From positions 12,049 through 76,048 of IMG/VR virus record IMGVR_UViG_3300030430_004034: 64,000 nt of DNA; one strand, given 5' to 3'. Shown piece by piece: positions 1-64,000 of this stretch. The DNA is from a virus. The translations under genes and the position numbers were made by a program. The number at the start of each line of letters is the position of its first letter. The stretch's first letter is position 1. The notes below the pieces were generated by a model. It did no database searches, had not been told where the DNA came from, and was given only the letters and a program-made list of their open reading frames with translations.

Positions 1-768
1 TACCCGATTCTGTTCGCTAACCTCATATTTGTATTCTTCTTTCGGCTCCTCTTTTTCAATAACAATACCTTTCTCAATTAATCTCTTAAGGGCCTTATTA
101 GGCGCACCGTTTTTATCAACGGGAAGGGCTGTAGTGTATAACCCAGAATTCATAACTTCATCAAATTCTTTCAAATTGGAAGAATCGGGCTTTCGCAAAA
201 CCTCTTTGAAGCGTTCTTGCTTTCCTCTCTTATCCCTTTCCAAATCCTTATCCCTAGAAAGTCGTGGGCCTGTAAGCACATACTCGCTATCGTATTCGAA
301 TATATCGTCAAAAGAGCCTTCCAAGAATGCAAAAACGGCATATCCAATTTTTCCTCTAAAGTCCCGATTAATGTTGTAAGAATTATTTCTGGTCAGTTTT
401 TTGAATTTATCATCCGTTAAAATTGTTAAATTTTTACGGTCAAGATTGGGTAGAGAGGACATGGCCACTAAATTTTTGTCAAAAGTGTAAATGGCTTGGA
501 AAGTAAAATCTCCTAGTTTTTCTAAAGTGTATTCTCCCTCAAGAACCATTTTCTTACCTTTAGCGTCAAAATTGTTTAGTTCAATCCTAGTCATTTCATA
601 TTCTTCATTTAGTTCTCCCTCTTTTTCTCCTAATATCATAAGAGATGGTTTCATCATACGCCTCTTAAACTCATACATCAAATCAATAGGGGCTTCAATA
701 AAACCAAGAGCGTCACGCAATTTACTAGTATCAAGTAAAGGTTGCACTTTCAAAATCCCTTTCCACAT
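1..768 (-). CDS. Hypothetical protein, C terminus beyond window
   Basis: The frame opens at an ATG at 768 and stays open to base 1, so 256 residues are visible and the C terminus lies outside the window. The visible part is rich in Lys, Glu and Asp, with no membrane segment, signal peptide or cysteine cluster. It begins five bases after the stop of the next gene in the leftward operon that starts near 1770. I recognise no family. Rightward ORFs over the same bases lack ribosome-binding sites and look antisense. Confidence 0.75.
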   Translation of the reverse strand, partial: MWKGILKVQPLLDTSKLRDALGFIEAPIDLMYEFKRRMMKPSLMILGEKEGELNEEYEMTRIELNNFDAKGKKMVLEGEYTLEKLGDFTFQAIYTFDKNLVAMSSLPNLDRKNLTILTDDKFKKLTRNNSYNINRDFRGKIGYAVFAFLEGSFDDIFEYDSEYVLTGPRLSRDKDLERDKRGKQERFKEVLRKPDSSNLKEFDEVMNSGLYTTALPVDKNGAPNKALKRLIEKGIVIEKEEPKEEYKYEVSEQNRV

Positions 769-772
769 ACTC

Positions 773-961
773 TTACATCCCATATGATTCATCAATCGCC
801 GACTTAAGTTGCTCCGCCAAATCCTCCAATCTTCCGGTATCTTTTCCATACGAAACATCCCTTTTGGAAATACGGATGATGTATTTCAATTCCCGCTCAA
901 CATCTTGAAGAAGACGCCGAGATACAGAAACATCCTTCTTGAGTATATCTTCCCAATTCAT
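773..961 (-). CDS. Small acidic protein with MNWEDILKK N terminus
   Basis: This encodes 62 residues. The ATG at 961 is preferred over one at 979 because GAGGTGA sits at the right distance upstream and because the protein then begins MNWEDILKK, matching the MSWEDILKE start of the next gene upstream. The rest is predicted helical and charged, with no cysteines or membrane segment. It lies in the leftward operon of related small genes. Function unknown. Confidence 0.75.
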   Translation of the reverse strand: MNWEDILKKDVSVSRRLLQDVERELKYIIRISKRDVSYGKDTGRLEDLAEQLKSAIDESYGM

Positions 962-971
962 TTTCTTCACC

Positions 972-1205
972 TCATTCATCTTGCAATCTCTTAAAATAAG
1001 GTTCCAAAACATCTTCCAGTTTATCCGCTAATTTCTCAGTAAGTTCTTTAATTTCTTCAAGAACATTAACCATCCTTGGAGAAAGCAGGGTTGAGAACTT
1101 AGCCCTCTCTATTTTATCCATTCTGTCATACATTTCAACAAAAAAATCATGCAACATATCATTGACTTTATCTTCGCTTTCTTTTAAAATATCTTCCCAA
1201 CTCAT
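972..1205 (-). CDS. Small helical protein with MSWEDILKE N terminus
   Basis: This encodes 77 residues, highly charged and probably all helix. An upstream in-frame GTG (1214) exists, but the ATG at 1205 has GAGGTGGAGAAG directly before it, the same arrangement as its two neighbours, and gives the shared MxWEDILK start. It ends 10 bases before the start of the following gene. It is probably a paralogue, at least at the N terminus, of the genes at 773 and 1216. Function unknown. Confidence 0.75.
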   Translation of the reverse strand: MSWEDILKESEDKVNDMLHDFFVEMYDRMDKIERAKFSTLLSPRMVNVLEEIKELTEKLADKLEDVLEPYFKRLQDE

Positions 1206-1215
1206 CTTCTCCACC

Positions 1216-1443
1216 TCATATCAGTCTAGAAAGCATATCACCGGCTTTTGCCAAAAAAGAACCGACTTCTTCTATAGTCCTCACCTTATCACTGGACTCT
1301 CTCCCTAGATACCTTTCGTTATATTCCATGAACTTCTTCACCCGCATAGCAAATTCTTCTGTATCTCTAATCATCATATCCAACTTGTTTATATTATTGA
1401 AATGTCTTTGCTCCGGACTCTTTGTAATTTCATCTTTCCACAC
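1216..1443 (-). CDS. Small helical protein, related N-terminal motif
   Basis: This encodes 75 residues starting at a GTG (1443) preceded by GAGGTGGAGAAA, identical in layout to the two downstream genes. The N terminus VWKDEITKS is a diverged form of their MxWEDILK start. The remainder is charged and helical. Starting from the earlier GTG at 1452 would place the ribosome-binding site inside the start codon. Function unknown. Confidence 0.7.
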   Translation of the reverse strand: MWKDEITKSPEQRHFNNINKLDMMIRDTEEFAMRVKKFMEYNERYLGRESSDKVRTIEEVGSFLAKAGDMLSRLI

Positions 1444-1545
1444 TTTCTCCACCTCAAAAATATTTCAAAAAATTACTCGGAATTTTTTTACCACTATGCC
1501 GCCTTTTTTTCTACTATTTAATGTATTTACAGGATAAAAATGCTA

Positions 1546-1770
1546 TTAGTTGCTAAAGTATTGTCTTAAGTTTTGTTGTTTCTTATTCTTTCTTTGCATT
1601 TCTAATGTTTTATTAATTTTTATTCTTAAATCTTGTATTTGTTTTACTATTTGTTGTAGTTTGGCGTTATCCGTCTTGCTAAGTTTGCTATTGTTATACT
1701 TATCTAAAACATACTTTAAGTCTTGATGTATTTCACTGAACATGTTGTAAATACTGTCTTCGGCGTTCAT
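1546..1770 (-). CDS. Small coiled-coil protein
   Basis: This encodes 74 residues, very rich in Lys, Asn and Gln, with a heptad-like pattern from about residue 15 to 62 that suggests a coiled coil. It is the first gene of the leftward operon that runs off the left edge. It lacks the W-E-D-I-L-K start of its neighbours. No clear ribosome-binding site is visible, as expected for a leaderless first gene in archaea. Function unknown. Confidence 0.6.
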   Translation of the reverse strand: MNAEDSIYNMFSEIHQDLKYVLDKYNNSKLSKTDNAKLQQIVKQIQDLRIKINKTLEMQRKNKKQQNLRQYFSN

Positions 1771-1954
1771 GGCAAGACTTGTTCAATCGCAGGAATAAGA
1801 ACTACTTAATGTAATCGGATATAGCCGTCTTGCAAAGTAGCCGCCATACTAGTAATGCTAAAATAAAAAATGCTGGATTTTAGTCGAAAAACGCATATTT
1901 TATGACTTTTATACGCAGTGAGAAGCGTATAATAGTAATACTAAAAATAAATTT
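1771..1954. promoter_or_regulatory. Divergent intergenic control region with palindrome
   Basis: This AT-rich gap lies between the leftward gene starting at 1770 and the rightward gene starting at 2058. It contains a perfect inverted repeat, TATACGC at 1910-1916 and GCGTATA at 1925-1931, separated by eight bases, plus a third partial copy (ACGCATA) at 1891-1897. The position suits an operator for one or both divergent transcripts. No gene is visible. Confidence 0.45.
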
Positions 1955-1987
1955 TGAAGTGCAAAGCATATGGTTGTAGCACTTTGG
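1955..1987. repeat. CATATG palindrome copy P1
   Basis: First of seven related palindromes in this block. Arms AAGTGC (1957-1962) and GCACTT (1979-1984) flank a core containing GCATATGG. The core is less perfect than in the other copies. It lies about 70 bases upstream of the start of the rightward gene at 2058, where an operator or promoter element would be expected. Confidence 0.75.
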
Positions 1988-2057
1988 GAAACAACCTTAT
2001 GGAGTTGCAGGGGGCTTGTAGGATGTCTAGCGGGACACTATGCTAGGAGTGAGAAAC

Positions 2058-2564
2058 ATGAGCAACCTTGAAAGAATACAAAACCGACTCGGGCGACTTA
2101 TCGCCCAACTAGAGAGCGAAGGGGAAGACGCAAACCAGCGTGTAAAAGACGCTGTGGCAGACTGTCTTCTTCCTGACATTGACGACAAACTACGGGAGGA
2201 CTTGTATCGGTCATGCCGAACGCAAGCAACCCTCCAAGGATATGGAGAGTACCTTCCAAAGTCCGGAGAGCGTGGCGGAACCTCCGCTATTGCTCCAACC
2301 CTTCACGCCGCCAAGAGTGCAATTGTTGCATTCGTAAGCGGTGGTGTGGAAGCCAGCCCTGATGTTTTGGCGTTCTTGTTCCGAAAGAAGAACAAGGATG
2401 GACTGATTTACTACACAGAGGATTCCTTCGCAGATTTCCTCTACAATTCCACAGACCGACGACTTGAAGACGACTACAAGGACAAGAAGTGGGACGGGTC
2501 GCTTGACTCTCTCATGGAAGCCTACCGTGCTTCTTTGGAGGAAACCCCAGAGGAGGACGCTTGA
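2058..2564 (+). CDS. Hypothetical protein, flanked by inverted repeats
   Basis: This encodes 168 residues. The ATG at 2058 is chosen because AGGAGTGAG lies seven to ten bases before it; an upstream ATG at 2040 has no such site. The protein is soluble and acidic, with an alanine-rich helix near the middle and a DEEP-type acidic C terminus. It is the only rightward gene in the 1-6.6 kb block. Layout and a central helix-then-basic-turn arrangement resemble the protein at 6065-6586, which is also enclosed by inverted repeats. Similarity is weak and judged by eye. Function unknown. Confidence 0.75.
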   Translation: MSNLERIQNRLGRLIAQLESEGEDANQRVKDAVADCLLPDIDDKLREDLYRSCRTQATLQGYGEYLPKSGERGGTSAIAPTLHAAKSAIVAFVSGGVEASPDVLAFLFRKKNKDGLIYYTEDSFADFLYNSTDRRLEDDYKDKKWDGSLDSLMEAYRASLEETPEEDA

Positions 2565-2580
2565 GAGGGTAAAACCTCTC
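2563..2580 (+). terminator. Hairpin at the stop codon
   Basis: GAGAGG (2563-2568) and CCTCTC (2575-2580) form a perfect six-base-pair stem with a six-base loop, starting inside the stop codon of the preceding gene. It probably ends the rightward transcript. Confidence 0.5.
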
Positions 2581-2608
2581 GCTAAGGTCGTGGTGTCCCG
2601 CTAGGCCC

Positions 2609-2639
2609 CCTTAAGCCGTCCGTTATGGGCGGTTTAAGG
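2609..2639. terminator. Hairpin between convergent genes
   Basis: CCTTAAGCCG (2609-2618) pairs with CGGTTTAAGG (2630-2639), ten pairs including one G-T. It lies between a rightward gene ending at 2564 and a leftward gene ending at 2712, a natural site for a bidirectional terminator. Confidence 0.45.
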
Positions 2640-2645
2640 TGTGCG

Positions 2646-2672
2646 TCAAAGTGCAACCATATGGTCATAGGG
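2646..2672. repeat. CATATG palindrome copy P2
   Basis: CAAAGTGC then the perfect core ACCATATGGT; the right arm is degenerate (CATAGGG). This copy lies between convergent gene ends rather than upstream of a start. GGCTTGTA follows at 2675-2682. Confidence 0.75.
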
Positions 2673-2711
2673 TTGGCTTGTAAGGCGTATGGGAATGGCC
2701 CCGAAGGGCGG

Positions 2712-3002
2712 TTAGGGGGCTTCTTCAAGCCACCCCCGCAAATCCTCACGGAGTCGCTCGTAGCGGGCGGCTTCTTCGGCCATGTCAAGGATGGTGGTTT
2801 TCGCTTCCTTGGAGAGCGTGGCCCATTCCTCAGCAGGGAAACCCCAGTCGGTGATGATGAGGTTTTCTCGTCGGAGGATTCGGTATTTCTGATGCACTTC
2901 TTGAATTGCCTCAATGATTTCCATGTGGTTCTCACTGGTCATGGTTTCTTGAAGTGCCATCGTTTCCTTTCGCTCTGCTTCACGCAATTCGTGGGTGTTC
3001 AT
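2712..3002 (-). CDS. Small hypothetical helical protein
   Basis: This encodes 96 residues, rich in Glu, Arg and Lys, and predicted almost wholly helical, with a Trp-Gly-Phe-Pro turn near residue 53. It is a single-gene unit bounded by palindromes P2 and P3; P3 sits about 40 bases upstream of its ATG. A longer rightward ORF covering the same bases has no ribosome-binding site and crosses the palindromes, so it was not called. Function unknown. Confidence 0.65.
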   Translation of the reverse strand: MNTHELREAERKETMALQETMTSENHMEIIEAIQEVHQKYRILRRENLIITDWGFPAEEWATLSKEAKTTILDMAEEAARYERLREDLRGWLEEAP

Positions 3003-3042
3003 ACCCTGTGCTTACAGGTTCCTATAGGGTTTTGCTACGCCT

Positions 3043-3080
3043 CTCAAAGTTTCTTCAAACCATATGGTCATAACTTTGAG
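3043..3080. repeat. CATATG palindrome copy P3
   Basis: CTCAAAGT at the left and ACTTTGAG at the right form perfect eight-base arms around the core ACCATATGGT. The copy lies about 40 bases upstream of the leftward gene starting at 3002. Confidence 0.85.
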
Positions 3081-3087
3081 TGATAGG

Positions 3088-3111
3088 CCCCGAAGGGCGT
3101 TAGACGGGGCT
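3088..3111. terminator. GC-rich hairpin after leftward gene
   Basis: GCCCCG (3088-3093) pairs with CGGGGC (3106-3111). It lies beyond the end of the leftward gene at 3100-3396 and partly overlaps its last codons, so it may terminate that transcript or extend the structured zone next to P3. Confidence 0.4.
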
Positions 3112-3396
3112 TTTGCCCCCATCCCATGGGTGGGAGTTGAGCATCAGTTGACCCTTAACGGTCTTGATTTCAACGCCAAGGAGAGCGTTAAGGCGGCTCT
3201 TGGTGGTCTGCGTAGGCCAACCGGCGCAGGTGACAGAGCGGCCAAAGGGTCCATCCCAAGCGATGAGGTTACCATGAAGGAGAAGTTGGACTTCCATTCC
3301 GTGGGGAGTTAGTCGGGTTCTAACGAGGGTGTTACCTCGCTTGAACCATTGGAAGTTTTCAAAGGCTCTTGCGGCGTCGTCTGAAATCTTAGACAT
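3100..3396 (-). CDS. Small phage-type protein with TTKSRLNAL motif
   Basis: This encodes 98 residues. The pattern RGNTLVR, then LLLHGNLIAW, then CAGWPTQTTKSRLNALL is one I associate with a widespread family of short phage proteins of unknown function. Beta strands probably dominate, and the TTKSRLNAL segment is the conserved end. It is a single-gene unit between palindromes P3 and P4, with P4 about 35 bases upstream of its start. Confidence 0.75.
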   Translation of the reverse strand: MSKISDDAARAFENFQWFKRGNTLVRTRLTPHGMEVQLLLHGNLIAWDGPFGRSVTCAGWPTQTTKSRLNALLGVEIKTVKGQLMLNSHPWDGGKSPV

Positions 3397-3430
3397 GCCT
3401 TAGAAAGGGCAGTGGTTTCATGAGGTACAC

Positions 3431-3467
3431 CTCAAAGTTGATGTTACCATATGGTTTGACTTTGACA
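3431..3467. repeat. CATATG palindrome copy P4
   Basis: CTCAAAGT and ACTTTGAC arms surround the core ACCATATGGT, which is preceded by ATGTT. It lies about 35 bases upstream of the leftward gene starting at 3396, in promoter position. Confidence 0.85.
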
Positions 3468-3477
3468 ATACCCTGAT

Positions 3478-3512
3478 GGGACCTAGTGGGTTACCCCTTC
3501 CCACTAGGTCCC
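3478..3512 (-). terminator. Perfect 13-bp hairpin
   Basis: GGGACCTAGTGGG (3478-3490) and CCCACTAGGTCCC (3500-3512) form a perfect 13-base-pair stem with a nine-base loop. It follows the leftward three-gene operon ending at 3571 and is the most stable-looking terminator in the block. Confidence 0.6.
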
Positions 3513-3570
3513 CGTTATTCCCTGCATTCCCTGTCTTTTGGGTCATGCTATCGTGCCGAGGGGCGCACGA

Positions 3571-3711
3571 TTAACGGGCCGTTCTTTTTCGCTCCTGCTC
3601 AGGCTTTTCCGCTTGCTGGCAGATTTTGCAGGATTGAAGAGGGTGGTTATGACCGTTGCTGGCGCAGACTTTGGTTGCTATTTGTATCAATTGTTCCCTT
3701 GAAACAGTCAT
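3571..3711 (-). CDS. Small cysteine/histidine protein
   Basis: This encodes 46 residues with CxxC (residues about 28-31) preceded by a His pair, so one zinc site is possible. The ATG lies two bases after the upstream stop, and AGGAGAAGTGAG lies before it. It is the last of three tightly packed leftward genes (4123 to 3571). Function unknown. Confidence 0.6.
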   Translation of the reverse strand: MTVSREQLIQIATKVCASNGHNHPLQSCKICQQAEKPEQERKRTAR

Positions 3712-3713
3712 GT

Positions 3714-3884
3714 TCACTCACTTCTCCTGATGAATTGGCTTCTATATTCTTCTTTGTCAAAACAAAAGTCGCACATGCATTGGTTGCGTAGTCCTTTGCT
3801 GTAGTAGTATTCTCTGTTGCACCTTTCAGTTGGTAGTTTGAAGTCGAAGTTTTGTAGATGGAACAAAGAGCGAAGAGGCTTCAT
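3714..3884 (-). CDS. Small CxxC protein
   Basis: This encodes 56 residues, starting with ATGA overlapping the stop of the gene upstream. A CMCDFC cluster (three cysteines) near residues 37-42 with an earlier cysteine at 22 suggests metal binding. It is the middle gene of the three-gene operon. I recognise no family, and the coding call rests on the overlap, a good ribosome-binding site and sensible composition. Confidence 0.6.
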   Translation of the reverse strand: MKPLRSLFHLQNFDFKLPTERCNREYYYSKGLRNQCMCDFCFDKEEYRSQFIRRSE

Positions 3885-4123
3885 CCTTCTTCCCTCTTGA
3901 TGTCTTGAATGTATTCGCTAATAATTTCCAACTTGTCCTCGGAACAAGACCAAATGAAACGAAGTGGGCTTTCAGCGAACACTTCCCACTTACCCCGGAC
4001 ATAATCTTCGTCCTCGCTATTGGGGAAGAGAAGATTTCGGAAATCTCTTGAAGTTAATCGCATGAGGTACTTCAAGTCGTCTGTCATGTCTTTCAAAGTC
4101 CAATAATGTTCTGTTCGTGTCAT
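3881..4123 (-). CDS. Small hypothetical protein
   Basis: This encodes 80 residues. The start at 4123 (MTRTEHYW) is preferred to an upstream in-frame ATG because AAGGAGAGAG stands directly before it. The chain is helical and acidic, with Trp residues in WTLKD, KWEVF and IWSCSE contexts. It is the first gene of the three-gene leftward operon. The next gene overlaps by four bases. Function unknown. Confidence 0.7.
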   Translation of the reverse strand: MTRTEHYWTLKDMTDDLKYLMRLTSRDFRNLLFPNSEDEDYVRGKWEVFAESPLRFIWSCSEDKLEIISEYIQDIKREEG

Positions 4124-4407
4124 GTTTGCTCTCTCCTTGTTTGTGATATGTTGAATCAGTACCCTAACTTCTCGTCCTCTTGCTCGGCTCACTCGTCCCC
4201 ATCTCTACTGTCCACCTCTATTTTATCCTCGCCACTATCTAGAATTGGGCTAAGGAACCTTGCAGGTGCGTGGCTGGTTTTGGTTGTTGCGTCCTCATAC
4301 GGTCTGTATCATCGGGTCTTTTCGCAGGACTGGTCTAGACTACGGCATCCACCGTCCGGTCAGCCCCACTACAACCACAGAAGGCGTCTCGGATTGATGA
4401 GGTATGA
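4124..4407. other. Gene-free stretch upstream of three-gene operon
   Basis: About 280 bases with no convincing gene on either strand; only ORFs of about 20 codons have a plausible ribosome-binding site. It presumably holds the promoter of the leftward operon starting at 4123. Composition is mixed, with a GC-rich centre (about 4260-4380). I see no tRNA or clear hairpin here. Confidence 0.5.
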
Positions 4408-4446
4408 CCCAAAGTGTTCATACCATATGGTAGCATAACTTTGAGA
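4408..4446. repeat. CATATG palindrome copy P5
   Basis: CCCAAAGTG and ACTTTGAG arms flank CCATATGG, with matching TTCATA and TAGCATA spacers. It is about 285 bases from the nearest leftward start (4123), so it is not a close promoter element for that operon. Confidence 0.8.
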
Positions 4447-4450
4447 ACAG

Positions 4451-4492
4451 CACCCCGATTCCGGCCCCCCACACGGACCGGAAAAGGGGGTG
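4451..4492 (-). terminator. Nested GC-rich hairpin
   Basis: Outer arms CACCCC (4451-4456) and GGGGTG (4487-4492) enclose an inner CCGG/CCGG pair. It begins five bases after the stop of the leftward gene at 4497, in terminator position. Confidence 0.5.
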
Positions 4493-4496
4493 TGGC

Positions 4497-4748
4497 TCAC
4501 CCTTGTTCCCCCGGTATCATCTCCCGAGGGTTGGAAACTTTGCTTGCCTTCGCATAGTATCGGAAAGACGCCTTTTCCCATTCGTTCAGAGCCTCAACCA
4601 TTTCATCAACCGCTTGCTCGGTGCAGAAAACGAAGGCGTAGTGTGTGCTCCTGTGCCGGTATTGCAGGCTCTTTGGTAGGCGGGACCTACTCAAGAGGTC
4701 TTCAATCATTATCTCCCACTGGATTTTCTGGTCGCTCATGTCCTTCAT
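4497..4748 (-). CDS. Small hypothetical protein
   Basis: This encodes 83 residues from ATG 4748 (or 80 from ATG 4739, which has AAGGAC just before it). It is soluble, with a C-terminal basic stretch ending PGEQG. It contains the segment EQAVDEMVEALNEWEKASF, which is predicted helix. It is a single-gene unit between P5 and P6; P6 lies less than 30 bases upstream of the start. Function unknown. Confidence 0.65.
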   Translation of the reverse strand: MKDMSDQKIQWEIMIEDLLSRSRLPKSLQYRHRSTHYAFVFCTEQAVDEMVEALNEWEKASFRYYAKASKVSNPREMIPGEQG

Positions 4749-4774
4749 TAGCAAAGCCTATTATTTTGAGGTTT

Positions 4775-4808
4775 CTCAAAGTGCAACCATATGGTAGCAC
4801 TTTGGGAG
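4775..4808. repeat. CATATG palindrome copy P6, the most regular
   Basis: CTCAAAGTGC, A, ACCATATGGT, A, GCACTTTGGGAG. The arms CAAAGTGC and GCACTTTG and the ten-base core are perfectly complementary; only the two single spacer bases mismatch. This copy defines the family. It lies just upstream of the leftward gene starting at 4748. Confidence 0.9.
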
Positions 4809-4843
4809 ACCCCGCAGGAGGCTTGTAGCCTCCGTTGGGGGTC
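4808..4843 (-). terminator. Hairpin with CTTGTA loop
   Basis: GACCCC (4808-4813) with GGGGTC (4838-4843) and GGAGGC (4817-4822) with GCCTCC (4828-4833) make a two-part stem with a TTGTA loop. It starts two bases beyond the stop codon of the leftward operon ending at 4845. The GGCTTGTAG it contains recurs near other palindromes in this block. Confidence 0.6.
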
Positions 4844-4844
4844 A

Positions 4845-5207
4845 TTAATTCTGGCCATCAACCCAGCGACTATCCTCAAGATAATACCCGCAATCGTTTA
4901 GCAAATGAGTGGCGTTTATCACTTGCCTCTGCAAATCGTTGCACTCCAGCAACAACTCCGCATGGCGTCGTTCCAAATCGTCGTATTTCTTTTTTGAAAC
5001 AACTATTGGCGGTCTCTTGATGTGCAACAACTCGTAGTCGTCCACTTCGTCAGGTCCGAAGTCGTCGTCTTGTTTTGACCACACCTCCTTGATGAAAGAA
5101 ATGATTTCGTCGCACCACCAATTACCTTGCATAAGAAAGTCAACCTGTTCGCCATACGACCACTCTTCAATCCTCTTTTGAAAATCTTCATAGGTGTATT
5201 CTGTCAT
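4845..5207 (-). CDS. Hypothetical protein
   Basis: This encodes 120 residues. The ATG at 5207 (MTEYTYEDFQK) is chosen over upstream alternatives because GGAGG sits eight bases before it and ATGA overlaps the previous stop. The first half is acidic with Trp pairs (GNWWCDEI); the second half has a heptad-like helix (about residues 72-98). It is the last gene of the leftward operon 5931-4845. Function unknown. Confidence 0.7.
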   Translation of the reverse strand: MTEYTYEDFQKRIEEWSYGEQVDFLMQGNWWCDEIISFIKEVWSKQDDDFGPDEVDDYELLHIKRPPIVVSKKKYDDLERRHAELLLECNDLQRQVINATHLLNDCGYYLEDSRWVDGQN

Positions 5208-5353
5208 TCCACATTCCTCCATGCTTCGCAGGTGTAGTAAGTCGTCCGGTGATACCTTGACTCCCACGGGTAAGGTGGGGAATAGTGGTCATGCAACCAA
5301 TCCAACATCTGCTTCTTCCAAACCTTTGGGTTGTAGTTTTTTCCTTTTTTCAT
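5204..5353 (-). CDS. Small aromatic-rich protein
   Basis: This encodes 49 residues, rich in Tyr, Trp and His, starting MKKGKNYNPKVW. It is joined to both neighbours by ATGA overlaps at its start (5353) and its stop (5204), the usual arrangement in this genome. No known family. Coding is inferred mainly from the two overlaps. Confidence 0.55.
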   Translation of the reverse strand: MKKGKNYNPKVWKKQMLDWLHDHYSPPYPWESRYHRTTYYTCEAWRNVE

Positions 5354-5526
5354 CGGACCACCTTCTCGCATGATTTAATCACGACTCTCGCTTCTAACTC
5401 TGCGAGTGTTCTGAACATTGTCGGGACACAATACAGAGGCATGGTTTGCTCTAATTCTCTACCTAAACTGCCATCTAAATGGATGTATCGGTATTTTACT
5501 GTGTATGTGTCGTCAATTTCGTGCAT
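5350..5526 (-). CDS. Small beta-rich protein
   Basis: This encodes 58 residues starting MHEIDDTYTVKYRY, with AGGAGA upstream of the ATG. It contains alternating strand-like stretches and one cysteine in LYCVP. The next gene overlaps by four bases. Function unknown. Confidence 0.6.
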   Translation of the reverse strand: MHEIDDTYTVKYRYIHLDGSLGRELEQTMPLYCVPTMFRTLAELEARVVIKSCEKVVR

Positions 5527-5598
5527 TTTTGTTGTCTCCTGTTCTTTTCCTGTTTTGTTGTGGGGGTGGTGTTGTAGGAAGAGATTGAGGGAGGAAAT

Positions 5599-5618
5599 CC
5601 CATATGTCTAGATATGGG
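5599..5618. repeat. Short perfect inverted repeat
   Basis: CCCATAT (5599-5605) and ATATGGG (5612-5618) flank GTCTAG. The arms are perfect. It lies just after the stop of the leftward gene at 5629 and resembles a shortened form of the CATATG palindromes. Confidence 0.5.
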
Positions 5619-5628
5619 TTCTCCTTCC

Positions 5629-5931
5629 TCACTCTTCTTCACGCTCGTTTTCAACCCCCGGCAGTTGTTGTTCTCTTCGTTTGAGGTAAGTGTCCAATGG
5701 GATAATGGTCTTGACTTCAATACTCATTCCCATAACGGCTGTATTTTGTATTTGCCAATTGGTGTTCTTGTGGAAGTCCTTTCCTAGTTTTCTTCGCAAC
5801 TTTTGGACATCATTCAGGAATGACTGCTCATCCTCGTATGTCCATGTTATTTTACGCACGGGGTCTAGTCCTCCGTAGAGTTTGTATTCGTCTGTAAAGG
5901 CTCCAGTAAGTGATTCCATAAGGGCTTGCAT
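5629..5931 (-). CDS. Hypothetical protein
   Basis: This encodes 100 residues (ATG 5931; an internal ATG at 5919 is possible). It has a Gly-Gly-Leu-Asp-Pro turn near residue 20, then a mixed strand and helix pattern and an acidic C terminus. It is the first gene of a leftward four-gene operon, and palindrome P7 lies 35-77 bases upstream. Function unknown. Confidence 0.7.
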   Translation of the reverse strand: MQALMESLTGAFTDEYKLYGGLDPVRKITWTYEDEQSFLNDVQKLRRKLGKDFHKNTNWQIQNTAVMGMSIEVKTIIPLDTYLKRREQQLPGVENEREEE

Positions 5932-5966
5932 AACTTGGAATACTCGCTGGCATTATTGGGGTTCGT

Positions 5967-6008
5967 CCCAAAGTGTCAAACCATATGGTTAGAGTATACA
6001 CTTTGAAA
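5967..6008. repeat. CATATG palindrome copy P7 with outer arms
   Basis: CCCAAAGTG and CACTTTGAA arms flank ACCATATGGT. Further out, GGGGTTCGT and ACGAACCCC extend the palindrome on both sides (about 5959-6022). It sits in promoter position for the leftward operon starting at 5931. Confidence 0.85.
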
Positions 6009-6039
6009 CAGGAACGAACCCCGTCCCCGGAGGGACGAG

Positions 6040-6629
6040 GTGCAGAGTCCCCCGACTTGGGACCTCAGCCTTCAACCTCCGCTTGGCCTTCCGTGTTGTT
6101 GGAGTGTGGGCGGTAGGGGTTGGCCTCGTGGTTTTTCTTGTTCAGTCCCTCAAGGAGTTGTGCCTTCGTGAAGGGGAGAGGTTCGTCGTTCTCGCCCTTC
6201 TTGACACGCATCCCGAAGCCAAGGTCAACCATGACGGAGACCAAGGCGTCCGACTGCTCCACAAGTTTTGACATCGCCGCATCCAAGCCGTCATAGTGGG
6301 CTTGGCGCATCGGGTCAGCACTGCGTACACGGTCGGGGACCGCTTTCTTGTGCTCGTCGCTTCCGTGGATGGCCACAGTCGTTTTCACGGTGTTGATGAG
6401 TTGCTTCATCAACTTGTCGTCATGACCGTTGGCCTCTCCTTGGAGGACATCCTCAACCGCCATTTCAAGACGGGCATTGGGTTCCTCTTCCAGCAGAGCC
6501 GGAAGGGTTCCCAACCGCTTGATGTAGGCGGCGTAATCCACCCCTTGCGGGGCTTCGCTGTTGTTGGTTTTGGCTTTCTTTGGCATGGTTTTCACCTCGC
6601 ACTGTGTCCGTTGTCGGGGGACTTTGCAC
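6040..6629. repeat. Inverted repeat enclosing the gene at 6065
   Basis: GTGCAGAGTCCCCCGAC (6040-6056) and GTCGGGGGACTTTGCAC (6613-6629) are complementary at 16 of 17 positions. They enclose a complete leftward gene. A second gene (2058-2564) in the block has the same kind of enclosing repeat with unrelated arm sequence, which suggests that the structure, not the bases, is conserved. Confidence 0.85.
6065..6586 (-). CDS. Hypothetical protein, flanked by inverted repeats
   Basis: This encodes 173 residues. The ATG at 6586 (MPKKAKTNN) is chosen because GAGGTGAAAACC precedes it; the frame extends upstream but without a site. The protein has a basic N terminus, two helical regions and a central Met-Val-Asp-Leu-Gly-Phe-Gly segment. 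It is not recognised. Gene layout matches the gene at 2058: inverted repeats on both sides and the CTTGTAGG motif in the 5' leader. Confidence 0.75.
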   Translation of the reverse strand: MPKKAKTNNSEAPQGVDYAAYIKRLGTLPALLEEEPNARLEMAVEDVLQGEANGHDDKLMKQLINTVKTTVAIHGSDEHKKAVPDRVRSADPMRQAHYDGLDAAMSKLVEQSDALVSVMVDLGFGMRVKKGENDEPLPFTKAQLLEGLNKKNHEANPYRPHSNNTEGQAEVEG

Positions 6630-7227
6630 CCTACAAGCGGGCGCAGGGTATTCTTCTTCATCTTCAAAGTGTCTTTCGTTGAATACCAAAATCCTATATC
6701 TTTACTTCCCATTAAAAACCTCTATTATTTTGCTTATTTTTCGTGTTAGGTGAAGATAGAGAGTTTCAATTGGTCTTATATCATATAATATATATGAACG
6801 ATTTCATGTTTCTACCTCGTTTCTACTATGAAAGTAGAAATGAAAAGTGGGTTTTTGGCTCATTTTGAATGTTTTTTTAATATAATTCTATTATTATACT
6901 TATTATACATACATACTCTCTGTGTGAGAGAGGGAGCGAGGGAGGGACAGAAACACACAGGGGGGTAGAAAAAGTAGAAAAAGTAGAAACAAGGGGACTG
7001 CGAACCTGTCGCTTGTAGAAAGTGTGTAGAAACTAGTTGTAGAAATACAAGAAGAAGGGTATCTAACTAATACTTAATTTAGTATTATTTTCTTTAACAG
7101 GCATGCTCAGAAATCTATTATTCCTTATGCCAGATTTGTCCCTGACGCCTTTAAAGGCGGCGACCGACCGAGGGCATGACCGGCGACGGCCTGAGCCGCC
7201 CACCCGGAGACTCGTGGAGTTGTAGAA
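6587..7227. promoter_or_regulatory. Divergent control region, candidate replication origin
   Basis: This 640-base gene-free region separates the leftward block from the long rightward region. It holds ten copies of GTAGAAA or its complement TTTCTAC (6809, 6820, 6834, 6965, 6974, 6983, 7015, 7026, 7039 and 7222), three of them nine bases apart. It also holds a TATA-like run at 6781-6796, a very AT-rich stretch around 6880-6915 and a purine-rich run at 6920-6965. Direct repeats next to an AT-rich stretch are typical of origins. The same repeats could bind an early transcription regulator. Neither role is proven. Confidence 0.55.
7130..7205 (+). ncRNA. GC-rich hairpin segment, possible leader RNA
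   Basis: A sharply GC-rich island in an AT-rich region. GGCGGC (7156-7161) can pair with GCCGCC (7195-7200), enclosing a second small stem (CCG/CGG), and a CGCCTTTAAAGGCG hairpin precedes it. It ends about 25 bases before the helicase start codon, so it may be a structured leader. No protein is visible in it. Confidence 0.35.
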
Positions 7228-8658
7228 ATGCTAAAAGGAACACAAGAACAAGAAGTAATTTGGAATGAAATGGAGAATGGAGAAGACCACTTGGTTATTG
7301 AAGCCGGTGCGGGGACAGGTAAGACCTTCACGATTGTTGAAGGTTCTAAACTGATGGAGGGCGAGAAGGCCTTCCTCTGCTTCAACAAGAGTATTGCTCG
7401 TGAATTAGAGAAGCGTCTTCCCGAAGATGTGTACGCCGCTACTTTTCATTCAATGGGTCTTCGTGCTATCAAGCAACAAGGCTGGTGCAAAGTTGACAAG
7501 AGCAAAACCTACAAAATTGTAGAGCGAGTTCTAGGAGAAGACTACTTTGCAGTACCGCTTGTGAAGTTGGTTGGTTTGATGAAGGGTTCAATGGTGGATG
7601 CGAAAGACCGCCGTTCTATTGCTCGTCTCATTGACAAGTATAACATCAATTTTGATTCGGACAGAGATGAGGTTTTGGCTTTTGACAATCTACCTCGCAT
7701 CATGGAATTGTGCAAGGACATGAAGACTGTTGATTTCGACGACATGATTTGGTGTCCTATTGTAAACAACATTCCTTTGCAGAAATACGATGTTCTGTTT
7801 GTAGATGAGGCTCAGGATTTCAACGAAGCGCAGAGGCAACTCATTTACCGAAGCGTTGAACCTGATGGTCGTTGCATTGTTGTTGGAGACCCCAACCAAG
7901 CAATCTACGGTTTCCGTGGTGCAGATTCTTCCAGCATGAACATGTTCGTAGATTTGTTGAAAACCACAAATAGAGAAGTGAGTATTTTCCCACTGACTTT
8001 GACATGGCGATGTCCAATCAATGTTGTGAAAGAAGCCAACCGATATGTTTCCAACTTCCATTATCGTGAAGACGCAGAAGAGGGTTTGGTGATGGAAAAC
8101 GCACCACTAACTCCTGAGAAAGACGACATCGTTCTTTGCCGCTACAATGCGCCTCTTGCTACAGCGTTCTATAGTTTACTGTCCGATGGAAAGTCTGCCT
8201 ATGTCTTAGGAAAAGATATGACGAAAGGCCTTGTGAATTATGTGAGTAAAGTCTCACGAAAGAAGAAGCAAATGGGGACTGCTGAGTTCATCACTCTGCT
8301 CAATTCAGATTTCTCAAAAAACTACAATCGCTTGATTGTTGCTGAGAAACACAACCAAGCAAATGCATTGGAAGACAAATACAATTGCGTTAGCATTTTC
8401 GCTACGAAGGCTGACACGGTTCAGGGCATCATTGATGAAATCAACCGGGTGTTTTCCTCGGATGGAAAGGGAGACATCATGTTGTCAACAATCCACAAAG
8501 CGAAAGGCCTTGAGGCCGACAATGTGTTCATTCTTGCTACAGAGCGTATGCCTCACCCCAAGGCAACGAACGCTCAAGAGGAGCGCAACATTTGCTATGT
8601 TGGAATCACGAGAGCGAAGAGGAATTTATATTATTGTGGCCCAGCGCCACGAAGTTGA
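7228..8658 (+). CDS. UvrD/Rep-like superfamily 1 DNA helicase
   Basis: This encodes 476 residues. Motifs in order are: Walker A AGAGTGKT (about 27-34), Walker B with FVDEAQD (about 190-196), GDPNQAIYGFRGA (motif III), TLTWRCP (motif IV), STIHKAKGLEADNVF (motif V) and YVGITRAKRNLYY (motif VI). It is short for the family and lacks large 1B and 2B insertions, so it is a minimal 3'-5' translocase for viral replication or repair. It is the first gene of the long rightward region. The following 150 bases (8659-8810) show no convincing gene. Confidence 0.95.
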   Translation: MLKGTQEQEVIWNEMENGEDHLVIEAGAGTGKTFTIVEGSKLMEGEKAFLCFNKSIARELEKRLPEDVYAATFHSMGLRAIKQQGWCKVDKSKTYKIVERVLGEDYFAVPLVKLVGLMKGSMVDAKDRRSIARLIDKYNINFDSDRDEVLAFDNLPRIMELCKDMKTVDFDDMIWCPIVNNIPLQKYDVLFVDEAQDFNEAQRQLIYRSVEPDGRCIVVGDPNQAIYGFRGADSSSMNMFVDLLKTTNREVSIFPLTLTWRCPINVVKEANRYVSNFHYREDAEEGLVMENAPLTPEKDDIVLCRYNAPLATAFYSLLSDGKSAYVLGKDMTKGLVNYVSKVSRKKKQMGTAEFITLLNSDFSKNYNRLIVAEKHNQANALEDKYNCVSIFATKADTVQGIIDEINRVFSSDGKGDIMLSTIHKAKGLEADNVFILATERMPHPKATNAQEERNICYVGITRAKRNLYYCGPAPRS

Positions 8659-8810
8659 TATTCGCCCACTGATGATACCAAACGGTGTGGTGGCAGGTTT
8701 GCCAGTAATGAAGGGAAAAGGCTCATCTCTGCAAAGGGGGTTGTGTGTTCTTTCCTCCGTCCCTTCCCCTGCTAAACATCTATCTAGACCATCTACAATG
8801 AGGGATAGTA

Positions 8811-8984
8811 ATGCAAATGAAAGAAGTTATCAAAAAGGATTCTCAGAGATTCTTTAAAAAAGAGTATCTAGAGACATCTTACGAATTAGAAATGAAGCGT
8901 AGAGAAATCTACAAACGATTGAGAAGTTTAGGGACGCCTTCTTACAAAGCGTTCCAATTATCACAACAGAGGATGAAAATATGA
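8811..8984 (+). CDS. Small basic helical protein
   Basis: This encodes 57 residues, very rich in Lys, Arg, Glu and Gln, and probably one long helix pair. ATG 8811 or 8817 could be used. Its stop overlaps the next start by ATGA. Function unknown. Confidence 0.55.
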   Translation: MQMKEVIKKDSQRFFKKEYLETSYELEMKRREIYKRLRSLGTPSYKAFQLSQQRMKI

Positions 8985-9109
8985 ATATGGAAGAAATCAT
9001 TGATTTGACAATCATGGCTGATGTCCACATGTCTTGCGTGTGGGCTAACAACGAAGAACCTATGTGGCCACTTGGCTGTTTAGATTACATTTGGGGTTGG
9101 TGCTTTTGA
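8981..9109 (+). CDS. Small Trp/Met-rich protein
   Basis: This encodes 42 residues with many Met, Trp and Cys and an acidic first half. It is coupled by ATGA to the gene before and by a TTGA or GTG overlap to the gene after. It is called mainly on this coupling. Function unknown. Confidence 0.45.
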   Translation: MNMEEIIDLTIMADVHMSCVWANNEEPMWPLGCLDYIWGWCF

Positions 9110-9276
9110 ATCCAATTATTGAATGGATGAGAGAAAACTACTCCGGATGGAACGGTAGCAGTGAAAGCATTGGTTGGTACATGTGCATCCCAATGAAGGT
9201 GATTGCCGAAAGTTTCGGCCTGACGCTTGATGAATTGGGTGAACAGACTTGGTATTGGAAAGGTGATGAGGAGTGA
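9106..9276 (+). CDS. Small hypothetical protein
   Basis: This encodes 56 residues from a TTG that overlaps the upstream stop (TTGA); a GTG at 9100 is an alternative. It has NPIIEWMRENYSGW near the start and a helix ending LDELGEQTWYW, with an acidic C terminus. The stop overlaps the next gene. Function unknown. Confidence 0.55.
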   Translation: MNPIIEWMRENYSGWNGSSESIGWYMCIPMKVIAESFGLTLDELGEQTWYWKGDEE

Positions 9277-9860
9277 ATATTTTCGCACTATCTCGTTGTC
9301 CTGTAGAATCAGCACAACAAATGATTGACAAGCATGTGGTTAAGATGCCAACGGAAAGTTGCCAAATGTTGCACACAAATTGTCTTTACTTTCTCTTTTG
9401 GGAAGAACATGGCCGTGAACCTTCGCTCAAAGAATTGAAAGAGTTTCACAAAGAATCCCATTTCAACTACTTGATGAAGCCTGCTATGCTCAATCATCCT
9501 AGCACTATTTGGGCTAGAATGACAAAAGCAAATTTCATGTGGCTCTACAAACATGCTCTTGCTCTGTGCGAAGAGTATACCTACCGCTACAAGAAGAAGC
9601 ATGGGACAGAAAAGAGGATTCTAGATTCGTTTACTTTTTCATACGACGAAGAAGACCTGACTCCTGTTTCTATTGCCATGGCAGACGAATACCGTTTACC
9701 CGAGGAGAAACACACTTGGGATTTTGTTATTCGTTCCTACCGACACTATTACCGAGAGGGTAAGTGGAGTTTTGCTTACTGGCTCCGCAGAGGATACCCT
9801 GACTGGTTTCCAGTCTCTTTTATTGTGAGCAAAATACGAGGTGAAAAAAATGAAAACTGA
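9273..9860 (+). CDS. Conserved phage protein, CDKHVVKM-type family
   Basis: This encodes 195 residues from a GTG overlapping the previous stop. The N-terminal pattern MNIFALSRCPVESAQQM, DKHVVKMPTES, QML is one I know from many marine phage genomes, annotated as conserved hypothetical or as a distant relative of pyrimidine-dimer DNA glycosylases (T4 endonuclease V type). The HVVKMP..S.QML block is the conserved core. A C-terminal Trp and Tyr-rich region follows. A DNA-repair role is inferred only. Confidence 0.6.
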   Translation: MNIFALSRCPVESAQQMIDKHVVKMPTESCQMLHTNCLYFLFWEEHGREPSLKELKEFHKESHFNYLMKPAMLNHPSTIWARMTKANFMWLYKHALALCEEYTYRYKKKHGTEKRILDSFTFSYDEEDLTPVSIAMADEYRLPEEKHTWDFVIRSYRHYYREGKWSFAYWLRRGYPDWFPVSFIVSKIRGEKNEN

Positions 9861-10053
9861 CATAGACACAATCGAAAAATACATACTTGGTGGTGAATGG
9901 GAAAACCAATACCCACGAGTAATAAAAGAATTAATCGCAGAAGTCAAGCGGTTGCGTGAAATGTATGAAGAAGCGAGCCGAGACCTTCACATAATGATTG
10001 GGGCTTTTGGCATTGAATTGTTGGTGGAAACGAGGTTAGGTGAACAGGAATGA
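9850..10053 (+). CDS. Small helical protein
   Basis: This encodes 67 residues from ATG 9850, with GAGGTGAAAAAA before it. It is mostly one amphipathic helix (ELIAEVKRLREMYEEA). The segment AEVKRL also occurs in the next gene (LLLAEVKRLQ). The stop overlaps the next start. Function unknown. Confidence 0.6.
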   Translation: MKTDIDTIEKYILGGEWENQYPRVIKELIAEVKRLREMYEEASRDLHIMIGAFGIELLVETRLGEQE

Positions 10054-10478
10054 TTGACACGAGCAAATACGAAGGATGCGTTGGATGGTGGGATATTATG
10101 GATGGTGTAGCAACGCCCACAGACCCATTGTGGATAGCGAGGAACACCTTTGATTCTCACGCTCTCACTACTGATTGTGAATGTGACGCTTTTGAAGAAC
10201 TGAAAGACACTTGTACCATGAGCGACGATACCATGTGTCAAAACCTTGTGCCGTTTGTTGAAACATGCTGTAATGATAACCGCACTATTGCTGATATGGG
10301 TTCCATGAACAAAGCGACACTGAAAGAGCAAAGAGCAACTGCGGCTTTGATAGCAGACGCACCACTTCTCCTTGCAGAAGTCAAGCGGTTGCAGGACTAC
10401 AACTCTGCTCTGTTGCATTGGATGATGAATCATTTGGACAGGGACGAAAATGAAATCAAGGAGATGATTTACGAATGA
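10050..10478 (+). CDS. Phage-type protein, first of a duplicated pair
   Basis: This encodes 142 residues. It starts MIDTSKYEGCVGWW and later has IADAPLLLAEVKRLQ, the N-terminal KYEG..W and C-terminal ADAPLLLAE signature seen in a common family of small phage proteins (Ea22-like layout). The middle is cysteine-rich. The next gene has the same two signatures, so the pair arose by duplication. The genes overlap by ATGA. Function unknown. Confidence 0.7.
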   Translation: MIDTSKYEGCVGWWDIMDGVATPTDPLWIARNTFDSHALTTDCECDAFEELKDTCTMSDDTMCQNLVPFVETCCNDNRTIADMGSMNKATLKEQRATAALIADAPLLLAEVKRLQDYNSALLHWMMNHLDRDENEIKEMIYE

Positions 10479-10834
10479 TTGACACAGACAAATACGAAGG
10501 ACACACAGGGCCATGGTTTTTGATTGATGGAGACATCTACAAAGGAGACAGTACCGAAGCAACAGGCAGGGGCAGGTCGGCTAACATGATAGCCGACACT
10601 GCTTATGGTGGCTACGAGTCCATCAAGGCAAGGAAAGCCGACAGTTTGCTGATGGCCGACGCTCCACTAATCCTCGCAAAACTCAAGGACTTGCGTGACC
10701 GCATTGAACGGGCTACGAAAATTCTATGCTTTGACATCCAACCCGAAAATGGCCCTGACTATTATCTTGACTTGGCTCACGAACGCTCTCTTCAAATGAG
10801 TGCCGCTATTGATGTTTTGGAGGGCAAAGAATGA
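10475..10834 (+). CDS. Phage-type protein, second of a duplicated pair
   Basis: This encodes 119 residues starting MIDTDKYEGHTGPWFLIDG, with MADAPLILAKLKDLRDR near the centre. It is a shorter paralogue of the preceding protein. The HTGPW and ADAP..LAKL signature is common in tailed-phage accessory genes. It overlaps both neighbours by four bases. Function unknown. Confidence 0.7.
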   Translation: MIDTDKYEGHTGPWFLIDGDIYKGDSTEATGRGRSANMIADTAYGGYESIKARKADSLLMADAPLILAKLKDLRDRIERATKILCFDIQPENGPDYYLDLAHERSLQMSAAIDVLEGKE

Positions 10835-11133
10835 CTGACAAATGTTGCCAATGTAGCCACTGTGATGGAAGCGGTTTCATGGAAGTGGTTGACCACACGC
10901 ACGATGTCGTCTACAAAGAACCATGTTATTGCACCCTACAACACGAAAGAGAAAAAGAAGAAATGACGAAGAAAATCGCCGCCGTCTTTGTAGAAAAGAC
11001 GAACATTGAGAAGTTGGCCTTGACGGTAGCATCCATTATTGCGGAAAAGCACAGTGATGGGTATTCGCTCTACCAATTAGAAACCCTCTGCCAGCAAAAG
11101 AACGATGCATGGCTTCTCAATTGGATAAATTAA
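10831..11133 (+). CDS. Zinc-binding small protein, DnaJ-like cysteine pairs
   Basis: This encodes 100 residues. CxxC and CDGSGF near the N terminus followed by CYC resemble one half of a DnaJ-type zinc finger (CxxCxGxG). A long helix follows (about residues 45-75). It sits in the run of small genes before the tRNA cluster. It is likely an adaptor or nucleic-acid-binding protein, but this is inference. Confidence 0.65.
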   Translation: MTDKCCQCSHCDGSGFMEVVDHTHDVVYKEPCYCTLQHEREKEEMTKKIAAVFVEKTNIEKLALTVASIIAEKHSDGYSLYQLETLCQQKNDAWLLNWIN

Positions 11134-11143
11134 ATACAATGAT

Positions 11144-11389
11144 ATGTGTTGTGAAAGTATGGGAAAGAGCCACATATCAATGATTGAAGACGCATTTAAA
11201 GAATTAGGAAATTCTTTAACACTGAATGAGATTTATGAGTTTGTTGATAACCGTTGGAGCAAATCTCCAAATAAAAACAAAATCAAAAGTCTTCTTGCAA
11301 AGCGTCCTCAATTCGTTTCAGTAGAAACAACCTTTGTCTCCAATCAAAGGGGACACAAATTCCAAGCCAATGTTTGGGAAAAAATCTAG
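11144..11389 (+). CDS. Small winged-helix-like protein
   Basis: This encodes 81 residues from ATG 11144; the later ATG at 11180 would give a cleaner domain. The pattern MIEDAFKELGNSLTLNEIYEFV, then KIKSLLAKRPQFV, then a strand resembles HARE-HTH/winged-helix domains found again in the gene at 26129. Its stop codon TAG shares its last base with the first base of the tRNA-Arg gene. Confidence 0.6.
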   Translation: MCCESMGKSHISMIEDAFKELGNSLTLNEIYEFVDNRWSKSPNKNKIKSLLAKRPQFVSVETTFVSNQRGHKFQANVWEKI

Positions 11390-11463
11390 GGTGTATGGTG
11401 TAATGGATAGCATTCGGGCCTTCTAAGCCTGCGATGGGGGTTCGATTCCCTCTACGCCCGCCA
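11389..11463 (+). tRNA. tRNA-Arg (anticodon TCT)
   Basis: Acceptor GGGTGTA pairs with TACGCCC (one G-T). The anticodon stem CGGGC/GCCTG encloses loop CTTCTAA with anticodon TCT, reading AGA codons. The T arm is GGGGG, TTCGATT, CCCTC. The discriminator is G, and CCA is encoded at 11461-11463. AGA is visibly frequent in the early genes, so it may supplement the host pool. Confidence 0.92.
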
Positions 11464-11469
11464 CTTCAA

Positions 11470-11553
11470 GTCGGGGTGGCTGAGTTTGGTTAAAAGCGCA
11501 GGGCTTAAACTCCTGTCCGTAAAGGTTCGCAGGTTCAAATCCTGCCCCCGACA
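11470..11553 (+). tRNA. tRNA-Leu (anticodon TAA)
   Basis: Acceptor GTCGGGG pairs perfectly with CCCCGAC. The anticodon loop CTTAAAC gives TAA, reading TTA. A long variable arm (class II, about 13 bases) precedes the T arm GCAGG/CCTGC. CCA is not encoded. It starts six bases after the tRNA-Arg CCA. Confidence 0.92.
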
Positions 11554-11560
11554 TTAAAAA

Positions 11561-11638
11561 GGAACAATAGCATAGTATGGTTAATGCACCCGGCTCATAA
11601 CCGGGCGACCACAGGTTCAAATCCTGTTTGTTCCACCA
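11561..11638 (+). tRNA. tRNA-Met (anticodon CAT)
   Basis: Acceptor GGAACAA pairs with TTGTTCC. The D stem is GCAT/ATGC, anticodon stem CCCGG/CCGGG with loop CTCATAA (CAT), and T arm ACAGG/CCTGT. CCA is encoded. An elongator tRNA-Met is likely; a CAT anticodon could also belong to an Ile tRNA carrying a modified C, which sequence alone cannot exclude. Confidence 0.9.
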
Positions 11639-11662
11639 ATTAAAAATTAAGAGATGAGAAAA

Positions 11663-11785
11663 ATGATTGAATGTTCAAAATGCAAAAGTGAAGTTTTAGC
11701 CGCTACAGTGCATGTTGGTTTACACAACTGCCACTGTCCAAAGTGCGGATACGAATTTTATTATCAAGAATATATCGGTGAGTAA
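11663..11785 (+). CDS. Tiny zinc-ribbon protein
   Basis: This encodes 40 residues. CSKC near the N terminus and CPKCGYEF near the C terminus form a two-knuckle zinc ribbon with a CHC extra cysteine. It starts 25 bases after the tRNA cluster and is followed at once by the next gene. It is one of about a dozen tiny CxxC proteins in this genome. Role unknown. Confidence 0.7.
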   Translation: MIECSKCKSEVLAATVHVGLHNCHCPKCGYEFYYQEYIGE

Positions 11786-11786
11786 A

Positions 11787-12032
11787 ATGAAAACAGTAGA
11801 ATTTAGATTGATAAACAGCAACGAAATGCCCCCCATAGTGATAACGAAAGGGGACGATGATGAATTGAAAGTGGTAATCAACAACCATGATAGAATATGG
11901 TTGTCAATGAATCGCCGTCTGATTGCAGGGACAGTAGAGGCTCTACAAGAAAAGTTGGATGAGATTCTTCAAGGATACCTAGAAGAACAGTATGCTTTTG
12001 AGAAGGCAGACCTTGACTTTATGGAGGGCTGA
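11787..12032 (+). CDS. Small hypothetical protein
   Basis: This encodes 81 residues from ATG 11787 (MKTVEFRLINS), one base after the previous stop and preceded by GGTGAG. A longer frame reaching back to 11712 would overlap the zinc-ribbon gene and was rejected. The first half has beta strands, and the second is an acidic helix ending DFMEG. Function unknown. Confidence 0.65.
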   Translation: MKTVEFRLINSNEMPPIVITKGDDDELKVVINNHDRIWLSMNRRLIAGTVEALQEKLDEILQGYLEEQYAFEKADLDFMEG

Positions 12033-12035
12033 AAA

Positions 12036-12443
12036 ATGTTCACCTGTAGCATTTGCAAGAAGGAACATCAGCCTTGGAGCCTTGCTTTTCAAGAGCGTAA
12101 AGGCGGTAAAGACATCTGCCGAGAGTGCAAATCAATGATGAAGCAAAGCCGTGCAGTTACCTCTTCCAACAAGAGGAGTCAAAACGCTATGACTGCTCTT
12201 GAGAATAGAGTCTGGAACCTTGAGCAGAAGCAAAAAGACATGAGTTTTGCCGTTGATGTTTCAGTAAAGCATGCAACCGAGCACTTGGATTGGAAAGAAA
12301 TTCTAAGTCCTATTGTTGATGAACTTGTTGCTGAGAAAATATCCACGATGGAAAAAGAGGTAAAGTCTATGCAAAAGCAACTATTGAAGATGCACAGCAG
12401 AATGAAAAACCTTGTAGAAAAAAGAATTTGGGGAGATGATTAA
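12036..12443 (+). CDS. Zinc-finger plus coiled-coil protein
   Basis: This encodes 135 residues. Two CxxC pairs (residues 4-7 and about 29-32) form an N-terminal zinc finger, followed by a basic linker and two coiled-coil stretches (about 55-70 and 95-128). The arrangement suggests a DNA- or RNA-binding dimer. It lies four bases after the preceding gene. No named family. Confidence 0.65.
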   Translation: MFTCSICKKEHQPWSLAFQERKGGKDICRECKSMMKQSRAVTSSNKRSQNAMTALENRVWNLEQKQKDMSFAVDVSVKHATEHLDWKEILSPIVDELVAEKISTMEKEVKSMQKQLLKMHSRMKNLVEKRIWGDD

Positions 12444-12445
12444 AA

Positions 12446-13615
12446 ATGGACATACCAAGAGAAGCAATTGAATTAAGTTATGAAAGAGAAGGATACGAAA
12501 CTGTTCAAGCAAAAAGAGAGTTGGGCAACGGGCGATGGGACCGTGCCTTGAAAAAGAATCTTGTTTTGTTTTCTGAGGCAGATAACTACGACGAGGCCAA
12601 ACTAGAGTGGTTAGCCACAGGGAATGTTTGGTGGAAACCTTATTACGAAAATTCTTCTGAAGCCCCGGATTGGGTTCTTAACTCGTATCAGGGATACGGC
12701 AAGTGTCTTTGTGGGCATCCTGTCAAGTATCACTTTGAGATTCAAAACACAGTGAACGGTAACATTGAGTGTGTAGGTAGTGACCACATCAACACCTACC
12801 TGATTATCCGGGCTATTCGTGAATCTACAGGTCTCGCTGATGAATACATCACGGATGAAATGATTGCGGAATGGATTGATGTTCGGGTTGAAGGTATGAA
12901 AAAAGATTCTTGGTGGGAGCAACATGGTTCGGTGTTTGAATTCAAATTCAACAAAATTAAGGATTTAGATTTGCGAATCAATGTCCGAACGAAGGGACAA
13001 TACTACGATAATACTTCAGGCATGATGCGGGACAAGACTTTCATTAGAAAGCGGGCTATGGATGGAGAAATGGCCTCTATTGTTTGGCGATGGAACCATC
13101 CCAACAATCCAAAGGCGCAAATCATTACTCGTGGTTATCCCAACCGTAAACTCTTGGAAGACTTGGATGATTTCTACTACGAGTCCAAGAAGTATCAGGC
13201 AATCGCTGATGCAGAGGACGAAATGCTTGAGAATAGAGTCAATCAGTCAAGAGAAATGCGGAAACAAAAAGAAATGGACATGGTGGCCGCTAGAATGCAA
13301 TTCTACGGCATTACGCACTACCCAGTCAAGAGGAAGACTACTCCTCTCAACAATTGGGAGAGTAGTTATGTAGAAGACATTGAAAGGCGGTTTGTGCGGC
13401 ATCCAAGCAAGGCATTGTCTCAACATCAAATTGACAAGTTGTGGGAAATTTTCTGTCCGGCTACGGATAAGCAAAAGTCCTTCATGGCAAAACTAGGTTT
13501 CACCGAGGAAGAAGCACGGGTGACAAAAAGAACGGCTTCATCCTTGATTTCAAAGGCATTAGAAAAACAGGATGGCTTAAATAGTGAAGACGAGGTAGAT
13601 GAAACAGGAGAGTGA
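12446..13615 (+). CDS. Zinc-ribbon protein of unknown function
   Basis: This encodes 389 residues. CLCGHPVKYHFEI followed by NIECVGSDHI (about residues 89-115) resembles a zinc knuckle found in assorted phage proteins. The C-terminal segment FCPATDKQKSFMAKLGF with TASSLISKALEK resembles the KQ..L..LG....TK.EAS.LI element at the end of many phage and plasmid replication-associated proteins. The central region is Trp and Tyr-rich. It may bind nucleic acid. No enzymatic motif is visible. Confidence 0.7.
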   Translation: MDIPREAIELSYEREGYETVQAKRELGNGRWDRALKKNLVLFSEADNYDEAKLEWLATGNVWWKPYYENSSEAPDWVLNSYQGYGKCLCGHPVKYHFEIQNTVNGNIECVGSDHINTYLIIRAIRESTGLADEYITDEMIAEWIDVRVEGMKKDSWWEQHGSVFEFKFNKIKDLDLRINVRTKGQYYDNTSGMMRDKTFIRKRAMDGEMASIVWRWNHPNNPKAQIITRGYPNRKLLEDLDDFYYESKKYQAIADAEDEMLENRVNQSREMRKQKEMDMVAARMQFYGITHYPVKRKTTPLNNWESSYVEDIERRFVRHPSKALSQHQIDKLWEIFCPATDKQKSFMAKLGFTEEEARVTKRTASSLISKALEKQDGLNSEDEVDETGE

Positions 13616-13616
13616 T

Positions 13617-13826
13617 ATGATGATTACACTGACAATTATGAATGAAACAGGACACACGGAATTGATGCTTGAGGCTTCTCAGGTCATTGAACAGATTGAA
13701 ACGAACCCAACCCATTGGATTTTCATTGATGGGGAATTGGTTGTGAGGTCGGAAATCGGAGAAGTGAATTGGGACACCGTTCAGTCGGTCCAACTCAGCC
13801 CCGCTATCGTTGGAGGGTGCTACTGA
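13617..13826 (+). CDS. Small hypothetical protein
   Basis: This encodes 69 residues starting MMITLTIMNE, with GGAGAG upstream; ATG 13617 or 13620 may be used. Strand-helix-strand pattern with WIFIDGELVV in the middle. The upstream gene ends two bases before. Function unknown. Confidence 0.6.
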   Translation: MMITLTIMNETGHTELMLEASQVIEQIETNPTHWIFIDGELVVRSEIGEVNWDTVQSVQLSPAIVGGCY

Positions 13827-13852
13827 GTTAGCGTCCCCTCATAACACTACAT

Positions 13853-13943
13853 CCTGTAGCGAATCGCTATGCCCCTCTACAGAAACTACGAACACTGTAG
13901 AGAGGTGGTACTGTCACTACTACCTCAACTCCCTGTAGAGGGG
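13853..13943 (+). promoter_or_regulatory. Competing hairpins around a start codon
   Basis: CCCCTCTACAG (13872-13882) can pair with CTGTAGAG (13895-13902) in eight pairs or with CTGTAGAGGGG (13933-13943) in eleven. A further CTGTAG lies at 13853-13858. The two pairings exclude each other, as in attenuators. The ATG at 13869 lies just before the first arm. Confidence 0.4.
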
Positions 13944-14180
13944 CAAAATAAAATGAGAGTCGCTTTGGCGGCTTCAAAATGCTTTGAAGAAAAAGAAGCA
14001 ACTTACTACTTAAACAGCAAACTCTACGAACAATTGTTTGACATAGAAGATGCTCTCAATGAAGGGTTTTCTCAATTCATTGAAAACCAAATTAAAGAAT
14101 TAGATAGATTCAACGCCTATCACAGAAAAAATTGTACCGGGGAAGGTTGTGAATTATGCCAAACGACCCTGATTACATAG
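13869..14180 (+). CDS. Small hypothetical protein
   Basis: This encodes 103 residues from ATG 13869. A later ATG at 13953 would give 75 residues and leave the hairpins as an untranslated leader; the sequence does not decide. The helical chain ends CTGEGCELCQ, a possible metal-binding knuckle. The next gene begins inside its last 25 bases. Function unknown. Confidence 0.55.
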   Translation: MPLYRNYEHCREVVLSLLPQLPVEGQNKMRVALAASKCFEEKEATYYLNSKLYEQLFDIEDALNEGFSQFIENQIKELDRFNAYHRKNCTGEGCELCQTTLIT

Positions 14181-14314
14181 AATACTCAAGAGGTGGCAAG
14201 GTTGCCACAAAATGTAGAGTGTGCGGAGGCAACCTTTACACAGCGCAAGACATCAAACAAGAAGCGCACGAATCATGCCTCAAAGAATACAAAACAAAAT
14301 TTAGAATGATGTGA
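14156..14314 (+). CDS. Tiny zinc-binding protein
   Basis: This encodes 52 residues with CRVCGGNL followed by H..SC (C-x2-C, H-x3-C), a complete set of zinc ligands in a short treble-clef-like layout. It overlaps the previous gene by 25 bases and ends four bases before the next start. Role unknown. Confidence 0.65.
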   Translation: MPNDPDYIEYSRGGKVATKCRVCGGNLYTAQDIKQEAHESCLKEYKTKFRMM

Positions 14315-14318
14315 TGAA

Positions 14319-15572
14319 ATGTTTTACAAATTGATTAATTTAACAACAAGAGGAGTGGACCGCCGTTCCGATACAGTCCAACGAAGAATTGGAATTGAAG
14401 TTTATGAGGAGAGCGAATGGCGCAAGAATTCTCAATACCGCCTATCGTCCTACAATGGTTGGAGGCACTGGGCAATAAAAACTCCAAGTCCCAGTTTTAA
14501 AATGGATTTTACCGTTGAAACAGTAGCAAACGGATTTAAATCACTATTTACTGCTCATCTTTCTAGCACCAATAATAGAAAAAACATCTTGCTGTTTGAT
14601 TTTAACGACTTTCATATTAGCGTAAAAAACGCTAGAGGAAGCGTCGTCTTGAATGGACAAACAATGACTCGGACGATTGCGGCAAGACATCTTGCGGCGC
14701 TGTGTTTTCAAACAAAAGATACTTACACGAGAGAGGAGGTAAGAGATAAATTTTTCAAAATTATTAGTATCCCCCCTGATGTAAATTACGCTATAATAAA
14801 TCGTGCGCCGTATTCATTCTACAAAGAAGGAAAATACATCAAATGCAGGCTCAATGTAAAGCAAATCTCCTCTAAAGAGGTCGCCTTGGAAATAAGCGAG
14901 GGAGTTTGGGGCACTTTAACGATAAAGCAATTTTTAGGTTATCTTTCTCATTATCTACACGGAACAAATCGAGGGAGTTGGGCTTTTACCTCCCCGGAAA
15001 GGCTGTACGAAAGAGTGATGGGTAAGGAAGGACGAGAATCGGACATCAAAGTTATGAAAAGTTTCCTTATTCAAAACAGGACAAGCGACCTTGTGAATGA
15101 ACGAGCAGAAGTCCTTCTAAAAGAAACGCTTGAAAAGCACAGTGGAAAAATCAAACACTACAGCGTAAGAAGCAATAACATTCTCTTTGTCCAAGGAATA
15201 GAAAACGACTGGGTTATCCGGTGGTCTCCTTATAACTCTGATAAAGAAGGAAGACAGTTGGTTAGAACACAGTATCTTGAAACTTCAATGATGGATACAG
15301 CCGCATGTTCACTGACGAAAGAAAAATCATATTCTATTGCTAGGGGAGAGGACGATAATTGGATTGGTGTTTGTGTGGATAATCTACAAACAAACTCCCC
15401 TCAAGTTGACCAAGCCATTTCTAGAGTCCTTGTTTGTCTGAACGATAAAGCCACCAAGCAAATGGTTTCCACAATGAGAAGCATTGATTCTGCGAAATAC
15501 AGAATAGATTTTGATTCGTTTATTCAAAAAGAAGAGAATGTCATATTTTCATTAAAAAGGATGGCGAAGTAG
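14319..15572 (+). CDS. Hypothetical protein upstream of TFB
   Basis: This encodes 417 residues, soluble, mixed alpha and beta, with no P-loop, zinc site or membrane segment. It contains several Trp-rich strands (YNGWRHWAIK, GSWAFTSPERLYERVMG). Its TAG stop directly abuts the ATG of the TFB gene, so the two are translated together. A link to transcription is possible from context only. No family recognised. Confidence 0.65.
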   Translation: MFYKLINLTTRGVDRRSDTVQRRIGIEVYEESEWRKNSQYRLSSYNGWRHWAIKTPSPSFKMDFTVETVANGFKSLFTAHLSSTNNRKNILLFDFNDFHISVKNARGSVVLNGQTMTRTIAARHLAALCFQTKDTYTREEVRDKFFKIISIPPDVNYAIINRAPYSFYKEGKYIKCRLNVKQISSKEVALEISEGVWGTLTIKQFLGYLSHYLHGTNRGSWAFTSPERLYERVMGKEGRESDIKVMKSFLIQNRTSDLVNERAEVLLKETLEKHSGKIKHYSVRSNNILFVQGIENDWVIRWSPYNSDKEGRQLVRTQYLETSMMDTAACSLTKEKSYSIARGEDDNWIGVCVDNLQTNSPQVDQAISRVLVCLNDKATKQMVSTMRSIDSAKYRIDFDSFIQKEENVIFSLKRMAK

Positions 15573-16394
15573 ATGTTGCCGTGCATAGAGTGCGGAGAAA
15601 CCTCGTTTCATTTTGATGAGCATTTGGGAGAGAGAGTCTGCGATAGTTGCGGTCTTGTGGTCGTGACTGAACCATTTGAACAAGAGGTTAGACTCTACGA
15701 TAAAGACGGTAATTCTATCCGTTCAGCAGACAAAATTGTAGGTTCTAAAGCGGTCAATAAATATGACCGGGTGATGTCAACGCATGTGCTTAGGGGTTTG
15801 ACCTTGAGCAAAATGTGCATGGCCTCTCTCACACAATCCCGCTCATTGATGAGCAGGATAGAAAACGCCTATTTGTCCTGTTTCCGGGCCGGTGTTTTTG
15901 GAATGACTAGTTATGAATGTAGAGCCACTGCCTTGACGCTGTACCTTCTCAGAGAACGAGACCTACCATATACATTATCGCAAGTCTGTGAAGAGTTTGG
16001 CTCAAACAAAAAAGATGTTTCTAGGCTAACTAAAAGGATAGCAAAGCATTTCGGGACAGCAGGAACAAATCAAATGAATTATCTCGGTCTTGTAGAAAAG
16101 CATGCTCTTTCATTGAAAGACCTAAGTTTTTCTAACTCATGCGGAAGAGTGTTTTCTAAATTTGAAGGTCTTGTTCAAGAGAGAGGGCAAACGCTCAAGC
16201 CAAATTATGTGGCGGCTACCCTCTACATCACCAGCCTACTTGAATACAAAAGGTTCACTCAAAAGCAGATTGGACAGGAGTGCGGTTGTTCTAACAGAAC
16301 CGTTCGGGAAATGACAAAAGAATTACTCGCCATGATTGGCAAAACAGAAAAAGAAATTAAAGGAAAGGGAATACAATGGCTTACTTCGGTGTAA
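15573..16394 (+). CDS. tfb: Transcription initiation factor B (TFB/TFIIB-like)
   Basis: This encodes 273 residues. The N-terminal zinc ribbon has C4, C7, C23 and C26 (PCIEC and RVCDSCGLV). Two cyclin-like repeats follow, with RATALTLYLLRE and then YVAATLYITSLL plus a helix-turn-helix-like QIGQECGCSNRTVREM in the second. Archaeal TFB recruits RNA polymerase to TATA/BRE promoters. It is slightly shorter than the cellular factor (about 300). A viral copy could redirect host polymerase to viral promoters. Its end overlaps the next gene. Confidence 0.93.
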   Translation: MLPCIECGETSFHFDEHLGERVCDSCGLVVVTEPFEQEVRLYDKDGNSIRSADKIVGSKAVNKYDRVMSTHVLRGLTLSKMCMASLTQSRSLMSRIENAYLSCFRAGVFGMTSYECRATALTLYLLRERDLPYTLSQVCEEFGSNKKDVSRLTKRIAKHFGTAGTNQMNYLGLVEKHALSLKDLSFSNSCGRVFSKFEGLVQERGQTLKPNYVAATLYITSLLEYKRFTQKQIGQECGCSNRTVREMTKELLAMIGKTEKEIKGKGIQWLTSV

Positions 16395-16558
16395 AAAAGG
16401 GAACAGGCAGGACTTATTGCAGGTTATGTTTAGGGGATATAGAGAAAGGACAGCCCGCTATTTATGTTAGCGGCTACCGAGCAGGTGGACAGGTCCACGC
16501 TTTGCCTGAACATTGTCCATATCTTAGGAAAAAATTAGAAGAATTAAAGGAGGAATAA
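16376..16558 (+). CDS. Tiny zinc-finger protein
   Basis: This encodes 60 residues starting inside the last codons of TFB. CRLCLGDI, then H and HC at the C-terminal end (HALPEHC), give a C2-H-C set as in PARP-type or GATA-like fingers. A basic helix closes the chain. Translation is probably coupled to TFB. Role unknown. Confidence 0.65.
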   Translation: MAYFGVKKGTGRTYCRLCLGDIEKGQPAIYVSGYRAGGQVHALPEHCPYLRKKLEELKEE

Positions 16559-16560
16559 TA

Positions 16561-16821
16561 ATGACGAAAAATAAGAATAACTTTGGAACTTTCTTCGTTA
16601 CTACGACGGATTTTTCAAAACGAATAGTGGAAACAAATGTGGACGAGCAAGGACCGGAGGACAAACTCAAGTCAGGCGAATGCCGTAATAAAATCATCCG
16701 CAAAATACTGAAAATGAAATTGACTCCTTCCGACTTAGCATGGTTGGCGGAGGGACTTATGGACATTGTTTCTGAAATGGATGAAGCGGGTGTTGACTAC
16801 AGCGATGAGGTGGAAATATGA
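16561..16821 (+). CDS. Small protein sharing a peptide with the giant tail protein
   Basis: This encodes 86 residues. FVTTTDFSKRI (about residues 12-22) is identical to a segment of the 2104-residue tail protein, and the DNA (about 16594-16626) matches 49450-49482 at 31 of 33 bases in the same frame. The rest is an acidic helix-rich chain (LTPSDLAWLAEGLMDIV). It overlaps the next gene by ATGA. Function unknown. Confidence 0.7.
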   Translation: MTKNKNNFGTFFVTTTDFSKRIVETNVDEQGPEDKLKSGECRNKIIRKILKMKLTPSDLAWLAEGLMDIVSEMDEAGVDYSDEVEI

Positions 16822-16988
16822 AAATCATAGTTACGACATTAAAGAAATGCAAGGAATGTGGAGAGTTGAAATTGACTCAACATGACCTTTGTAGAGAATG
16901 CAGAGGAACGCCAAACACCACTGGCGATGAAAAACAACGGGGCTTTCTCCGTCGCATCCTTGATGATGTGAAAAAGAAGGAGGAATAG
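16818..16988 (+). CDS. Tiny zinc-ribbon protein
   Basis: This encodes 56 residues. CKECGEL and CRECRGT (two CxxC pairs, 14 residues apart) form a compact zinc ribbon, followed by a basic C-terminal helix ending KKKEE. It is ATGA-coupled to the gene before and lies two bases before the E1-like gene. Role unknown. Confidence 0.7.
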   Translation: MKIIVTTLKKCKECGELKLTQHDLCRECRGTPNTTGDEKQRGFLRRILDDVKKKEE

Positions 16989-16990
16989 AA

Positions 16991-17548
16991 ATGAAAAGAA
17001 AAATACTGATAATTGGAGCAGGTGGCATCGGGAGTTTCCTTGTACCACTTTTAGATAAGACGGGCCTTTACGCCATCAGCGTTAGCGACCCCGATACTGT
17101 AGAAACGAAGAATTTGACTTACCAAAACTTCAATGAGGAAGATGTAGGTTCTCTCAAGGTCATGGCCTTGCAGAAAAAGCACATGATTAGCCCCAACAAA
17201 TTTCCTATCTTGACAGAGGGACAACTTGCTGGCTACGACCTTGTGGTTTGCTGTGTAGACAATTTGACCGCACGACGCCTTCTCTACCGCTCTCAGGGCT
17301 TCCCTTGGCTTGACCTACGAGCACAGGGTAGAAACTGCGCTTACATCACCTACAAGGCCGACCCTGCTACTTACGACACTTTGCTGTCCGGTCCCGATGG
17401 GAGTTTTTCTTGTCAAGGGGATGCTTGGGATGGCTCCAATGAGGCTGTCCACTTCATGCAGGTGGCGATTGCGGGTATCGGTGCTGAATGGATTCAGCGT
17501 TGGTTTAACGACGAAGAAGTGAACGGGTTTGGAACCCTTTTTGTTTGA
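16991..17548 (+). CDS. ThiF/E1-like adenylation-domain protein
   Basis: This encodes 185 residues, a minimal E1 fold. The nucleotide-binding GAGGIGS (9-15) is followed by a D-x-D..VE..NL..QNF element typical of ThiF, MoeB and E1 enzymes (about 33-49), then DLVVCCVDNLTARR (about 78-91). Zinc cysteine pairs and the usual C-terminal part are absent. Family members activate the C terminus of ubiquitin-like proteins with ATP. The next gene encodes a JAMM peptidase, the classic partner. Enzyme activity is inferred. Confidence 0.85.
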   Translation: MKRKILIIGAGGIGSFLVPLLDKTGLYAISVSDPDTVETKNLTYQNFNEEDVGSLKVMALQKKHMISPNKFPILTEGQLAGYDLVVCCVDNLTARRLLYRSQGFPWLDLRAQGRNCAYITYKADPATYDTLLSGPDGSFSCQGDAWDGSNEAVHFMQVAIAGIGAEWIQRWFNDEEVNGFGTLFV

Positions 17549-17557
17549 GGTGAAAAC

Positions 17558-18142
17558 ATGGAAAAGAAAACAACAGGAGAATTGATAGAAGAAATACGAA
17601 CCAAGAAATCTGCTCATCAAATGTGGCTTAGGCGTAAAGTTGCCCCCTACATAACAAGCATTTGGGAAGACTTGCTGGAATCAGATGAAGGGTCAGGAAA
17701 AGACACCATTCACAGTCTTGAATTTCATGAGGCTATTTGGATGGCTTCAACTTGGCTACTACCCGGTCTTGAAGTCCAAGTTGTAGTTGATGATAATTGG
17801 AACCTTTTCATTTCTTCAGGAACCGCAGGTTTTGTAGGGTTTCCAAAAGAACCCAAAGGAATGAAGTTGCCTATCCGTTGCTGGATTCATACCCACCCGT
17901 TTGGGAGCGCATACTTTTCCGGCATTGATTGGAAAACGGTGTCTGTATGGGAGAAACATATGGATTGCGCCTATGTTCTAGGTGGAGGCAACCATTACGG
18001 TTTTTGGGAACAAAAAAATCCCAACGAATTGACAATCTACCATGAACCCGTTGATGGCTTCAAGGATGAATTTAGAGTGCAAGTAAAGAGTGAAAGTCTC
18101 AACATACCTGAACCCGAAGGTGAGTTAGATGACATATACTGA
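17558..18142 (+). CDS. JAMM/MPN+ metallopeptidase
   Basis: This encodes 194 residues. HTHPFGSAYFSGID (about 111-124) fits the zinc-binding JAMM consensus HxHx7SxxD exactly. Family members remove ubiquitin-like proteins from targets or trim their precursors. It lies nine bases after the E1-like gene, forming an activation/removal pair. There is a helical N-terminal extension of about 60 residues. The upstream catalytic Glu cannot be assigned with certainty. Confidence 0.85.
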   Translation: MEKKTTGELIEEIRTKKSAHQMWLRRKVAPYITSIWEDLLESDEGSGKDTIHSLEFHEAIWMASTWLLPGLEVQVVVDDNWNLFISSGTAGFVGFPKEPKGMKLPIRCWIHTHPFGSAYFSGIDWKTVSVWEKHMDCAYVLGGGNHYGFWEQKNPNELTIYHEPVDGFKDEFRVQVKSESLNIPEPEGELDDIY

Positions 18143-18350
18143 AAAGGACATTGGAAAGGTTATAACTTACGAGGGACACAATGGAACCCTAAAAGACGAA
18201 AGAATCGTTCATGTGTATTGTCAAATCTGCTCTGCTCAATTTATTGGGCCAATCAGAGAAGCCGGTGGTTTTCTTGGAGCGCACGAGTTGTTCCACAACT
18301 GGGAGTTTGCCGCTATGATTCAAGAGAATAAAGGAGGCTTGGTTCCTTGA
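18129..18350 (+). CDS. Small CxxC/HxxxH protein next to JAMM
   Basis: This encodes 73 residues. CQIC and HELFH supply C2H2-type ligands. The chain ends KGGLVP, so removal of three residues would expose a Gly-Gly end, as in ubiquitin-like precursors. The rest does not look like a beta-grasp fold, so this may be chance. It overlaps the JAMM gene by 14 bases. Confidence 0.65.
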   Translation: MTYTEKDIGKVITYEGHNGTLKDERIVHVYCQICSAQFIGPIREAGGFLGAHELFHNWEFAAMIQENKGGLVP

Positions 18351-18451
18351 CCGAACGCAGAAAAAGCATCTTATTTTTCACAAGAGTTTGTTTCTACTGC
18401 ACTGGAAGTCTTGCGTTCCTTGTCAACATCGGTATGGAGGTGACGGCGTGA
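18347..18451 (+). CDS. Possible tiny membrane peptide
   Basis: This encodes 34 residues from a TTG overlapping the previous stop, with GGAGG nine bases upstream. Basic N terminus (TERRKS), then one hydrophobic helix (FFTRVCFYCTGSLAFLVNI). Its stop overlaps the GTGA start of the methyltransferase. Called on coupling and composition; it could be a leader with no function as a protein. Confidence 0.4.
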   Translation: MTERRKSILFFTRVCFYCTGSLAFLVNIGMEVTA

Positions 18452-19089
18452 GCCTACACGAGAATTTCGGGAAGGGAAACAAAGACGCCAACGCAAACCT
18501 TACGGCCAACGATGTAGTTTACACTCCTAGAGAAATTGCTAGACAAATGATTGCTTTCTACACCGGGGATTTGTTGAGTGATTTTAGACCTAAAATGCCT
18601 AGTTTGGGAAATAATAGGGGACTTGTTGTTCTTGACCCATGCCGTGGCGATGGTGCATTCTACGACCAATACCCTTCCTACTGCCAAAAAGAATGGTGTG
18701 AAATTACAGACGGTCGTGACTTTTTTGATTGGAATGTGAAAGTGGATTGGATTATAACCAACCCACCCTATAGCATCTACGAAGAATTCTGTAAAAAGGC
18801 GTTTGAAATCGCAGATAATGTTTGTTTTCTTGTTCCCTTATCAAAAGTTGTGTCAAGTTTAGGTCGCATTCAAGCCACCATGGACTACGGAGGTTTTGTT
18901 TCTATTCACATCATTGGTGCGAGCCAATGCGGTTTTCCGTTCGGGTTTCCAGCGGCGGCTGTCCACATGAAGAGAGGCTACGAAGGAAAAACTGAAATTA
19001 AGATGTGGGAAGATAAAACACAGAGAAGCCTTCTAGACTACGCCTCAATCGTTGACGAAGATGAAGAAGCCTACAAATATTCAGTATGA
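18448..19089 (+). CDS. Adenine-specific DNA methyltransferase-like
   Basis: This encodes 213 residues from the GTG at 18448, which has GGAGGTGA eight bases upstream; an earlier ATG lacks a site. VVLDPCRGDGAF is the AdoMet-binding motif I, and NPPYSIYEEF is the catalytic motif IV of N6-adenine methyltransferases. YTPREIARQMI matches the usual N-terminal element. The enzyme probably modifies viral DNA against host restriction or regulates timing. No cognate nuclease lies beside it. Confidence 0.88.
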   Translation: MSLHENFGKGNKDANANLTANDVVYTPREIARQMIAFYTGDLLSDFRPKMPSLGNNRGLVVLDPCRGDGAFYDQYPSYCQKEWCEITDGRDFFDWNVKVDWIITNPPYSIYEEFCKKAFEIADNVCFLVPLSKVVSSLGRIQATMDYGGFVSIHIIGASQCGFPFGFPAAAVHMKRGYEGKTEIKMWEDKTQRSLLDYASIVDEDEEAYKYSV

Positions 19090-19104
19090 CGGGAGAGTAT
19101 TTCA

Positions 19105-19290
19105 ATGAATAAAATTCAGTATTGCTTTGATTGCGGAAACAGAATCAAGCGTTATCATAACTCAAGGTGGAACTTGCGACCTCATGAGGCTAAGCATTTA
19201 GATGATGTGTGCGAATGCGATGTGCCTTTGACTCAATACTCCGATTATGCGATTGCATTATTGGCTCAAATGAAGGTTCGTGATTTGTGA
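19105..19290 (+). CDS. Small cysteine/histidine protein
   Basis: This encodes 61 residues with CFDCGNRI, then two His, then CECD, giving a probable zinc site. The stop shares bases with the next start (TGATG). One of the many tiny metal-binding proteins of this region. Role unknown. Confidence 0.65.
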   Translation: MNKIQYCFDCGNRIKRYHNSRWNLRPHEAKHLDDVCECDVPLTQYSDYAIALLAQMKVRDL

Positions 19291-19517
19291 TGTTTAAGGA
19301 AAAGAGTGATACCATGAAATGCTACAAATGCAAAAGCGTGAATCTAGAAGTTTTCTATCCAAAGGATAGGAAGAGGAAAAAAATGAATCATATCGTTTAC
19401 TGTCAGGACTGCAAGGCGATGAAATATGTTTTCATTTTAGGCAAAGACTCTGCGAAAATCAGAGAATACATGCAGATAGACGACTACATCAAAAGAGGAG
19501 ACAATATATATCGCTGA
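19290..19517 (+). CDS. Small zinc-ribbon protein
   Basis: This encodes 75 residues from ATG 19290 (MFKEK; an internal ATG at 19314 is possible). CYKCKSV and CQDCKAM form two knuckles about 25 residues apart, as in transcription-factor zinc ribbons. It lies 15 bases before the GroES-like gene. Role unknown. Confidence 0.7.
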   Translation: MFKEKSDTMKCYKCKSVNLEVFYPKDRKRKKMNHIVYCQDCKAMKYVFILGKDSAKIREYMQIDDYIKRGDNIYR

Positions 19518-19532
19518 AAATCTATTTTTCAC

Positions 19533-19745
19533 ATGAAGCATGTGGGAGACTGGGTAGTTGTGCAAATAGAAGAAAATGAGACATCTCATGGAATTATTTC
19601 AACCGATGAAAACAGTGGGAGAGTTGTCTCGTGTTCCGATAAGACACTGATTGGAAAAAAGGTGTTTTATTCCATTGGAGGGGCAAAGAAAACCGAGGGG
19701 TATGTCTTTGTTCCCTATGCCGATATTTACGGGGTGATAGAATGA
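19533..19745 (+). CDS. groES: GroES-like co-chaperonin
   Basis: This encodes 70 residues, shorter than GroES (about 97). The order GDWVVVQ, ENETSHGIIST (mobile-loop region with an Ile-Ile contact), GRVVS, IGKKVFY, EGYVFVPYADIYGVIE follows the GroES beta-barrel, ending like DILAIVE. The usual roof loop is missing. It lies just upstream of a group I GroEL gene, which supports the call. It would cap the chaperonin ring during folding of viral proteins. Confidence 0.78.
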   Translation: MKHVGDWVVVQIEENETSHGIISTDENSGRVVSCSDKTLIGKKVFYSIGGAKKTEGYVFVPYADIYGVIE

Positions 19746-19834
19746 CAAAAATAAAAGAAATGACAGAAGAACAAAAGAAAATTTGGAAGAACGAAATTCA
19801 AAAACTCAAGAAGAAACTTCGCAAAGAGGAATGA
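19742..19834 (+). CDS. Tiny lysine-rich peptide between groES and groEL
   Basis: This encodes 30 residues, nearly all Lys, Glu, Gln and Ile, forming one charged helix. ATGA couples it to the GroES-like gene, and it ends two bases before the GroEL start. It may be a coupling leader or a small factor. Called mainly on spacing. Confidence 0.4.
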   Translation: MTKIKEMTEEQKKIWKNEIQKLKKKLRKEE

Positions 19835-19836
19835 AA

Positions 19837-21360
19837 ATGATTAAATTTGGGGATGAAGTCAAAGAAAAACTACTACAAGGAATCAACCTTGTAGCCGATA
19901 CGGTGAGTCCAACTCTTGGACCCCAAGCAAGAACAGCGATTCTACAGGGCACTCCACCCGTCATTATCAACGATGGAGTGACAATCGCAAAACATGTTTC
20001 TCATGAGGACCCTTATGTTCAAATGGGGGTTCAACTCGTTCAGAATCTAGCATTCAAAGCCCAATCAAAGGCTGGCGACGGAACAACGACTGCTTGTATT
20101 TTAGCACAGTCTCTATGCAACTCTTTGATGTCCCTAAACATCTCCAACATTCATGAGTTTAGAGAAGAGTTAGAAATGACAAGAGAGGCCATGCTTAACG
20201 AGTTAGACGAAGTTTCAATTCCTGTAGAAAGTGGAGAAAAAATCCTAGAGGTGGCAACGATAGCCGCCAACAATGACCCCGTTTTAGGTCAACTGATTTC
20301 CGATGTCTTTTCCTTCGTTGGAAAGGACGGCGTTATTTCTGTTGAAGAAGGGCACGGATTAACCACAGAATACGAATTGAAGCAAGGTCTTGAACTAGAA
20401 AACGGCTACATTTCTCATCTGTTCGCAAATCAAGACAACGGCGAATGTGTTTTAGAGAAGCCTCTGATTTTAACTACAAACAAAGTCATTCTAAACTTTG
20501 CAGATTTACTTCCTTCTCTTGAGTATGCTTCATCACAAGGGCGACCACTCCTTATTATTTGTGCAGACTTACAAGGCTCTGCCCTTTCCAATGTTTTAGC
20601 AAATGTGGTTCAGGGTAGAATACAAGTCGGTGTTTGTAGAGCACCCAATCATGGAGACGCTAGACTGGATGAATTGAAAGACATCATCTCTGTTGTTGGT
20701 GGCAAGTTGTTTTCAAACGAAGCCAAAGACGACATGAAAATAATTGATGCATCTTGTTTCGGCTCTTGTGAAAGGTCAGTGCTAAACCAAGTAAACACAA
20801 CTTTGGTCGGAGGAACGGGAAGAGAAGAAGAGGTCCAAGAGAGAGTAGATTCCTTGACAGAACTCTACAAGTCTGCAAACAACGATTGGATTCGTGAAAG
20901 ACTCACAACGAGGATAGCACGGCTGAAAGGCGGTGTCGCCGTCATTCGTGTCGGTGGGGGTTCTAGCGTAGAATTGCGAGAGACAAAGGAACGCCTTGAC
21001 GACGCTCTCAATGCAACGAAGGCCGCTCTACAAGAGGGTGTGATTGTTGGGGGTGGCTTAGGAATTATCATGGCGTTCTCTTCGCTCAATTCCAAAAAGA
21101 AACTACATTCTCTCTTCACAGATGTTTTCTTGACGCCAACATCTGTGCTCTTAACAAACGCTGATGCTTCCCCCAAACTCTGGGATGATATTCACGCTGA
21201 ACAAATGATTGGCTTCAATGCAAAAACGAGAAAGATAGAGAACCTTTGGGATGCTGGCGTGATTGACCCCGTGAAGGTCACCAAGAGCAGTTTATCTGCG
21301 GCTTTCTCAATCGCCCTCATGTTTTTAACCACAGAAGTTGCCGTACTTTTGGAGGAGTAA
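19837..21360 (+). CDS. groEL: Group I chaperonin (GroEL/Hsp60-like)
   Basis: This encodes 507 residues from ATG 19837, with GAGG seven bases before. Group I features include TLGPQARTAIL, AGDGTTTACILAQ (ATP site), GRPLLIICADLQGSAL and APNHGDARLDELKDI in the apical domain, ERLDDALNATKAALQEGVIVGGG (catalytic Asp) and IDPVKVTKSSLSAAFSIALMFLTTE. It lacks the GGM tail and is about 40 residues shorter than E. coli GroEL. Archaea normally use group II thermosomes, so this is bacterial-type. It is paired with the GroES-like gene. Confidence 0.93.
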   Translation: MIKFGDEVKEKLLQGINLVADTVSPTLGPQARTAILQGTPPVIINDGVTIAKHVSHEDPYVQMGVQLVQNLAFKAQSKAGDGTTTACILAQSLCNSLMSLNISNIHEFREELEMTREAMLNELDEVSIPVESGEKILEVATIAANNDPVLGQLISDVFSFVGKDGVISVEEGHGLTTEYELKQGLELENGYISHLFANQDNGECVLEKPLILTTNKVILNFADLLPSLEYASSQGRPLLIICADLQGSALSNVLANVVQGRIQVGVCRAPNHGDARLDELKDIISVVGGKLFSNEAKDDMKIIDASCFGSCERSVLNQVNTTLVGGTGREEEVQERVDSLTELYKSANNDWIRERLTTRIARLKGGVAVIRVGGGSSVELRETKERLDDALNATKAALQEGVIVGGGLGIIMAFSSLNSKKKLHSLFTDVFLTPTSVLLTNADASPKLWDDIHAEQMIGFNAKTRKIENLWDAGVIDPVKVTKSSLSAAFSIALMFLTTEVAVLLEE

Positions 21361-21409
21361 TGTGGCGAGTTGATGGGGACTTTTGCTCCGATTTTTGAGA
21401 GGGTTAAAA

Positions 21410-21847
21410 ATGGATTGGAAAGAAGTGATGAAATCGGATGGGCTTTACCATCCAATTTCATATGAACATGGCTATTTTGATGAAGTTAGATTTATTGACG
21501 ACGAATTAAATCAGATGGGTGACCAAATCATCCTACATCTTAAATTCAGAAATTGGTCTAGTTTAGACCGCTACAAAGACTTTAACGGAGGACGAATAGC
21601 CGAGATTCACCTATCAATCTCTCCTTCCCTACAAGGAAAGGGGGTTGCGGAAAAAGCGATTGTTGGTTCTATTCTTGATAAAGAAGAAGTCTTACGCTAT
21701 ACACCTTTATACTTAAATTATAGACGAATCATCAATGACCGAGTTTTTTCAGTAGTTGAAAAACTGAAAAAGAATAGTCTAGTAAAAACCACTGAAATTG
21801 TTAATGATGAAAATAAACCTATTGGGCTTATGGTGGAGAGGAAATGA
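21410..21847 (+). CDS. GNAT-type acetyltransferase-like protein
   Basis: This encodes 145 residues from ATG 21410. IHLSISPSLQGKGVAEKAI (about 64-82) matches GNAT motif A, with Q-x-x-G-x-G/A for acetyl-CoA binding. The N terminus MDWKEVMKSD resembles the MxWEDILK start shared by small proteins at 1 kb. The acceptor is unknown. It overlaps the next gene by ATGA. Confidence 0.65.
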   Translation: MDWKEVMKSDGLYHPISYEHGYFDEVRFIDDELNQMGDQIILHLKFRNWSSLDRYKDFNGGRIAEIHLSISPSLQGKGVAEKAIVGSILDKEEVLRYTPLYLNYRRIINDRVFSVVEKLKKNSLVKTTEIVNDENKPIGLMVERK

Positions 21848-22239
21848 AGAGAGCAGTTACAGTCACTCTTCCTGCACCACACAAGGCGCAAATTAAATGC
21901 CCTATTTGTGAAGGCAACAAGTGCAAGGTCTGCAACATGACTGGACATTTGAAAATAGATGTAGCCCCTAAAATCCCTATTCAACGAGCGCACATCATTA
22001 AGTATGTAGTTGATAACATTCATGATGTTGCTTCTGAAATTACACGCTCTTACGGATTGACTCCGGAAATAAACACAAAGGAAGTTATCAAAATAGAGGA
22101 TGCTCAGTATGAAATTGTCCAAATCTCTTCGCTGGGTGGAACCTGTTGGGCTGTTAATCGTTTAGATGAATTAGAGACACCGAGATATTTTGTTTCAAGA
22201 AAGGAGTTGAAGAAATTTTCTGAGGGATGGATTGAATGA
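21844..22239 (+). CDS. DnaJ-like zinc-finger protein
   Basis: This encodes 131 residues. CPICEGNKCKVCNMTGH is a compact pair of CxxC knuckles like half of a DnaJ finger. A helix-rich middle and a C-terminal strand region follow. It lies shortly after the chaperonin genes, so a chaperone-adaptor role is conceivable but unproven. Confidence 0.65.
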   Translation: MKRAVTVTLPAPHKAQIKCPICEGNKCKVCNMTGHLKIDVAPKIPIQRAHIIKYVVDNIHDVASEITRSYGLTPEINTKEVIKIEDAQYEIVQISSLGGTCWAVNRLDELETPRYFVSRKELKKFSEGWIE

Positions 22240-22370
22240 CCTTTGGTGGATACTTTTTGTTGCTCTGTATTTTTGCAGGGCTGTATTGGCTTGGATTGAA
22301 AATCAATCCCCCTATGGAAAACACCATTATTCCTGAACCCAACAATTTTCTGAGGAGTGATGAAGAATGA
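22236..22370 (+). CDS. Small single-pass membrane protein
   Basis: This encodes 44 residues. FGGYFLLLCIFAGLYWLGL is a clear membrane helix, followed by a short polar tail rich in Pro and Asn. ATGA overlaps link it to both neighbours. Role unknown. Confidence 0.65.
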   Translation: MTFGGYFLLLCIFAGLYWLGLKINPPMENTIIPEPNNFLRSDEE

Positions 22371-22579
22371 CGGACACTTTAGATTTTCAAGGAAGAATCG
22401 TCAGAGATGAAATGAACCAAATCAAGATTCATCAGGGAACCTACTACGGAAAAGAAGTGGTGGACATTCGCTGGTATAAAGACGACAAGCCAACAAGAAA
22501 AGGAATACGATTGAACAAAATGGAATTCAATACAATGTTGAAATTATTGAAAAATATGGAGGAATTGAAGAATGAATAA
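22367..22579 (+). CDS. PC4-like single-stranded DNA-binding protein
   Basis: This encodes 70 residues. IKIHQGTYYGKEVVDIRWYKD, a turn, then GIRLNKMEFNTMLKLL reproduces the strand-strand-helix pattern of the PC4/p15 transcriptional coactivator domain (…VDIR.Y…GI.L…W..L). PC4 domains dimerise and bind unwound DNA. It may act in transcription together with the viral TFB or in replication. Confidence 0.7.
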   Translation: MTDTLDFQGRIVRDEMNQIKIHQGTYYGKEVVDIRWYKDDKPTRKGIRLNKMEFNTMLKLLKNMEELKNE

Positions 22580-22709
22580 AAAGCGGATTGAAAAGCAAAT
22601 AAATTCTCTTATGAAGAAGGGACTCATCCCTGAAATATATGACCCCTCCCTCAACCCTGCCTCACCATTTTTCCGACCCCCGGCAAGCAAAAAGAAAAAG
22701 GAGGAATGA
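22572..22709 (+). CDS. Tiny basic protein
   Basis: This encodes 45 residues: a Lys/Arg-rich N-terminal helix, a Pro-rich middle (DPSLNPASPFFRPPAS) and a KKKKEE end. It overlaps the PC4-like gene by eight bases. It looks like a flexible nucleic-acid-binding tail protein. Function unknown. Confidence 0.55.
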   Translation: MNKKRIEKQINSLMKKGLIPEIYDPSLNPASPFFRPPASKKKKEE

Positions 22710-22712
22710 AAT

Positions 22713-23084
22713 ATGAAACTAAGCAAAATCAAACTTTTAGCAAAGTCAAAGGTAGAATTTGAAAAGTGGGCAAAGGAAGTCTCTAATGCCAAAAACTCTC
22801 CATTGAGTGAAGAGATGCAAGCAGACTTCAACAACTCATGGCCTGTAGTCTTGGACACCAATGATGCCCTCCGTGGAGCCTTTGTCGTCCATTGGCTACT
22901 CGTCCACAAAAACCCCATCATTGATGTGAGCCTACCCTTTGTCATGGGTTCTTTGACCTATATGCAGTTGGCCGCTACATCCGTTGGTAGGCCCGACCTT
23001 GCAGAAGCAACTCAAACCCTGCTTCAAAACTTTACACGGATAAATCAAATGATTCTCAACGAAAATATAAATGAAGAGGAATAG
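22713..23084 (+). CDS. Hypothetical protein
   Basis: This encodes 123 residues: a basic N-terminal helix, then a long hydrophobic helical centre (ALRGAFVVHWLLVHKNPIID) and a helical C terminus. It starts three bases after the previous stop and ends two bases before the ligase. Function unknown. Confidence 0.65.
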   Translation: MKLSKIKLLAKSKVEFEKWAKEVSNAKNSPLSEEMQADFNNSWPVVLDTNDALRGAFVVHWLLVHKNPIIDVSLPFVMGSLTYMQLAATSVGRPDLAEATQTLLQNFTRINQMILNENINEEE

Positions 23085-23086
23085 AA

Positions 23087-24616
23087 ATGCAAAAACTAGC
23101 GATGAATTTAGAAACACTAGAAAAATTAGAAGGAACAAACAACAAGGTTTCGTATGTTGCATCAATGCTCAATCATAGCGAAAGCGCCGACCTACCCTTG
23201 CTGGTCAAACTCTTGACTCTTGACTTGAAGAAAAACAATGTAGGTTTGGCTAAGGCCAAATCGTGGATATGCCGATTCTTTGGTATTTTTGAAGAAGAGT
23301 TTGAAATGCTTTATGAGTCCACAGGAGATTTCGGAGAGACTGTAAGAATCATGGAGCCTATGGACGAATACGAGACAATCTCCATCAAAGAATTGATTCT
23401 TTTCCTTGAGAAAGATTTCTCAAAGGAAGCAGATTTTACAGAATTCAAGACTTTCTTTGAAGGTCTTTCGGATATTGGTAGAAAATGGTTCTCCAAGTTT
23501 TGGATTAGAACACCAAACATCGGAATACAAACAAAAGGAGTCCACAAAGCCATAGCAGAAAGATGGGATATTCCTTTGGCTACTGTGGAATTAGATTGTG
23601 CTTTCAATGACATTTCTTTTGTTGTTGAATGCTACATCGGGAATAAAATTGTTCCAACAAGCCTCCAACATGGGAAGTTTATCAAGCCCATGCTGGCCAA
23701 AGTAAAGCCCATCAACAAGTGGCCTAGCGAAGTTATGTACGATGTTAAATACGATGGTAATCGTTATCAAATCCACAGAGAAGGCGATTCTGTTATCATC
23801 TTCAACAGAAGAGGAAAGGTTGTCACTCATCAATTCCCTGATGTCGTAGAGAGCATAAAATCCTACGAAGCAGACAACTTCATTCTTGATGGAGAAATTT
23901 ATCCTATCCGAAGCGACGGGTCTCCAGACGAACACAAAAAAATGGGAACGAGAGTCCATTCCAAGACTTGGGAAAAGGCTTCTACCGTTGATGTGAAATG
24001 GGTTGTTTTTGATTGCTTGAAGTGGGAGGGCATGTCCATGCTTGACTTTACTTTGCGAGAAAGACACCAAAGAATTTCTTTTTCAAACATAGGAGACATA
24101 GCCACCCACCAAATAGGGGGCGACCCCATGGCATTTTACAACCGGGCCATATCAGAAGGCTTTGAAGGCATCATGGTGAAGGACCTTGACTCATTTTATC
24201 GGCCCGGAAAGCGGGACTGGATTAAATACAAACCAAGCCGTGTGGATTTAGATGTTGTAATCATCGGTGCAAAACAAGGCGAGAATTCTAATTCAAACCT
24301 TCTAACAAGTTTTGAAATCGCTGTAAAGGACGACTCTTCGGACAGTGGACTAACATCCATTGGAAGAGTGGGTAATGGATTCACAGACGAAGAATTGTAT
24401 TCTCTTACAAATAGATGTAAGAGAATTGTGCATTCTTGGAATAGCAAAGACGGATATAAACTGCATCCACAAATCATTATTGCAGTAGATGCTGATGCAG
24501 TTTCTAGAAATAAGCAGGGAGAGTATGGCCTACGGTTTCCGAGAAAAACACGATTCAGAGAGGACAAAGTATTGTCGGAAATCAACACAATTACTGATGT
24601 TATCAATTTACATTAG
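23087..24616 (+). CDS. lig: ATP-dependent DNA ligase
   Basis: This encodes 509 residues. The adenylation site is KYDGNR (motif I, Lys at about 220), followed by ILDGEIY (motif III), EGIMVKD (motif IV) and WIKYKP (motif V). The N-terminal 200 residues form the DNA-binding domain typical of archaeal ligases. It seals nicks in replication and repair. It starts the run of core replication genes. Confidence 0.95.
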   Translation: MQKLAMNLETLEKLEGTNNKVSYVASMLNHSESADLPLLVKLLTLDLKKNNVGLAKAKSWICRFFGIFEEEFEMLYESTGDFGETVRIMEPMDEYETISIKELILFLEKDFSKEADFTEFKTFFEGLSDIGRKWFSKFWIRTPNIGIQTKGVHKAIAERWDIPLATVELDCAFNDISFVVECYIGNKIVPTSLQHGKFIKPMLAKVKPINKWPSEVMYDVKYDGNRYQIHREGDSVIIFNRRGKVVTHQFPDVVESIKSYEADNFILDGEIYPIRSDGSPDEHKKMGTRVHSKTWEKASTVDVKWVVFDCLKWEGMSMLDFTLRERHQRISFSNIGDIATHQIGGDPMAFYNRAISEGFEGIMVKDLDSFYRPGKRDWIKYKPSRVDLDVVIIGAKQGENSNSNLLTSFEIAVKDDSSDSGLTSIGRVGNGFTDEELYSLTNRCKRIVHSWNSKDGYKLHPQIIIAVDADAVSRNKQGEYGLRFPRKTRFREDKVLSEINTITDVINLH

Positions 24617-24624
24617 GTGAGAGC

Positions 24625-24915
24625 ATGAACAAAAAAATGTTTAACCAACTACTAAACAAAAGGTTGGTTAGATATTCTTTAGATAAGGAATTGAATGTTT
24701 TTCAACAACAAGTTTTGTCCATGTGTTTAGGTAAATGGCTCCTACACAAAAAATCGCCCACGAGATTTCTTTTTGATTTTAACCAAAAAGGAATTGTGGT
24801 TTACTTTTCAGGGCTTGAAATAAGCGAAGGAAAATTCGCAATAGAAAAATTTCTTGAAGTAGAGAAAATACAATACAAATTGATTATTGAAATGGGTGTG
24901 AAAAATGTTAGATAG
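24625..24915 (+). CDS. Small hypothetical protein
   Basis: This encodes 96 residues, basic, with a helical first half and a strand pair (FLFDFNQKGIVVYFSG). It has no cysteines or membrane segment, and it overlaps the next gene by 11 bases. It may be a DNA-binding partner of its LAGLIDADG-like neighbour. Function unknown. Confidence 0.55.
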   Translation: MNKKMFNQLLNKRLVRYSLDKELNVFQQQVLSMCLGKWLLHKKSPTRFLFDFNQKGIVVYFSGLEISEGKFAIEKFLEVEKIQYKLIIEMGVKNVR

Positions 24916-25309
24916 AAATATGGTTTTGGGTATTTTCTTAGCCAAGGGAAACTTTGTTGTGAAAATTGAAGCCAGCGAAACAGCCGCTATTGGATACCAA
25001 ATAATGATGCAGGCGAATGTCTCTTTCAGAACAAAAGAAATGCTAACAGCCTTTTCTAGAACTTTGGAAATGCTCAACATCAAGCACCACCAACACCATG
25101 TGAACGGTCTCCGATTAGGGAAAAAATCCGCCGCCACGGTCATGAAGATGATTCCGGAGACCCTACACTATTTGAACCCCAAATTATCTACATTCAAAAT
25201 GGTGTGGGACATTGTGGAAAATAAAGAGCACAAAACTCTTCGGGGACTCAACAGAGTTATTGAAATATTATACGGTGAAAATAATGGGATTAACAACAAT
25301 GAATACTAA
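24905..25309 (+). CDS. LAGLIDADG-like domain protein
   Basis: This encodes 134 residues. LGIFLAKGNFVVKI near the start, then IGYQIMMQANVSFRTKEML and LEMLNIKHHQHH, follow the helix-strand-strand plan of a single LAGLIDADG domain. The catalytic acidic residue of the motif is replaced (Leu-Ala-Lys-Gly instead of DxDG), so cleavage activity is doubtful. It may be a domesticated DNA-binding protein. It overlaps the clamp-loader-like ATPase gene by 26 bases. Confidence 0.6.
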   Translation: MLDRNMVLGIFLAKGNFVVKIEASETAAIGYQIMMQANVSFRTKEMLTAFSRTLEMLNIKHHQHHVNGLRLGKKSAATVMKMIPETLHYLNPKLSTFKMVWDIVENKEHKTLRGLNRVIEILYGENNGINNNEY

Positions 25310-26132
25310 GAGAAGTGAAATATATGTCGGTAAGACAGGGACAGGCAAAACAACCCTTGTAAAATCTCTTTTGCCTAACGCTCTATACTATTATGCGAAT
25401 GAAGTAGAAATTGCAGATATTTATTCTATTCCTATTGAATTAGGTATAATCATAGAAGATTTAGATTTTAAACCGAACACGAAAGAAATTGTAAATGTTA
25501 TTCGCTCTTATCGTGGTACTGTAGTTTTGACATCAAAGAACCGAAAAAGCATCCCAAAAGAAATCCTCAACATATGTAAAATCAAAAATGTAGGTACGAA
25601 GAGACATCTCCGAGAATCCATCAAGGGCTTCGCACCGAGGAGCGAAGAACCGTTCTCCTTTGAACGGGATGTTTTTACTCTGATAAACGACTACTTACGA
25701 AACAGCGACCGTGAGTTGGTCAAAGACTTGCTCCTTTTCAACAAGCCCTCCGATACACAAATGATTTCTTGGTTGACAAACAATCTTCATCCGAACAAAT
25801 TGTTGTTTATTGATGGAGTGGTTAAACGGCGTTGGCCTCAACAGTATTTTTACGAAATGTTGTCATACACTCACGATGGCAAATTATTCCGTAAAACCAA
25901 CATGGCAAAAAAAGGTAAATACTCAAAAGCACCTCGTTTGTTAAAGAGAGTGGGCTTGAAGCCCGATGAAGAACGAGTGTTTAGGCAACTAATAAACGAT
26001 GAAGATTTTGTGAAGTTTGCAAAAAGAAAATACAACAATGAAGAATGCCGACTCATGGGGTTAGGAGAAAAGAGAATCCGTAGAGAAAAACCCAAAAAGC
26101 CTAAAATGAAAACACTGGAGGAATTTCTTTGA
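25284..26132 (+). CDS. P-loop ATPase, possible clamp-loader large subunit
   Basis: This encodes 282 residues from ATG 25284 with GGTGA before it. Walker A is VGKTGTGKTTL; GIIIEDLDF suits Walker B, and VVLTSKN suits sensor 1. The AAA+ core is very compact. The C terminus has a Lys-rich stretch and ends KTLEEFL, like the clamp-binding tails of RFC large subunits. The RFC small-subunit gene lies 0.8 kb downstream. A clamp-loader role is inferred from motif order, tail and neighbours. Confidence 0.65.
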   Translation: MGLTTMNTKRSEIYVGKTGTGKTTLVKSLLPNALYYYANEVEIADIYSIPIELGIIIEDLDFKPNTKEIVNVIRSYRGTVVLTSKNRKSIPKEILNICKIKNVGTKRHLRESIKGFAPRSEEPFSFERDVFTLINDYLRNSDRELVKDLLLFNKPSDTQMISWLTNNLHPNKLLFIDGVVKRRWPQQYFYEMLSYTHDGKLFRKTNMAKKGKYSKAPRLLKRVGLKPDEERVFRQLINDEDFVKFAKRKYNNEECRLMGLGEKRIRREKPKKPKMKTLEEFL

Positions 26133-26356
26133 CAAAAAGAATAATAGATGCTGTTAGAGACTCCCTCAAGAAGGGCGCTAAGTCAACTCAAGAAGTCTAT
26201 GAATACATCAATAGAACGACAAAACACGGGATTACTAGCAGTCAACTAGGCTCAATCTTGAAACGAAAAGAATTCGTAAGAGAATCAAAAAAGAAAAATT
26301 CAATTTGGAAATGGAGAGATGAAAATGACGAAGAATGTAAGAATAAAGAGGAATAA
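26129..26356 (+). CDS. Small winged-helix DNA-binding protein
   Basis: This encodes 75 residues from a TTG overlapping the previous stop (TTGA). Helix IIDAVRDSLKKG, then TQEVYEYI, ITSSQLGSIL and a final IWKWR strand match the HARE-HTH/winged-helix layout. The following gene has the same kind of domain at its N terminus. Probably binds DNA. Confidence 0.65.
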   Translation: MTKRIIDAVRDSLKKGAKSTQEVYEYINRTTKHGITSSQLGSILKRKEFVRESKKKNSIWKWRDENDEECKNKEE

Positions 26357-26921
26357 GAACATAAGAGAAGATTTAATTTCCATTTTAAGTATGGAAAACC
26401 CCATGTCTGCAAAAGACTTATGCAAAAAATTGTTAGAGAGAAATTCTAACAGAACAGTGACGGTTAATCAGGTGTCTCAAATCCTTAGAGTTAAGGAGTT
26501 CAAAAAGGCACAAATAATGCCGGATAAAACTGCTCTTTGGACCCTCAGCGAATACGCTAACGAAAAAAGAGCATATCCTACTTGGACAAAATTACAACGA
26601 GACACTTTCCTAAAGGAAGTATTTAGTGTTCCTGATGAAGACCTTGGCATCTTCAATGAAGAAAAATACCTAGCAAAACTTAGCATATGGAAATACATAA
26701 CGAAGGAAGAATATGACTCTCTAAAAGTCCTTGTTGACGAAAAGAAATATTCGGAATTCCTTGAAAAAGCGAAGGAAATGAATGCCGAATCAAAGAGAAA
26801 AAGAGCGAGTGCTCGGAGAGTAGAGTATTTCAAAAATCGTTATCACAACGACCCGGAATTCAAGAAAAGAAAACTTGAACAACACAAAAGATACAGAGAA
26901 AGGAAAAGAATGGAGAGATAA
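26325..26921 (+). CDS. Winged-helix protein with basic C-terminal tail
   Basis: This encodes 198 residues from ATG 26325. The N-terminal winged helix (LISILSMENPMSAKDLCKKL, then VNQVSQIL, then ALWTL) is paralogous to the preceding small protein. The C terminus (about 150-198) is a long Arg/Lys-rich helix with a YHNDPEFKKRKLEQHKRYRE segment, typical of DNA-contacting tails. It precedes the RFC gene by two bases. Function unknown. Confidence 0.65.
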   Translation: MTKNVRIKRNKNIREDLISILSMENPMSAKDLCKKLLERNSNRTVTVNQVSQILRVKEFKKAQIMPDKTALWTLSEYANEKRAYPTWTKLQRDTFLKEVFSVPDEDLGIFNEEKYLAKLSIWKYITKEEYDSLKVLVDEKKYSEFLEKAKEMNAESKRKRASARRVEYFKNRYHNDPEFKKRKLEQHKRYRERKRMER

Positions 26922-26923
26922 AA

Positions 26924-27838
26924 ATGCTATGGACAGAAAAATACAGACCGACAAAACTTTCCGAGGTTGTAGGACAAGAACATTTTGTTATGGATGCAGA
27001 GAATTGGGTTTTGATTAAAGACATGCCGAATATTCTCGTTTATGGAACACCGGGAACAGGAAAGACAACGATTGCTCTTGTGCTAGCAAAAGCAATTTTA
27101 GGAGAAGAAACAGACGCTAATTTCTTTGAAGTCAACGCATCTGACGACAGAAAACTAGAGACCGTAAGAACAAAAATTAAGGATATTGCACAGAGCGCAG
27201 TTATTGGCGACAATGTTCCATTCCGTATCGTTCTTCTAGACGAAATGGACGGAATGACAAGAGACGCACAGAACGCCATGAAAAGAATCATGGAGAAGTA
27301 TTCTACGAACATCCGATTCATCATTACTTGTAACGATAGAAACAAAATCATACACGCACTGCAAAGCCGATGTGCAAATTATCGGTTTAATCCTCTTCCT
27401 TTGGATTTAGTGGGCCGTATTGTGAAGCAGGTTTTGCAGAAGGAGGGTCACAGAATCCCGCCCGAAGAAGAATTAGGAGCGTTCATATACTCTTTGCAAG
27501 GTGATTTGCGTAGAACGCTCACGGAATTGCAGGCCAGCATCGTATCGGGAACAACATTGACGAGACAGATTGAGAAAGGCCTACAAGAGTATGAAGAAAT
27601 AACAACACAAATCGTAAACAAAAATACCAATGAAGCACTAGATAAAATCCATAATGCAATCTATGCAGGCCGTTCCGCTAAGGAAATCTGCATTGGTTTG
27701 CATGAATACATTATCCGGTGCGATATGGAGGCTAAAATGAAACTGAAATTCCTGCGAGTGATTGGAGAGGGGGAGTGGCGTTCCACCACCATGACCCCTA
27801 AATTACTTGCTTCATGGATGGTGGGACAACTAATATAA
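26924..27838 (+). CDS. rfcS: Replication factor C small subunit
   Basis: This encodes 304 residues. WTEKYRPTKLSEVVGQ is the RFC box; YGTPGTGKTT is Walker A (about 40-49), FFEVNASDDR follows, VLLDEMDGM is Walker B, FIITCND is sensor 1 and LQSRC carries the arginine finger. The C-terminal collar is slightly short. It loads the sliding clamp onto primed DNA, with the clamp gene 2.6 kb downstream. Confidence 0.95.
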   Translation: MLWTEKYRPTKLSEVVGQEHFVMDAENWVLIKDMPNILVYGTPGTGKTTIALVLAKAILGEETDANFFEVNASDDRKLETVRTKIKDIAQSAVIGDNVPFRIVLLDEMDGMTRDAQNAMKRIMEKYSTNIRFIITCNDRNKIIHALQSRCANYRFNPLPLDLVGRIVKQVLQKEGHRIPPEEELGAFIYSLQGDLRRTLTELQASIVSGTTLTRQIEKGLQEYEEITTQIVNKNTNEALDKIHNAIYAGRSAKEICIGLHEYIIRCDMEAKMKLKFLRVIGEGEWRSTTMTPKLLASWMVGQLI

Positions 27839-27851
27839 GAGGTGAAAAAAA

Positions 27852-29060
27852 ATGCAAAACGAAATTGCAAAAGCGGCAGAGAAGTTGGGTATTTCCGAAG
27901 AGGAAGCCCAACTGAAATTTGATGAAATACGAGCGGAGAACGGTGGCTTGGCGGCGGATAATCCCGTTGCTATTGCCATGTGGCGAAGTTATGCGGCACA
28001 AGTTATCCGAAGTCGTAAATCTACGAACAACGAAAACAGCAGTGGAGGAGGCCTTGCAAAGCAAGCCTTTGGCTTCTTCATTTCTCTAGAACAACCTAGA
28101 GACTTGAACGAATACAGCCGACGACGAGCAGTGGAGGAGTGGAAGGAAGACCCCTTCAATGCCCACAAGAACGGCTTTGTTGCCATTGTTGAAGAGGGAG
28201 AGAACGGGTTCTATTCTGTTTCCCGATACCACAACGAAGAGGTTCAAAACAAAATGGTGAAGAAACTACCCGACTGTGTTCAAGAGTTAGAAGACGGTTC
28301 TATCATCATTCCTCTTGACAACACCCCCCGATACCAAAACGGAGGAGAGAACGCCAACTACGGTAAACCTCTCAATCCCGTTATGCGTAGAAGCGGTGTG
28401 TTTGTAGGAAAGGTTCACGACGATGATGAGTACCAACTCTACAGGTTTTCTTACAAGAACAAGGGTGGGATTGATTTCCAGCCTGAAACCTTCAAGTGGT
28501 TGAACATGGTTGTTATCAAAGACTCAAACAGAGAAGGATACATCTACGGATTCACGGACAAGACCATTGGAAGTCTTCGCTTCAATGATGAACAAGACCC
28601 GGAAGGCGAATTGTACCGGGATACTTCTTCCCTGAACAAGCATAATTTGATTGCTTCTGCGGCTCCAAACCATGTTGTGTACCTTGGCAATCTACAAGAA
28701 GCACACTCTACCATGATGGACAAGCCAGCGGCAGACCGATTCGTGATTACAAACGGAACAGTGTGCAACATCAACATGACTCCTACCGCTAACGGAAATC
28801 GTATCATCAACATTACCGACCTCACGGCGGAGTTTGATTACGAGGAAGAGGGTATGGTCACTTGTTGGATTCCCGAAGACATTGAAATTGACTTCGGAAT
28901 CGGTTCAACCGTCACTGTTGTAGGGCGAACCTCTCAGCGAGAAACGGACGAAGGACTACAACCCGTCACGATAAATGTGAGCGGTATGTTTGTCAAAGAA
29001 CGCCGTGGTCAAGTCGTTGAAATTGAGCAGGCGACGGAGGAAGACTTGGACTGGTTTTGA
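27852..29060 (+). CDS. OB-fold single-stranded DNA-binding protein (RPA-like)
   Basis: This encodes 402 residues, with GAGGTGAAAAAA before the ATG. The C-terminal part (ITDLTAEFDYE, IEIDFGIGSTVTVVGRTSQR, VTINVSGMFV) fits an OB fold as in RPA. The chain ends in an acidic tip, EEDLDWF, similar in character to the tips of bacterial SSB and phage gp32 that recruit partners. It lies between RFC and the recombinase and clamp genes. No zinc finger is seen. Confidence 0.7.
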   Translation: MQNEIAKAAEKLGISEEEAQLKFDEIRAENGGLAADNPVAIAMWRSYAAQVIRSRKSTNNENSSGGGLAKQAFGFFISLEQPRDLNEYSRRRAVEEWKEDPFNAHKNGFVAIVEEGENGFYSVSRYHNEEVQNKMVKKLPDCVQELEDGSIIIPLDNTPRYQNGGENANYGKPLNPVMRRSGVFVGKVHDDDEYQLYRFSYKNKGGIDFQPETFKWLNMVVIKDSNREGYIYGFTDKTIGSLRFNDEQDPEGELYRDTSSLNKHNLIASAAPNHVVYLGNLQEAHSTMMDKPAADRFVITNGTVCNINMTPTANGNRIINITDLTAEFDYEEEGMVTCWIPEDIEIDFGIGSTVTVVGRTSQRETDEGLQPVTINVSGMFVKERRGQVVEIEQATEEDLDWF

Positions 29061-29186
29061 TACTGGTCACCTTTCCCAAGGGTAGGAGTTCGGTTGCCTC
29101 CTATTCCTTCTCATTGGCGTAAGCATGGGTCAAGGGGAAACTGATGCTCGGATGGGTGCGAGGCCCTATCCATTCAAGGTGATACA
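29061..29186 (+). ncRNA. Structured RNA leader burying a ribosome-binding site
   Basis: Four helices can form: closing TCACCTT (29067-29073) with AAGGTGA (29176-29182); TAGGAG (29083-29088) with CTCCTA (29098-29103); AGCAT (29122-29126) with ATGCT (29144-29148); and GGATGGG (29150-29156) with CCC (29164-29166) plus ATCC (29168-29171). The AAGGTGA strand is also the ribosome-binding site of the gene starting at 29187. This is a cloverleaf-like regulatory leader or a processed small RNA. It is not a tRNA: arm lengths do not fit. Confidence 0.55.
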
Positions 29187-29435
29187 ATGATTATTTTAAG
29201 AACAGCAATACAGACAACAAGAGCGTTTATTCGCTACAAAAACATACAACATATTTCTTGGGAATTTAGAGAACATAAAACAAGAGTGCTTGTAAAAATA
29301 CATTCTTCTGCCCAAGATAAAATAATTGAAGAGTGTGATTTAGAAGACTACAATGAATTTCTTAAGTCGTACAGAAGTTGGCAGGCGGATATGGACAATT
29401 ACTTCCAGTATTCTGTCGCTAAAGGAGATGAGTAA
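29187..29435 (+). CDS. Small beta-rich protein, first of a pair
   Basis: This encodes 82 residues. The strand pattern TTRAFIRYKNIQHISWEF, then TRVLVKIHS, ending in a helix, is repeated in the next gene, so the two are probably paralogues. The ribosome-binding site is in the closing helix of the upstream structured RNA. Function unknown. Confidence 0.65.
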   Translation: MIILRTAIQTTRAFIRYKNIQHISWEFREHKTRVLVKIHSSAQDKIIEECDLEDYNEFLKSYRSWQADMDNYFQYSVAKGDE

Positions 29436-29660
29436 ATGTTGGAATACGATGGACATTTTCTCTCTTGCGACGATAAGTGGGTAGTAGATTTGAGAAGAGT
29501 CAATTTCATAACTCTCAAGCAAAACTGGGAGGACCAAAACTACCATGTGAAATTGCACATCGGAACAAAAGAAGTTAGGCTCATTTTAAGCACACAAAGT
29601 CTTTTGGAAGAGTTGAAAGAAGAATGGAAAAAAGCAAATGAAGGTGAAGAATATGAATAA
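29436..29660 (+). CDS. Small beta-rich protein, second of a pair
   Basis: This encodes 74 residues. DKWVVDLRRVNFITLKQNW followed by YHVKLHIGTKEVRLIL and a final helix mirrors the preceding protein. It starts at the base after the previous stop and overlaps the recombinase gene by eight bases. Function unknown; it may be an accessory factor for recombination. Confidence 0.65.
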   Translation: MLEYDGHFLSCDDKWVVDLRRVNFITLKQNWEDQNYHVKLHIGTKEVRLILSTQSLLEELKEEWKKANEGEEYE

Positions 29661-30441
29661 AAAAGAAGAAACAGAAATTAAGTTAGAAGGATTTGACGCA
29701 ATCCTAAAAGCACAACAACAAGAATACATGTCTCAGAAGCATTTGCTTCTAGCAGGCATTGAAGGCGAGGCAAAAACGGGTAAGTCCGGATTAGCGATGG
29801 ACACGAACCTCAAGACCTTCTATTTGGATTGTGATGTCGGAGCGGTCCCTACTTGGAAAACCAATCACAACTCCACGAATCGGATTGTGATTTACAATCC
29901 CAACGCTAAGGACGAAAATGGAGACTCCGACCCTTACAAAACACAAGGAAACATTAGGACCTTCATCGCCCATGTGCGAAAGCAAATTGAAGGTAGCGAA
30001 GAACCCATTCTCTTTGTTTGGGACGGCGTAGATTCTTGGCTTGACGATTGCACCACTTACATGACTGGGATGGAAAACTCAAGGATGCGCCCCTACAAAC
30101 CACAAAAGCAACAGGAATGGCATCAGAGAAACAATCCTTTCAAGACTGTTATTGGTGAAGCCATTTCTCTTGAATGCCACCGCTTGTTTATCACACACAC
30201 AAAAGAACCGTTTAGAGACGAACCGGCAAAGGCGATTTGGAACCGAGTAGATTCTAAACTGCATACAGTTATCCGAACAAATCAGCGTATGACAATCAAA
30301 GGTTCTCAGTATGTGGCTACAATCAAAAGTAGCAAATACTTCCCTAAAATGGTCGGTAAAAAAATCCCATTCTGTACCTTTGGAAATGAAGGTGAAGTTA
30401 AGTGGGACGGTATTCTAGAACTTGCGGAGATGAAAATTTGA
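29653..30441 (+). CDS. RecA/Sak4-like ATPase
   Basis: This encodes 262 residues from ATG 29653 with AAGGTGA upstream. GEAKTGKSGLA is Walker A, and PILFVWDGVDSW fits Walker B. Length and motif order match the small RecA-fold annealing ATPases of phages (Sak4/AAA_24) rather than full RadA, as the N-terminal HhH and polymerisation motifs are absent. It probably helps recombination with the adjacent ssDNA-binding protein. Confidence 0.8.
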   Translation: MNKKEETEIKLEGFDAILKAQQQEYMSQKHLLLAGIEGEAKTGKSGLAMDTNLKTFYLDCDVGAVPTWKTNHNSTNRIVIYNPNAKDENGDSDPYKTQGNIRTFIAHVRKQIEGSEEPILFVWDGVDSWLDDCTTYMTGMENSRMRPYKPQKQQEWHQRNNPFKTVIGEAISLECHRLFITHTKEPFRDEPAKAIWNRVDSKLHTVIRTNQRMTIKGSQYVATIKSSKYFPKMVGKKIPFCTFGNEGEVKWDGILELAEMKI

Positions 30442-31226
30442 ATTTTAGAGTAGATGCAAAAGAGTTTAGGCAGGCAGTAGAAGACTGTATGTTGAAGGGT
30501 AAGTATTACAATAAGAGCGGAGACCTCGGACAATATATCTGTCTTGAAGCAATTCAAAGGGACTTGGGATATGTCTTGAATGTTTGGAACGCCGATATGT
30601 CTACAATTACTATGTGTTCTATTCCAGCAACACCTGTTGGCAATACAGATATGTTGTTATTGAATACCAAAATTGTTTTTGATACTGCCAATACGAATGG
30701 TTTCTTGAAAGGTTTCGGAGAGACCATTACTTTTCAAACACAAAAAGGTAGACTCTATCTCTTCGGCGGGAATACTGAACTCACAATCTCTCTCATGACC
30801 GAACATCCGTATGAGTCGTCCATTGACATGGTTAAGAAAAATTCTATGCCATTATCAAGCGACATTCAAGGTTATTTTGACCAAGATATTCTCCCTTCTT
30901 TTGGAAAAACTGTCTTTGAAACGGCTCTAAAGATGGACAATGAACCATTCGCAAGCGCAGTAAAAATGGCTGAAAGAATTGGAACGGGATTTAAGTTAAG
31001 TTATAATGAAACAGACGGATTAGCAATTAGCGCAGATTCTAATTCTCAACACTTTACGAAGCATATCCAGCCATTGGTTTGGTACGGTGATGATAGTATC
31101 GTTGAAATCTCAGCACCAATTTACAAATTCTTCAACGAACCGTTTTGGCTTTTCTTGAAGGACGAGTCCCCAGTATTTGCTTGTTCAAACAACCGTATTC
31201 TCATCCGTGCCCCTAGAATTGATTGA
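30438..31226 (+). CDS. Sliding clamp (PCNA-like)
   Basis: This encodes 262 residues from a TTG overlapping the previous stop (TTGA). The start FRVDAKEFRQAVEDCM is like the first strand and helix of PCNA. The length (about 250 in PCNA) and the position between recombinase and polymerase fit. Strands in the second half end FACSNNRILIRAP, similar to the last PCNA sheet. Sequence is divergent, so context carries much of the call. Confidence 0.75.
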   Translation: MNFRVDAKEFRQAVEDCMLKGKYYNKSGDLGQYICLEAIQRDLGYVLNVWNADMSTITMCSIPATPVGNTDMLLLNTKIVFDTANTNGFLKGFGETITFQTQKGRLYLFGGNTELTISLMTEHPYESSIDMVKKNSMPLSSDIQGYFDQDILPSFGKTVFETALKMDNEPFASAVKMAERIGTGFKLSYNETDGLAISADSNSQHFTKHIQPLVWYGDDSIVEISAPIYKFFNEPFWLFLKDESPVFACSNNRILIRAPRID

Positions 31227-31235
31227 GGGTGAACC

Positions 31236-33005
31236 ATGATAATTGCTAACAATGAAAATCAAATATACAAATCTTGGAGAAACGAAAACGGGGAGTTGGT
31301 GATTGAAGAAGATGAACATCGCCCCTATTTTTTCATTCCCGCTTCGTATAAAGAAGTAAAATTCTACAGAGTAGGGTTTATGAGTAGATACCTTTCTTAC
31401 GAAAAAGGAGAATGGTATAGCATTGATGGGAAGAAGTTGAAGAAAGTTTACTACGAATTACCTCGCCATGTTGATGATGCGAAGAAGCCGTTTATTCATC
31501 CAACGAATGGAGACATGACCTACGAAGCCGATGTATCGGTTGTCAATCGCTATGCTGTGGACAACATCAACGACATGCCAAACTACAAACTCAAGAAATT
31601 TTATTGGGACATGGAATGGCAACAAGGTGGAGAACACGACGGCAAGGTTACATCTATTGGCCTTTACAACAATGAAACGAAAGAGTTTCTCACTTGGGTT
31701 TGGTATCCTGAAGAATCCTTTGAACTGATTGATACTCCTATTGTGGAAGACTATCTATGCACTTTGCAGTACGCTGAAAGCGAAGCAAAAATGCTAGCCG
31801 ACTTCATTCAATACCTAACGAAAGAAAAACCTGACATGATGATTGCTTGGTTTGGCCTTAAGTTTGACTTACCCAAATTGTTGAGCCGCTGTATTTCTAA
31901 CAACATTGACCCAAGAGTAATCTCTCCTATGGGAATCATTGAAGGCGTCAAAGAAGATATGGAAGGGGAGTTGTCTTTTTCTAAACAAAATGGATATTCT
32001 CAAATTTCACAGCCCGTTAAAGGTATGCTAATGCTCAACCTTGATGTTGCTTTTGAGCGACAATGGAACGATGCACAGAGAGGAACCTTGCCTAGTCTAG
32101 CACTAGACTTCGTTTCAAAGACTCTTTTTGGAGAAGGTAAGCACATTGAAACAAAGTTTACTGACCCAAACGAGTTCTACTCTAGGGCTTGGCTGGAAGA
32201 CAAAGAATCGTATCTGCAATATACGATTACCGATGTTGAATTGCTCCGTAGAATTGACGAAGAGAACCATTGTAGTGAGGCTATTATTGCGCTACAAAGA
32301 TTGCTAAAGGCTCCGTTTGAATCCTGCTTTTTTGCTTCACACATGGGTTCTATTTACTTTATGCGTAATGCTTCTTGGAAATGTAAGACAGGAGTTAGAC
32401 TGAAAACGAAGAAGTGTGAAGCATGTGGATTTGAGAATCCCAAAGACAAACAATTGAAGAATTGCAAAAGGTGTGGTGCTTCCCTTTCGTATTCAGGTGC
32501 TATGATTTACCATCCTCTGAAAGAAGGAGGAACCAACGGATTGCATCTGAATGTAGCGGCCTTTGACTTTGCTGGCCTCTATCCTTCCATGATAGTGGCC
32601 CGGAACATCAGTTTTGAAACCGTCAGCGAAACACCCACCTTGTTCGGGGCAGATTTGAACACACCTCAAAATCTCCAGCCCGTGCCCGAGGGCTACACAG
32701 AGGACATGGTTTACTTCAAGACGGATGAGTTGGGGCTACTCCCTCGCTCCATTCTTGAATTGAAGTCCTTGAGGAACGACTACAAAGCCGAAATGAAGAA
32801 GGCCCGAGAGAACGGTTTGGAGGATGATGTCGTGAAGTGGAACAACAACCAAATGGCCGTGAAGAGGCTCATGGCTTCTTTCTATGGCATCCTCGCCTTC
32901 AAGGGCTTCGGATGGGCAGATTCAAAACTAGCGGCTAGCATAACAGCAAGTGCTAGAGAGGCTATTCGTGAAGCGGCTAGAGTCGCTAAGGAGATGAAAA
33001 TATGA
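31236..33005 (+). CDS. polB: DNA polymerase B, N-terminal part (exonuclease, motifs A and B)
   Basis: This encodes 589 residues. Exonuclease motifs are YWDMEW (I, about 124), FGLKFDLPK (II, about 206) and YTITDVELL (III, about 330). An extra zinc ribbon CEACG..CKRCG (about 394-412) precedes palm motif A (FDFAGLYPSM, about 443). Motif B is KRLMASFYG (about 545). The protein stops just after the helix before motif C. The rest is encoded at 33348, with two small genes between. The halves must associate to form an active enzyme. Confidence 0.95.
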   Translation: MIIANNENQIYKSWRNENGELVIEEDEHRPYFFIPASYKEVKFYRVGFMSRYLSYEKGEWYSIDGKKLKKVYYELPRHVDDAKKPFIHPTNGDMTYEADVSVVNRYAVDNINDMPNYKLKKFYWDMEWQQGGEHDGKVTSIGLYNNETKEFLTWVWYPEESFELIDTPIVEDYLCTLQYAESEAKMLADFIQYLTKEKPDMMIAWFGLKFDLPKLLSRCISNNIDPRVISPMGIIEGVKEDMEGELSFSKQNGYSQISQPVKGMLMLNLDVAFERQWNDAQRGTLPSLALDFVSKTLFGEGKHIETKFTDPNEFYSRAWLEDKESYLQYTITDVELLRRIDEENHCSEAIIALQRLLKAPFESCFFASHMGSIYFMRNASWKCKTGVRLKTKKCEACGFENPKDKQLKNCKRCGASLSYSGAMIYHPLKEGGTNGLHLNVAAFDFAGLYPSMIVARNISFETVSETPTLFGADLNTPQNLQPVPEGYTEDMVYFKTDELGLLPRSILELKSLRNDYKAEMKKARENGLEDDVVKWNNNQMAVKRLMASFYGILAFKGFGWADSKLAASITASAREAIREAARVAKEMKI

Positions 33006-33184
33006 AATGCAGTATTTGTGGAAATGAAATTGATAAGCACTATCACAACGGAAAAATGTATTGGGATAAAGGCCATAACGCCCAGCCTGTAAACAACGGA
33101 AGGTGTTGCGATGCTTGTAATTCAGAAGTGGTTATTCCCCGTAGGTTGACTGATATGTTGTTGGGTAGGGGGAATGAAGAATGA
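33002..33184 (+). CDS. Small zinc-binding protein inside the split polymerase locus
   Basis: This encodes 60 residues with CSICGNEI and CCDAC plus several His. MKCSICGNEIDKHYHNGKMY is a common phage zinc-finger start, and the fold may be HNH-like (H and N with two CxxC), although no full HNH catalytic set is clear. It is ATGA-coupled to the first polymerase half. It could be the remnant of an invading element that split the gene. Confidence 0.65.
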   Translation: MKCSICGNEIDKHYHNGKMYWDKGHNAQPVNNGRCCDACNSEVVIPRRLTDMLLGRGNEE

Positions 33185-33345
33185 ATTTTCAAGAATTCAG
33201 TGAGTGGTATTTAGATAACTATCTTGAAGAGTCCTTTTACATCTGGCTATTTTTAGCATGCCTAACTTTCTTTATTTTTTTAAGAGAGTTAAAGAAAAAA
33301 CCCACATCAATTTATGATTTCTCAAATCAAACTTTGGAGGAATAG
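33181..33345 (+). CDS. Small single-pass membrane protein
   Basis: This encodes 54 residues. After an acidic start (MNFQEFSEWYLDNYLEE) comes one membrane helix, FYIWLFLACLTFFIFL, then a basic tail. ATGA couples it to the preceding gene, and it ends two bases before the second polymerase part. Role unknown. Confidence 0.6.
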   Translation: MNFQEFSEWYLDNYLEESFYIWLFLACLTFFIFLRELKKKPTSIYDFSNQTLEE

Positions 33346-33347
33346 TC

Positions 33348-34244
33348 ATGAAGGTAGTTTACGGCCATACTGATTCTATTTATGTTCAGATTGATTCTGT
33401 AGAGAAAGCACAAGAAGCAGTCAAGAATATTAATGAAGAAGTCAGAAAGAAGTTTCCGAATGTTTTGGGTCTTGAAGAACATCCCGTAGTCCTAGAATTT
33501 GAGAAATTTTATTCTTCTCTTGGAGTAGGAAATACAAAAAATAGAAATGCTGGACTTGTTTCTTGGTTAGATGGAGTTTGGCTTGAAGAACCAAAGTTTG
33601 CCATGACAGGATTTTCAGCAAAAAAAATCTCTGAAACGAAATTCGCTAAAGGAATACAGCAAGAAGTATTGAAAATGTGGGTTGAACAAAAATCATTTGA
33701 TGAAATCAATACACATTTGAGAAGAAAATATCAGGAGGCACTGGACGGAAATGTGGATTTTGAAAGTCTCATCAAGAGGAGAAGGTTTGACAAAGACAAG
33801 TTTCTTCTCAAGTGCAAATGCAAGAAACAGGTTTCAGCACTGCGTTTAAGCAACGGAGAAGATTTGATTCAAGGTCTGTATTGTTCAAGGTGCGGTGAAC
33901 CCCGCACTTCTTTTACAACCAAAGAAGGAAAAAACCCCACCTATTCAGAAGGGAACGCCGCTATCTTGTTCAGCATACAAAACGGACTACTCTCAGAAGA
34001 CATTGACTCGTATGTTTTCCTCAAGGTTGAACCTGTAGGTTTCTACACTCACCCGATTACGGGTAAGAAGATTGAAGGAAACTACATCGCTAGGAGAACA
34101 TACGATGAATTGCGAGAATACATGCCCGACTATGAACACTACGCAGAGCAAGTTTTGAAGAAAGCCAAGCCTGTGTATGAGGCTATGGGCTGGGATTTAC
34201 TACAAATAAAAAACAAAAAACAAGCATTGGAGGAATGGTTTTGA
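33348..34244 (+). CDS. polB: DNA polymerase B, C-terminal part (motif C, thumb)
   Basis: This encodes 298 residues beginning MKVVYGHTDSIYV: motif C appears within the first 12 residues, with His for the first Asp of YGDTDS while the second, catalytic Asp is kept. A second cysteine cluster (CKCK..CSRCG, about 161-186) is inserted. The thumb follows, and the chain ends KQALEEWF, similar to PolB clamp-binding tails. GGAGGAATAGTC precedes the ATG. No intein residues are present. Confidence 0.95.
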   Translation: MKVVYGHTDSIYVQIDSVEKAQEAVKNINEEVRKKFPNVLGLEEHPVVLEFEKFYSSLGVGNTKNRNAGLVSWLDGVWLEEPKFAMTGFSAKKISETKFAKGIQQEVLKMWVEQKSFDEINTHLRRKYQEALDGNVDFESLIKRRRFDKDKFLLKCKCKKQVSALRLSNGEDLIQGLYCSRCGEPRTSFTTKEGKNPTYSEGNAAILFSIQNGLLSEDIDSYVFLKVEPVGFYTHPITGKKIEGNYIARRTYDELREYMPDYEHYAEQVLKKAKPVYEAMGWDLLQIKNKKQALEEWF

Positions 34245-34423
34245 CTAAAATAGAGCAAGCAGTATGTCAAAAAATACTAGGCAGAGCAAAAATTGGAATG
34301 GCTAAATATGGCGTTTCAATGGATAAAGAAAATTTAACAAGAAAAGAGTGGTTAATTCATGCACAAGAAGAAGCCATGGATTTAGCAATCTACTTACAAA
34401 AATTAATTGAAATGGAGGAATGA
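34241..34423 (+). CDS. MazG-like/DUF550-type small protein
   Basis: This encodes 60 residues from a TTG (TTGA overlap, GGAGG seven bases before). GMAKYGVSM, then EWLIHAQEEAMDLAIYLQKL matches a short phage family related to all-alpha NTP pyrophosphohydrolases (acidic EE..D helix). It may clean up nucleotides. It is shorter than full MazG. Confidence 0.6.
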   Translation: MTKIEQAVCQKILGRAKIGMAKYGVSMDKENLTRKEWLIHAQEEAMDLAIYLQKLIEMEE

Positions 34424-34425
34424 AA

Positions 34426-35325
34426 ATGAATACAGAAGAAAAATACGAAGCAGAAATAAACAGCATGGATGAATACACCTATCAGTGGTTGCCTGAAAAC
34501 TATGAGGACCCGAGTGAACCGATTTTGAAAGTCACCAAGTCCTCTCTTACAACTCATCTTTGGTGTCCGAAAAAATACGAATTCCAGTATGTAGAGCGTA
34601 GGCCCATTGACCAAACAGAAGCGATGAAAAAAGGAACCATCATGCACAATGCACGAGAGGATTTCTTTAACGCATTTGACATCAAGAAAGCAGAAAACAT
34701 GACCACCGATGAAGTGATTGATTACTGTTCATCACTTTTTCCACTTGACGAATATTTTGATGAGTATTCCCACATGGCGGTATTTGAAGCGCAACGATTT
34801 GTTGACGCAAGAAGAGAGGGTAAAATTGATGAGTTTTTGCCCGTATGCAACGAGGGCAAGTTTGATTGTGAAATCGTCATTGAAGCAAACACCGACCCAA
34901 AATATCCTTTGAGACGAGACTACAAGATTCACCTTCAGGGAATCATTGACCGAATCTTTCAAGAAGAATCTGGATACATACCAATGGAATTCAAAACTGG
35001 CGCTTGGAAAGACCACAAGAAAACTTCTATGAGAAAAGAAATGGCGTTTTACCAAATCATGATTGAAAATTGTTCCCCAACGGTTCTAGAAAAGAATGGA
35101 CTACAGGAAGGCATTCCTGTATCTCATTGGGCTTGGTATTATCCAATATCAAATCACTTCTTCGTTGAGAAAATCGTTAAGGCTTCAAAAACTTCCGTGT
35201 TTAGGTCAATTGCTAGATTAATCTACGCCTATGAAAACAAAGAGTTTCCAATAAAATTCTATGCTCCCACTTGTTCTCATTGTAGTTTCTTTCCTATTTG
35301 TGATGAAGAAACTTGGTTAATGTGA
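34426..35325 (+). CDS. Cas4/RecB-like PD-(D/E)XK nuclease
   Basis: This encodes 299 residues. YEFQYVERR and KGTIMHNA near the N terminus, GIIDRIF then MEFKTGAWK (D..ExK active site), EMAFYQIMI, and a C-terminal CSHCSFFPIC cluster follow the Cas4/AddB order, with probable iron-sulphur cysteines. No CRISPR genes are near. It probably resects DNA ends for recombination or packaging. Confidence 0.88.
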   Translation: MNTEEKYEAEINSMDEYTYQWLPENYEDPSEPILKVTKSSLTTHLWCPKKYEFQYVERRPIDQTEAMKKGTIMHNAREDFFNAFDIKKAENMTTDEVIDYCSSLFPLDEYFDEYSHMAVFEAQRFVDARREGKIDEFLPVCNEGKFDCEIVIEANTDPKYPLRRDYKIHLQGIIDRIFQEESGYIPMEFKTGAWKDHKKTSMRKEMAFYQIMIENCSPTVLEKNGLQEGIPVSHWAWYYPISNHFFVEKIVKASKTSVFRSIARLIYAYENKEFPIKFYAPTCSHCSFFPICDEETWLM

Positions 35326-35334
35326 GGCTCAGTT

Positions 35335-35709
35335 ATGTACGAAGAAAAGATAAAAGAAAAAATTCTAGAAAGGAATTGGTCATTCCATGAAATTACAAAT
35401 CTAAACGATACTCTTTACAATTTATCTGTAGAGATTTACAATGAATTAACTCTTCTTGAACGATTTGAATTAGTTAGAGAAAGGAAAGTGGCTAAAGAAT
35501 ATGTAGGTTTCAGCATTGAAAACTTCTTCAGAGAAAATGTCAAGTTTGCGCTTAAAGCAAAAATAGCAGAGACCGTAAAGAACATGCTTGAAAATGCAAC
35601 AATTAATTTTGGAGGTAATACAAATGAAGTTTCCGAGAGAAGTGTGGGCGGGAAGTCACATAAAGAACGCCCCACAAATGAAAAGAAAAATAGTGAAGAC
35701 GAAGAGTGA
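35335..35709 (+). CDS. Hypothetical protein overlapping primase
   Basis: This encodes 124 residues, helical and highly charged, with a low-complexity tail of Lys, Glu and Asn. The last 86 bases overlap the primase start in another frame; the primase has its own GGAGGT site. The C-terminal tail may therefore be a by-product of overprinting. Function unknown. Confidence 0.6.
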   Translation: MYEEKIKEKILERNWSFHEITNLNDTLYNLSVEIYNELTLLERFELVRERKVAKEYVGFSIENFFRENVKFALKAKIAETVKNMLENATINFGGNTNEVSERSVGGKSHKERPTNEKKNSEDEE

Positions 35710-36673
35710 ATACATTAGTTTTGTGAAATCACAAAACAACAGAACCAATGTTTACACGAGCGTTTACGATTTTGCCGAGTTTGCTGAAACTGCAAAAATT
35801 GAATCTTCGGTTATTTTGGATAGAGTCTTTCTTGATTTTGACGCTCATGAAGGAAATCTAGAACAGGCTTTAGAGGATTTGAAAATCGTTGTTGAGTTTG
35901 TAAATAAGAACGATTACCAATACACAATGTTCTTCTCAGGAAAAGGATTCCACATGTTTGTGTTTGGGGAAGAGACCGGCGACATTCGCAATATACAGGA
36001 ATTCCATAGGCAAATAAAATCCTTGCTACCTGAAGAATCTACTTTGGATGATAGAGTGGGGCAAGCCACGAGACTTCGTAGAGTGCCGAACACTGTGAAC
36101 CTCTCTTCCTCTGACGAAAATGGCATACCTTACTACTGCATACCGATATTTGAAAATGACCTAAAATCAGGCCTTCAAGAAATCAAAAAATTGGCCTCCA
36201 CCCCTAGACTCGGAGGGAGAAAAGTGCAAAACTTGAACCTCGTAAAATGGCCTGATTTGCCACCCATTGAGTATGTGGGCGAGGAAGTCAAAGTCACACC
36301 GATTGAGGGGTCTCTTCCTCTTCTCCCTTGCATCTACAACGCCATAATGGTGGAGAATCCAAGCCACATGGCGAGGGCCTACCTTGTTTCTTGGTATAGA
36401 GACCTACTCTCCCAAAGGACCATGCTTGAATCCACAGAACAGAAGACCAAGGTTCTAGACTTGGTGGTTGAAGAGATTGAAAAAATCGCTGAGATTGATG
36501 GGGTGTGGCTTGATTGGGACAAAGCGACAACGAGAAAACACGCCAAGTTTACCGTTTTCAACAACTACAAAACTCCAAACTGTAAAACAAAGTTGATACC
36601 CGAGGGGTATTGTGTTGGTAAGTGTTGGAGATACCCTGACTATTTAGATAAAGGAAGTGAAAAAAATGAATGA
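35624..36673 (+). CDS. priS: Archaeal-type DNA primase catalytic subunit
   Basis: This encodes 349 residues from ATG 35624, with GGAGGT before it. VFLDFDAH is the catalytic D-x-D, FSGKGFHMFV the S-x-K..H motif, and RLRRVPNTVN the R..R.P element of archaeo-eukaryotic primases. No large (iron-sulphur) subunit is fused. It primes DNA synthesis for the PolB encoded nearby. Confidence 0.9.
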   Translation: MKFPREVWAGSHIKNAPQMKRKIVKTKSEYISFVKSQNNRTNVYTSVYDFAEFAETAKIESSVILDRVFLDFDAHEGNLEQALEDLKIVVEFVNKNDYQYTMFFSGKGFHMFVFGEETGDIRNIQEFHRQIKSLLPEESTLDDRVGQATRLRRVPNTVNLSSSDENGIPYYCIPIFENDLKSGLQEIKKLASTPRLGGRKVQNLNLVKWPDLPPIEYVGEEVKVTPIEGSLPLLPCIYNAIMVENPSHMARAYLVSWYRDLLSQRTMLESTEQKTKVLDLVVEEIEKIAEIDGVWLDWDKATTRKHAKFTVFNNYKTPNCKTKLIPEGYCVGKCWRYPDYLDKGSEKNE

Positions 36674-36833
36674 AAGAAAAAAAATTATTTGCCCGAAATG
36701 CAAAGAGCCGAGAGGACTTTTCAAAGTCTTTCTAACAGTAAAAAAAGAAAAGTCTTCTAAAGAATATACGAATGTTAAGACATTAGTTTGCAATTCTTGT
36801 GAACATATGTTTACTTTTACAACCAGCGAGTGA
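36666..36833 (+). CDS. Tiny zinc-ribbon protein
   Basis: This encodes 55 residues. CPKCKEP and CNSCEHMFTF are two CxxC knuckles about 30 residues apart, as in TFIIS-like zinc ribbons. It overlaps the primase stop by eight bases and lies just before the next gene. Role unknown. Confidence 0.7.
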   Translation: MNERKKIICPKCKEPRGLFKVFLTVKKEKSSKEYTNVKTLVCNSCEHMFTFTTSE

Positions 36834-36838
36834 TTTAC

Positions 36839-37117
36839 ATGCTATTTGAAATCGTAATAGCAACTATTCTGTCCTTGCTACTCTTGCTTATTTTGGGAGG
36901 GCTTATGTCAATTTATGACAATGCACAATTCCATTATGGAAGAATAGCATCACTCCAAGCCCTCACAATAAAAATTCTAGTAGCATTAACAGATATACCG
37001 ATGGAAGAAGTAGAAGATATATCGCAGTGCCCCCAGTGTTTTGATGAGGGAGGACTGTGCGAAAAACACGAAGTAGAAGCAAGAAAGACCCTACGAATCA
37101 TGGAGGAATCAAAATGA
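36839..37117 (+). CDS. Membrane-anchored protein with cysteine cluster
   Basis: This encodes 92 residues from ATG 36839 (a GTG at 36830 is an alternative). The N-terminal membrane helix is LFEIVIATILSLLLLLILGG. The soluble part carries CPQCFDEGGLCEKH, a probable zinc site. It overlaps the next gene by ATGA. Role unknown. Confidence 0.65.
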   Translation: MLFEIVIATILSLLLLLILGGLMSIYDNAQFHYGRIASLQALTIKILVALTDIPMEEVEDISQCPQCFDEGGLCEKHEVEARKTLRIMEESK

Positions 37118-37449
37118 GATGGAATAAACAAGGATGGAATAAAATGATTTGCGCCCCGTCTTACTACGACGACGACCCTTATGAAAAACACCCCGAACCT
37201 GACACCCTAATGAATGTAGATGGGTGGGAGGTAAAGAAAGAAGGACATCGTGTGGTGTGGAGAAGATACCCCCTCTACATGGGCGAGTTTATTTATTCTC
37301 CAAAATCATTCTCTGATGAGGGAAGTGAGTTTCCGGAAGAATGGCCCCCGTGGTTGGTTAGTTTGTTTATCGCCAAAATGCGAGACTACTATCCAGTGAA
37401 TTTGCTCACCTCGTTTAAATACCGAAGCCTACTGACATGGACAGATTGA
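37114..37449 (+). CDS. Trp/Tyr-rich hypothetical protein
   Basis: This encodes 111 residues, rich in Trp, Tyr and Pro, acidic in the first half. No motif is recognised. It is coupled by overlap to the membrane protein and lies one base before the ERCC4 nuclease gene. Function unknown. Confidence 0.65.
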   Translation: MRWNKQGWNKMICAPSYYDDDPYEKHPEPDTLMNVDGWEVKKEGHRVVWRRYPLYMGEFIYSPKSFSDEGSEFPEEWPPWLVSLFIAKMRDYYPVNLLTSFKYRSLLTWTD

Positions 37450-37450
37450 A

Positions 37451-38146
37451 ATGCTAATCATTGACAGTAGGGAAGGGGACAGGTCAAAACTGTTCGGAAG
37501 GCTTGTTTTGTTGTGCAACAAAATGGGTGTTCCGTGGGAAAAACGGTGGATAGAGGTTGGGGACTATGTTTTTGGCGACATGTGTTTTGAAGCAAAATCC
37601 AGCGTGGACTTCTTGGCCTCGGTAATGAACAAGAGAATTTGGAACCAAATAGACAACATGGACAGAAACTACAAACACAATTTTGTTATCGTATACGGTA
37701 GCATTACAGAAGCGGTTGCTACAGTCCTTGAGAATTCTAAAACGAAAATGTCCCCACAAGGTAGAGCGTTGGTTTTGCACAACAAATTCATAGGAGCCAT
37801 CGCTACTATCTCTCTAGATACAGATACGCAGGTTATGTGGCTTGAAGATGAAAACCAAGCCGCAGAAATTATTGCTAGTTTCTGCAAAGTGAAGCCTCTT
37901 AACAGAAAAATACCAAGCCCCGAAATCATCAAAAGAGTGGCTACTGATGATTTACGGGTGGATGTTCTTTGCACTATCAAAGGCATATCCAACAAAAAAG
38001 CAAAACTGCTACTCAACAAATTCGGTTCCATACAGGAAATCGGAATGCACTCCAAACAAGACCTGATGAAAATAGAAGGGATTGGAGAAAAAACAGCATC
38101 CATGTTATTGGATGTTCTTTACAATGAAAGGAAAGTGAAAATATGA
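37451..38146 (+). CDS. ERCC4 (XPF/Hef-type) structure-specific nuclease
   Basis: This encodes 231 residues. The nuclease domain has DSREGD at the start and VGDYVFGDMCFEAKSSVDF (GDY..E-x-K..D; ERK reads EAK). A tandem helix-hairpin-helix follows (LCTIKGISNKKAKLL and LMKIEGIGEKTASML). The helicase part of Hef is absent. It cleaves branched DNA such as stalled forks or recombination intermediates. Confidence 0.92.
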   Translation: MLIIDSREGDRSKLFGRLVLLCNKMGVPWEKRWIEVGDYVFGDMCFEAKSSVDFLASVMNKRIWNQIDNMDRNYKHNFVIVYGSITEAVATVLENSKTKMSPQGRALVLHNKFIGAIATISLDTDTQVMWLEDENQAAEIIASFCKVKPLNRKIPSPEIIKRVATDDLRVDVLCTIKGISNKKAKLLLNKFGSIQEIGMHSKQDLMKIEGIGEKTASMLLDVLYNERKVKI

Positions 38147-39648
38147 ATGAAGAAGAAGAAATAATTGAAGAAAACGAAACCAAAGAAGGAACCAAGTTGC
38201 CTGCTTTGATTAAGGAATGGATGCAGGAATCGCTCAAGTATTCCAAATACAACGATGTTCCAGCGGCCCTTACATGTCTTGTTTTGCTAGGTCAAGCAGT
38301 GAAGGACTTCGTGCATATCCCAAGAGGAAAGTCGAGCGATGATTCTAGACTTCATTTTGTTTGGATTCAAAACTCAGGAACCGGAAAAACTGCTATTATG
38401 GACTTTGTTATCCCAGTATCAGAATCTCTTTGGAGCAAAATTAACTCCGAAGAAAAGTATCTCCCGAGAGAAGAAATTCAAAGAATACAGCGTGAAACCA
38501 ACCAAGAATTGGAGGAGCATGAATCACCGATGAGTATACCTCTACAACAATACGACAATTTCGATGTTGTAGAATACACGGACGCCGCACTTATTGGTTA
38601 TCAAGACCCCTTCATTGATGAAGACGGGAGGACTCGTTGGAATCACATCAAGGGAGAATTGGACGGCCACGGACTTGCTCGCTGGGATGAGTTTTCTAAC
38701 TCCGGTATCTTCAAGCAAACTCAACACAAAGAGGGTATCGTCACTTATTTGAACACGCTATGCAACAGTCTTTGTGGGTCTTCTTGGATTATTACCAAGA
38801 AATTGAAGGAAGGGCCAAAAGTAGAGTGCCGCTCACAGCGTTCTATTTTGGCGACAACCTTTCACCCCGAAAACTTGGATAAGGCCATTGTCAATACGGG
38901 TCTTTTCCAACGGGCTTTGGTTCTTGTGAAGTTTGTTCCCGAAGAGAAACAAAGAAAAATCCGTGAAACGATTGTTGATAACTTCGGTGAAATTGAAGAG
39001 TCGGACTTACCGATTGACCGTTTTTCTAATGCTCTTTTCAAAGTGTATCAAACAACGAAGAAACGATTTGAACAGACATCACAAGACCCTAGAAACTCTA
39101 CAGGAAAGGCTGATGCTCGCTACACCATTCGCTTTGCACCCAACTTCAAAGATGCTTTGATGATGCGTCTTGATGATATGGATGCTTGGAGCCATTCAAC
39201 CGTTGGTACAATCAGGGACATTGTGAAAAATTTCCAAACACGGTGGCTTGGCTTGCTTGGTAAAATTTCAATCCTTTGCTGTGTTGCAGAGGCAAACTCA
39301 ATCAAGAAAGAAGAAGAAAGGTTTGTTGTCAATGCTAGGAATGTCAACCAAGCGGCTTTTATCGTCCGTAACTGCTATAAATCATTGATAGAGTGGTTAG
39401 AATTGACCCTGCAACAAGGCAGAACAGAGGCACTGAATGCGACGATGAACGGTTCAATCATGAAAGCCTACGAACAACTTGAGAAAAACGAAGAGGGGTA
39501 TGTCCCGAAAAAAGAATTCCTCAATAAAATAATGGAGATTTCAAAGCGAAAACAGGCAATCGTGTATCGCCACTACAAGAAAATTTCAAGCAACTTTGAG
39601 GAGAAGAAGATTGACAAGAAAGCATTCGTGCGACTAAAGGGTGAGTAA
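38143..39648 (+). CDS. P-loop ATPase, candidate replicative helicase (DUF3987-like)
   Basis: This encodes 501 residues. WIQNSGTGKTAIMDF is Walker A (about 74-88), and LARWDEFSN suits Walker B. The order resembles DUF3987-type replication ATPases, with a winged-helix-like C terminus (YVPKKEFLNKIM, AIVYRHYKKI). Position next to primase, nuclease and polymerase genes suits the replicative helicase, otherwise missing here. MCM fingerprints are not clear, so the call is tentative. Confidence 0.65.
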   Translation: MNEEEEIIEENETKEGTKLPALIKEWMQESLKYSKYNDVPAALTCLVLLGQAVKDFVHIPRGKSSDDSRLHFVWIQNSGTGKTAIMDFVIPVSESLWSKINSEEKYLPREEIQRIQRETNQELEEHESPMSIPLQQYDNFDVVEYTDAALIGYQDPFIDEDGRTRWNHIKGELDGHGLARWDEFSNSGIFKQTQHKEGIVTYLNTLCNSLCGSSWIITKKLKEGPKVECRSQRSILATTFHPENLDKAIVNTGLFQRALVLVKFVPEEKQRKIRETIVDNFGEIEESDLPIDRFSNALFKVYQTTKKRFEQTSQDPRNSTGKADARYTIRFAPNFKDALMMRLDDMDAWSHSTVGTIRDIVKNFQTRWLGLLGKISILCCVAEANSIKKEEERFVVNARNVNQAAFIVRNCYKSLIEWLELTLQQGRTEALNATMNGSIMKAYEQLEKNEEGYVPKKEFLNKIMEISKRKQAIVYRHYKKISSNFEEKKIDKKAFVRLKGE

Positions 39649-39649
39649 G

Positions 39650-39889
39650 ATGGCAAAGTGGGAAAACAAATTCATTATTTTTCAAGCAACACATGGACCG
39701 AAGGTTATCATTGAATCGTTAAACACCTACGGAGAAGAAGGCTGGGAGTGCTGTTCAATGCTCACCGTTGCCAACACGAAGATTGTAGCCTTCCTTAAGC
39801 GTAGAGTGGATGAACCCGTTTTGACGGTGGATGAAACCACCCAAAAAATTGAGGACGCTTGGGTAAACGAAAACGGCAAAAAGAAGTGA
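39650..39889 (+). CDS. Small DUF4177-like protein
   Basis: This encodes 79 residues from ATG 39650. WENKFIIFQ, then LNTYGEEGWECCSML, then IVAFLKRR follows the DUF4177 pattern (W.y….LN..G.EGWE…….LKR). The C terminus is acidic then lysine-rich. Role unknown. Confidence 0.65.
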   Translation: MAKWENKFIIFQATHGPKVIIESLNTYGEEGWECCSMLTVANTKIVAFLKRRVDEPVLTVDETTQKIEDAWVNENGKKK

Positions 39890-39893
39890 TGGC

Positions 39894-40487
39894 ATGAATG
39901 TTCTTGCTCTTGACATTGAGACAAAAAACATGTCTCATGAAATAGGTGGCTTTGGGAACACTCACATGTTCCAAGTATCCACTGTAGCAACTTGGGATGG
40001 ACAAAGAGGAACAGTCTATGTTGACGAACCTCTAGACTCCTTCGCAAAATCAGGACACATCATCAAATCTCTTAGAGAGTTGAAATATGACTTGGATAAA
40101 CACTTTGAGTCCGGCGGCTACCTTCTTGGCCACAACATCGCTTCATTTGATTTAGCGATTCTCAAGGACGCTATGGACATCTATTGCATCAATAAATATC
40201 TGAACCAAAAGAAATACATTGATACTAGTAGAATATTAGTTAAAGAACACGGGGAACGATTCCCCTTGCAAAATCTAGGGGTAAACACTCTTAACGAAAG
40301 TAAAACGATGGAAAGTGCTGATGCACCTAGATTATGGAAAATGGGAGAATACGATAAGGTGGTTGAATATTGCATGAAGGATACAAAAATTGTTTACGAT
40401 GTTTGGATGCATGGAAAAGAGAATGGGTTCGTAAAAGCGTTCTCTGTTGAAAAAGAAAAATTTGTAGATTTGGAGGTTGATTGGTGA
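39894..40487 (+). CDS. DEDD-family 3'-5' exonuclease
   Basis: This encodes 197 residues. LALDIETK (ExoI), GHNIASFDLAIL (ExoII) and YCMKDTKIVYDV (ExoIII, YxxxD) mark a DnaQ/RNase T-like exonuclease. It is separate from the exonuclease domain of PolB, so it may act on RNA primers or recombination ends. ATG 39894 follows the previous stop closely. Confidence 0.9.
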   Translation: MNVLALDIETKNMSHEIGGFGNTHMFQVSTVATWDGQRGTVYVDEPLDSFAKSGHIIKSLRELKYDLDKHFESGGYLLGHNIASFDLAILKDAMDIYCINKYLNQKKYIDTSRILVKEHGERFPLQNLGVNTLNESKTMESADAPRLWKMGEYDKVVEYCMKDTKIVYDVWMHGKENGFVKAFSVEKEKFVDLEVDW

Positions 40488-40636
40488 TGTCTACTTGGGA
40501 ATGGATTGGATTACTTTTCTTTGTCTTGGCAACTGTCCTTCTTTTCTTTGCGGCGTTCGGCGGTTCTAAACTGACTGAACAATCCGTTGAGGATTACATG
40601 AAGAGACTTCTGCACAGCAGGGAAGAGAGAAAATGA
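40487..40636 (+). CDS. Small single-pass membrane protein
   Basis: This encodes 49 residues. WIGLLFFVLATVLLFFAAFGG is a membrane helix, followed by a charged tail ending RREERK-like. It overlaps by a single base with the exonuclease stop and by four with the next gene. Role unknown. Confidence 0.65.
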   Translation: MSTWEWIGLLFFVLATVLLFFAAFGGSKLTEQSVEDYMKRLLHSREERK

Positions 40637-40764
40637 GTTTGAAAAAGGCCTGTCCTTATTGTGATGCTAGAACCATCGCAATAAGAATCCAAGGTTTTTA
40701 CATCGGTAGCGATGATACAGTCAAACTTTGGGAATGTCGTAATTGTGGAGGCATATGGAAATGA
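40633..40764 (+). CDS. Tiny zinc-ribbon protein, last gene of the early arm
   Basis: This encodes 43 residues. CPYCDAR and CRNCGGIW form a zinc ribbon. It is the last rightward gene; its stop lies one base before the strong hairpin at 40766. Role unknown. Confidence 0.7.
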   Translation: MSLKKACPYCDARTIAIRIQGFYIGSDDTVKLWECRNCGGIWK

Positions 40765-40765
40765 A

Positions 40766-40803
40766 GGGTCGTGTTATCGTCTTAACAGACGATTTCACGG
40801 CCC
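40766..40803. terminator. Bidirectional hairpin between convergent arms
   Basis: GGG, CGTG and ATCGTCT (40766-40782) pair with AGACGAT, CACG and CCC (40787-40803), with loop TAAC and small internal mismatches; a T run follows on the right side. The right arm includes the last codons and stop of the leftward lyase gene, so both converging transcripts end here. Confidence 0.75.
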
Positions 40804-41630
40804 GGATTTTTTAATGCAAATTTTTGTATCTCCGCACTGATTTTAGTAGGTTCTTTAAGAGCCTCACTAGGAATCCCACAATCAAAACCCCACGCTTCTA
40901 GATGTGTAATGAGTGTTTCAGTGGATAGATTCTGACCGCTCAATTCGGCAAATGGGCATCCTCCTAAACCTCTGAGACTCGTATCAAATTCGTGTATTCC
41001 ATGAAACAATGCAGTTTTAACAAGGGAAATTGCTGGCTCCTCTCTCCCTCTGTGGTGTAGGTGTAGGGCGGGTTTAACTCCCATTTGTTTAGAAATATCG
41101 GCAAACATTTCAACATCTTGGCGAATACCCACTCCCACAGTATCACAAAATACAACTGTATTACCAAACATTCTAGCATCTCTAACACAGGATTCTATTT
41201 TTCTTCTTGAAAACTCTCCTGAGTATGGACTTCCGAAAGCCATAGAAATGTAAACTCGCACATTTTCTTTAGGTACTTTATCCATGAATGTCTTATACAT
41301 GAGAACAATTTCGCTTCTCGTTTTACCCATGTTCTTCATATTGAATTCTTCACAAGGAGAAAATACGATGTTTATTTTATCAACGCCCAGTTTCTTGGCT
41401 CTGTCGTATCCTCTTTTATTCATAACAAGAGCAGAGCCTTTCATGTAGACTTCTTCTGCATCTGCCATTTGCGGAAGGAGTTTAGGATTTGCAAAACTGA
41501 CTTCTTCTATTTCGTCAAAGCCAGCAGAATACAAAGAAGAAATTAATTTCCTTTTCATTTCTGTAGGTACTATCTGTTTCATAGATTGTAGTCCGTCTCT
41601 CGGGGAGACTTCTACAATCTTCACTTTCAT
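40782..41630 (-). CDS. HMG-CoA lyase-like enzyme
   Basis: This encodes 282 residues from ATG 41630. VEVSPRDGLQS holds the RDG of DRE-TIM metallolyases; FANPKLLPQMADAEEV, VFCDTVGVG, the metal-binding HLHH and GLGGCPFAELSGQNLSTE (G-loop with the catalytic Cys) match HMG-CoA lyase/MvaB. The normal HDT after the second His reads HRG, so substrate may differ. The family splits HMG-CoA or related acyl-CoAs in Leu or terpenoid breakdown. As the last late-arm gene it is a probable auxiliary metabolic gene. Confidence 0.85.
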   Translation of the reverse strand: MKVKIVEVSPRDGLQSMKQIVPTEMKRKLISSLYSAGFDEIEEVSFANPKLLPQMADAEEVYMKGSALVMNKRGYDRAKKLGVDKINIVFSPCEEFNMKNMGKTRSEIVLMYKTFMDKVPKENVRVYISMAFGSPYSGEFSRRKIESCVRDARMFGNTVVFCDTVGVGIRQDVEMFADISKQMGVKPALHLHHRGREEPAISLVKTALFHGIHEFDTSLRGLGGCPFAELSGQNLSTETLITHLEAWGFDCGIPSEALKEPTKISAEIQKFALKNPGREIVC

Positions 41631-41782
41631 TGTGGCCCTCTCCGTAGGCCACTCCAGCACATTTCATCCAACTCTTCCGGGCTGTCAAAGATAATGAAAG
41701 AGTCTTGGGAAGAAGGGCTTGAGAACCAAATAACTGCAAAACCAACAACAAAGGAGGCCCAAAATAAAACCCAAAGACTCAT
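41627..41782 (-). CDS. Small membrane protein upstream of the lyase
   Basis: This encodes 51 residues. The N-terminal membrane helix is LWVLFWASFVVGFAVIWF, followed by a short acidic tail. Its stop overlaps the lyase start (ATGA), so the two are coupled. A holin- or spanin-like role is possible for a late membrane peptide but nothing specific shows it. Confidence 0.65.
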   Translation of the reverse strand: MSLWVLFWASFVVGFAVIWFSSPSSQDSFIIFDSPEELDEMCWSGLRRGPQ

Positions 41783-41836
41783 GAGTGGACCAGTCCGGTG
41801 TAGAAAATAAACTTTACTGAAATCCGACTAAGAGCA

Positions 41837-43567
41837 TCAAGAGATTAGACCCGTCAATTGCAATTTATCTATCAACAAGTCCACTTTAGTTCTAAGGAAT
41901 CCTATTTCATCCTCTAGAGTTTGAAGGTAAGCCCCGGCGCTCGGCTCAAATCCCGGCGGCAAAGAGGGGTCGTCGGCAGGTCTTGAACCAATAGTGCTTG
42001 AGCCTAAATTACCTACAGCCCCCCTTGTAGTAGGAGTGACGCCATAAAATCCGACATTTGAACCATCGTGGTTTAGATTGCCGTTGATTTCTATTTCTCC
42101 AACTGTCCGAATAGTTCCAACACTCAACAATCCAGAAAGATGTTGCCCATTACCACTTATTGCGGTGAGGTCGGTTGTAGCGGTAGCAGAAAATGATGAG
42201 TAGTCGTTAGCACTACCAACACCTAAATTATTGTGTCCGGTGTTATCTGAATCTGCCACAGCGTCATTCAAAACCCAACCATCATCTTGAAAGTTATTTT
42301 TAAGAAAAACCTCAATATTATTTGTTGCATCTGCTATTTGTATTTGCAGAACTGCCCCATCATAAGTAGATGCTTCTTTAATTCTTACCGAAGAAATACC
42401 AACTGTGGAAAAATGACTAACATGTTCAACACTTATGCCATTTCCATTTCCTGCACCAAACAAATGGCTGGCTGTTAAAATAATGCTTTGATGTCTTGAA
42501 GAATCTGTATTCCTAATGAAAAATTTTCCTATACCTCTTTGTTTTTGGTTTGCTGATGAACCATGACTACCTGCGCCGTTCCACCCGTCAATATGAGCAA
42601 TCGTATGAAAGCCGGTTGCTATATCGTCTGATAAATCTTGAAACTGGTTGTATTGAACACCACTAGTTTGAATATCGCTTGATATTACGACCTTTCCTGT
42701 TCCATTTGGAGATATGTTAATGTCTCGATTAGATGTAGAAACAATTGAATTTGTTTGAACATCCAAATTACCACCTAATTGCGGAGAGGTGTCTTCTACC
42801 ACATTTGCTAAACCTGAAGTTGGTAAAACAGCCAATGCCGCTTTTGCGTTTGAATGAGTGTAAGTTAAGACATATCCATCTTGTCCTGAGCCAACGGTTT
42901 GGTCCCCGTCAATCGGTAGTGTTCCTATTTTGACATCACCTGTTCCGTGTGGCGTCAAATTAATGTCGGCATTTGAATTCGTTGTGGCTATGTCTATACT
43001 ATCTGCATCCGAAGAAATCGTACCCATTTCAGTATAAACTCCTGAATTATTTCTTGCGATGCTCAGAGAGTTAGAAGTTTTAGTAGTAGTCAAAAATTGA
43101 ATGTGTCTCTGTGTAGTGGTTTCTCCAGCACCCAATCGAATAACAGCGATGGGAATATCCGTCGTAGCAGGGTTGGGGACCGTATCAGTAATAATCGTCC
43201 CTCCGTTGTCTTTCAAGGCGAGAGCGTTTGAAGAGTTTACAACAAGAAGATAGTAGGCAAATCCTGAAGTTGGTTCCTCAAAAGAAGAAGGCGTTCCTTG
43301 TGTAAAGTTTGCAGTGGATACTGCCGCTTGGAGAGCACCCTCTCGTACAACTCTTCCTGCCGCTACAGCAAACTGAGTTTTACCTCCAGAATCGCTTTGT
43401 GTGATGTCAAAATCGTTTCCTTCAATGACAGCATAGTTTCCTTGCGTAGCGATATTCAAGGCGTGAAACAGTGCGCTGTGCGGGAAATCTGTTCCATCTA
43501 CAAGTCCACTCACTGTAGGGTCAACGCCCATTCTGCTAAATCCTCTGTTGTTTGCACTGCTTGTCAT
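41837..43567 (-). CDS. Tail fibre protein
   Basis: This encodes 576 residues. It contains the repeats NADINLTPHGTGDVKIG and RDINISPNGTGKVVIS, the NLTPHGTG beta-turn unit typical of marine phage fibres. The C terminus has a coiled-coil-like stretch (YLQTLEDEIGFLRTKVDLLI) that suits trimer formation. It is the last virion gene of the late operon. It probably contacts the host surface. Confidence 0.85.
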   Translation of the reverse strand: MTSSANNRGFSRMGVDPTVSGLVDGTDFPHSALFHALNIATQGNYAVIEGNDFDITQSDSGGKTQFAVAAGRVVREGALQAAVSTANFTQGTPSSFEEPTSGFAYYLLVVNSSNALALKDNGGTIITDTVPNPATTDIPIAVIRLGAGETTTQRHIQFLTTTKTSNSLSIARNNSGVYTEMGTISSDADSIDIATTNSNADINLTPHGTGDVKIGTLPIDGDQTVGSGQDGYVLTYTHSNAKAALAVLPTSGLANVVEDTSPQLGGNLDVQTNSIVSTSNRDINISPNGTGKVVISSDIQTSGVQYNQFQDLSDDIATGFHTIAHIDGWNGAGSHGSSANQKQRGIGKFFIRNTDSSRHQSIILTASHLFGAGNGNGISVEHVSHFSTVGISSVRIKEASTYDGAVLQIQIADATNNIEVFLKNNFQDDGWVLNDAVADSDNTGHNNLGVGSANDYSSFSATATTDLTAISGNGQHLSGLLSVGTIRTVGEIEINGNLNHDGSNVGFYGVTPTTRGAVGNLGSSTIGSRPADDPSLPPGFEPSAGAYLQTLEDEIGFLRTKVDLLIDKLQLTGLIS

Positions 43568-43905
43568 TATTCAACCTCCAAAGTCACGAAGAAATCTACA
43601 TCCTCTGTAGAGAATGGCCCAATCCCTTCAAAATTTATTCTTGTCAACATTTTGCTAAAGTCTGAGTTGAAAATACCCAACTCTCGTATCGTGTATCCGG
43701 CAATAGATGCTCCGGCCACTGTGAATTTGAAGTCCACTACATTCTCATCAGATTTGGAAGAGACAATGGTTGAGACATCAAATATTGGGACATCTAGATT
43801 CGTAGAGGTAGGGCTACCGTTGTTTCCCCCTACCCCGATTCTAGCCTTTGTGTAGGTTGTTTTGAGATGAGTTGCCATGTCTTGTCTTGCCGCATCGGTA
43901 ATCAA
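43567..43905 (-). CDS. Small tail protein, fibre adaptor candidate
   Basis: This encodes 112 residues from TTG (overlapping the stop of the giant gene; AGGTGG before it). VDFKFTVAGASIAGYTIRELGIF resembles baseplate or fibre-attachment proteins of tailed phages (ARELGIF-like element). It lies between the giant tail protein and the fibre, consistent with joining them. Confidence 0.6.
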   Translation of the reverse strand: MITDAARQDMATHLKTTYTKARIGVGGNNGSPTSTNLDVPIFDVSTIVSSKSDENVVDFKFTVAGASIAGYTIRELGIFNSDFSKMLTRINFEGIGPFSTEDVDFFVTLEVE

Positions 43906-46900
43906 AAGTCCACCTCCCTAACCGTAGTCGTTGTGATTGTCCCCGTTGACAGTGGGGCGCTAAACCCAATTGTTCGGACGAATCCAATCTTATTAGTCGT
44001 TGCTGAGGATTCTCTCTTTTGGACCATAAGTTTTCTCTCTCTCAGCGAAACGAGGTCTAAAAGGGATGCATTTTCGTTTGGTCTGGATAACTCTTTTGAC
44101 CGGAGATTCGCTCTGTTTGCATTTGTTGATATGAGAAGTTCTGCGAACCTGTCTTCCATTCCCTTTGAAAACCTACCAAGTTCCAACTTGACGAAGCCAT
44201 CAATGCGATGCTCCATTTCCAGTATTTGATATTCATTTTTCGGAACATTTTCTTGAACGAGTTCAAGTGATATAGTATCCCCGGCTCGCAATTGGCTTAG
44301 ACCGCTATGACCCAACTCTACACTGACCTTTTCATTCAATTTAGAATGAAGCCTTAGAAGTTCAATGGCCTTTTCGTCAACATCTTCTTGAGTGAAAATG
44401 CTAGGGTCCTCTACCTCTAAGGTCTTTTTCCCAATCCTTTGGATACTACGGAGGTTTCTTTTTTCAGAAACATGCGATGCCCCGTAAACGATAATTTCAT
44501 TGTAGAAATCAAACAACCCGGAAGATTTCTTGAAGTCTTTAATTTGTATTTTTTGATTTCTATCTGATATGAAAAGAGAAGGGTGCAAGTCTGCATCATC
44601 GGATTCTTTGACCTTGAAACTGCTGTCTTCAAATATCAAATCTCTATCCTTTCTGTTCAAGACATAATTTACAGCAGAGAACAAATCCACACTCTTGAAA
44701 TTGGGTGCTAAAAATAAAGGATAAGTTGAATCAGGTATCTCATGCTCTATGTCGTTTGATTCTAATAAGTCATTTACGATGTCGTCGGCTTCATGACTTA
44801 TGTTCACAACTGAGCCTATCATCGCCCTTTTAGCGGTGTTGGTAATGTTTTGTGGAGTAGTTATGGTAAAGGTTTCAGATATGGAGACTACACCGTGCTT
44901 CTCTTTCATTTCACCTATTTCTAGATAACTACCTAAATTTGTGCCTAAAATCTTCATGTTTATAGGAGATTTATGGGTGTTTATACCATCAGAAATACAG
45001 GCTGAAAAATCTACTTCATTTCTAAATGGAAACTCATTAAAAGTAGTGAATGCGAAAAAATGGTTTCTAGCAACAACTTCATCCTTTTCTTGAGTGACAT
45101 TTGAATCTTGTTTATCAGGGTCAACCACTACATACATTGAAAGAACGGCTTCATTGTTTCCAGCGTTTGTAGAAATAGGACTATCTCTTCCTCCGGTTCC
45201 ATATGCTAAGGAGTAATCTCTCATACCGTCGTATGTTTTGTTCTCGTAGGCAACCTTAGTGTATTCACTAGACATAACATTCAATTTGATTCTATTTGGC
45301 GTGAAATCGTAGAATGTAGTTTCGTTGGGTTGCATCACCCGATAAAATCCATTTGTCAAATCAGAATCAACTTGAATAATATGCGTCAATGTAGTGTTAT
45401 CTGTTTCTATTTCATGACTTAGAACATAACCTATCTTATTGGGCATCGTGTTGTTTATTCCGCCCACAGAACCGCTTGCTCCTGTTGCTGTTCCAGTTTC
45501 GTATTCAAGCCCTGCTTCAGAAACCAAGTAGCAACCTGTTAAATCAGAAATGAAATCCAAAATTTCAGAGTTAGTTATGCGATAAAAATAAATTGACTTG
45601 TTTCCGGGTCCGACATTATCTTCTCTAGTTATGTTCGATTGTGAAGTATCCAATTCTATTCTTGCTTTGAATCCCATAAAGACGCCTTCTCCATCTGAAG
45701 AAGTGGCGGTCCTACTGCCACCACTTGGTCCATCGTGAGTCATAAATTGACGACTTAGCCCCATGTTCAAGGTAGTGATGTTGTTTGAATATTTTCTCAA
45801 ATGAGTGTTGTCGTTATTGGGGAAAACAGTCCCCTTTGAAAGTTGAAATCCTCCTCTATTTCCCGATTCTATATTGTACCTATCAAAAATAAATCCGGTC
45901 AAAGAATCTTTGAACCCATCATCTGGACTGGAATTGGTGTTATCCGTCAAAGCATCTATTTTCTTCAATAATCTACTAGGATGGCCCGATATATTATTTC
46001 CTATTCTGTCATTATCGTTAAAACTTATTGGCAAAATCAGATTAGAGAAAGAATTGGTATGTGTTGTTGTTCCAGCCGGACTGTCCAAGGCATGTCCAAA
46101 TATCGTAAATGGTGAAGACTCAGGCCTGTAAGTATCGTTATGAATTGTTCCTTTGTGGAAAGTAATCCCTTCTTCAAACCGCAAGAAAGAATCTTTCTCC
46201 CCATGACCCTTAATTGTGGTCTTTTTGGTTGTTGCTTTATGAAGAACTCCGGTATAAGCAGAGCCGCTGTTTGTAGGTATCGGGTCTTCATCAAGAGTTA
46301 TGGTAGAACCCGTTTGGTTTCCATTTACAACACCTATCAATTTACCGTTAGCATCTACGAGAAGGTCGTTATCGCTTAGTGTAACGCTCGCACTCAAAGT
46401 AATGTTGGACGAACCATAACTACTTACTGAAACATTTGACCCCCCGCTATCTGTCACTGCGGCAATAGAATGATATTGGTAGATAAGAGAAGGAATACTT
46501 CTAGATTTTTTAGGGGGTTTTTCAGGGTTAAATTGATTAAAAGCAAAATCAAAAACCACTTCTGTTAGTCTCATAATAGCCCCTGCCTTAAGTGAAGCCG
46601 GGTTCTTATCTACCTCGCTGATTGAACAATCAATGTAGTTTTCATCAGTGTATTTGATTGCTGAACCATTTGAAGAATATTTTGATTGATTCTCTGAAGT
46701 AGCCCCCTCTACAGGAGCAGTGAGCAACATTACTTTGTATTTTTTCAAATCCTCTTTATCTGTTAACACAGATGTTGAAAGGAGACTATCCGTTCTTCTT
46801 TTAGAGTAAGGCGTTAAATCACTTGTAGAAAACAAAAACAATCTTCTAGATTTTGCGTCAAATTGTTCTAGGTAATCTTTAGAGACATATTTTGACTTCT

Positions 46901-49900
46901 TTACTTCTTCGCTTATCGTAGGAGGATGGACATCTACAATCACTGGTTTAGTATGTCCTGATTCGTAAACATTGTAATCAAAGAACAAGGAGCCACCCGC
47001 AGGGAAGTTTCCTCTCATTTCAATAGGCAAATGGTTGCTGTTGCTAAATGTGAACTTCCTACCAATCGTTCCGTCATAATAGATTGATGAGGTAAAATGC
47101 TTGATTGGGTTTACTTTGTAACAAGAAGCATAATATTTGATTTTGCTACCACCCTCATAGAAATTACCAAACTTTAATGCTATATCGGTTATTGCTAAAG
47201 AGGTGAAATCAAAAACACCCTTTTCCAAGTGCATTATTCTGTATTGAGGTGTTCCATATCTTTCTGTTGTAGTTGTGCTTTGCGACCTTTGCGCCGTGTA
47301 AGTATTGAAAGTGGCTGGCAAATCATTAGAAGTGAACAAAGGATGTAAGAGTGAAACAAATTTACCCCCATGCAAGTGTTCCCCGTTCACGAGATACAAG
47401 TCCTGAGTGTATTTCTCTTGGTAGTTTTGTCCAGATAAAGGGCTGAAATCGTCAAGTCTTTCTACTCTTTCTGATGCGCCATGAGAAACTACCCTATCCA
47501 CATATATTCTGTAATTGGTGCTTGTGCTAGGCTTTGTTATCTGCGTAATATAGCCTACAAAAACACCTTCGTCACTGATGCTGGGTCTAATATAAATCGG
47601 GTCTCCTTCGGACGGAGAGTTTCCGAAAGAAGTGACTTCAATGTATCTACGCTCAGAAGCCGTAGTCACAGTCCCTACTGTTTGGCCAACTAATTCCAAA
47701 TCTAAATCTGTGCTATCTGCATCGTTAAAATCCAATCTACCTAATGAAACAGGTATGTAAGGCGCTAACTCAATAAGTGTTTTACCGTCCTTTGTGCTTT
47801 GTGAAACAACTGTGAAATCAATCAAACTGTTCACTGTATTGAAGTTCGCTAAACTTGGCGATGAAGCCCCATCGCTTAATTCGGCTTGGAAATCATTGTC
47901 CTTATCAATGTTTGAAACATTGTGTAGATGGTATCCTATTGCTTTATCATCGGTGGATTTACTCGTTTTTATCAGGCTGGAATTATCAGAAAGGTCCAGA
48001 CCCGACTCAAAAAATATCCCTTTTTCAGATGCTCCAACAAGACTTGTTGTAGTTTCTTCTAACCTATTGTTTGAAGTGAGTGCTTTATTGAAAACATATG
48101 GCTTGGTGTTTGTTTTGTATATATTGAAAGTAGTGTGAGCAACGCTAGAACCTAGAGTCAATTTTCCAGTTGTAGCCAAAGATTTACCCTCTAAAGTAAC
48201 GACCTTAGTTGAAGAATTGTAGGCTTGGACTCTTCCTGCATACGAGAAATTTAGGTTACTATAATAAACGAATATTTCATCTCCCACTTCTGGAGCAGAG
48301 GCTACAGAAGCCAAAGTTAGAGTGTTTGAGGAGAATAAAACTGTGTTAGATGTCCCACAAAAAACCCCTAATTTATGTGGACTGTGTGATGAATAAATCA
48401 TGTCCTTTGAATGCAAGAAATTTTTAGTTATTATTGGAGATATGAGTTTAGAATAAGTGCTACGACCAAACAACTTCATGAAGTTTTGACCAAACTCTCT
48501 TTCGGTATTTATTTGTTCTATCGTTCCTTCAAACCTTTCAATTTCTATTGAATAGGCTCCCTCAATAAACCCTATACTAGATTCAGACTCATAAAGCGAA
48601 TCATCAAAGGAGAGAGACAGAGTTTTTGTTGTAGCGTTGGACGAAGAAACGCTTGCTTCCACTAAATCGTTGAAAATGACTTTTACATTGTGATGTCGGT
48701 TTTCTATGATTTTAAAGGTCGTCAAAAGATTTCCTTTTGATTGACTCCACGCTCTTCTAAATAATCTATCTCCCGAGTTTGTTATTCCTGTAAGGCTAGT
48801 AGCCGCAAAAATATTTGAAGACTCCAAACGAGTAGATGTGGTCATAACAATAGTTTGTTGGTTGGAAGAAAAGGAACCTATGGCGCTTCCTGTTGAAGCG
48901 ATGATGTAGATTCTATCAGCAATTTTGACCTCATCTCCTTCCGCTAAGAGTGTGGACAAATCGTACTCTGTATTGAATACAAAGTTTGTCCCAGATTGAG
49001 AAGATATGGTAGCCTTTAGCGGGAAAAACTCTGATAGGTTCGCAGAGTGTAGGCGATGCCGTATTCTCAATAAATCGTCTTTCTTTATTTTAGAAGGGAG
49101 TATGCGTTGAGTGTCAATGAGTTTCACTTCCGCATAGCCGCCCTTTGAACCAACAGATTCAAACACATTAAAATCCGCTAAGGTGAAATTCGTGTTGGCC
49201 TTCTCTGGGGAAAAAGAATAATGTGCATAACGAGAGGGTCCAGTCAACGCTAAAGTTGACGCATCGGTTTGGTCGTAAACATCGTTTGCATCTCTTCTTG
49301 CGTTAAAGAAACATTTACTGTAATCTGTAAAATCATTAGAAGGCAAAGTAAATCCTTCGCTGGAAGTTATTGCATTTTCTGTAGGGTCATCTAAATCTCT
49401 CAATTTATCCACAAGAACGGCTTTCATTGTGTATTTACTGTAATCAATAATTCGTTTTGAAAAATCTGTCGTAGTGACGAAGGCGTTGTTTATATTAGGA
49501 GTAATTGTTGTTGCGGGTGTAGCATCAATATATTTAATGAAATATTTTGTATTATGGTCTAATTCATTTTCTTTATCTAATCTTTCTGAATAAAAATAGA
49601 AAAGAGGTCTAGCACAAGTATAGGATTTATCGTATTTGTATGTAGAAGAACCAGAAGTAATATTTTCATTTTTGATACCAATAGAAAGCGCAACGATAGA
49701 AGTCTCTGTTTTCAAAGGGCCACGAAAAACCATAAACTTTGTATCTTTAGGTATTTGCTTACCCAGTCTTGGCTCAAAGTCGAAACGGTCCCCGGATACT
49801 TCGTCTTGCTTTATTTCTGTGATTTTTGCAAAATGGTGTTGCAATAAATCATCTGAATGTAAAAGAACGAAGTAGTCGTATGTTTGATTAGAGAGTGGTG

Positions 49901-50216
49901 AAATGCCGTCAAGTTGTAGTCCGGTTTGAGAGTTTTCATCCCAACAATGAATCGTATATCCTTCCGTGTTGCTTAAATTGGAATACTCCGTTCCTGCTGA
50001 ATCACTACCCTGTAGTTGCTGAACAAAGTTTTGGCTATGAGAGCCGTCTGTTGAAATGTAGGCATAAAGTCTCGGATTGGATGGCGAAGAACCAGCGTTG
50101 CTAACGAACAGAGGGTTAGTAGGACAGTCAAAATTGACATTGTTCGTAGCGTCATTGATTGTTGTGACAATCGTGGGATTCGGGGAAGTCCCTTTACGCA
50201 TAGCGAATACTGCCAT
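43902..50216 (-). CDS. Giant tail protein with C-terminal hub-like domain
   Basis: This encodes 2104 residues. Most of the chain is beta-rich with many Ser, Thr and Asn residues and repeated short barrel-like units, as in central tail or receptor-binding proteins. The last 350 residues (FYNEIIVYGASH, AGDTISLEL, YQILEMEH) look like a phage tail hub (gp27/gpD-like) barrel. FVTTTDFSKRI near residue 250 is shared with the small protein at 16561. It is the largest gene of the window. Confidence 0.8.
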   Translation of the reverse strand: MAVFAMRKGTSPNPTIVTTINDATNNVNFDCPTNPLFVSNAGSSPSNPRLYAYISTDGSHSQNFVQQLQGSDSAGTEYSNLSNTEGYTIHCWDENSQTGLQLDGISPLSNQTYDYFVLLHSDDLLQHHFAKITEIKQDEVSGDRFDFEPRLGKQIPKDTKFMVFRGPLKTETSIVALSIGIKNENITSGSSTYKYDKSYTCARPLFYFYSERLDKENELDHNTKYFIKYIDATPATTITPNINNAFVTTTDFSKRIIDYSKYTMKAVLVDKLRDLDDPTENAITSSEGFTLPSNDFTDYSKCFFNARRDANDVYDQTDASTLALTGPSRYAHYSFSPEKANTNFTLADFNVFESVGSKGGYAEVKLIDTQRILPSKIKKDDLLRIRHRLHSANLSEFFPLKATISSQSGTNFVFNTEYDLSTLLAEGDEVKIADRIYIIASTGSAIGSFSSNQQTIVMTTSTRLESSNIFAATSLTGITNSGDRLFRRAWSQSKGNLLTTFKIIENRHHNVKVIFNDLVEASVSSSNATTKTLSLSFDDSLYESESSIGFIEGAYSIEIERFEGTIEQINTEREFGQNFMKLFGRSTYSKLISPIITKNFLHSKDMIYSSHSPHKLGVFCGTSNTVLFSSNTLTLASVASAPEVGDEIFVYYSNLNFSYAGRVQAYNSSTKVVTLEGKSLATTGKLTLGSSVAHTTFNIYKTNTKPYVFNKALTSNNRLEETTTSLVGASEKGIFFESGLDLSDNSSLIKTSKSTDDKAIGYHLHNVSNIDKDNDFQAELSDGASSPSLANFNTVNSLIDFTVVSQSTKDGKTLIELAPYIPVSLGRLDFNDADSTDLDLELVGQTVGTVTTASERRYIEVTSFGNSPSEGDPIYIRPSISDEGVFVGYITQITKPSTSTNYRIYVDRVVSHGASERVERLDDFSPLSGQNYQEKYTQDLYLVNGEHLHGGKFVSLLHPLFTSNDLPATFNTYTAQRSQSTTTTERYGTPQYRIMHLEKGVFDFTSLAITDIALKFGNFYEGGSKIKYYASCYKVNPIKHFTSSIYYDGTIGRKFTFSNSNHLPIEMRGNFPAGGSLFFDYNVYESGHTKPVIVDVHPPTISEEVKKSKYVSKDYLEQFDAKSRRLFLFSTSDLTPYSKRRTDSLLSTSVLTDKEDLKKYKVMLLTAPVEGATSENQSKYSSNGSAIKYTDENYIDCSISEVDKNPASLKAGAIMRLTEVVFDFAFNQFNPEKPPKKSRSIPSLIYQYHSIAAVTDSGGSNVSVSSYGSSNITLSASVTLSDNDLLVDANGKLIGVVNGNQTGSTITLDEDPIPTNSGSAYTGVLHKATTKKTTIKGHGEKDSFLRFEEGITFHKGTIHNDTYRPESSPFTIFGHALDSPAGTTTHTNSFSNLILPISFNDNDRIGNNISGHPSRLLKKIDALTDNTNSSPDDGFKDSLTGFIFDRYNIESGNRGGFQLSKGTVFPNNDNTHLRKYSNNITTLNMGLSRQFMTHDGPSGGSRTATSSDGEGVFMGFKARIELDTSQSNITREDNVGPGNKSIYFYRITNSEILDFISDLTGCYLVSEAGLEYETGTATGASGSVGGINNTMPNKIGYVLSHEIETDNTTLTHIIQVDSDLTNGFYRVMQPNETTFYDFTPNRIKLNVMSSEYTKVAYENKTYDGMRDYSLAYGTGGRDSPISTNAGNNEAVLSMYVVVDPDKQDSNVTQEKDEVVARNHFFAFTTFNEFPFRNEVDFSACISDGINTHKSPINMKILGTNLGSYLEIGEMKEKHGVVSISETFTITTPQNITNTAKRAMIGSVVNISHEADDIVNDLLESNDIEHEIPDSTYPLFLAPNFKSVDLFSAVNYVLNRKDRDLIFEDSSFKVKESDDADLHPSLFISDRNQKIQIKDFKKSSGLFDFYNEIIVYGASHVSEKRNLRSIQRIGKKTLEVEDPSIFTQEDVDEKAIELLRLHSKLNEKVSVELGHSGLSQLRAGDTISLELVQENVPKNEYQILEMEHRIDGFVKLELGRFSKGMEDRFAELLISTNANRANLRSKELSRPNENASLLDLVSLRERKLMVQKRESSATTNKIGFVRTIGFSAPLSTGTITTTTVREVDF

Positions 50217-51376
50217 TATTCATCCACCTCTTCAAATCTGAAATACAGCAAAACTTCTGCGAATCTAGGGTTCAATGTGGTTAAGTCAAATGTTTCTCTA
50301 GCACCGTTGGTAAAAGCAAACTCGTGCATTTCTCCCATAAATTGATTGTTGCTATGTGAGGTATCTCTACCTGTAGCACCAACACCGTTTGCTCCTAGAA
50401 ACATATCGGTTTGCGTAAAAGAAAAGTCTCCTGTTTCTGTGTGTTCTGTAGAAGCCACTTCCTTTCCGCCATAATATATTCTCATTTCTCGTGTTAAGTC
50501 ATTAAATGTAGCCGCTATGTGGTGAATCTGATTAACATAAAATGGATTTTGTGTTGTGTGTATGAAGATGCTTTTTCCAGCAAGAGAAGTAATACTGCTA
50601 TCTATGTCACGCATGGTCAAAGTGGAGCCGCTTACAGTATTTATGCGTCCTATTTCTATGAAGTCAAACCCTTCCTGAACGAAAATTGTTTGTTCGTCGT
50701 GAAAATCTGATTCTATGTTAGAAGCGAAAGTTATGAGATTACCGATACTGGAAAATCCCGAAACTGCTACAGAAGTAGCGACCTGAAACTTAACCTTTCC
50801 ATCAAAGTTGAAGCCCGTTGCAGAAAGAGTTGAACCTGTTTGTGGTTTACCAGAAATAGGAGATATGACAATAGGGCTTGTCAAGGAAGTGTTCGTACCG
50901 TTAATATCAACTTCAAACTTTATTCTGTAAGCCGATGGGTTGTTGAAACCATGTTCCGTAGCATTCAAAAGAGATAATTTCACCTTCTCGCTATGGAAAA
51001 TACGCATCTCGTATCCATTAAGAGTGCTAGCAGTCCCGTACTTGTTTGTGTTATTGAGATAGCGAAAAGAGGGTCTTTGTTCTCTATTTGTTGAATTATC
51101 AAGAATCGTTTTGCTGATTCCCGGCATCATTTTTTTGCTATTTGTCGTTGAAGGAATACTTGACACTAGCCCATGTCCGTTAATATCGTAAGGAGTGATA
51201 GTCGTTTCAATTGTAAAGGAGTCTTTATGGTTCCAAATACCATAACGAACATCGTCCGTAGAAATCGCCCCGTCAGCCCCTAGAGGAATATTATCTGAAT
51301 AATCAATTCTTACGAATGAATTACACATGACAGGAAAAACCAAACTTCGTTGTTTTCCGGTCAAAAGACGATACAT
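50216..51376 (-). CDS. LamG/concanavalin-like tail protein
   Basis: This encodes 386 residues. The C-terminal region (VNQIHHIAATFND, REMRIYYGGKEVAS, DMFLGANG, GEMHEFAFTNGARE) has the strand order of LamG-type jelly rolls, where …H.AATFD…..YV.G… is typical. Such domains bind glycans or help adsorption. It overlaps the giant tail gene by one base. Confidence 0.75.
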   Translation of the reverse strand: MYRLLTGKQRSLVFPVMCNSFVRIDYSDNIPLGADGAISTDDVRYGIWNHKDSFTIETTITPYDINGHGLVSSIPSTTNSKKMMPGISKTILDNSTNREQRPSFRYLNNTNKYGTASTLNGYEMRIFHSEKVKLSLLNATEHGFNNPSAYRIKFEVDINGTNTSLTSPIVISPISGKPQTGSTLSATGFNFDGKVKFQVATSVAVSGFSSIGNLITFASNIESDFHDEQTIFVQEGFDFIEIGRINTVSGSTLTMRDIDSSITSLAGKSIFIHTTQNPFYVNQIHHIAATFNDLTREMRIYYGGKEVASTEHTETGDFSFTQTDMFLGANGVGATGRDTSHSNNQFMGEMHEFAFTNGARETFDLTTLNPRFAEVLLYFRFEEVDE

Positions 51377-51380
51377 GCAA

Positions 51381-52067
51381 TCACTCCAAAGCGTCTTCTA
51401 TTTTGGTAATCAGGTTTCCTTGAGGGAAAACACTCGCAACTTCAAATTGCAAAGTAAACGCAATATCAATCGTCGTAGAATCAATTGTTGTGTTGAAAGA
51501 ACGAATAAATCCTTTGAGTCCTTCTGAGTATTCATTAACAGGGAACGGTTTAGGAAACGCCACCCCCTGATTATCCAATGTTCCTGAAGTTATTCCTCCT
51601 TCTCCTCTTGCGCTAAAGGTAAACGGAATTAATTGAGTAGCACCATCGGGTGTCCGTTGCGCGTAATTTTCATCCACCTTTGAATCAAAAAGAAAAATTA
51701 ATTCATTGATGGCTTGGAAAGACTGTAGGCCCGTGGAGTCTACACTGGAATGAATTAATTGTGCAATTTCAATCGCAGTGAATGTTCTAGTTATAGCACT
51801 ACTTCCCTTTGAGAATTTTTTTGTTATGGTGTCTTCTAGAATAAACCCAGTCACAGAAACAGTTTTGCTAGACATACCCAAGTCCAAGGCGGCTGTAACA
51901 GATTCTCCGGTCAATAACCCACTGAATGGTACATCCAAAGAAGGAATAGTTTTGCTTGTGCTGATGTCCACACTTGTTGCCTTCAAAGGAATGATGTTAT
52001 CTGTCAATTCATTTCCCGAGTTTGCCCCGGCCCCAATCCGCAAAAAGACATAATGTTGTGCTGGCAT
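51381..52067 (-). CDS. Tail protein
   Basis: This encodes 228 residues, with GGTGATTAA before the ATG. It is beta-rich, with a Ser/Thr-rich FTFSARGEGGITSGTLDNQG segment and a C-terminal strand pair (IDIAFTLQFEVA). Position between the tape measure and LamG proteins suggests a distal tail component. No specific family recognised. Confidence 0.65.
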   Translation of the reverse strand: MPAQHYVFLRIGAGANSGNELTDNIIPLKATSVDISTSKTIPSLDVPFSGLLTGESVTAALDLGMSSKTVSVTGFILEDTITKKFSKGSSAITRTFTAIEIAQLIHSSVDSTGLQSFQAINELIFLFDSKVDENYAQRTPDGATQLIPFTFSARGEGGITSGTLDNQGVAFPKPFPVNEYSEGLKGFIRSFNTTIDSTTIDIAFTLQFEVASVFPQGNLITKIEDALE

Positions 52068-52071
52068 TTAA

Positions 52072-53478
52072 TCACCCTAATGTTCCTCTAGAAGAAGTTG
52101 TTCTGTTCACTTCTTTGTTTATCATACTGCCAATCTTGGATGCAATCTGTCTTAATTCAGTATCAGAAGCACCAATTCTTCCTTGAACATTGACGGTAAT
52201 GTTGTTGGTTGAACCCGACATTATCTTCTTACTGTCTCTGTTTGAATGCACTCTAGAACCAGTAGGTAACTTAACGATTTCCGGACCCCTTTCTCCAACT
52301 AGTTGCAATCCAGAACCGACGACACCTCCATTAGCAAAGGGATTTAATTTTGCCAAAAGAAGCCCTATTGCGGCAACAACAACGCCCCCTATGGCGATAG
52401 GCAAAGCGACAAGAAGAGTGGATACTGTGGTTGCAAAAACCATGATGAGACCAATTATTGTAGTGATGGTCCCAATAAGTAAAAAAAGAACGGCTATGCC
52501 TTCAAAGTTTCTTTCTACAAATTGTGCGCCTCTTGCCTTTATTTCGGCTAATGTCTTATCCAATTTTAAACCCAAAACTCCAACAACAAATGCTATTCCT
52601 GCCCCAACAGTTGCCACTAGAACTCCAAATAATCCTGTTAATATGCCTCCTGCTATGGAAAGCAAACCCGAAAAAACTAATTTGAAATTTTCATAAAGAG
52701 AGCCTCCCCCTGTTATGGCTCTAGAAATCAAAGAGAGTCCCTTTTTTATGAAACCAAATGCGGTTCTGAATATTTTAAAAGCAACCTTTAACGCAACTAA
52801 AATATTAAATATGCCTTTTTGGAAGTTTTTACTCCTGAAAAATGCGATAAGAAGAGGTATGAGAAGACTGCCGATGAAAATATATTTCAACAACACAGCG
52901 GCCACGGCTCCTATATTCTTGAGAATCCCTCTGAAGCCTATTCTTGACCTCTCTTCTCCTTCTCTTTGGCTTCTTTTGAAAAAGTTTCTTGCGCTTTTGA
53001 TTAAATCTCCGCCCATGAAGTTTCCGAAAGCCTTCACTCTAGAAATTTTATTTCCTTCTGCATCAACTCCTGAGATAATCTCTTTGGCTTTGGCGAAATT
53101 TTTAGCAAAGTTTCTTCCCGCACTTAGTAGTAGGCCTCCAGCGGAAGGGTCCTTGATTTTATCAATGAATTTCCCTATTGCTAAGGTGCTTATCTCTACA
53201 GCATTTTTCACTCGGAAAAACATTGGAATAAATGCGTATCCAAATTTCAAAATCGGCTGTATGTTTACCCCAAACACTTTACCTTCGGGACTACCTAAAG
53301 CCCTACCGAATCTAGTGAATGCATTCGCTGTCTCTTCTGCTTGGTCGCCTATGTCTTCCATGGCCTCACCCACTTCTGTTTGCGCTTGAATAAGGGGGCG
53401 CATTTCAGAAGTAAGATTTCTCATTACCCTTGTTAGATTTTGAATGGCCGCAGTTTGACGCTGTATCTCATCGGCCAT
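52072..53478 (-). CDS. Tail tape measure protein
   Basis: This encodes 468 residues. It has an N-terminal coiled coil, then several hydrophobic helices (AVLLKYIFIGSLLIPLLIAF and others), then GGVVGSGLQLVGERGPEIV and LPTGSRVHS, the C-terminal signature of tape measure proteins. The length predicts a tail of roughly 70 nm at 0.15 nm per residue. It lies after the tail-assembly chaperones, the standard order. Confidence 0.9.
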   Translation of the reverse strand: MADEIQRQTAAIQNLTRVMRNLTSEMRPLIQAQTEVGEAMEDIGDQAEETANAFTRFGRALGSPEGKVFGVNIQPILKFGYAFIPMFFRVKNAVEISTLAIGKFIDKIKDPSAGGLLLSAGRNFAKNFAKAKEIISGVDAEGNKISRVKAFGNFMGGDLIKSARNFFKRSQREGEERSRIGFRGILKNIGAVAAVLLKYIFIGSLLIPLLIAFFRSKNFQKGIFNILVALKVAFKIFRTAFGFIKKGLSLISRAITGGGSLYENFKLVFSGLLSIAGGILTGLFGVLVATVGAGIAFVVGVLGLKLDKTLAEIKARGAQFVERNFEGIAVLFLLIGTITTIIGLIMVFATTVSTLLVALPIAIGGVVVAAIGLLLAKLNPFANGGVVGSGLQLVGERGPEIVKLPTGSRVHSNRDSKKIMSGSTNNITVNVQGRIGASDTELRQIASKIGSMINKEVNRTTSSRGTLG

Positions 53479-53686
53479 CTTTCTTCACCTTCTTCATTTC
53501 CTGTTCTATTGTATCAGACTTCAATTCTTCAAAGTTTCTATGAATGTAGAGAAAATCCATAACCATGCTAGCGGGCATTTTCATAATTTCTAATGGACTC
53601 ACTGCTAAGGCTTTACTCACAATGTAAGTAATCAAGAGAGAAGCGGTCGGCAAGTCTTTGGGACCTTGCCTAATCGCCTCTCTCAT
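53468..53686 (-). CDS. Tail assembly chaperone, second frame (GT-like)
   Basis: This encodes 72 residues if read from its own ATG (53686), but it is probably expressed mainly as a -1 frameshift extension of the gene at 53683. It is helical with a basic end (MKKVKKDGR). Placement right before the tape measure gene is the hallmark of tail chaperones. Confidence 0.75.
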   Translation of the reverse strand: MREAIRQGPKDLPTASLLITYIVSKALAVSPLEIMKMPASMVMDFLYIHRNFEELKSDTIEQEMKKVKKDGR

Positions 53687-54042
53687 TCTTCGTTTTTTTG
53701 GCCATCCTCCGAAAACGCTTCAAGAGGATTTGGTAATATGGCCTTCAACTGTGTTCCAATGAAGGGGTTGAGTCTTACAAGTTCAATCGTAGTCAAACTG
53801 GGTTCTGTTTTGGTGACAAAGTTTTCTACAAGATAACGATACATAGCATTCAAATCAATGTCCATGTCTTGTTTCTTTGCGTCAATTTTCATCAGGGTGG
53901 TAAGAGCCTTTTCTACTTCTAACCAAGTAGGTTCTCTAATCCAAACCTTGAGGCATTCATCGCTTTGTGGCGCTACTTTGAGTTCGTAGCACTTCTCTTC
54001 TGTGTGTGCAAAAAGCACCGATTTATCTTTTACAGTATTCAT
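53683..54042 (-). CDS. Tail assembly chaperone, first frame (G-like)
   Basis: This encodes 119 residues from ATG 54042, with GGTGGAAG upstream. It has a strand-rich start then helices, ending EDGQKNEE. Seven codons before the stop runs A-AAA-AAC, a classic -1 slippery heptamer in the correct frame. It precedes the second-frame gene and the tape measure gene exactly as in lambda-like tail modules. Confidence 0.8.
   Translation of the reverse strand: MNTVKDKSVLFAHTEEKCYELKVAPQSDECLKVWIREPTWLEVEKALTTLMKIDAKKQDMDIDLNAMYRYLVENFVTKTEPSLTTIELVRLNPFIGTQLKAILPNPLEAFSEDGQKNEE
53692..53698 (-). promoter_or_regulatory. Probable -1 ribosomal frameshift site
   Basis: On the minus strand the bases read CAA AAA AAC in the zero frame, giving the heptamer A-AAA-AAC. 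Slipping back one base continues as CAA AAA AAA CGA AGA ATG AGA into the second chaperone frame. The site lies nine bases before the zero-frame stop. Confidence 0.7.
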
Positions 54043-54093
54043 GTTTCTTCCACCTTCATAAAACCAACAAACAAACAATGTTGGTGGAATGCA

Positions 54094-54255
54094 TCACTCT
54101 TCTTCGTCTTTCACGGGTTCCTCCGCTTTGACTTTGGGCTTTCTACCCCTCTTTTTCGGGGCAGGTTTTGCCTTAGCCTCTTCCTGTTCTCTATGCTTTC
54201 GCTCACGGTATTCTTGCATCTTCGTGTAGCGGTCTTTTCCCTCAATGGTTGCCAA
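54094..54255 (-). CDS. Small basic protein with AT-hook-like motif
   Basis: This encodes 53 residues from TTG 54255 (GGTGATACC before it); a longer frame would overlap the tail tube gene. It is a charged helix followed by KKRGRKPKVK, which resembles an AT hook, and an acidic tail. In a tail operon it might be a scaffold or a host-DNA-binding factor. Function unknown. Confidence 0.6.
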   Translation of the reverse strand: MATIEGKDRYTKMQEYRERKHREQEEAKAKPAPKKRGRKPKVKAEEPVKDEEE

Positions 54256-54259
54256 GGTA

Positions 54260-56230
54260 TCACCCCTGCAAAATCCAATGCGTCTTGACCGTACATGAGT
54301 TGAGCGTCCTTGGGATGATTGTAGCCTCAACCATGACAGGTCCTTTGTCTTCAGGGATTGGCCAGTTGTTCGTCGTCAGCATGTAGTTGTCAAATTTGAG
54401 TCTGATTTGCTCTCCGTTTTCTTTATCAAAAATCAAATCAATGAGAGCACCACTGTTTGCTAGTTGATTCTCATCCTGATTTTTCAATTCATTGAACAGT
54501 TTATCATCGGTGACAAGTGCAGTAAATGACAACTCGTAGGTTCGCTGTGCAGGAATTGCGTCTTTAACGCTCTTATTTCCAATACCAATGAATCTCTTGT
54601 CCGTCAAGGTGTTATTCATGGTCAAAGTAAAGTTTGTAATTTTCAAGAAGTTTTGCCCAAACAGACTGATTGAACCTCCAGAAAAGAAGAACGGTTCTAG
54701 GAATTTATCGTTATCAGAATAATTCTTGAACGAAGTTTCATCCGTGACTGAGCGACGAGCCGCATACTTTTCTCCCTTGGTTAAGTTGTGAAGTTTACGA
54801 GGCATGGTATCAAGAGTCATTTTCAACTCTTCGTTTTCGTTGGCTGTCATGGTAAGAGTGTTGATTCTGTTTCCTGTAGCGATGAGAACGAAGTTGGTAT
54901 CTTCGTCGGCATCAGCAGTATTTGTGCTGTAAGTATTCGCAGAGGGTAATTTAGAAAAGACTTGCTCCATAGCAAAGGAAGGAAGGTCGTCCCCGTCTTG
55001 TTCAGAAAAAGTGTAAGTGATTGGATTTGAAATGGTAGTGGTTCCACTAGGTTCTGTCAATTTATGAACATCAGCAGAAGCGTCCTGCCCTCTTAGAAGG
55101 GGCGGGTTGAACGCAAATTGTTCAGTTGTCCCACTACCTTTCACAAGAGTCCTGTAAAATAAAGGCCCAGTATCCGTGACTGAACTTGAATTAAGATAGT
55201 ATCCTTCTGTATTTGCTCCGACAAAATCGGTGATGGTTGCTGTTATCGTAATACTGCTTCCAGTTCCAGTAGCCGCCGAACTTAATTCAAATGTAGTGGC
55301 ATTAGTGACCGAAGCCACAGTTGCGCCAGCAGGGATGTTTGTTCCGGATACCGCCATCCCCGTTTTCAAACCAGCAGTAGAAGTTACTGTAACTGTTGCA
55401 TCTGTGTTAGTGGTCGCTCCTCCCGCAAGAACGAGGTCAGGGTCTACCAAAGTTGCAGAAATAGCAGAACACTTACCAAAGAAATAGTAAAGCCAAGCAC
55501 CATGATTAGCGACAACATTTACGCTAGCATTTCCGGCAGTCTCAATGCCTTTATACTGGTAAGTGAAGTTTCTACTACCGCCAACGAATAAGTTTTGTTG
55601 CTTGAATTCTACTTCAAGAGAGGGGAAAGTTAAGGATTCTAGAATCCCCATCCAATAATCAGCGTTCAAATGTTTTAGGTTAGAAGAACCACTGTTTGCG
55701 GGGCAAGGAGCACCATACCCCTTTAGGTGAAAATAATCATTTGAGGTATCTAGAACAACGCTTGAAGGGTGTATTCCGGGGTGGAATGTCAGAGTCGTCG
55801 AATCATTGGAAGTAACTCTGTGACTCGTTGTATGTGTTCCATTATCATAAAACTCAAGAACGCAACCCACATACAAATCATCTACTAAATCAAATCGGCT
55901 TGTAAAATCGGTATCTAAATTCAAGGTCTTGATATTTGTAGCCGTAAAAGTGATGCTACTTCCCGTCCCAGTAGCGGCTTTATCCAAGGTTGCTTGGGTG
56001 GCGCTATCAACGGTGACAACAACTGCCCCATCCGGTATATTTGTCCCCGTTATTGCCATACCGACAACAACATTTGTATTTGAACCGTATGTAACGACTT
56101 TACTATCACTAGTTGTAGCGCCGGTAGAAAGAGATACGCTCGTAAAAGCCGCAGGTTTCAGATAAATATCAACTTCGGGAACAAATGTTACCGATGCACC
56201 GCTTCCTAAAAATATATTCGTGTTGGTCAT
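54260..56230 (-). CDS. Major tail tube protein with two inserted repeats
   Basis: This encodes 656 residues, much longer than usual tube proteins. Two repeats of about 60 residues with VVGMAITGTNIPDGAVV and KTGMAVSGTNIPAGATV and an ATGTGSSIT ending lie near residues 28-95 and 268-330; this GM.v.Gt.Ip.G..V unit is common on phage surface proteins. The C-terminal half (FTLTMNNTL, YELSFTALVTDD, IRLKFDNYML) suits a tube domain. Position fits. Confidence 0.78.
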   Translation of the reverse strand: MTNTNIFLGSGASVTFVPEVDIYLKPAAFTSVSLSTGATTSDSKVVTYGSNTNVVVGMAITGTNIPDGAVVVTVDSATQATLDKAATGTGSSITFTATNIKTLNLDTDFTSRFDLVDDLYVGCVLEFYDNGTHTTSHRVTSNDSTTLTFHPGIHPSSVVLDTSNDYFHLKGYGAPCPANSGSSNLKHLNADYWMGILESLTFPSLEVEFKQQNLFVGGSRNFTYQYKGIETAGNASVNVVANHGAWLYYFFGKCSAISATLVDPDLVLAGGATTNTDATVTVTSTAGLKTGMAVSGTNIPAGATVASVTNATTFELSSAATGTGSSITITATITDFVGANTEGYYLNSSSVTDTGPLFYRTLVKGSGTTEQFAFNPPLLRGQDASADVHKLTEPSGTTTISNPITYTFSEQDGDDLPSFAMEQVFSKLPSANTYSTNTADADEDTNFVLIATGNRINTLTMTANENEELKMTLDTMPRKLHNLTKGEKYAARRSVTDETSFKNYSDNDKFLEPFFFSGGSISLFGQNFLKITNFTLTMNNTLTDKRFIGIGNKSVKDAIPAQRTYELSFTALVTDDKLFNELKNQDENQLANSGALIDLIFDKENGEQIRLKFDNYMLTTNNWPIPEDKGPVMVEATIIPRTLNSCTVKTHWILQG

Positions 56231-56253
56231 AATCCCACTTCCTTACAAACAAA

Positions 56254-56763
56254 CTAAGGGACTGTCTGAGCGAACCGTTTTGCTTCCAAATTGACTTTGT
56301 ATCCGAATAGTCGTTTTGCTCTATCATTTGATTCACTTCTCGAACCGATAAATAGTTGATTGAACTTAGAACTATCCGAAGCCTCGTACCCCCTGCGCTT
56401 GCTCTCAACCACATGACGGGTTATCAAGTATAAAGCCCTTAGCCTGTCTTTCCCAAAATCAGCATCCGTTCCGGCTCTTTCGTCTTGGACGGTCCTAATA
56501 TGGAGGGTGAAGGTGTAGATTTCATTTCGTACATCATAAAATACGGTTGGGTACTCAACGGTGTTTGCGTCTTCAAAAACGATGATAACATCCTTTGAGG
56601 ATAGGTCGTATCTAACGCCCTTATTTTTTTCCAAAGAGCGAACATCAACAAAATTTGGTTTTGCTGAATGTGAAACGCTAATCGTCCCAGCGTCTACTAA
56701 AGCGGTAGAAGATGTCGTCCATTGAGTGTTCAACAAATCAATGACAAGACTTACTTCATCCAC
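56254..56763 (-). CDS. Tail terminator/completion-like protein
   Basis: This encodes 169 residues from GTG 56763, which overlaps the stop of the upstream gene. It has a mixed alpha/beta pattern: N-terminal helix, central strands (DVIIVFED, EIYTFTLHIRTVQD) and helix DRLRALYLITRHVVESKR. Size and place between the connector and tube genes match tail terminator proteins. Sequence alone is not decisive. Confidence 0.6.
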   Translation of the reverse strand: MDEVSLVIDLLNTQWTTSSTALVDAGTISVSHSAKPNFVDVRSLEKNKGVRYDLSSKDVIIVFEDANTVEYPTVFYDVRNEIYTFTLHIRTVQDERAGTDADFGKDRLRALYLITRHVVESKRRGYEASDSSKFNQLFIGSRSESNDRAKRLFGYKVNLEAKRFAQTVP

Positions 56764-56962
56764 GGAACATCCCCTCAATCTTCTTCTGTATTTCTTTGCT
56801 AACATGTTCGGCGTAAGCCATTTCAGCATTCTCAATCATTTCTTCATTTGAAAAGGAAACATCAAAACCTAGCAATCTAGATAACTCAATCATTTGGATA
56901 TTTCTTTTCTTCTCTCTTTCTAGAAACCTATTGAAAATATCGGTGGCTTCTCGGAATGACAT
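56756..56962 (-). CDS. Small helical protein
   Basis: This encodes 68 residues from ATG 56962, wholly helical and charged. It overlaps the next gene by eight bases and starts two bases after the connector stop. It may be a small head-tail joining factor. Function unknown. Confidence 0.6.
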   Translation of the reverse strand: MSFREATDIFNRFLEREKKRNIQMIELSRLLGFDVSFSNEEMIENAEMAYAEHVSKEIQKKIEGMFRG

Positions 56963-56963
56963 A

Positions 56964-58088
56964 TCAATCAATTAGATATAGGAGGTCTTTCTTTCCATCA
57001 AGTATTTCCATAGCCTCTTTGCGAAGAATATCATATTTCTCTTTTGTAGAAATGTTTCCTCCAGTTTCGGCAATCAGAATCGTTTGGTCGTCATGTCTCA
57101 GTATTTCTGCCGCCGCTAATTTTGTAGCGGCTTCGTGAATGGCAGAAGGCACTCTTCCGTCGCCAGCGACATAATTTACAATCACTGAGTTTTTGTTGTG
57201 ATAAGGATACCTCTTTAGGAAAAAGATTCTACCATCATCGCCCATCATCCAAAAATCCCCTAAACGCTTCATGTCCTGTTTATCGGTGAAACCCTCAACG
57301 ATGGTGTTAGAGTTTTCACCGGCTTGGTCAGAAACGGTAATTTGACAATCGGAACCATCCTCTCCTTCCAATAGGCTAGAGATGTGTATTTTTGTGCCGT
57401 CGTTGTGGTCAGTGTAAGCGTAGAAAAAATCAGAAATGTTCAGAGAGTTTGGTGAAGAAGTCAATGCCTTTTCAGAAGTTGCTCCTGTGAATTGTGCTGT
57501 CTTTGAAGGAAATTGTTCATTGATAAGTGCGACGATTTCCTTTGCTGTCGTTTTAGCACCAAAAGTAGAATTGAATCGTGATGAGGCAACAACTGGAGTA
57601 TCCGCATGGGCGTGATATTTCAATTCAAAAACATCGCCTGAATTTGGAAGTTGTATTGAAATCTTGTTGATTTTAGTATAGGCGCTACTGTCCAAAGTTA
57701 TGCTGGCCTGAGCAGAAGCCAATTCTCTGTAGTTGGTTCCTTCCCAAACTTGGAGACTCACAATCTTCCTAACCTTCATTTGGTGGAGTTGAACGAACCC
57801 TACATATCCACCATAATACGAATGTATTGGGTGTCTTGAAAACTCAAAATCCTTAAACTCGTCTTTGTGGATAATAGGGCGATAAGAACGACCCACCTTA
57901 TCATCAATCATTCCTTCTACCCTTTTTATGATGCTACCTATTTGGGCGTGTGTAGGGTTGGTTAAAGAGGTAAACTCCGGTATTTGCAAAAGGTCGGATA
58001 CAGCACCCTTGTTCGTATAGAATCCCTTTCCTTGGGTGTAGTCAACATCAATTTCTGTGTAATCGCTTGGTGATGATGAGACAGGCAT
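56964..58088 (-). CDS. Head-tail connector (adaptor) protein
   Basis: This encodes 374 residues. The N-terminal helix IIKRVEGMIDDKVGRSYRP and C-terminal helix VPSAIHEAATKLAAAEILRH follow the gp6/gp15-like adaptor plan, in which helices ring the portal. A beta-rich insertion of about 200 residues (with GEDGSDCQITVSD) makes it larger than usual. Position between head and tail genes fits. Confidence 0.75.
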   Translation of the reverse strand: MPVSSSPSDYTEIDVDYTQGKGFYTNKGAVSDLLQIPEFTSLTNPTHAQIGSIIKRVEGMIDDKVGRSYRPIIHKDEFKDFEFSRHPIHSYYGGYVGFVQLHQMKVRKIVSLQVWEGTNYRELASAQASITLDSSAYTKINKISIQLPNSGDVFELKYHAHADTPVVASSRFNSTFGAKTTAKEIVALINEQFPSKTAQFTGATSEKALTSSPNSLNISDFFYAYTDHNDGTKIHISSLLEGEDGSDCQITVSDQAGENSNTIVEGFTDKQDMKRLGDFWMMGDDGRIFFLKRYPYHNKNSVIVNYVAGDGRVPSAIHEAATKLAAAEILRHDDQTILIAETGGNISTKEKYDILRKEAMEILDGKKDLLYLID

Positions 58089-58090
58089 GA

Positions 58091-59509
58091 CTAGTCCTCC
58101 AATGCTTCTTCTAACTCGTAAGTGTTTGCAAGAAGATTCTGTAAGAAATTTGTTGCTTCATCCCTTGAAGCATTCACTTGTTCTGTAAATGCTCCTGTTT
58201 TTGACCCCTCTTCCTGTTCTGCAATCTCTGCTAAACTTGCTCCTTCTGAAACTTCTGTGCTAACGGTAAAGTATTCAGGGATGTTTCTTGAGACTCTTTT
58301 TTCTCTAGCGAACCCCCCTCTTCCTTCTGTTCTAACAGGGACTCTTGTGAATCTTAGTTCGCCAGTCCTGATAACTTCAACTCTAGCAGTGATTTCATCA
58401 AACGAAAATTCTTCCTTCCTCAACTCGTTTTTGTAAGGGTCAAGAATAATTTCATCAGGCAGAATAACTTTCACATCAGCCAATATTTTGAAATCCGATA
58501 GAGCACCAATTATTCTTCTTCTCCTGTTCCCTGCGTCTCTAGGGAAGAGACAGTGCATCAATAATTTAAACGCTGTATTCTTGTCTATGTTTTTGAGAGA
58601 AAGAATTACTCTACCTTCACTTACAACAGATACTCTTTCTTCCCCAACCTTCACACTTGTTTTTTGCTGTGAAGCATCAAACTCTACATCGTACAAATCC
58701 ATTAAATTAAATCCGTTAATATCGTCTCTTAATTTTTCATCTAATCCGTATATTTTGAGAAATGTTTTGCCTTTGGGGTCTTCCGCTCTACGCCACGCTG
58801 TAGGAGATAATGAAGACCCTTCTTTGCCAGTTATTTTCTCCATCAAAACAACATCTTCCTTGAAAATATCGTCCTTTTTTGTTCTAGGATAATCTACTCT
58901 AAATAGCGAACTGGGCTTGTAATCTGCTAGAACCTGTTCAGTAAACGATTTCTTTTCATCGTCTCCAAATGAAATTATCAAATTACCTCGGCCTGTCGTT
59001 ACTTCCATGTTCTTTTTCATTGTGTCAATAAGAGTTTTGAACGGGTATTCTTCAGATTCTTCTTCCAATATTTCTTCCATATTTTCGATGATAATATCAG
59101 AATCTTCTCCCGTTTCAGTCAATTTTTCGTACTCTTCCGTTTCCTCTCCTCTACCGAGAATCGTAGCAAAGGTATTAGGATTTTTTAAATCATCAATGGT
59201 AAAGTCCATTTTTGTAAAGTCAATCAACTTACCTTTGAATTTCTTGATAGTGTTCAACTTGCTAATCTTGGTAGATGTTATTCCTGATAACTTATTTTTG
59301 ATTATTTTCTTAGCCTCATCAACATTTTCTTCATATGCCCCGAGTCTATTTATTCGCTCTAAATCTTCAATTTTTTCATCAAGAAGTTGGTCCTCTGTAT
59401 TGCTACCTTCTTCTAGAAATCCGTAAGCCAAGTTTCTCAAAATAATGGCTTGTCCTAAAGTCTCAACATCCGTCACTTCTTCACGGCTAAACAGTAGAAC
59501 CTTTACCAT
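58091..59509 (-). CDS. Hypothetical virion-associated protein
   Basis: This encodes 472 residues, acidic, with a helical first half, low-complexity Glu runs (ENMEEILEEESEEYP), a central strand region and a Gly/Arg segment (EGRGGFAREKRVSR). It lies between the head-associated genes and the connector. It may be a scaffold, an internal head protein or a head-tail joining protein. I recognise no family. Confidence 0.65.
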   Translation of the reverse strand: MVKVLLFSREEVTDVETLGQAIILRNLAYGFLEEGSNTEDQLLDEKIEDLERINRLGAYEENVDEAKKIIKNKLSGITSTKISKLNTIKKFKGKLIDFTKMDFTIDDLKNPNTFATILGRGEETEEYEKLTETGEDSDIIIENMEEILEEESEEYPFKTLIDTMKKNMEVTTGRGNLIISFGDDEKKSFTEQVLADYKPSSLFRVDYPRTKKDDIFKEDVVLMEKITGKEGSSLSPTAWRRAEDPKGKTFLKIYGLDEKLRDDINGFNLMDLYDVEFDASQQKTSVKVGEERVSVVSEGRVILSLKNIDKNTAFKLLMHCLFPRDAGNRRRRIIGALSDFKILADVKVILPDEIILDPYKNELRKEEFSFDEITARVEVIRTGELRFTRVPVRTEGRGGFAREKRVSRNIPEYFTVSTEVSEGASLAEIAEQEEGSKTGAFTEQVNASRDEATNFLQNLLANTYELEEALED

Positions 59510-59519
59510 TTATACCAAC

Positions 59520-60188
59520 TCACATCAACCATTTACCCCAAGCCGCCGCTTTTTGTATCGCAGAGCCTAGGTGAAGACCGCTTGATGGGGGTTCGTAACT
59601 TGTTTGTCCAGTGTTCGGGTCAACCCAATATGGCCTTCCGTATCCGTCAGTACCGCTAGGGGGGACTGGATAGCCACTGCCATTGTTTACTGCTCCCTGC
59701 ATCTGTTGGTATTGCTGAGTATGTCCAGTCACTCCGGCAATAGCCATACCTGCTGTCGGCTGGGCAGGCGCACCCCCTCCCATATTAGAAGAGAATCCTT
59801 GAGATTCAAGGTATTGCTGTTTTGCCATTTTTCTTTGCATAACTACCTCAGTATCAATTGCTGAGTTCACAATAGCATTAATGTCCAACTGTATGTTTTC
59901 TTTTGTAATCCTTTCGTACTCTCTGAGACAATCAGGATGAACAGTCATTTTGCCAGTGGTAGAGTCCTGAACAAACTCTAGTTTAGAAAGCATTTCGCTA
60001 ACCACTCGCTCGGTGACATCTTCCATCAACTTTTCAAAAGTCATTAAAAATTTATGACCATGATATTGGAAAAACTCCTCCACATGGTTGTCTTGTAGAG
60101 AAAGCAAATTGTTTACAGTTTTGAATTGTGTGTCCTGAGAGGCGCTGATTGCACCTACAATGTCTCTATTGTTTGGGCCAAAAACCAT
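59520..60188 (-). CDS. Hypothetical protein with WW-like C-terminal segment
   Basis: This encodes 222 residues from ATG 60188 (GGTGAGTGAA before it). The N-terminal two-thirds is helical. A Gln/Gly/Pro-rich linker leads to GRPYWVDPNTGQTSYEPP, which looks like the second and third strands of a WW domain, although the first conserved Trp is missing. It overlaps the stop of the gene upstream without a gap. Confidence 0.65.
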   Translation of the reverse strand: MVFGPNNRDIVGAISASQDTQFKTVNNLLSLQDNHVEEFFQYHGHKFLMTFEKLMEDVTERVVSEMLSKLEFVQDSTTGKMTVHPDCLREYERITKENIQLDINAIVNSAIDTEVVMQRKMAKQQYLESQGFSSNMGGGAPAQPTAGMAIAGVTGHTQQYQQMQGAVNNGSGYPVPPSGTDGYGRPYWVDPNTGQTSYEPPSSGLHLGSAIQKAAAWGKWLM

Positions 60189-60189
60189 T

Positions 60190-60822
60190 TCACTCACCCT
60201 TTCCTTGTATCAAAAACTCCATTCTTTCCATTGATGCTCTTACTTCTTGTGCCAACCTAACGACTTCTTCTGGAGCAGTTTCTTCTGTTTCTACACGAGG
60301 AGATTTGATTATCCATCCAGCACTTGTAAGAGAAATAATATCGTCCCTTGTCAATGTGGTGGCTGGCCCTTTAGATAAGACTTGTGGCAATCTAGGTTTT
60401 GGAATAAACGCCTTGAATTCCAGCCCGTGGTCTTCTGCCATGATTTGTTGTTGTAGCATTTCCATTTGTCGGTGAAAACCTGCATGTTTTGGGCAATAGG
60501 TTCCTCGCATTGGTCTACCTTTTTCTACATGAGTTAATGGAATAGGTGGTCGCATGTAGTCTCCTGCTTCCCAAATATGGTGGGTTCCACAAACAACACA
60601 ACGCTCTTTCAGATTAAATTTCCACCCGTAATTTACAAACAAAAACTTCTTCTTTTCTGCCATCAAAACCTTTCTAATTTCTTTCAACCTTTTCTTTGGT
60701 TTGAGCGTTCGATATTTGTATTCCTCTACCGGGCCACTTGCTCTTGCTTGAACAAGAGGTGGTAGGAACGGGTTGCTCGTCTGTGCTGATTGTGCGCCTA
60801 TCAAGTTTGGTTGTTGATACAT
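60190..60822 (-). CDS. Zinc-finger protein next to GTPase
   Basis: This encodes 210 residues from ATG 60822 (AGGTGAAAGAA upstream). CVVCGTHHIW and YCPKHAGFH supply C-x2-C and C-x2-H ligands about 40 residues apart. A Pro-rich N terminus and helical C terminus flank it. It directly follows the GTPase gene and may work with it. No family recognised. Confidence 0.7.
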   Translation of the reverse strand: MYQQPNLIGAQSAQTSNPFLPPLVQARASGPVEEYKYRTLKPKKRLKEIRKVLMAEKKKFLFVNYGWKFNLKERCVVCGTHHIWEAGDYMRPPIPLTHVEKGRPMRGTYCPKHAGFHRQMEMLQQQIMAEDHGLEFKAFIPKPRLPQVLSKGPATTLTRDDIISLTSAGWIIKSPRVETEETAPEEVVRLAQEVRASMERMEFLIQGKGE

Positions 60823-60831
60823 TTCTTTCAC

Positions 60832-61494
60832 CTAGTAATCCTTAATCATCGTAGTGACTCCACGGTAAACCATTTCCGGTTGGGACTTAGCCGATACTAT
60901 GTATTTGAATGTCGGTATCCCTCGTTCATTTAGTTTTTGCATACCATAATGGAAGGGGTCAAAAATAGGATGTTTGTTGATGTCTCCATCGTGTTTGTAT
61001 TTTTCTCCCCACATGTCGTACTTGTTTGCCCAAATACTGATTGCCAAGGGGTATTCTTCGTCTCTTTTCTTTTTTCCATTAGGCCACCTTGAAAGACAGA
61101 TAGCATCAACGAGAAACTTCCATGCCAGTTGATGGTCTAAGTTGGCTGGGTTGTCCAAATGCCTGTGGTCTATCATGAAGATAATGTATTTTACCCGTCT
61201 ATTTTTCATGTCCTTAATCCATTCTTTCCAATAGATGGACTCTCCGCCAATGTCAGCAGAGCGTAGGGTATGGACTTCTCCTTCAAACTTGATTCTTTTT
61301 CGGGTGGCCCTATGCACTCCAACCGTTCGTTCTTTGATTTGTGCAACTTCTCCCCTTGTCCTTAACTGATGTCCGAGAGTGGTTTTTCCAACCATTGTAG
61401 CCCCGTAAACTCCGAAATTGATTGCATGAATTTTTTTGTAGAAACCAATAATTGCTTCACCGACAAGGATAGCAAAGCCTGTCATTAGCGACAT
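60832..61494 (-). CDS. Ras/Arf-like small GTPase
   Basis: This encodes 220 residues. GATMVGKTT (31-39) is the P-loop, ADIGGES (80-86) the switch II DxGG element like Arf, MglA and SRbeta, NKYD (157-160) the guanine-specific NKxD and SAKS (201-204) the G5 loop. The first 20 residues (MTGFAILVGEAIIGFY) are hydrophobic and could anchor it to a membrane or another protein. Such GTPases act as molecular switches; one inside a virion operon is very unusual. The partner proteins probably lie in the adjacent genes. Confidence 0.88.
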   Translation of the reverse strand: MSLMTGFAILVGEAIIGFYKKIHAINFGVYGATMVGKTTLGHQLRTRGEVAQIKERTVGVHRATRKRIKFEGEVHTLRSADIGGESIYWKEWIKDMKNRRVKYIIFMIDHRHLDNPANLDHQLAWKFLVDAICLSRWPNGKKKRDEEYPLAISIWANKYDMWGEKYKHDGDINKHPIFDPFHYGMQKLNERGIPTFKYIVSAKSQPEMVYRGVTTMIKDY

Positions 61495-61506
61495 TCATTT
61501 AACCAC

Positions 61507-62010
61507 CTAAAAATATTTATCTAATATTTTCTTTAAATGTTCTTGGACTCTTAAATCATCGAATCTTAACATCGCTGAATCTCTCAATGCCTCTATTACT
61601 TCGGTTTTTCTATTGTCATATTCTAAATCACGCAGTAATTTTTTTCCTAATTCCTTAACTCTTGAATCGGGTAAATATTTGTATTCTAAATTAAAATATG
61701 CTGGTCTTCCTCTTGGAGTAGAGCCTTTTTTTCTACTAATCCACCCATAGTCACTATCGTAGGTCAAAAACATTTTTTCTTTTGTAGGGATTGTTTGTTT
61801 TATCATTGGCTTAGAAATGTCTTTTAATTCATCTGCTCTTGAGCCAAAAAACGCATAAACCAATGCTTCTGTTAATCTTGGTGTCCAATATCCTGTGTCC
61901 TCATCACCTTGGGAACCTTGAAATAATCTATTAAATTTCCAAGAATAATCTTTGCCGTATTCTTCATCTGTTTGAATAATATATGGTTTTTTTAAGATGT
62001 TCCACCACAT
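61507..62010 (-). CDS. Hypothetical protein upstream of GTPase
   Basis: This encodes 167 residues, basic and soluble, with YGKDYSWKFNRLFQGSQG near the start and a helical C terminus (LRDLEYDNRKTEVIEALRDS). No motif is recognised. It lies between a membrane protein and the GTPase, within a cluster of membrane and switch-like genes. Confidence 0.65.
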   Translation of the reverse strand: MWWNILKKPYIIQTDEEYGKDYSWKFNRLFQGSQGDEDTGYWTPRLTEALVYAFFGSRADELKDISKPMIKQTIPTKEKMFLTYDSDYGWISRKKGSTPRGRPAYFNLEYKYLPDSRVKELGKKLLRDLEYDNRKTEVIEALRDSAMLRFDDLRVQEHLKKILDKYF

Positions 62011-62011
62011 A

Positions 62012-62227
62012 TCAATGCCCCCACCCGTTTAACAAAGTGTCAAACAGGAAACCCATAACATTCATGTCAAAAACACCCATGATGTTTCCAACAAGGAAAC
62101 CGGAAAGACAGGCACAAAAGCCCCAAAACCACGCTCTCATTTTCAAAAAGAAAATGTCAGCAGAATGTGCTCTTTGTTGATTGTAGGCGTAATCCGAATC
62201 GGAAAAGCCCATTATGTCTCCAAGCAT
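62012..62227 (-). CDS. Small membrane protein
   Basis: This encodes 71 residues. AWFWGFCACLSGFLVGNIMG and a second hydrophobic stretch (NVMGFLFDTLL) suggest one or two membrane helices. GAGGTGAGG precedes the ATG. It is part of a group of membrane proteins upstream of the GTPase. Role unknown. Confidence 0.65.
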   Translation of the reverse strand: MLGDIMGFSDSDYAYNQQRAHSADIFFLKMRAWFWGFCACLSGFLVGNIMGVFDMNVMGFLFDTLLNGWGH

Positions 62228-62238
62228 GTAGCCTCACC

Positions 62239-62637
62239 TCATTGGAGTTGGGCTAAAAATTCTGCTCCTAATTCATTTTCTTCTTGGTAAGATGAAATTT
62301 CTGGAATTCTAGTGGTATTGAAATCCGTTTGGAAAGTCTTCAAGGAGTCTTGCATTCTCTTTCTTTGCTGTTCTTCCTTGTTTTTCATTTTCCAATAGGA
62401 TTCAATTCTTCGGTCAAGAAGTCCTTGTTCTATGTAGTCGTTAAGGAACAAGTCATTGAGAGCCTTCATGATGAGAATAGCACCGACGGTAATCAGTCCG
62501 AATAGAACACCGTGGGCTAAATGAGTGTATGGAAACTGCGTACCAAACTCAGCATAAAAGAAAACATTTGCTCCGCTCACCACCCCAACAAAAAGGATGG
62601 TCATAATCAGCCTTGTATCTGCGTTAAGAGCCGCCAA
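62239..62637 (-). CDS. Membrane protein with coiled-coil tail
   Basis: This encodes 132 residues from TTG (GAGGTGTTTTC before it, the local consensus). Two membrane helices (MTILFVGVVSGANVFFYAE and LAHGVLFGLITVGAILIM) are followed by a charged helix (about 85-110). A virion membrane component or a late assembly factor is possible. Role unknown. Confidence 0.7.
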   Translation of the reverse strand: MAALNADTRLIMTILFVGVVSGANVFFYAEFGTQFPYTHLAHGVLFGLITVGAILIMKALNDLFLNDYIEQGLLDRRIESYWKMKNKEEQQRKRMQDSLKTFQTDFNTTRIPEISSYQEENELGAEFLAQLQ

Positions 62638-62646
62638 GAAAACACC

Positions 62647-62973
62647 TCAAGAGAATTCAACGGACACAGCCGCCCCTTCACCTGAACCCGAAGAAATGCT
62701 TAGGAACAGCCCATTCGTCGCTAGGACACCGTGCATGTCATATTCCATCATTGTTGGACCGAACACTGCCCCGGAACCCGGAGGATTATCGCCCTGAACA
62801 ATCATTCTTGCTAATTCTGTACCGCTTGCGGCAGAAGCATTGTCAAAGACCTTTATCGTTGTTGGAGCGGTTCCTGTAAGAACAGCATGAATTGAAACCA
62901 ATTTACACTGTCCTTTGAAAACCACTGCGCTTGCCGATAATACGCCGCTTGTCCTGCTGGTTTGACTTGCCAT
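62647..62973 (-). CDS. Small beta-rich virion protein
   Basis: This encodes 108 residues, rich in Gly, Ala, Ser and Thr, with strands throughout (GQCKLVSIHAVLTGTAPTTI, AAVSVEFS). Small jelly-roll-like proteins downstream of the capsid gene are often decoration proteins. AGGTGTTCAT precedes the ATG. Function inferred from position. Confidence 0.6.
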   Translation of the reverse strand: MASQTSRTSGVLSASAVVFKGQCKLVSIHAVLTGTAPTTIKVFDNASAASGTELARMIVQGDNPPGSGAVFGPTMMEYDMHGVLATNGLFLSISSGSGEGAAVSVEFS

Positions 62974-63023
62974 ATGAACACCTAAATAATCCTAGAAAAC
63001 TTCCTTTAATGAAGGTTGCGCCT

Positions 63024-63359
63024 TCATTCAGAAGTTTCTGTCTTCTTCGGGGTTGCCTTCTTTGCTGTAGTTTTCCTTCGGATGGTCTTCTTCTTTGGAA
63101 GAAGAGTAGAAACCACTTCATCAGGTTGACACTCTAAAGCAGAGCAGAGCATGGCTAATTCTCGTTCGGGAAGGCTCTCTAATTCTTTTCTATCTGATTC
63201 AGAAAAAACCACTACGACATTTTTACCGCCATAGTAATGAGAAGCGTCATAGGCCGAGACCTTCACAGCCCCGGCCTTTGACACCTCAAATTTTCCTTCT
63301 CTTCCTGAAAGTTTCAGAGAATCCGCCCAACAGAATTCACTCAATTGGATGGTAGCCAA
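63024..63359 (-). CDS. Small protein with lysine-rich tail
   Basis: This encodes 111 residues from TTG (GAGGTGTTTC before it). The first 85 residues form a small globular domain. The tail (about 88-108) is KKKTIRRKTTAKKATPKKT, of histone-H1/AlgP-like composition, which could bind packaged DNA or the acidic capsid interior. Head-associated by position. Confidence 0.65.
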   Translation of the reverse strand: MATIQLSEFCWADSLKLSGREGKFEVSKAGAVKVSAYDASHYYGGKNVVVVFSESDRKELESLPERELAMLCSALECQPDEVVSTLLPKKKTIRRKTTAKKATPKKTETSE

Positions 63360-63368
63360 AGAAACACC

Positions 63369-63719
63369 TCAAATGTTTCCGTATGCTCTGATTCTTAACA
63401 TTCCCAAATCGGAGTTAGCAGATTCAGCACCGGAACTAGCAGTCGTTCCCACTAGTTTGAAGGAACTGGAACTTGCGTACTCCCCGGCAGTGCTGAGTTC
63501 AACTACGAACCTCTCAAGAGCAACACCGGAAGCCGTTTCAGCGCCAGTAAGCACAACTGCGGTGATGGTATCAAGACCCAAAGAGGCGGCAGTAATGACT
63601 TCCCCGTCTTCGGTATATGAAGTGATGTTGATGTTTGCATCAACGACATATTCGTCACCCACAACTCTAGGACTGGTAATGCCTTTGTGGTTAGCCAACA
63701 ATGTTACTGTGTGTGTCAT
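63369..63719 (-). CDS. Small beta-rich protein, capsid decoration candidate
   Basis: This encodes 116 residues, beta-rich, beginning MTHTVTLLANHKGITSPRVV, with many Ala, Ser and Thr residues. It lies directly after the major capsid protein gene, the usual position for decoration or stabilising proteins. GAGGTGTTTTA precedes the ATG. Function inferred. Confidence 0.6.
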   Translation of the reverse strand: MTHTVTLLANHKGITSPRVVGDEYVVDANINITSYTEDGEVITAASLGLDTITAVVLTGAETASGVALERFVVELSTAGEYASSSSFKLVGTTASSGAESANSDLGMLRIRAYGNI

Positions 63720-63728
63720 TAAAACACC

Positions 63729-64000
63729 TCAAGCGACATTGGTGATTTTACCTTGGCCCAAGAAGAAGGAACAGCCCGTCTCCGCAATCGTGCGGTAAAG
63801 GGCTTGGTTTCCAAGACGACCCACACCGAATGGGTTTCCGTTGCTGATACCGTCCTCAAAGTATTGGGTTGGCTTCATCACTTGGAGCCACAGATGGTCC
63901 GTATCAAGGAACAGAAGGTCGCTGATACCCGTATCAGAAGAATTGGTAGTAGAAGTCATTTCCTTCACAGGGATGAGAGGAATGTCGTAGTAGGTTGCCA
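63729..64000 (-). CDS. Major capsid protein (HK97-like), C-terminal part
   Basis: Only the C-terminal 90 residues are in the window; the frame continues beyond base 64000. ATYYDIPLIPVKEM, LLFLDTDHLWLQVMKP and LYRTIAETGCSFFLGQGKI follow the end of HK97-fold capsid proteins of archaeal tailed viruses (…R..IPLI……..LFLD..HL…..P). It heads the visible late operon. The call is based on pattern, position and following genes. Confidence 0.7.
   Translation of the reverse strand, partial: ATYYDIPLIPVKEMTSTTNSSDTGISDLLFLDTDHLWLQVMKPTQYFEDGISNGNPFGVGRLGNQALYRTIAETGCSFFLGQGKITNVA

Follow-up and report, generated by a model that had tools for sequence, protein, structure and literature searches.

A predicted Ras/Arf-like small GTPase in a conserved five-gene block of magrovirus-like tailed viruses

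The locus and its source virus

The window studied here spans 64,000 nucleotides (positions 12049-76048) of a viral contig that is 87,958 bases long (IMGVR_UViG_3300030430_004034). A long morphogenesis operon runs along the minus strand, and all of the features that we describe from the window are on that strand. The operon includes the gene for the major capsid protein, whose 3' part is at 63729..64000 and whose remainder lies farther along the contig, up to 65060. (It was identified with tblastn; the protein is similar to the major capsid protein of the haloarchaeal virus HVTV-1, with E = 8e-16 over 100%.) Other genes of the operon encode a head-tail adaptor-like protein (56964..58088; phmmer match to HVTV-1 gp125, E = 1.2e-12) and the tail tube protein (54260..56230; Pfam Phage_tube_2, E = 5.5e-12; HVTV-1 gp128, E = 3e-15). 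At the end of the tail region (41837-50216), two open reading frames of 2104 and 576 amino acids have no match in Pfam and are probable tail fibre or receptor-binding proteins.

The contig has two opposed gene clusters and also contains a match to family B-like phage DNA polymerases, a GroEL gene, and an HMG-CoA-lyase-like gene. This gene content and the two opposed clusters fit a magrovirus. Magroviruses (order Magrovirales, Aoguangviridae-like) are tailed viruses assigned to Poseidoniales, or marine group II archaea (PMC10768690). By extension from the magrovirus literature, the host is thought to be a member of Poseidoniales, a very abundant ocean archaeon.

Between the capsid/decoration genes and the head-tail adaptor lies a block of five genes. 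In order of transcription, it begins with TM2 (62239..62637; 132 amino acids), which was recognized by its conservation and hydropathy. TM2 has hydrophobic segments at about residues 8-29 and 38-65, followed by a charged C terminus that is probably a coiled coil. The next gene encodes TM1 (62012..62227), a membrane protein of just 71 amino acids that was recognized in the same way. The third gene, at 60832..61494, has an ATG start and encodes a protein of 220 amino acids, which we predict to be a Ras/Arf-like small GTPase based on its reading frame, an alignment of its homologs, a structural model, and structure matches. Directly adjoining it is the gene for a protein of 213 amino acids with a CxxC...CxxH motif (60190..60831), which we call the Zn protein; it was recognized by its conservation and by its homolog in a sister lineage (see below). 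The last gene encodes a protein of 225 amino acids with a glutamine-rich linker and a WW-like C terminus (59520..60197; Pfam WW, E = 1.3e-4), which we call the WW/helical protein. The WW-like sequence, YW[IV]DPxTGQxxYxPP, follows the linker and is conserved in the family. These genes match the list of neighbors in the initial annotation of the window. Two inserts do not belong to the set: a variable one between TM1 and the GTPase (61507..62010), which is present at 8 of 185 de-duplicated loci, and an occasional one beside the block (58091-59509), at 7 of 167 loci.

The GTPase family and its predicted fold

The initial annotation proposed that all five nucleotide-binding elements of a small GTPase are visible in the protein, and we were able to place each of them. 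Counting from Met1, G1 (the P-loop) is GATMVGKTT at G31-T39 (61378..61404), G2 is Arg56-Thr57 (61324..61329), G3 is DIGGE at D81-E85 (61240..61254), G4 is NKYD at N157-D160 (61015..61026), and G5 is SAKS at S201-S204 (60883..60894). From scans of viral contigs, we collected 340 full-length homologs and kept 82 with less than 88% mutual identity; these are 57-83% identical to the window protein. Elements G1 to G5 are conserved throughout. Specifically, G31, G36-K37-T38-T39, R56-T57, D81, G83-G84, W155, N157-K158, D160, W162, and S201-A202-K203 are invariant in all 82 proteins. Judging from the coding sequences, the GTPase is under strong purifying selection (the median dN/dS is 0.062 across 1697 close pairs) and is not there by chance.

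The G3 position that holds the catalytic glutamine in Ras and Arf is variable. It is glutamate in 62 of the 82 proteins, including the window protein, and glutamine in the other 20. The Q61E variant of Ras retains GTP hydrolysis, so glutamate at this position need not abolish activity. It may change the rate of hydrolysis.

Searches with single sequences were nearly blind to this family. Using the window protein alone, the matches to Pfam's MMR_HSR1 (E = 1e-3) and NCBIfam's small_GTP (E = 2.3e-3) were both below the curated cut-offs, as was the match to the SRbeta profile PF09439 (E = 0.11), and PHROGs gave weak matches only. The sole phmmer result against PDB was a monooxygenase, which we attribute to chance. 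For the Arf profile (PF00025), there was no match in the source genome at E <= 1, and the curated cut-off was not reached. The family as a whole gave a clearer picture: 80 of the 82 members match MMR_HSR1 (best E = 1.2e-5) and 62 match Ras (best E = 1.9e-5), with weak matches to SRPRB for 69 members (best E = 3.1e-5) and to Arf for 27 members (best E = 2.1e-5). When a profile of the family was compared to PDB, the best 60 matches were Ras or Arl proteins plus one entry described as a "GTP-binding protein" (best E = 0.0077). A profile that included the sister lineage had as its best match 8oun (E = 9e-4), which is described only as a GTP-binding protein.

We built an AlphaFold2 model of the GTPase from the alignment of 82 sequences (pLDDT 85.2, pTM 0.83). 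(An earlier AlphaFold2 model from 20 close sequences was poor, with a pLDDT of 58.6, and was not used.) In the model, an N-terminal helix is followed by b1-a1-b2-b3-a2-b4-a3-b5-a4-b6-a5, which is the full order of a G domain. NKYD follows strand b5 (residues 150-155) and SAKS follows strand b6 (residues 194-198), as expected for G4 and G5. The initial annotation had named a non-GTPase P-loop family, with these two motifs not aligned to G4 and G5, as the outcome that would count against a GTPase, and the model's placement of the motifs speaks against it. Foldseek matched the model to 1580 PDB chains at E <= 1e-3, and after VIA re-alignment, nearly all of the best 50 entries were Arf or Arl proteins. 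For instance, Arf6 (2a5f) aligns with 161 of 162 residues at 2.3 Å (Z = 18.6, 21% identity). Sar1, transducin alpha, Asgard ArfR, and an Asgard RagA-like protein rank below Arf and Arl. Given the motifs, the profiles, and the predicted fold, the product of 60832-61494 is, as far as sequence and model can tell, a genuine Ras-superfamily GTPase, as first proposed.

The closest folds are Arf and Arl proteins (Arf6, Arl1, and Arl3, along with Asgard ArfR, 8ouk and 8oum), with Z scores of 17-18.6. Like Arf, the viral GTPase has a DxGG(Q)-type switch II, a helix before b1, and a proposed action at membranes. In Arf, the N-terminal helix is coupled to an interswitch toggle. On the other hand, the two are only about 20% identical, most viral members have glutamate for the catalytic glutamine, and the viral family has invariant tryptophans around NKxD (W155 and W162) and a conserved R-H pair after b4. 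Arf also has WD before G3, which the viral GTPase lacks. Residue 2 of the window protein is serine instead of the Gly2 of Arf, so there is no myristoylation site.

The N-terminal helix (residues 3-20; 61435..61488) is a putative membrane anchor, based on the model and hydropathy, and is followed by a basic pair. Across the 82 members, it has a mean hydrophobicity of 0.81, a moment of 0.35, and a best 19-residue Kyte-Doolittle mean of 1.56. The hydrophobic N terminus that the initial annotation described is thus present, though these values make it borderline as a predicted membrane span. In the sister lineage, the helix is less hydrophobic (H 0.71, moment 0.23). Together with the hydrophobic segments of TM2 and TM1, the helix is consistent with a link to the membrane.

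The window protein appears to be the founder of a viral family, and our sequence searches detected no close cellular relative. A pattern-based scan of genome contigs returned only two viral contigs, NZMJ01000024.1 and NZMJ01000101.1, which are magrovirus contigs binned in a MAG of the bacterium Maricaulis; this placement is an evident binning error. No relatives were found among plasmids, nor by tblastn among 50,697 phage records. Among viral predicted structures, the matches to named small GTPases were all from giant viruses. These searches agree with the expectation that small GTPases are rare in tailed viruses.

Conservation and relocation of the five-gene block

We then asked how consistently the five genes occur together. 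The loci are from public viral contigs, some of which are fragments of related genomes; for counts of the block, identical GTPase DNA was counted once and only testable loci were considered. The order TM2-TM1-GTPase-Zn protein-WW/helical protein is fixed: TM2 and TM1 are upstream of the GTPase at 185 of 185 testable loci, and the Zn protein and the WW protein are downstream of it at 167 of 167.

Because those loci contain the GTPase by construction, we also conducted a census that was anchored on the capsid protein, which is unbiased by the GTPase. All 60 of the loci with enough downstream sequence have the GTPase, on the same strand and 1.45-3.5 kb downstream of the capsid gene. Across 55 representative loci, the mean identity between groups is 62% for the GTPase, compared to 61% for the capsid protein, 56% for the WW protein, 49% for TM2, 48% for the Zn protein, 40% for TM1, and 38% for the tail tube. 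The GTPase is a core gene and is among the most conserved late genes of these viruses. Chaperonins vary among the viruses that bear it: some have GroEL-type chaperonins, one has a thermosome, and in some we detected neither.

In one record, IMGVR_UViG_3300021958_000021 (184,733 bp), about 92 kb separate two distinct GTPase loci, at 59182-75844 (L060) and 151021-167674 (L089). Each of these GTPases is 77% identical to the window protein. This record is two magrovirus genomes joined together, by assembly or in nature.

A search with a capsid alignment led by HVTV-1 recruited a sister lineage, whose capsid protein is about 38% identical both to HVTV-1's and to the window's. Searching whole contigs, we found a divergent GTPase in 11 of 16 sister contigs (E = 1e-35 to 1e-43). 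It shares the capsid gene's strand and lies 20-24 kb upstream of that gene, versus about 2 kb downstream in the window lineage. The initial annotation placed the gene directly downstream of head genes, which holds for the window lineage but not for the sister lineage. In the remaining five contigs, loss of the GTPase was considered and rejected: D1 (see below) and TM2 are missing as well, and the expected site is beyond the contig's end in all five. We had also considered that the block might be an insertion confined to magroviruses, as 80 sister loci have no block within 10 kb of the capsid gene; the whole-contig search, which found it far from the capsid gene, overturned this idea.

The GTPases of the two lineages are about 31% identical and share the P-loop, RT, D--G, and NKxD. 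The G1 pattern GxxxxGKTT is also present in the 11 aligned sister proteins, and R-T is invariant across both lineages. At G3, glutamine is often present in the sister lineage, and a few members have DIAGE. In a tree of 117 GTPases, the lineages are separated with 100/100 support. (We had also named two clades by their DHRH or D[DN]RH motifs, but these do not fully match the tree, so they are motif groups only.)

The sister block has the same arrangement: a two-TM protein, a small TM protein, the GTPase, a cysteine-containing protein (D1), and a helical protein (D2). By hhalign, D1 is a homolog of the Zn protein (probability 95.7, E = 8.7e-9) and D2 of the WW protein (probability 81.5, E = 1.2e-5). 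TM2 and TM1 have the same place and architecture in both lineages, with sequence matches that are not significant (hhalign E = 0.11 and 0.17). At 80 further sister loci, the order is complete wherever it is visible (TM1 at 75/75, TM2 at 75/75, D1 at 80/80, and D2 at 80/80). Close to its capsid gene, the sister lineage also encodes small CxxCG proteins, for which homology to the Zn protein found support over no more than 15 columns; the real homolog is D1.

These gene orders indicate that the block relocated as a unit. Nothing argues more strongly for a joint function of the five products than the survival of their gene order through relocation and such divergence. The suggestion that the neighboring genes are the GTPase's partners is therefore strengthened, as the block is kept at all testable loci and has moved as one.

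The sister block has some other features. D1 (L480:7484-8470 and relatives; 302-330 amino acids) contains the stretch W-x-x-YWxNPVTGExEAF, which resembles the WW-like motif of the neighboring gene in the window lineage. After the block comes a third small membrane protein of 80-90 amino acids, which is very hydrophobic (L480:9114-9380, L484:9214-9456, and equivalents), and then a protein with weak HTH matches that is possibly the small terminase.

Proposed function and comparison with known systems

We propose that the five-gene module, with an Arf-like GTPase that founds a virus-specific family, is one machine for a late membrane-associated step; we rate this as slightly more probable than its opposite. 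The genes would be expressed late, as their placement in the operon suggests, and the products would form a physical complex at the host membrane. TM2 and TM1 would mark a site in that membrane, and the GTPase would dock there via its N-terminal helix and via TM2/TM1. When GTP is loaded, both switches of the GTPase (I, at Thr57, and II, at DxGGE/Q) would change, and the Zn protein and the WW/helical protein would be recruited to serve as effector or regulator until hydrolysis of the GTP releases them. The step served would be either particle assembly at the membrane or particle exit.

The best cellular precedent for such a module would be the archaeal vesiculating GTPase ArvA (also known as OapA). 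In Haloferax, knocking out ArvA abolishes RNA-associated vesicles, overexpression raises the number of vesicles, ArvA affects cell shape, and a Zn-ribbon protein is encoded in its operon (PMC10927574). ArvA and the viral GTPase are both single-domain small GTPases in PF01926 with Arf-like similarity, and there is a Zn protein in both operons; an output at the membrane, proposed for the viral set, is a further parallel. The viral set differs in having two membrane proteins and the WW/helical protein (the two systems were compared by family assignment and operon content). Also, the OapB/ArvB (DUF2073; PF09846) and OapC/ArvC (DUF2072; PF09845) families are absent from the source genome; the control genomes with matches to these profiles included H. 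volcanii. So, the viral set is not the ArvA system.

Among other prokaryotic proteins, MglA and Rup are single-domain members of the Ras superfamily, like the viral GTPase, and the archaeal Rup and MglA groups are proposed relatives of Arf, Sar, and SRbeta (PMC4316618). The text of that study of prokaryotic small GTPases nowhere mentions viruses or phages. Roadblock (MglB; PF03259), a GAP family, is absent from the source genome, which may be incomplete. As for viruses, the best structure matches are to the Rab/Ras proteins of giant viruses such as mimivirus R214, for which a membrane role has been proposed (PMC4569851). Those GTPases derive from eukaryotic Rabs and belong to viruses with membranes, whereas ours comes from a tailed virus of archaea, in which it is a late gene of the core set. 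They have a cysteine motif for prenylation, which is not present at the C terminus of the window protein (MIKDY).

In the Druskaviridae (HVTV-1 and HCTV-1), the genes for the capsid, the small head proteins, the adaptor, and the tail tube follow one another as they do in the window lineage. We did not find the GTPase, TM1, Zn, or WW genes in HVTV-1 or HCTV-1. These viruses build both heads and tails in the absence of the module, which means that the assembly of tailed virions as such does not depend on it. At the position of TM2, HVTV-1 encodes a single-TM protein, gp124 (L397:10328-10660), which is possibly an ancestral membrane component.

Could the module instead encode minor head, neck, or tail proteins, with the GTPase carried in the particle and used, for example, in genome ejection through a membrane? 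We consider this unlikely. In the window lineage, the block does sit in the classic place for head completion, between the capsid/decoration genes and the adaptor, and in both lineages it is on the capsid gene's strand. But the sister block is 20-24 kb away from the capsid gene, and HVTV-1 has the same head-tail order without the block. Furthermore, a GTP cycle requires nucleotide exchange, which is unlikely in a particle, and two membrane proteins would be unusual in a non-enveloped tailed virion. A lysis timer, in which TM2 and/or TM1 form holin-like pores and the GTPase is the triggering clock or gate, strikes us as somewhat less plausible again. We know of no GTP-gated holin, and TM2 has a long charged C terminus; its match to a holin profile is very weak (phrog_1299, E = 0.52) and not significant. 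Still, both membrane proteins are small, conserved, and encoded in a late operon, and a review found that no holin is known from isolated archaeal viruses and that most of their egress routes are unknown (PMC4456609).

The effects of ArvA on vesicles and cell shape in Haloferax, and the family that it shares with the viral protein, raise another alternative: the GTPase might mimic or titrate an ArvA-type host GTPase and so block or redirect vesicle formation or the control of cell shape. We doubt this even more than the lysis timer. The gene is always within the five-gene module, on the late strand, and a gene that is bound to a module and conserved like the capsid gene better fits a structural or assembly role than an arms-race mimic. 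Last, the weak profile scores of the single sequence (MMR_HSR1 at E = 1e-3, below the cut-off) and the glutamate that replaces the catalytic glutamine in most members might reflect a non-GTPase P-loop NTPase or a dead pseudo-GTPase with a chance resemblance to Ras. This seems very improbable, given that the G motifs are all invariant, that a confident model places G4 behind b5 and G5 behind b6, that Arf matches with a Z of 18.6, and that 20 of the 82 members, and many in the sister lineage, have glutamine.

Returning to the late membrane-associated machine, a more specific version can be offered only tentatively: a GTP-switched membrane machine of the viruses' own, which would serve assembly at the archaeal membrane, or exit through it without a holin, as an independently evolved functional counterpart to the membrane remodeling driven by Arf or ArvA, in a movable core block.

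The literature that could be searched yielded no description of a small GTPase from magroviruses or from any other tailed viruses of archaea; the main magrovirus papers were outside that search, so an earlier mention is possible. Small GTPases that act on membranes are regarded mainly as a theme of eukaryotes and Asgard archaea, with ArvA as a tested archaeal example and mimivirus Rab as a proposed viral one. A GTPase that is universally conserved and locked in an operon, in viruses whose assigned hosts are among the most abundant archaea of the ocean, points to an undescribed late step in the biology of tailed viruses; its fixed company of two membrane proteins suggests that such a step takes place at the host membrane under the control of a switch. 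It also raises the question of whether viruses contributed to the early spread of Arf-like switches. A defined set of five genes is now available for testing, with a bearing on how tailed archaeal viruses exit their cells.
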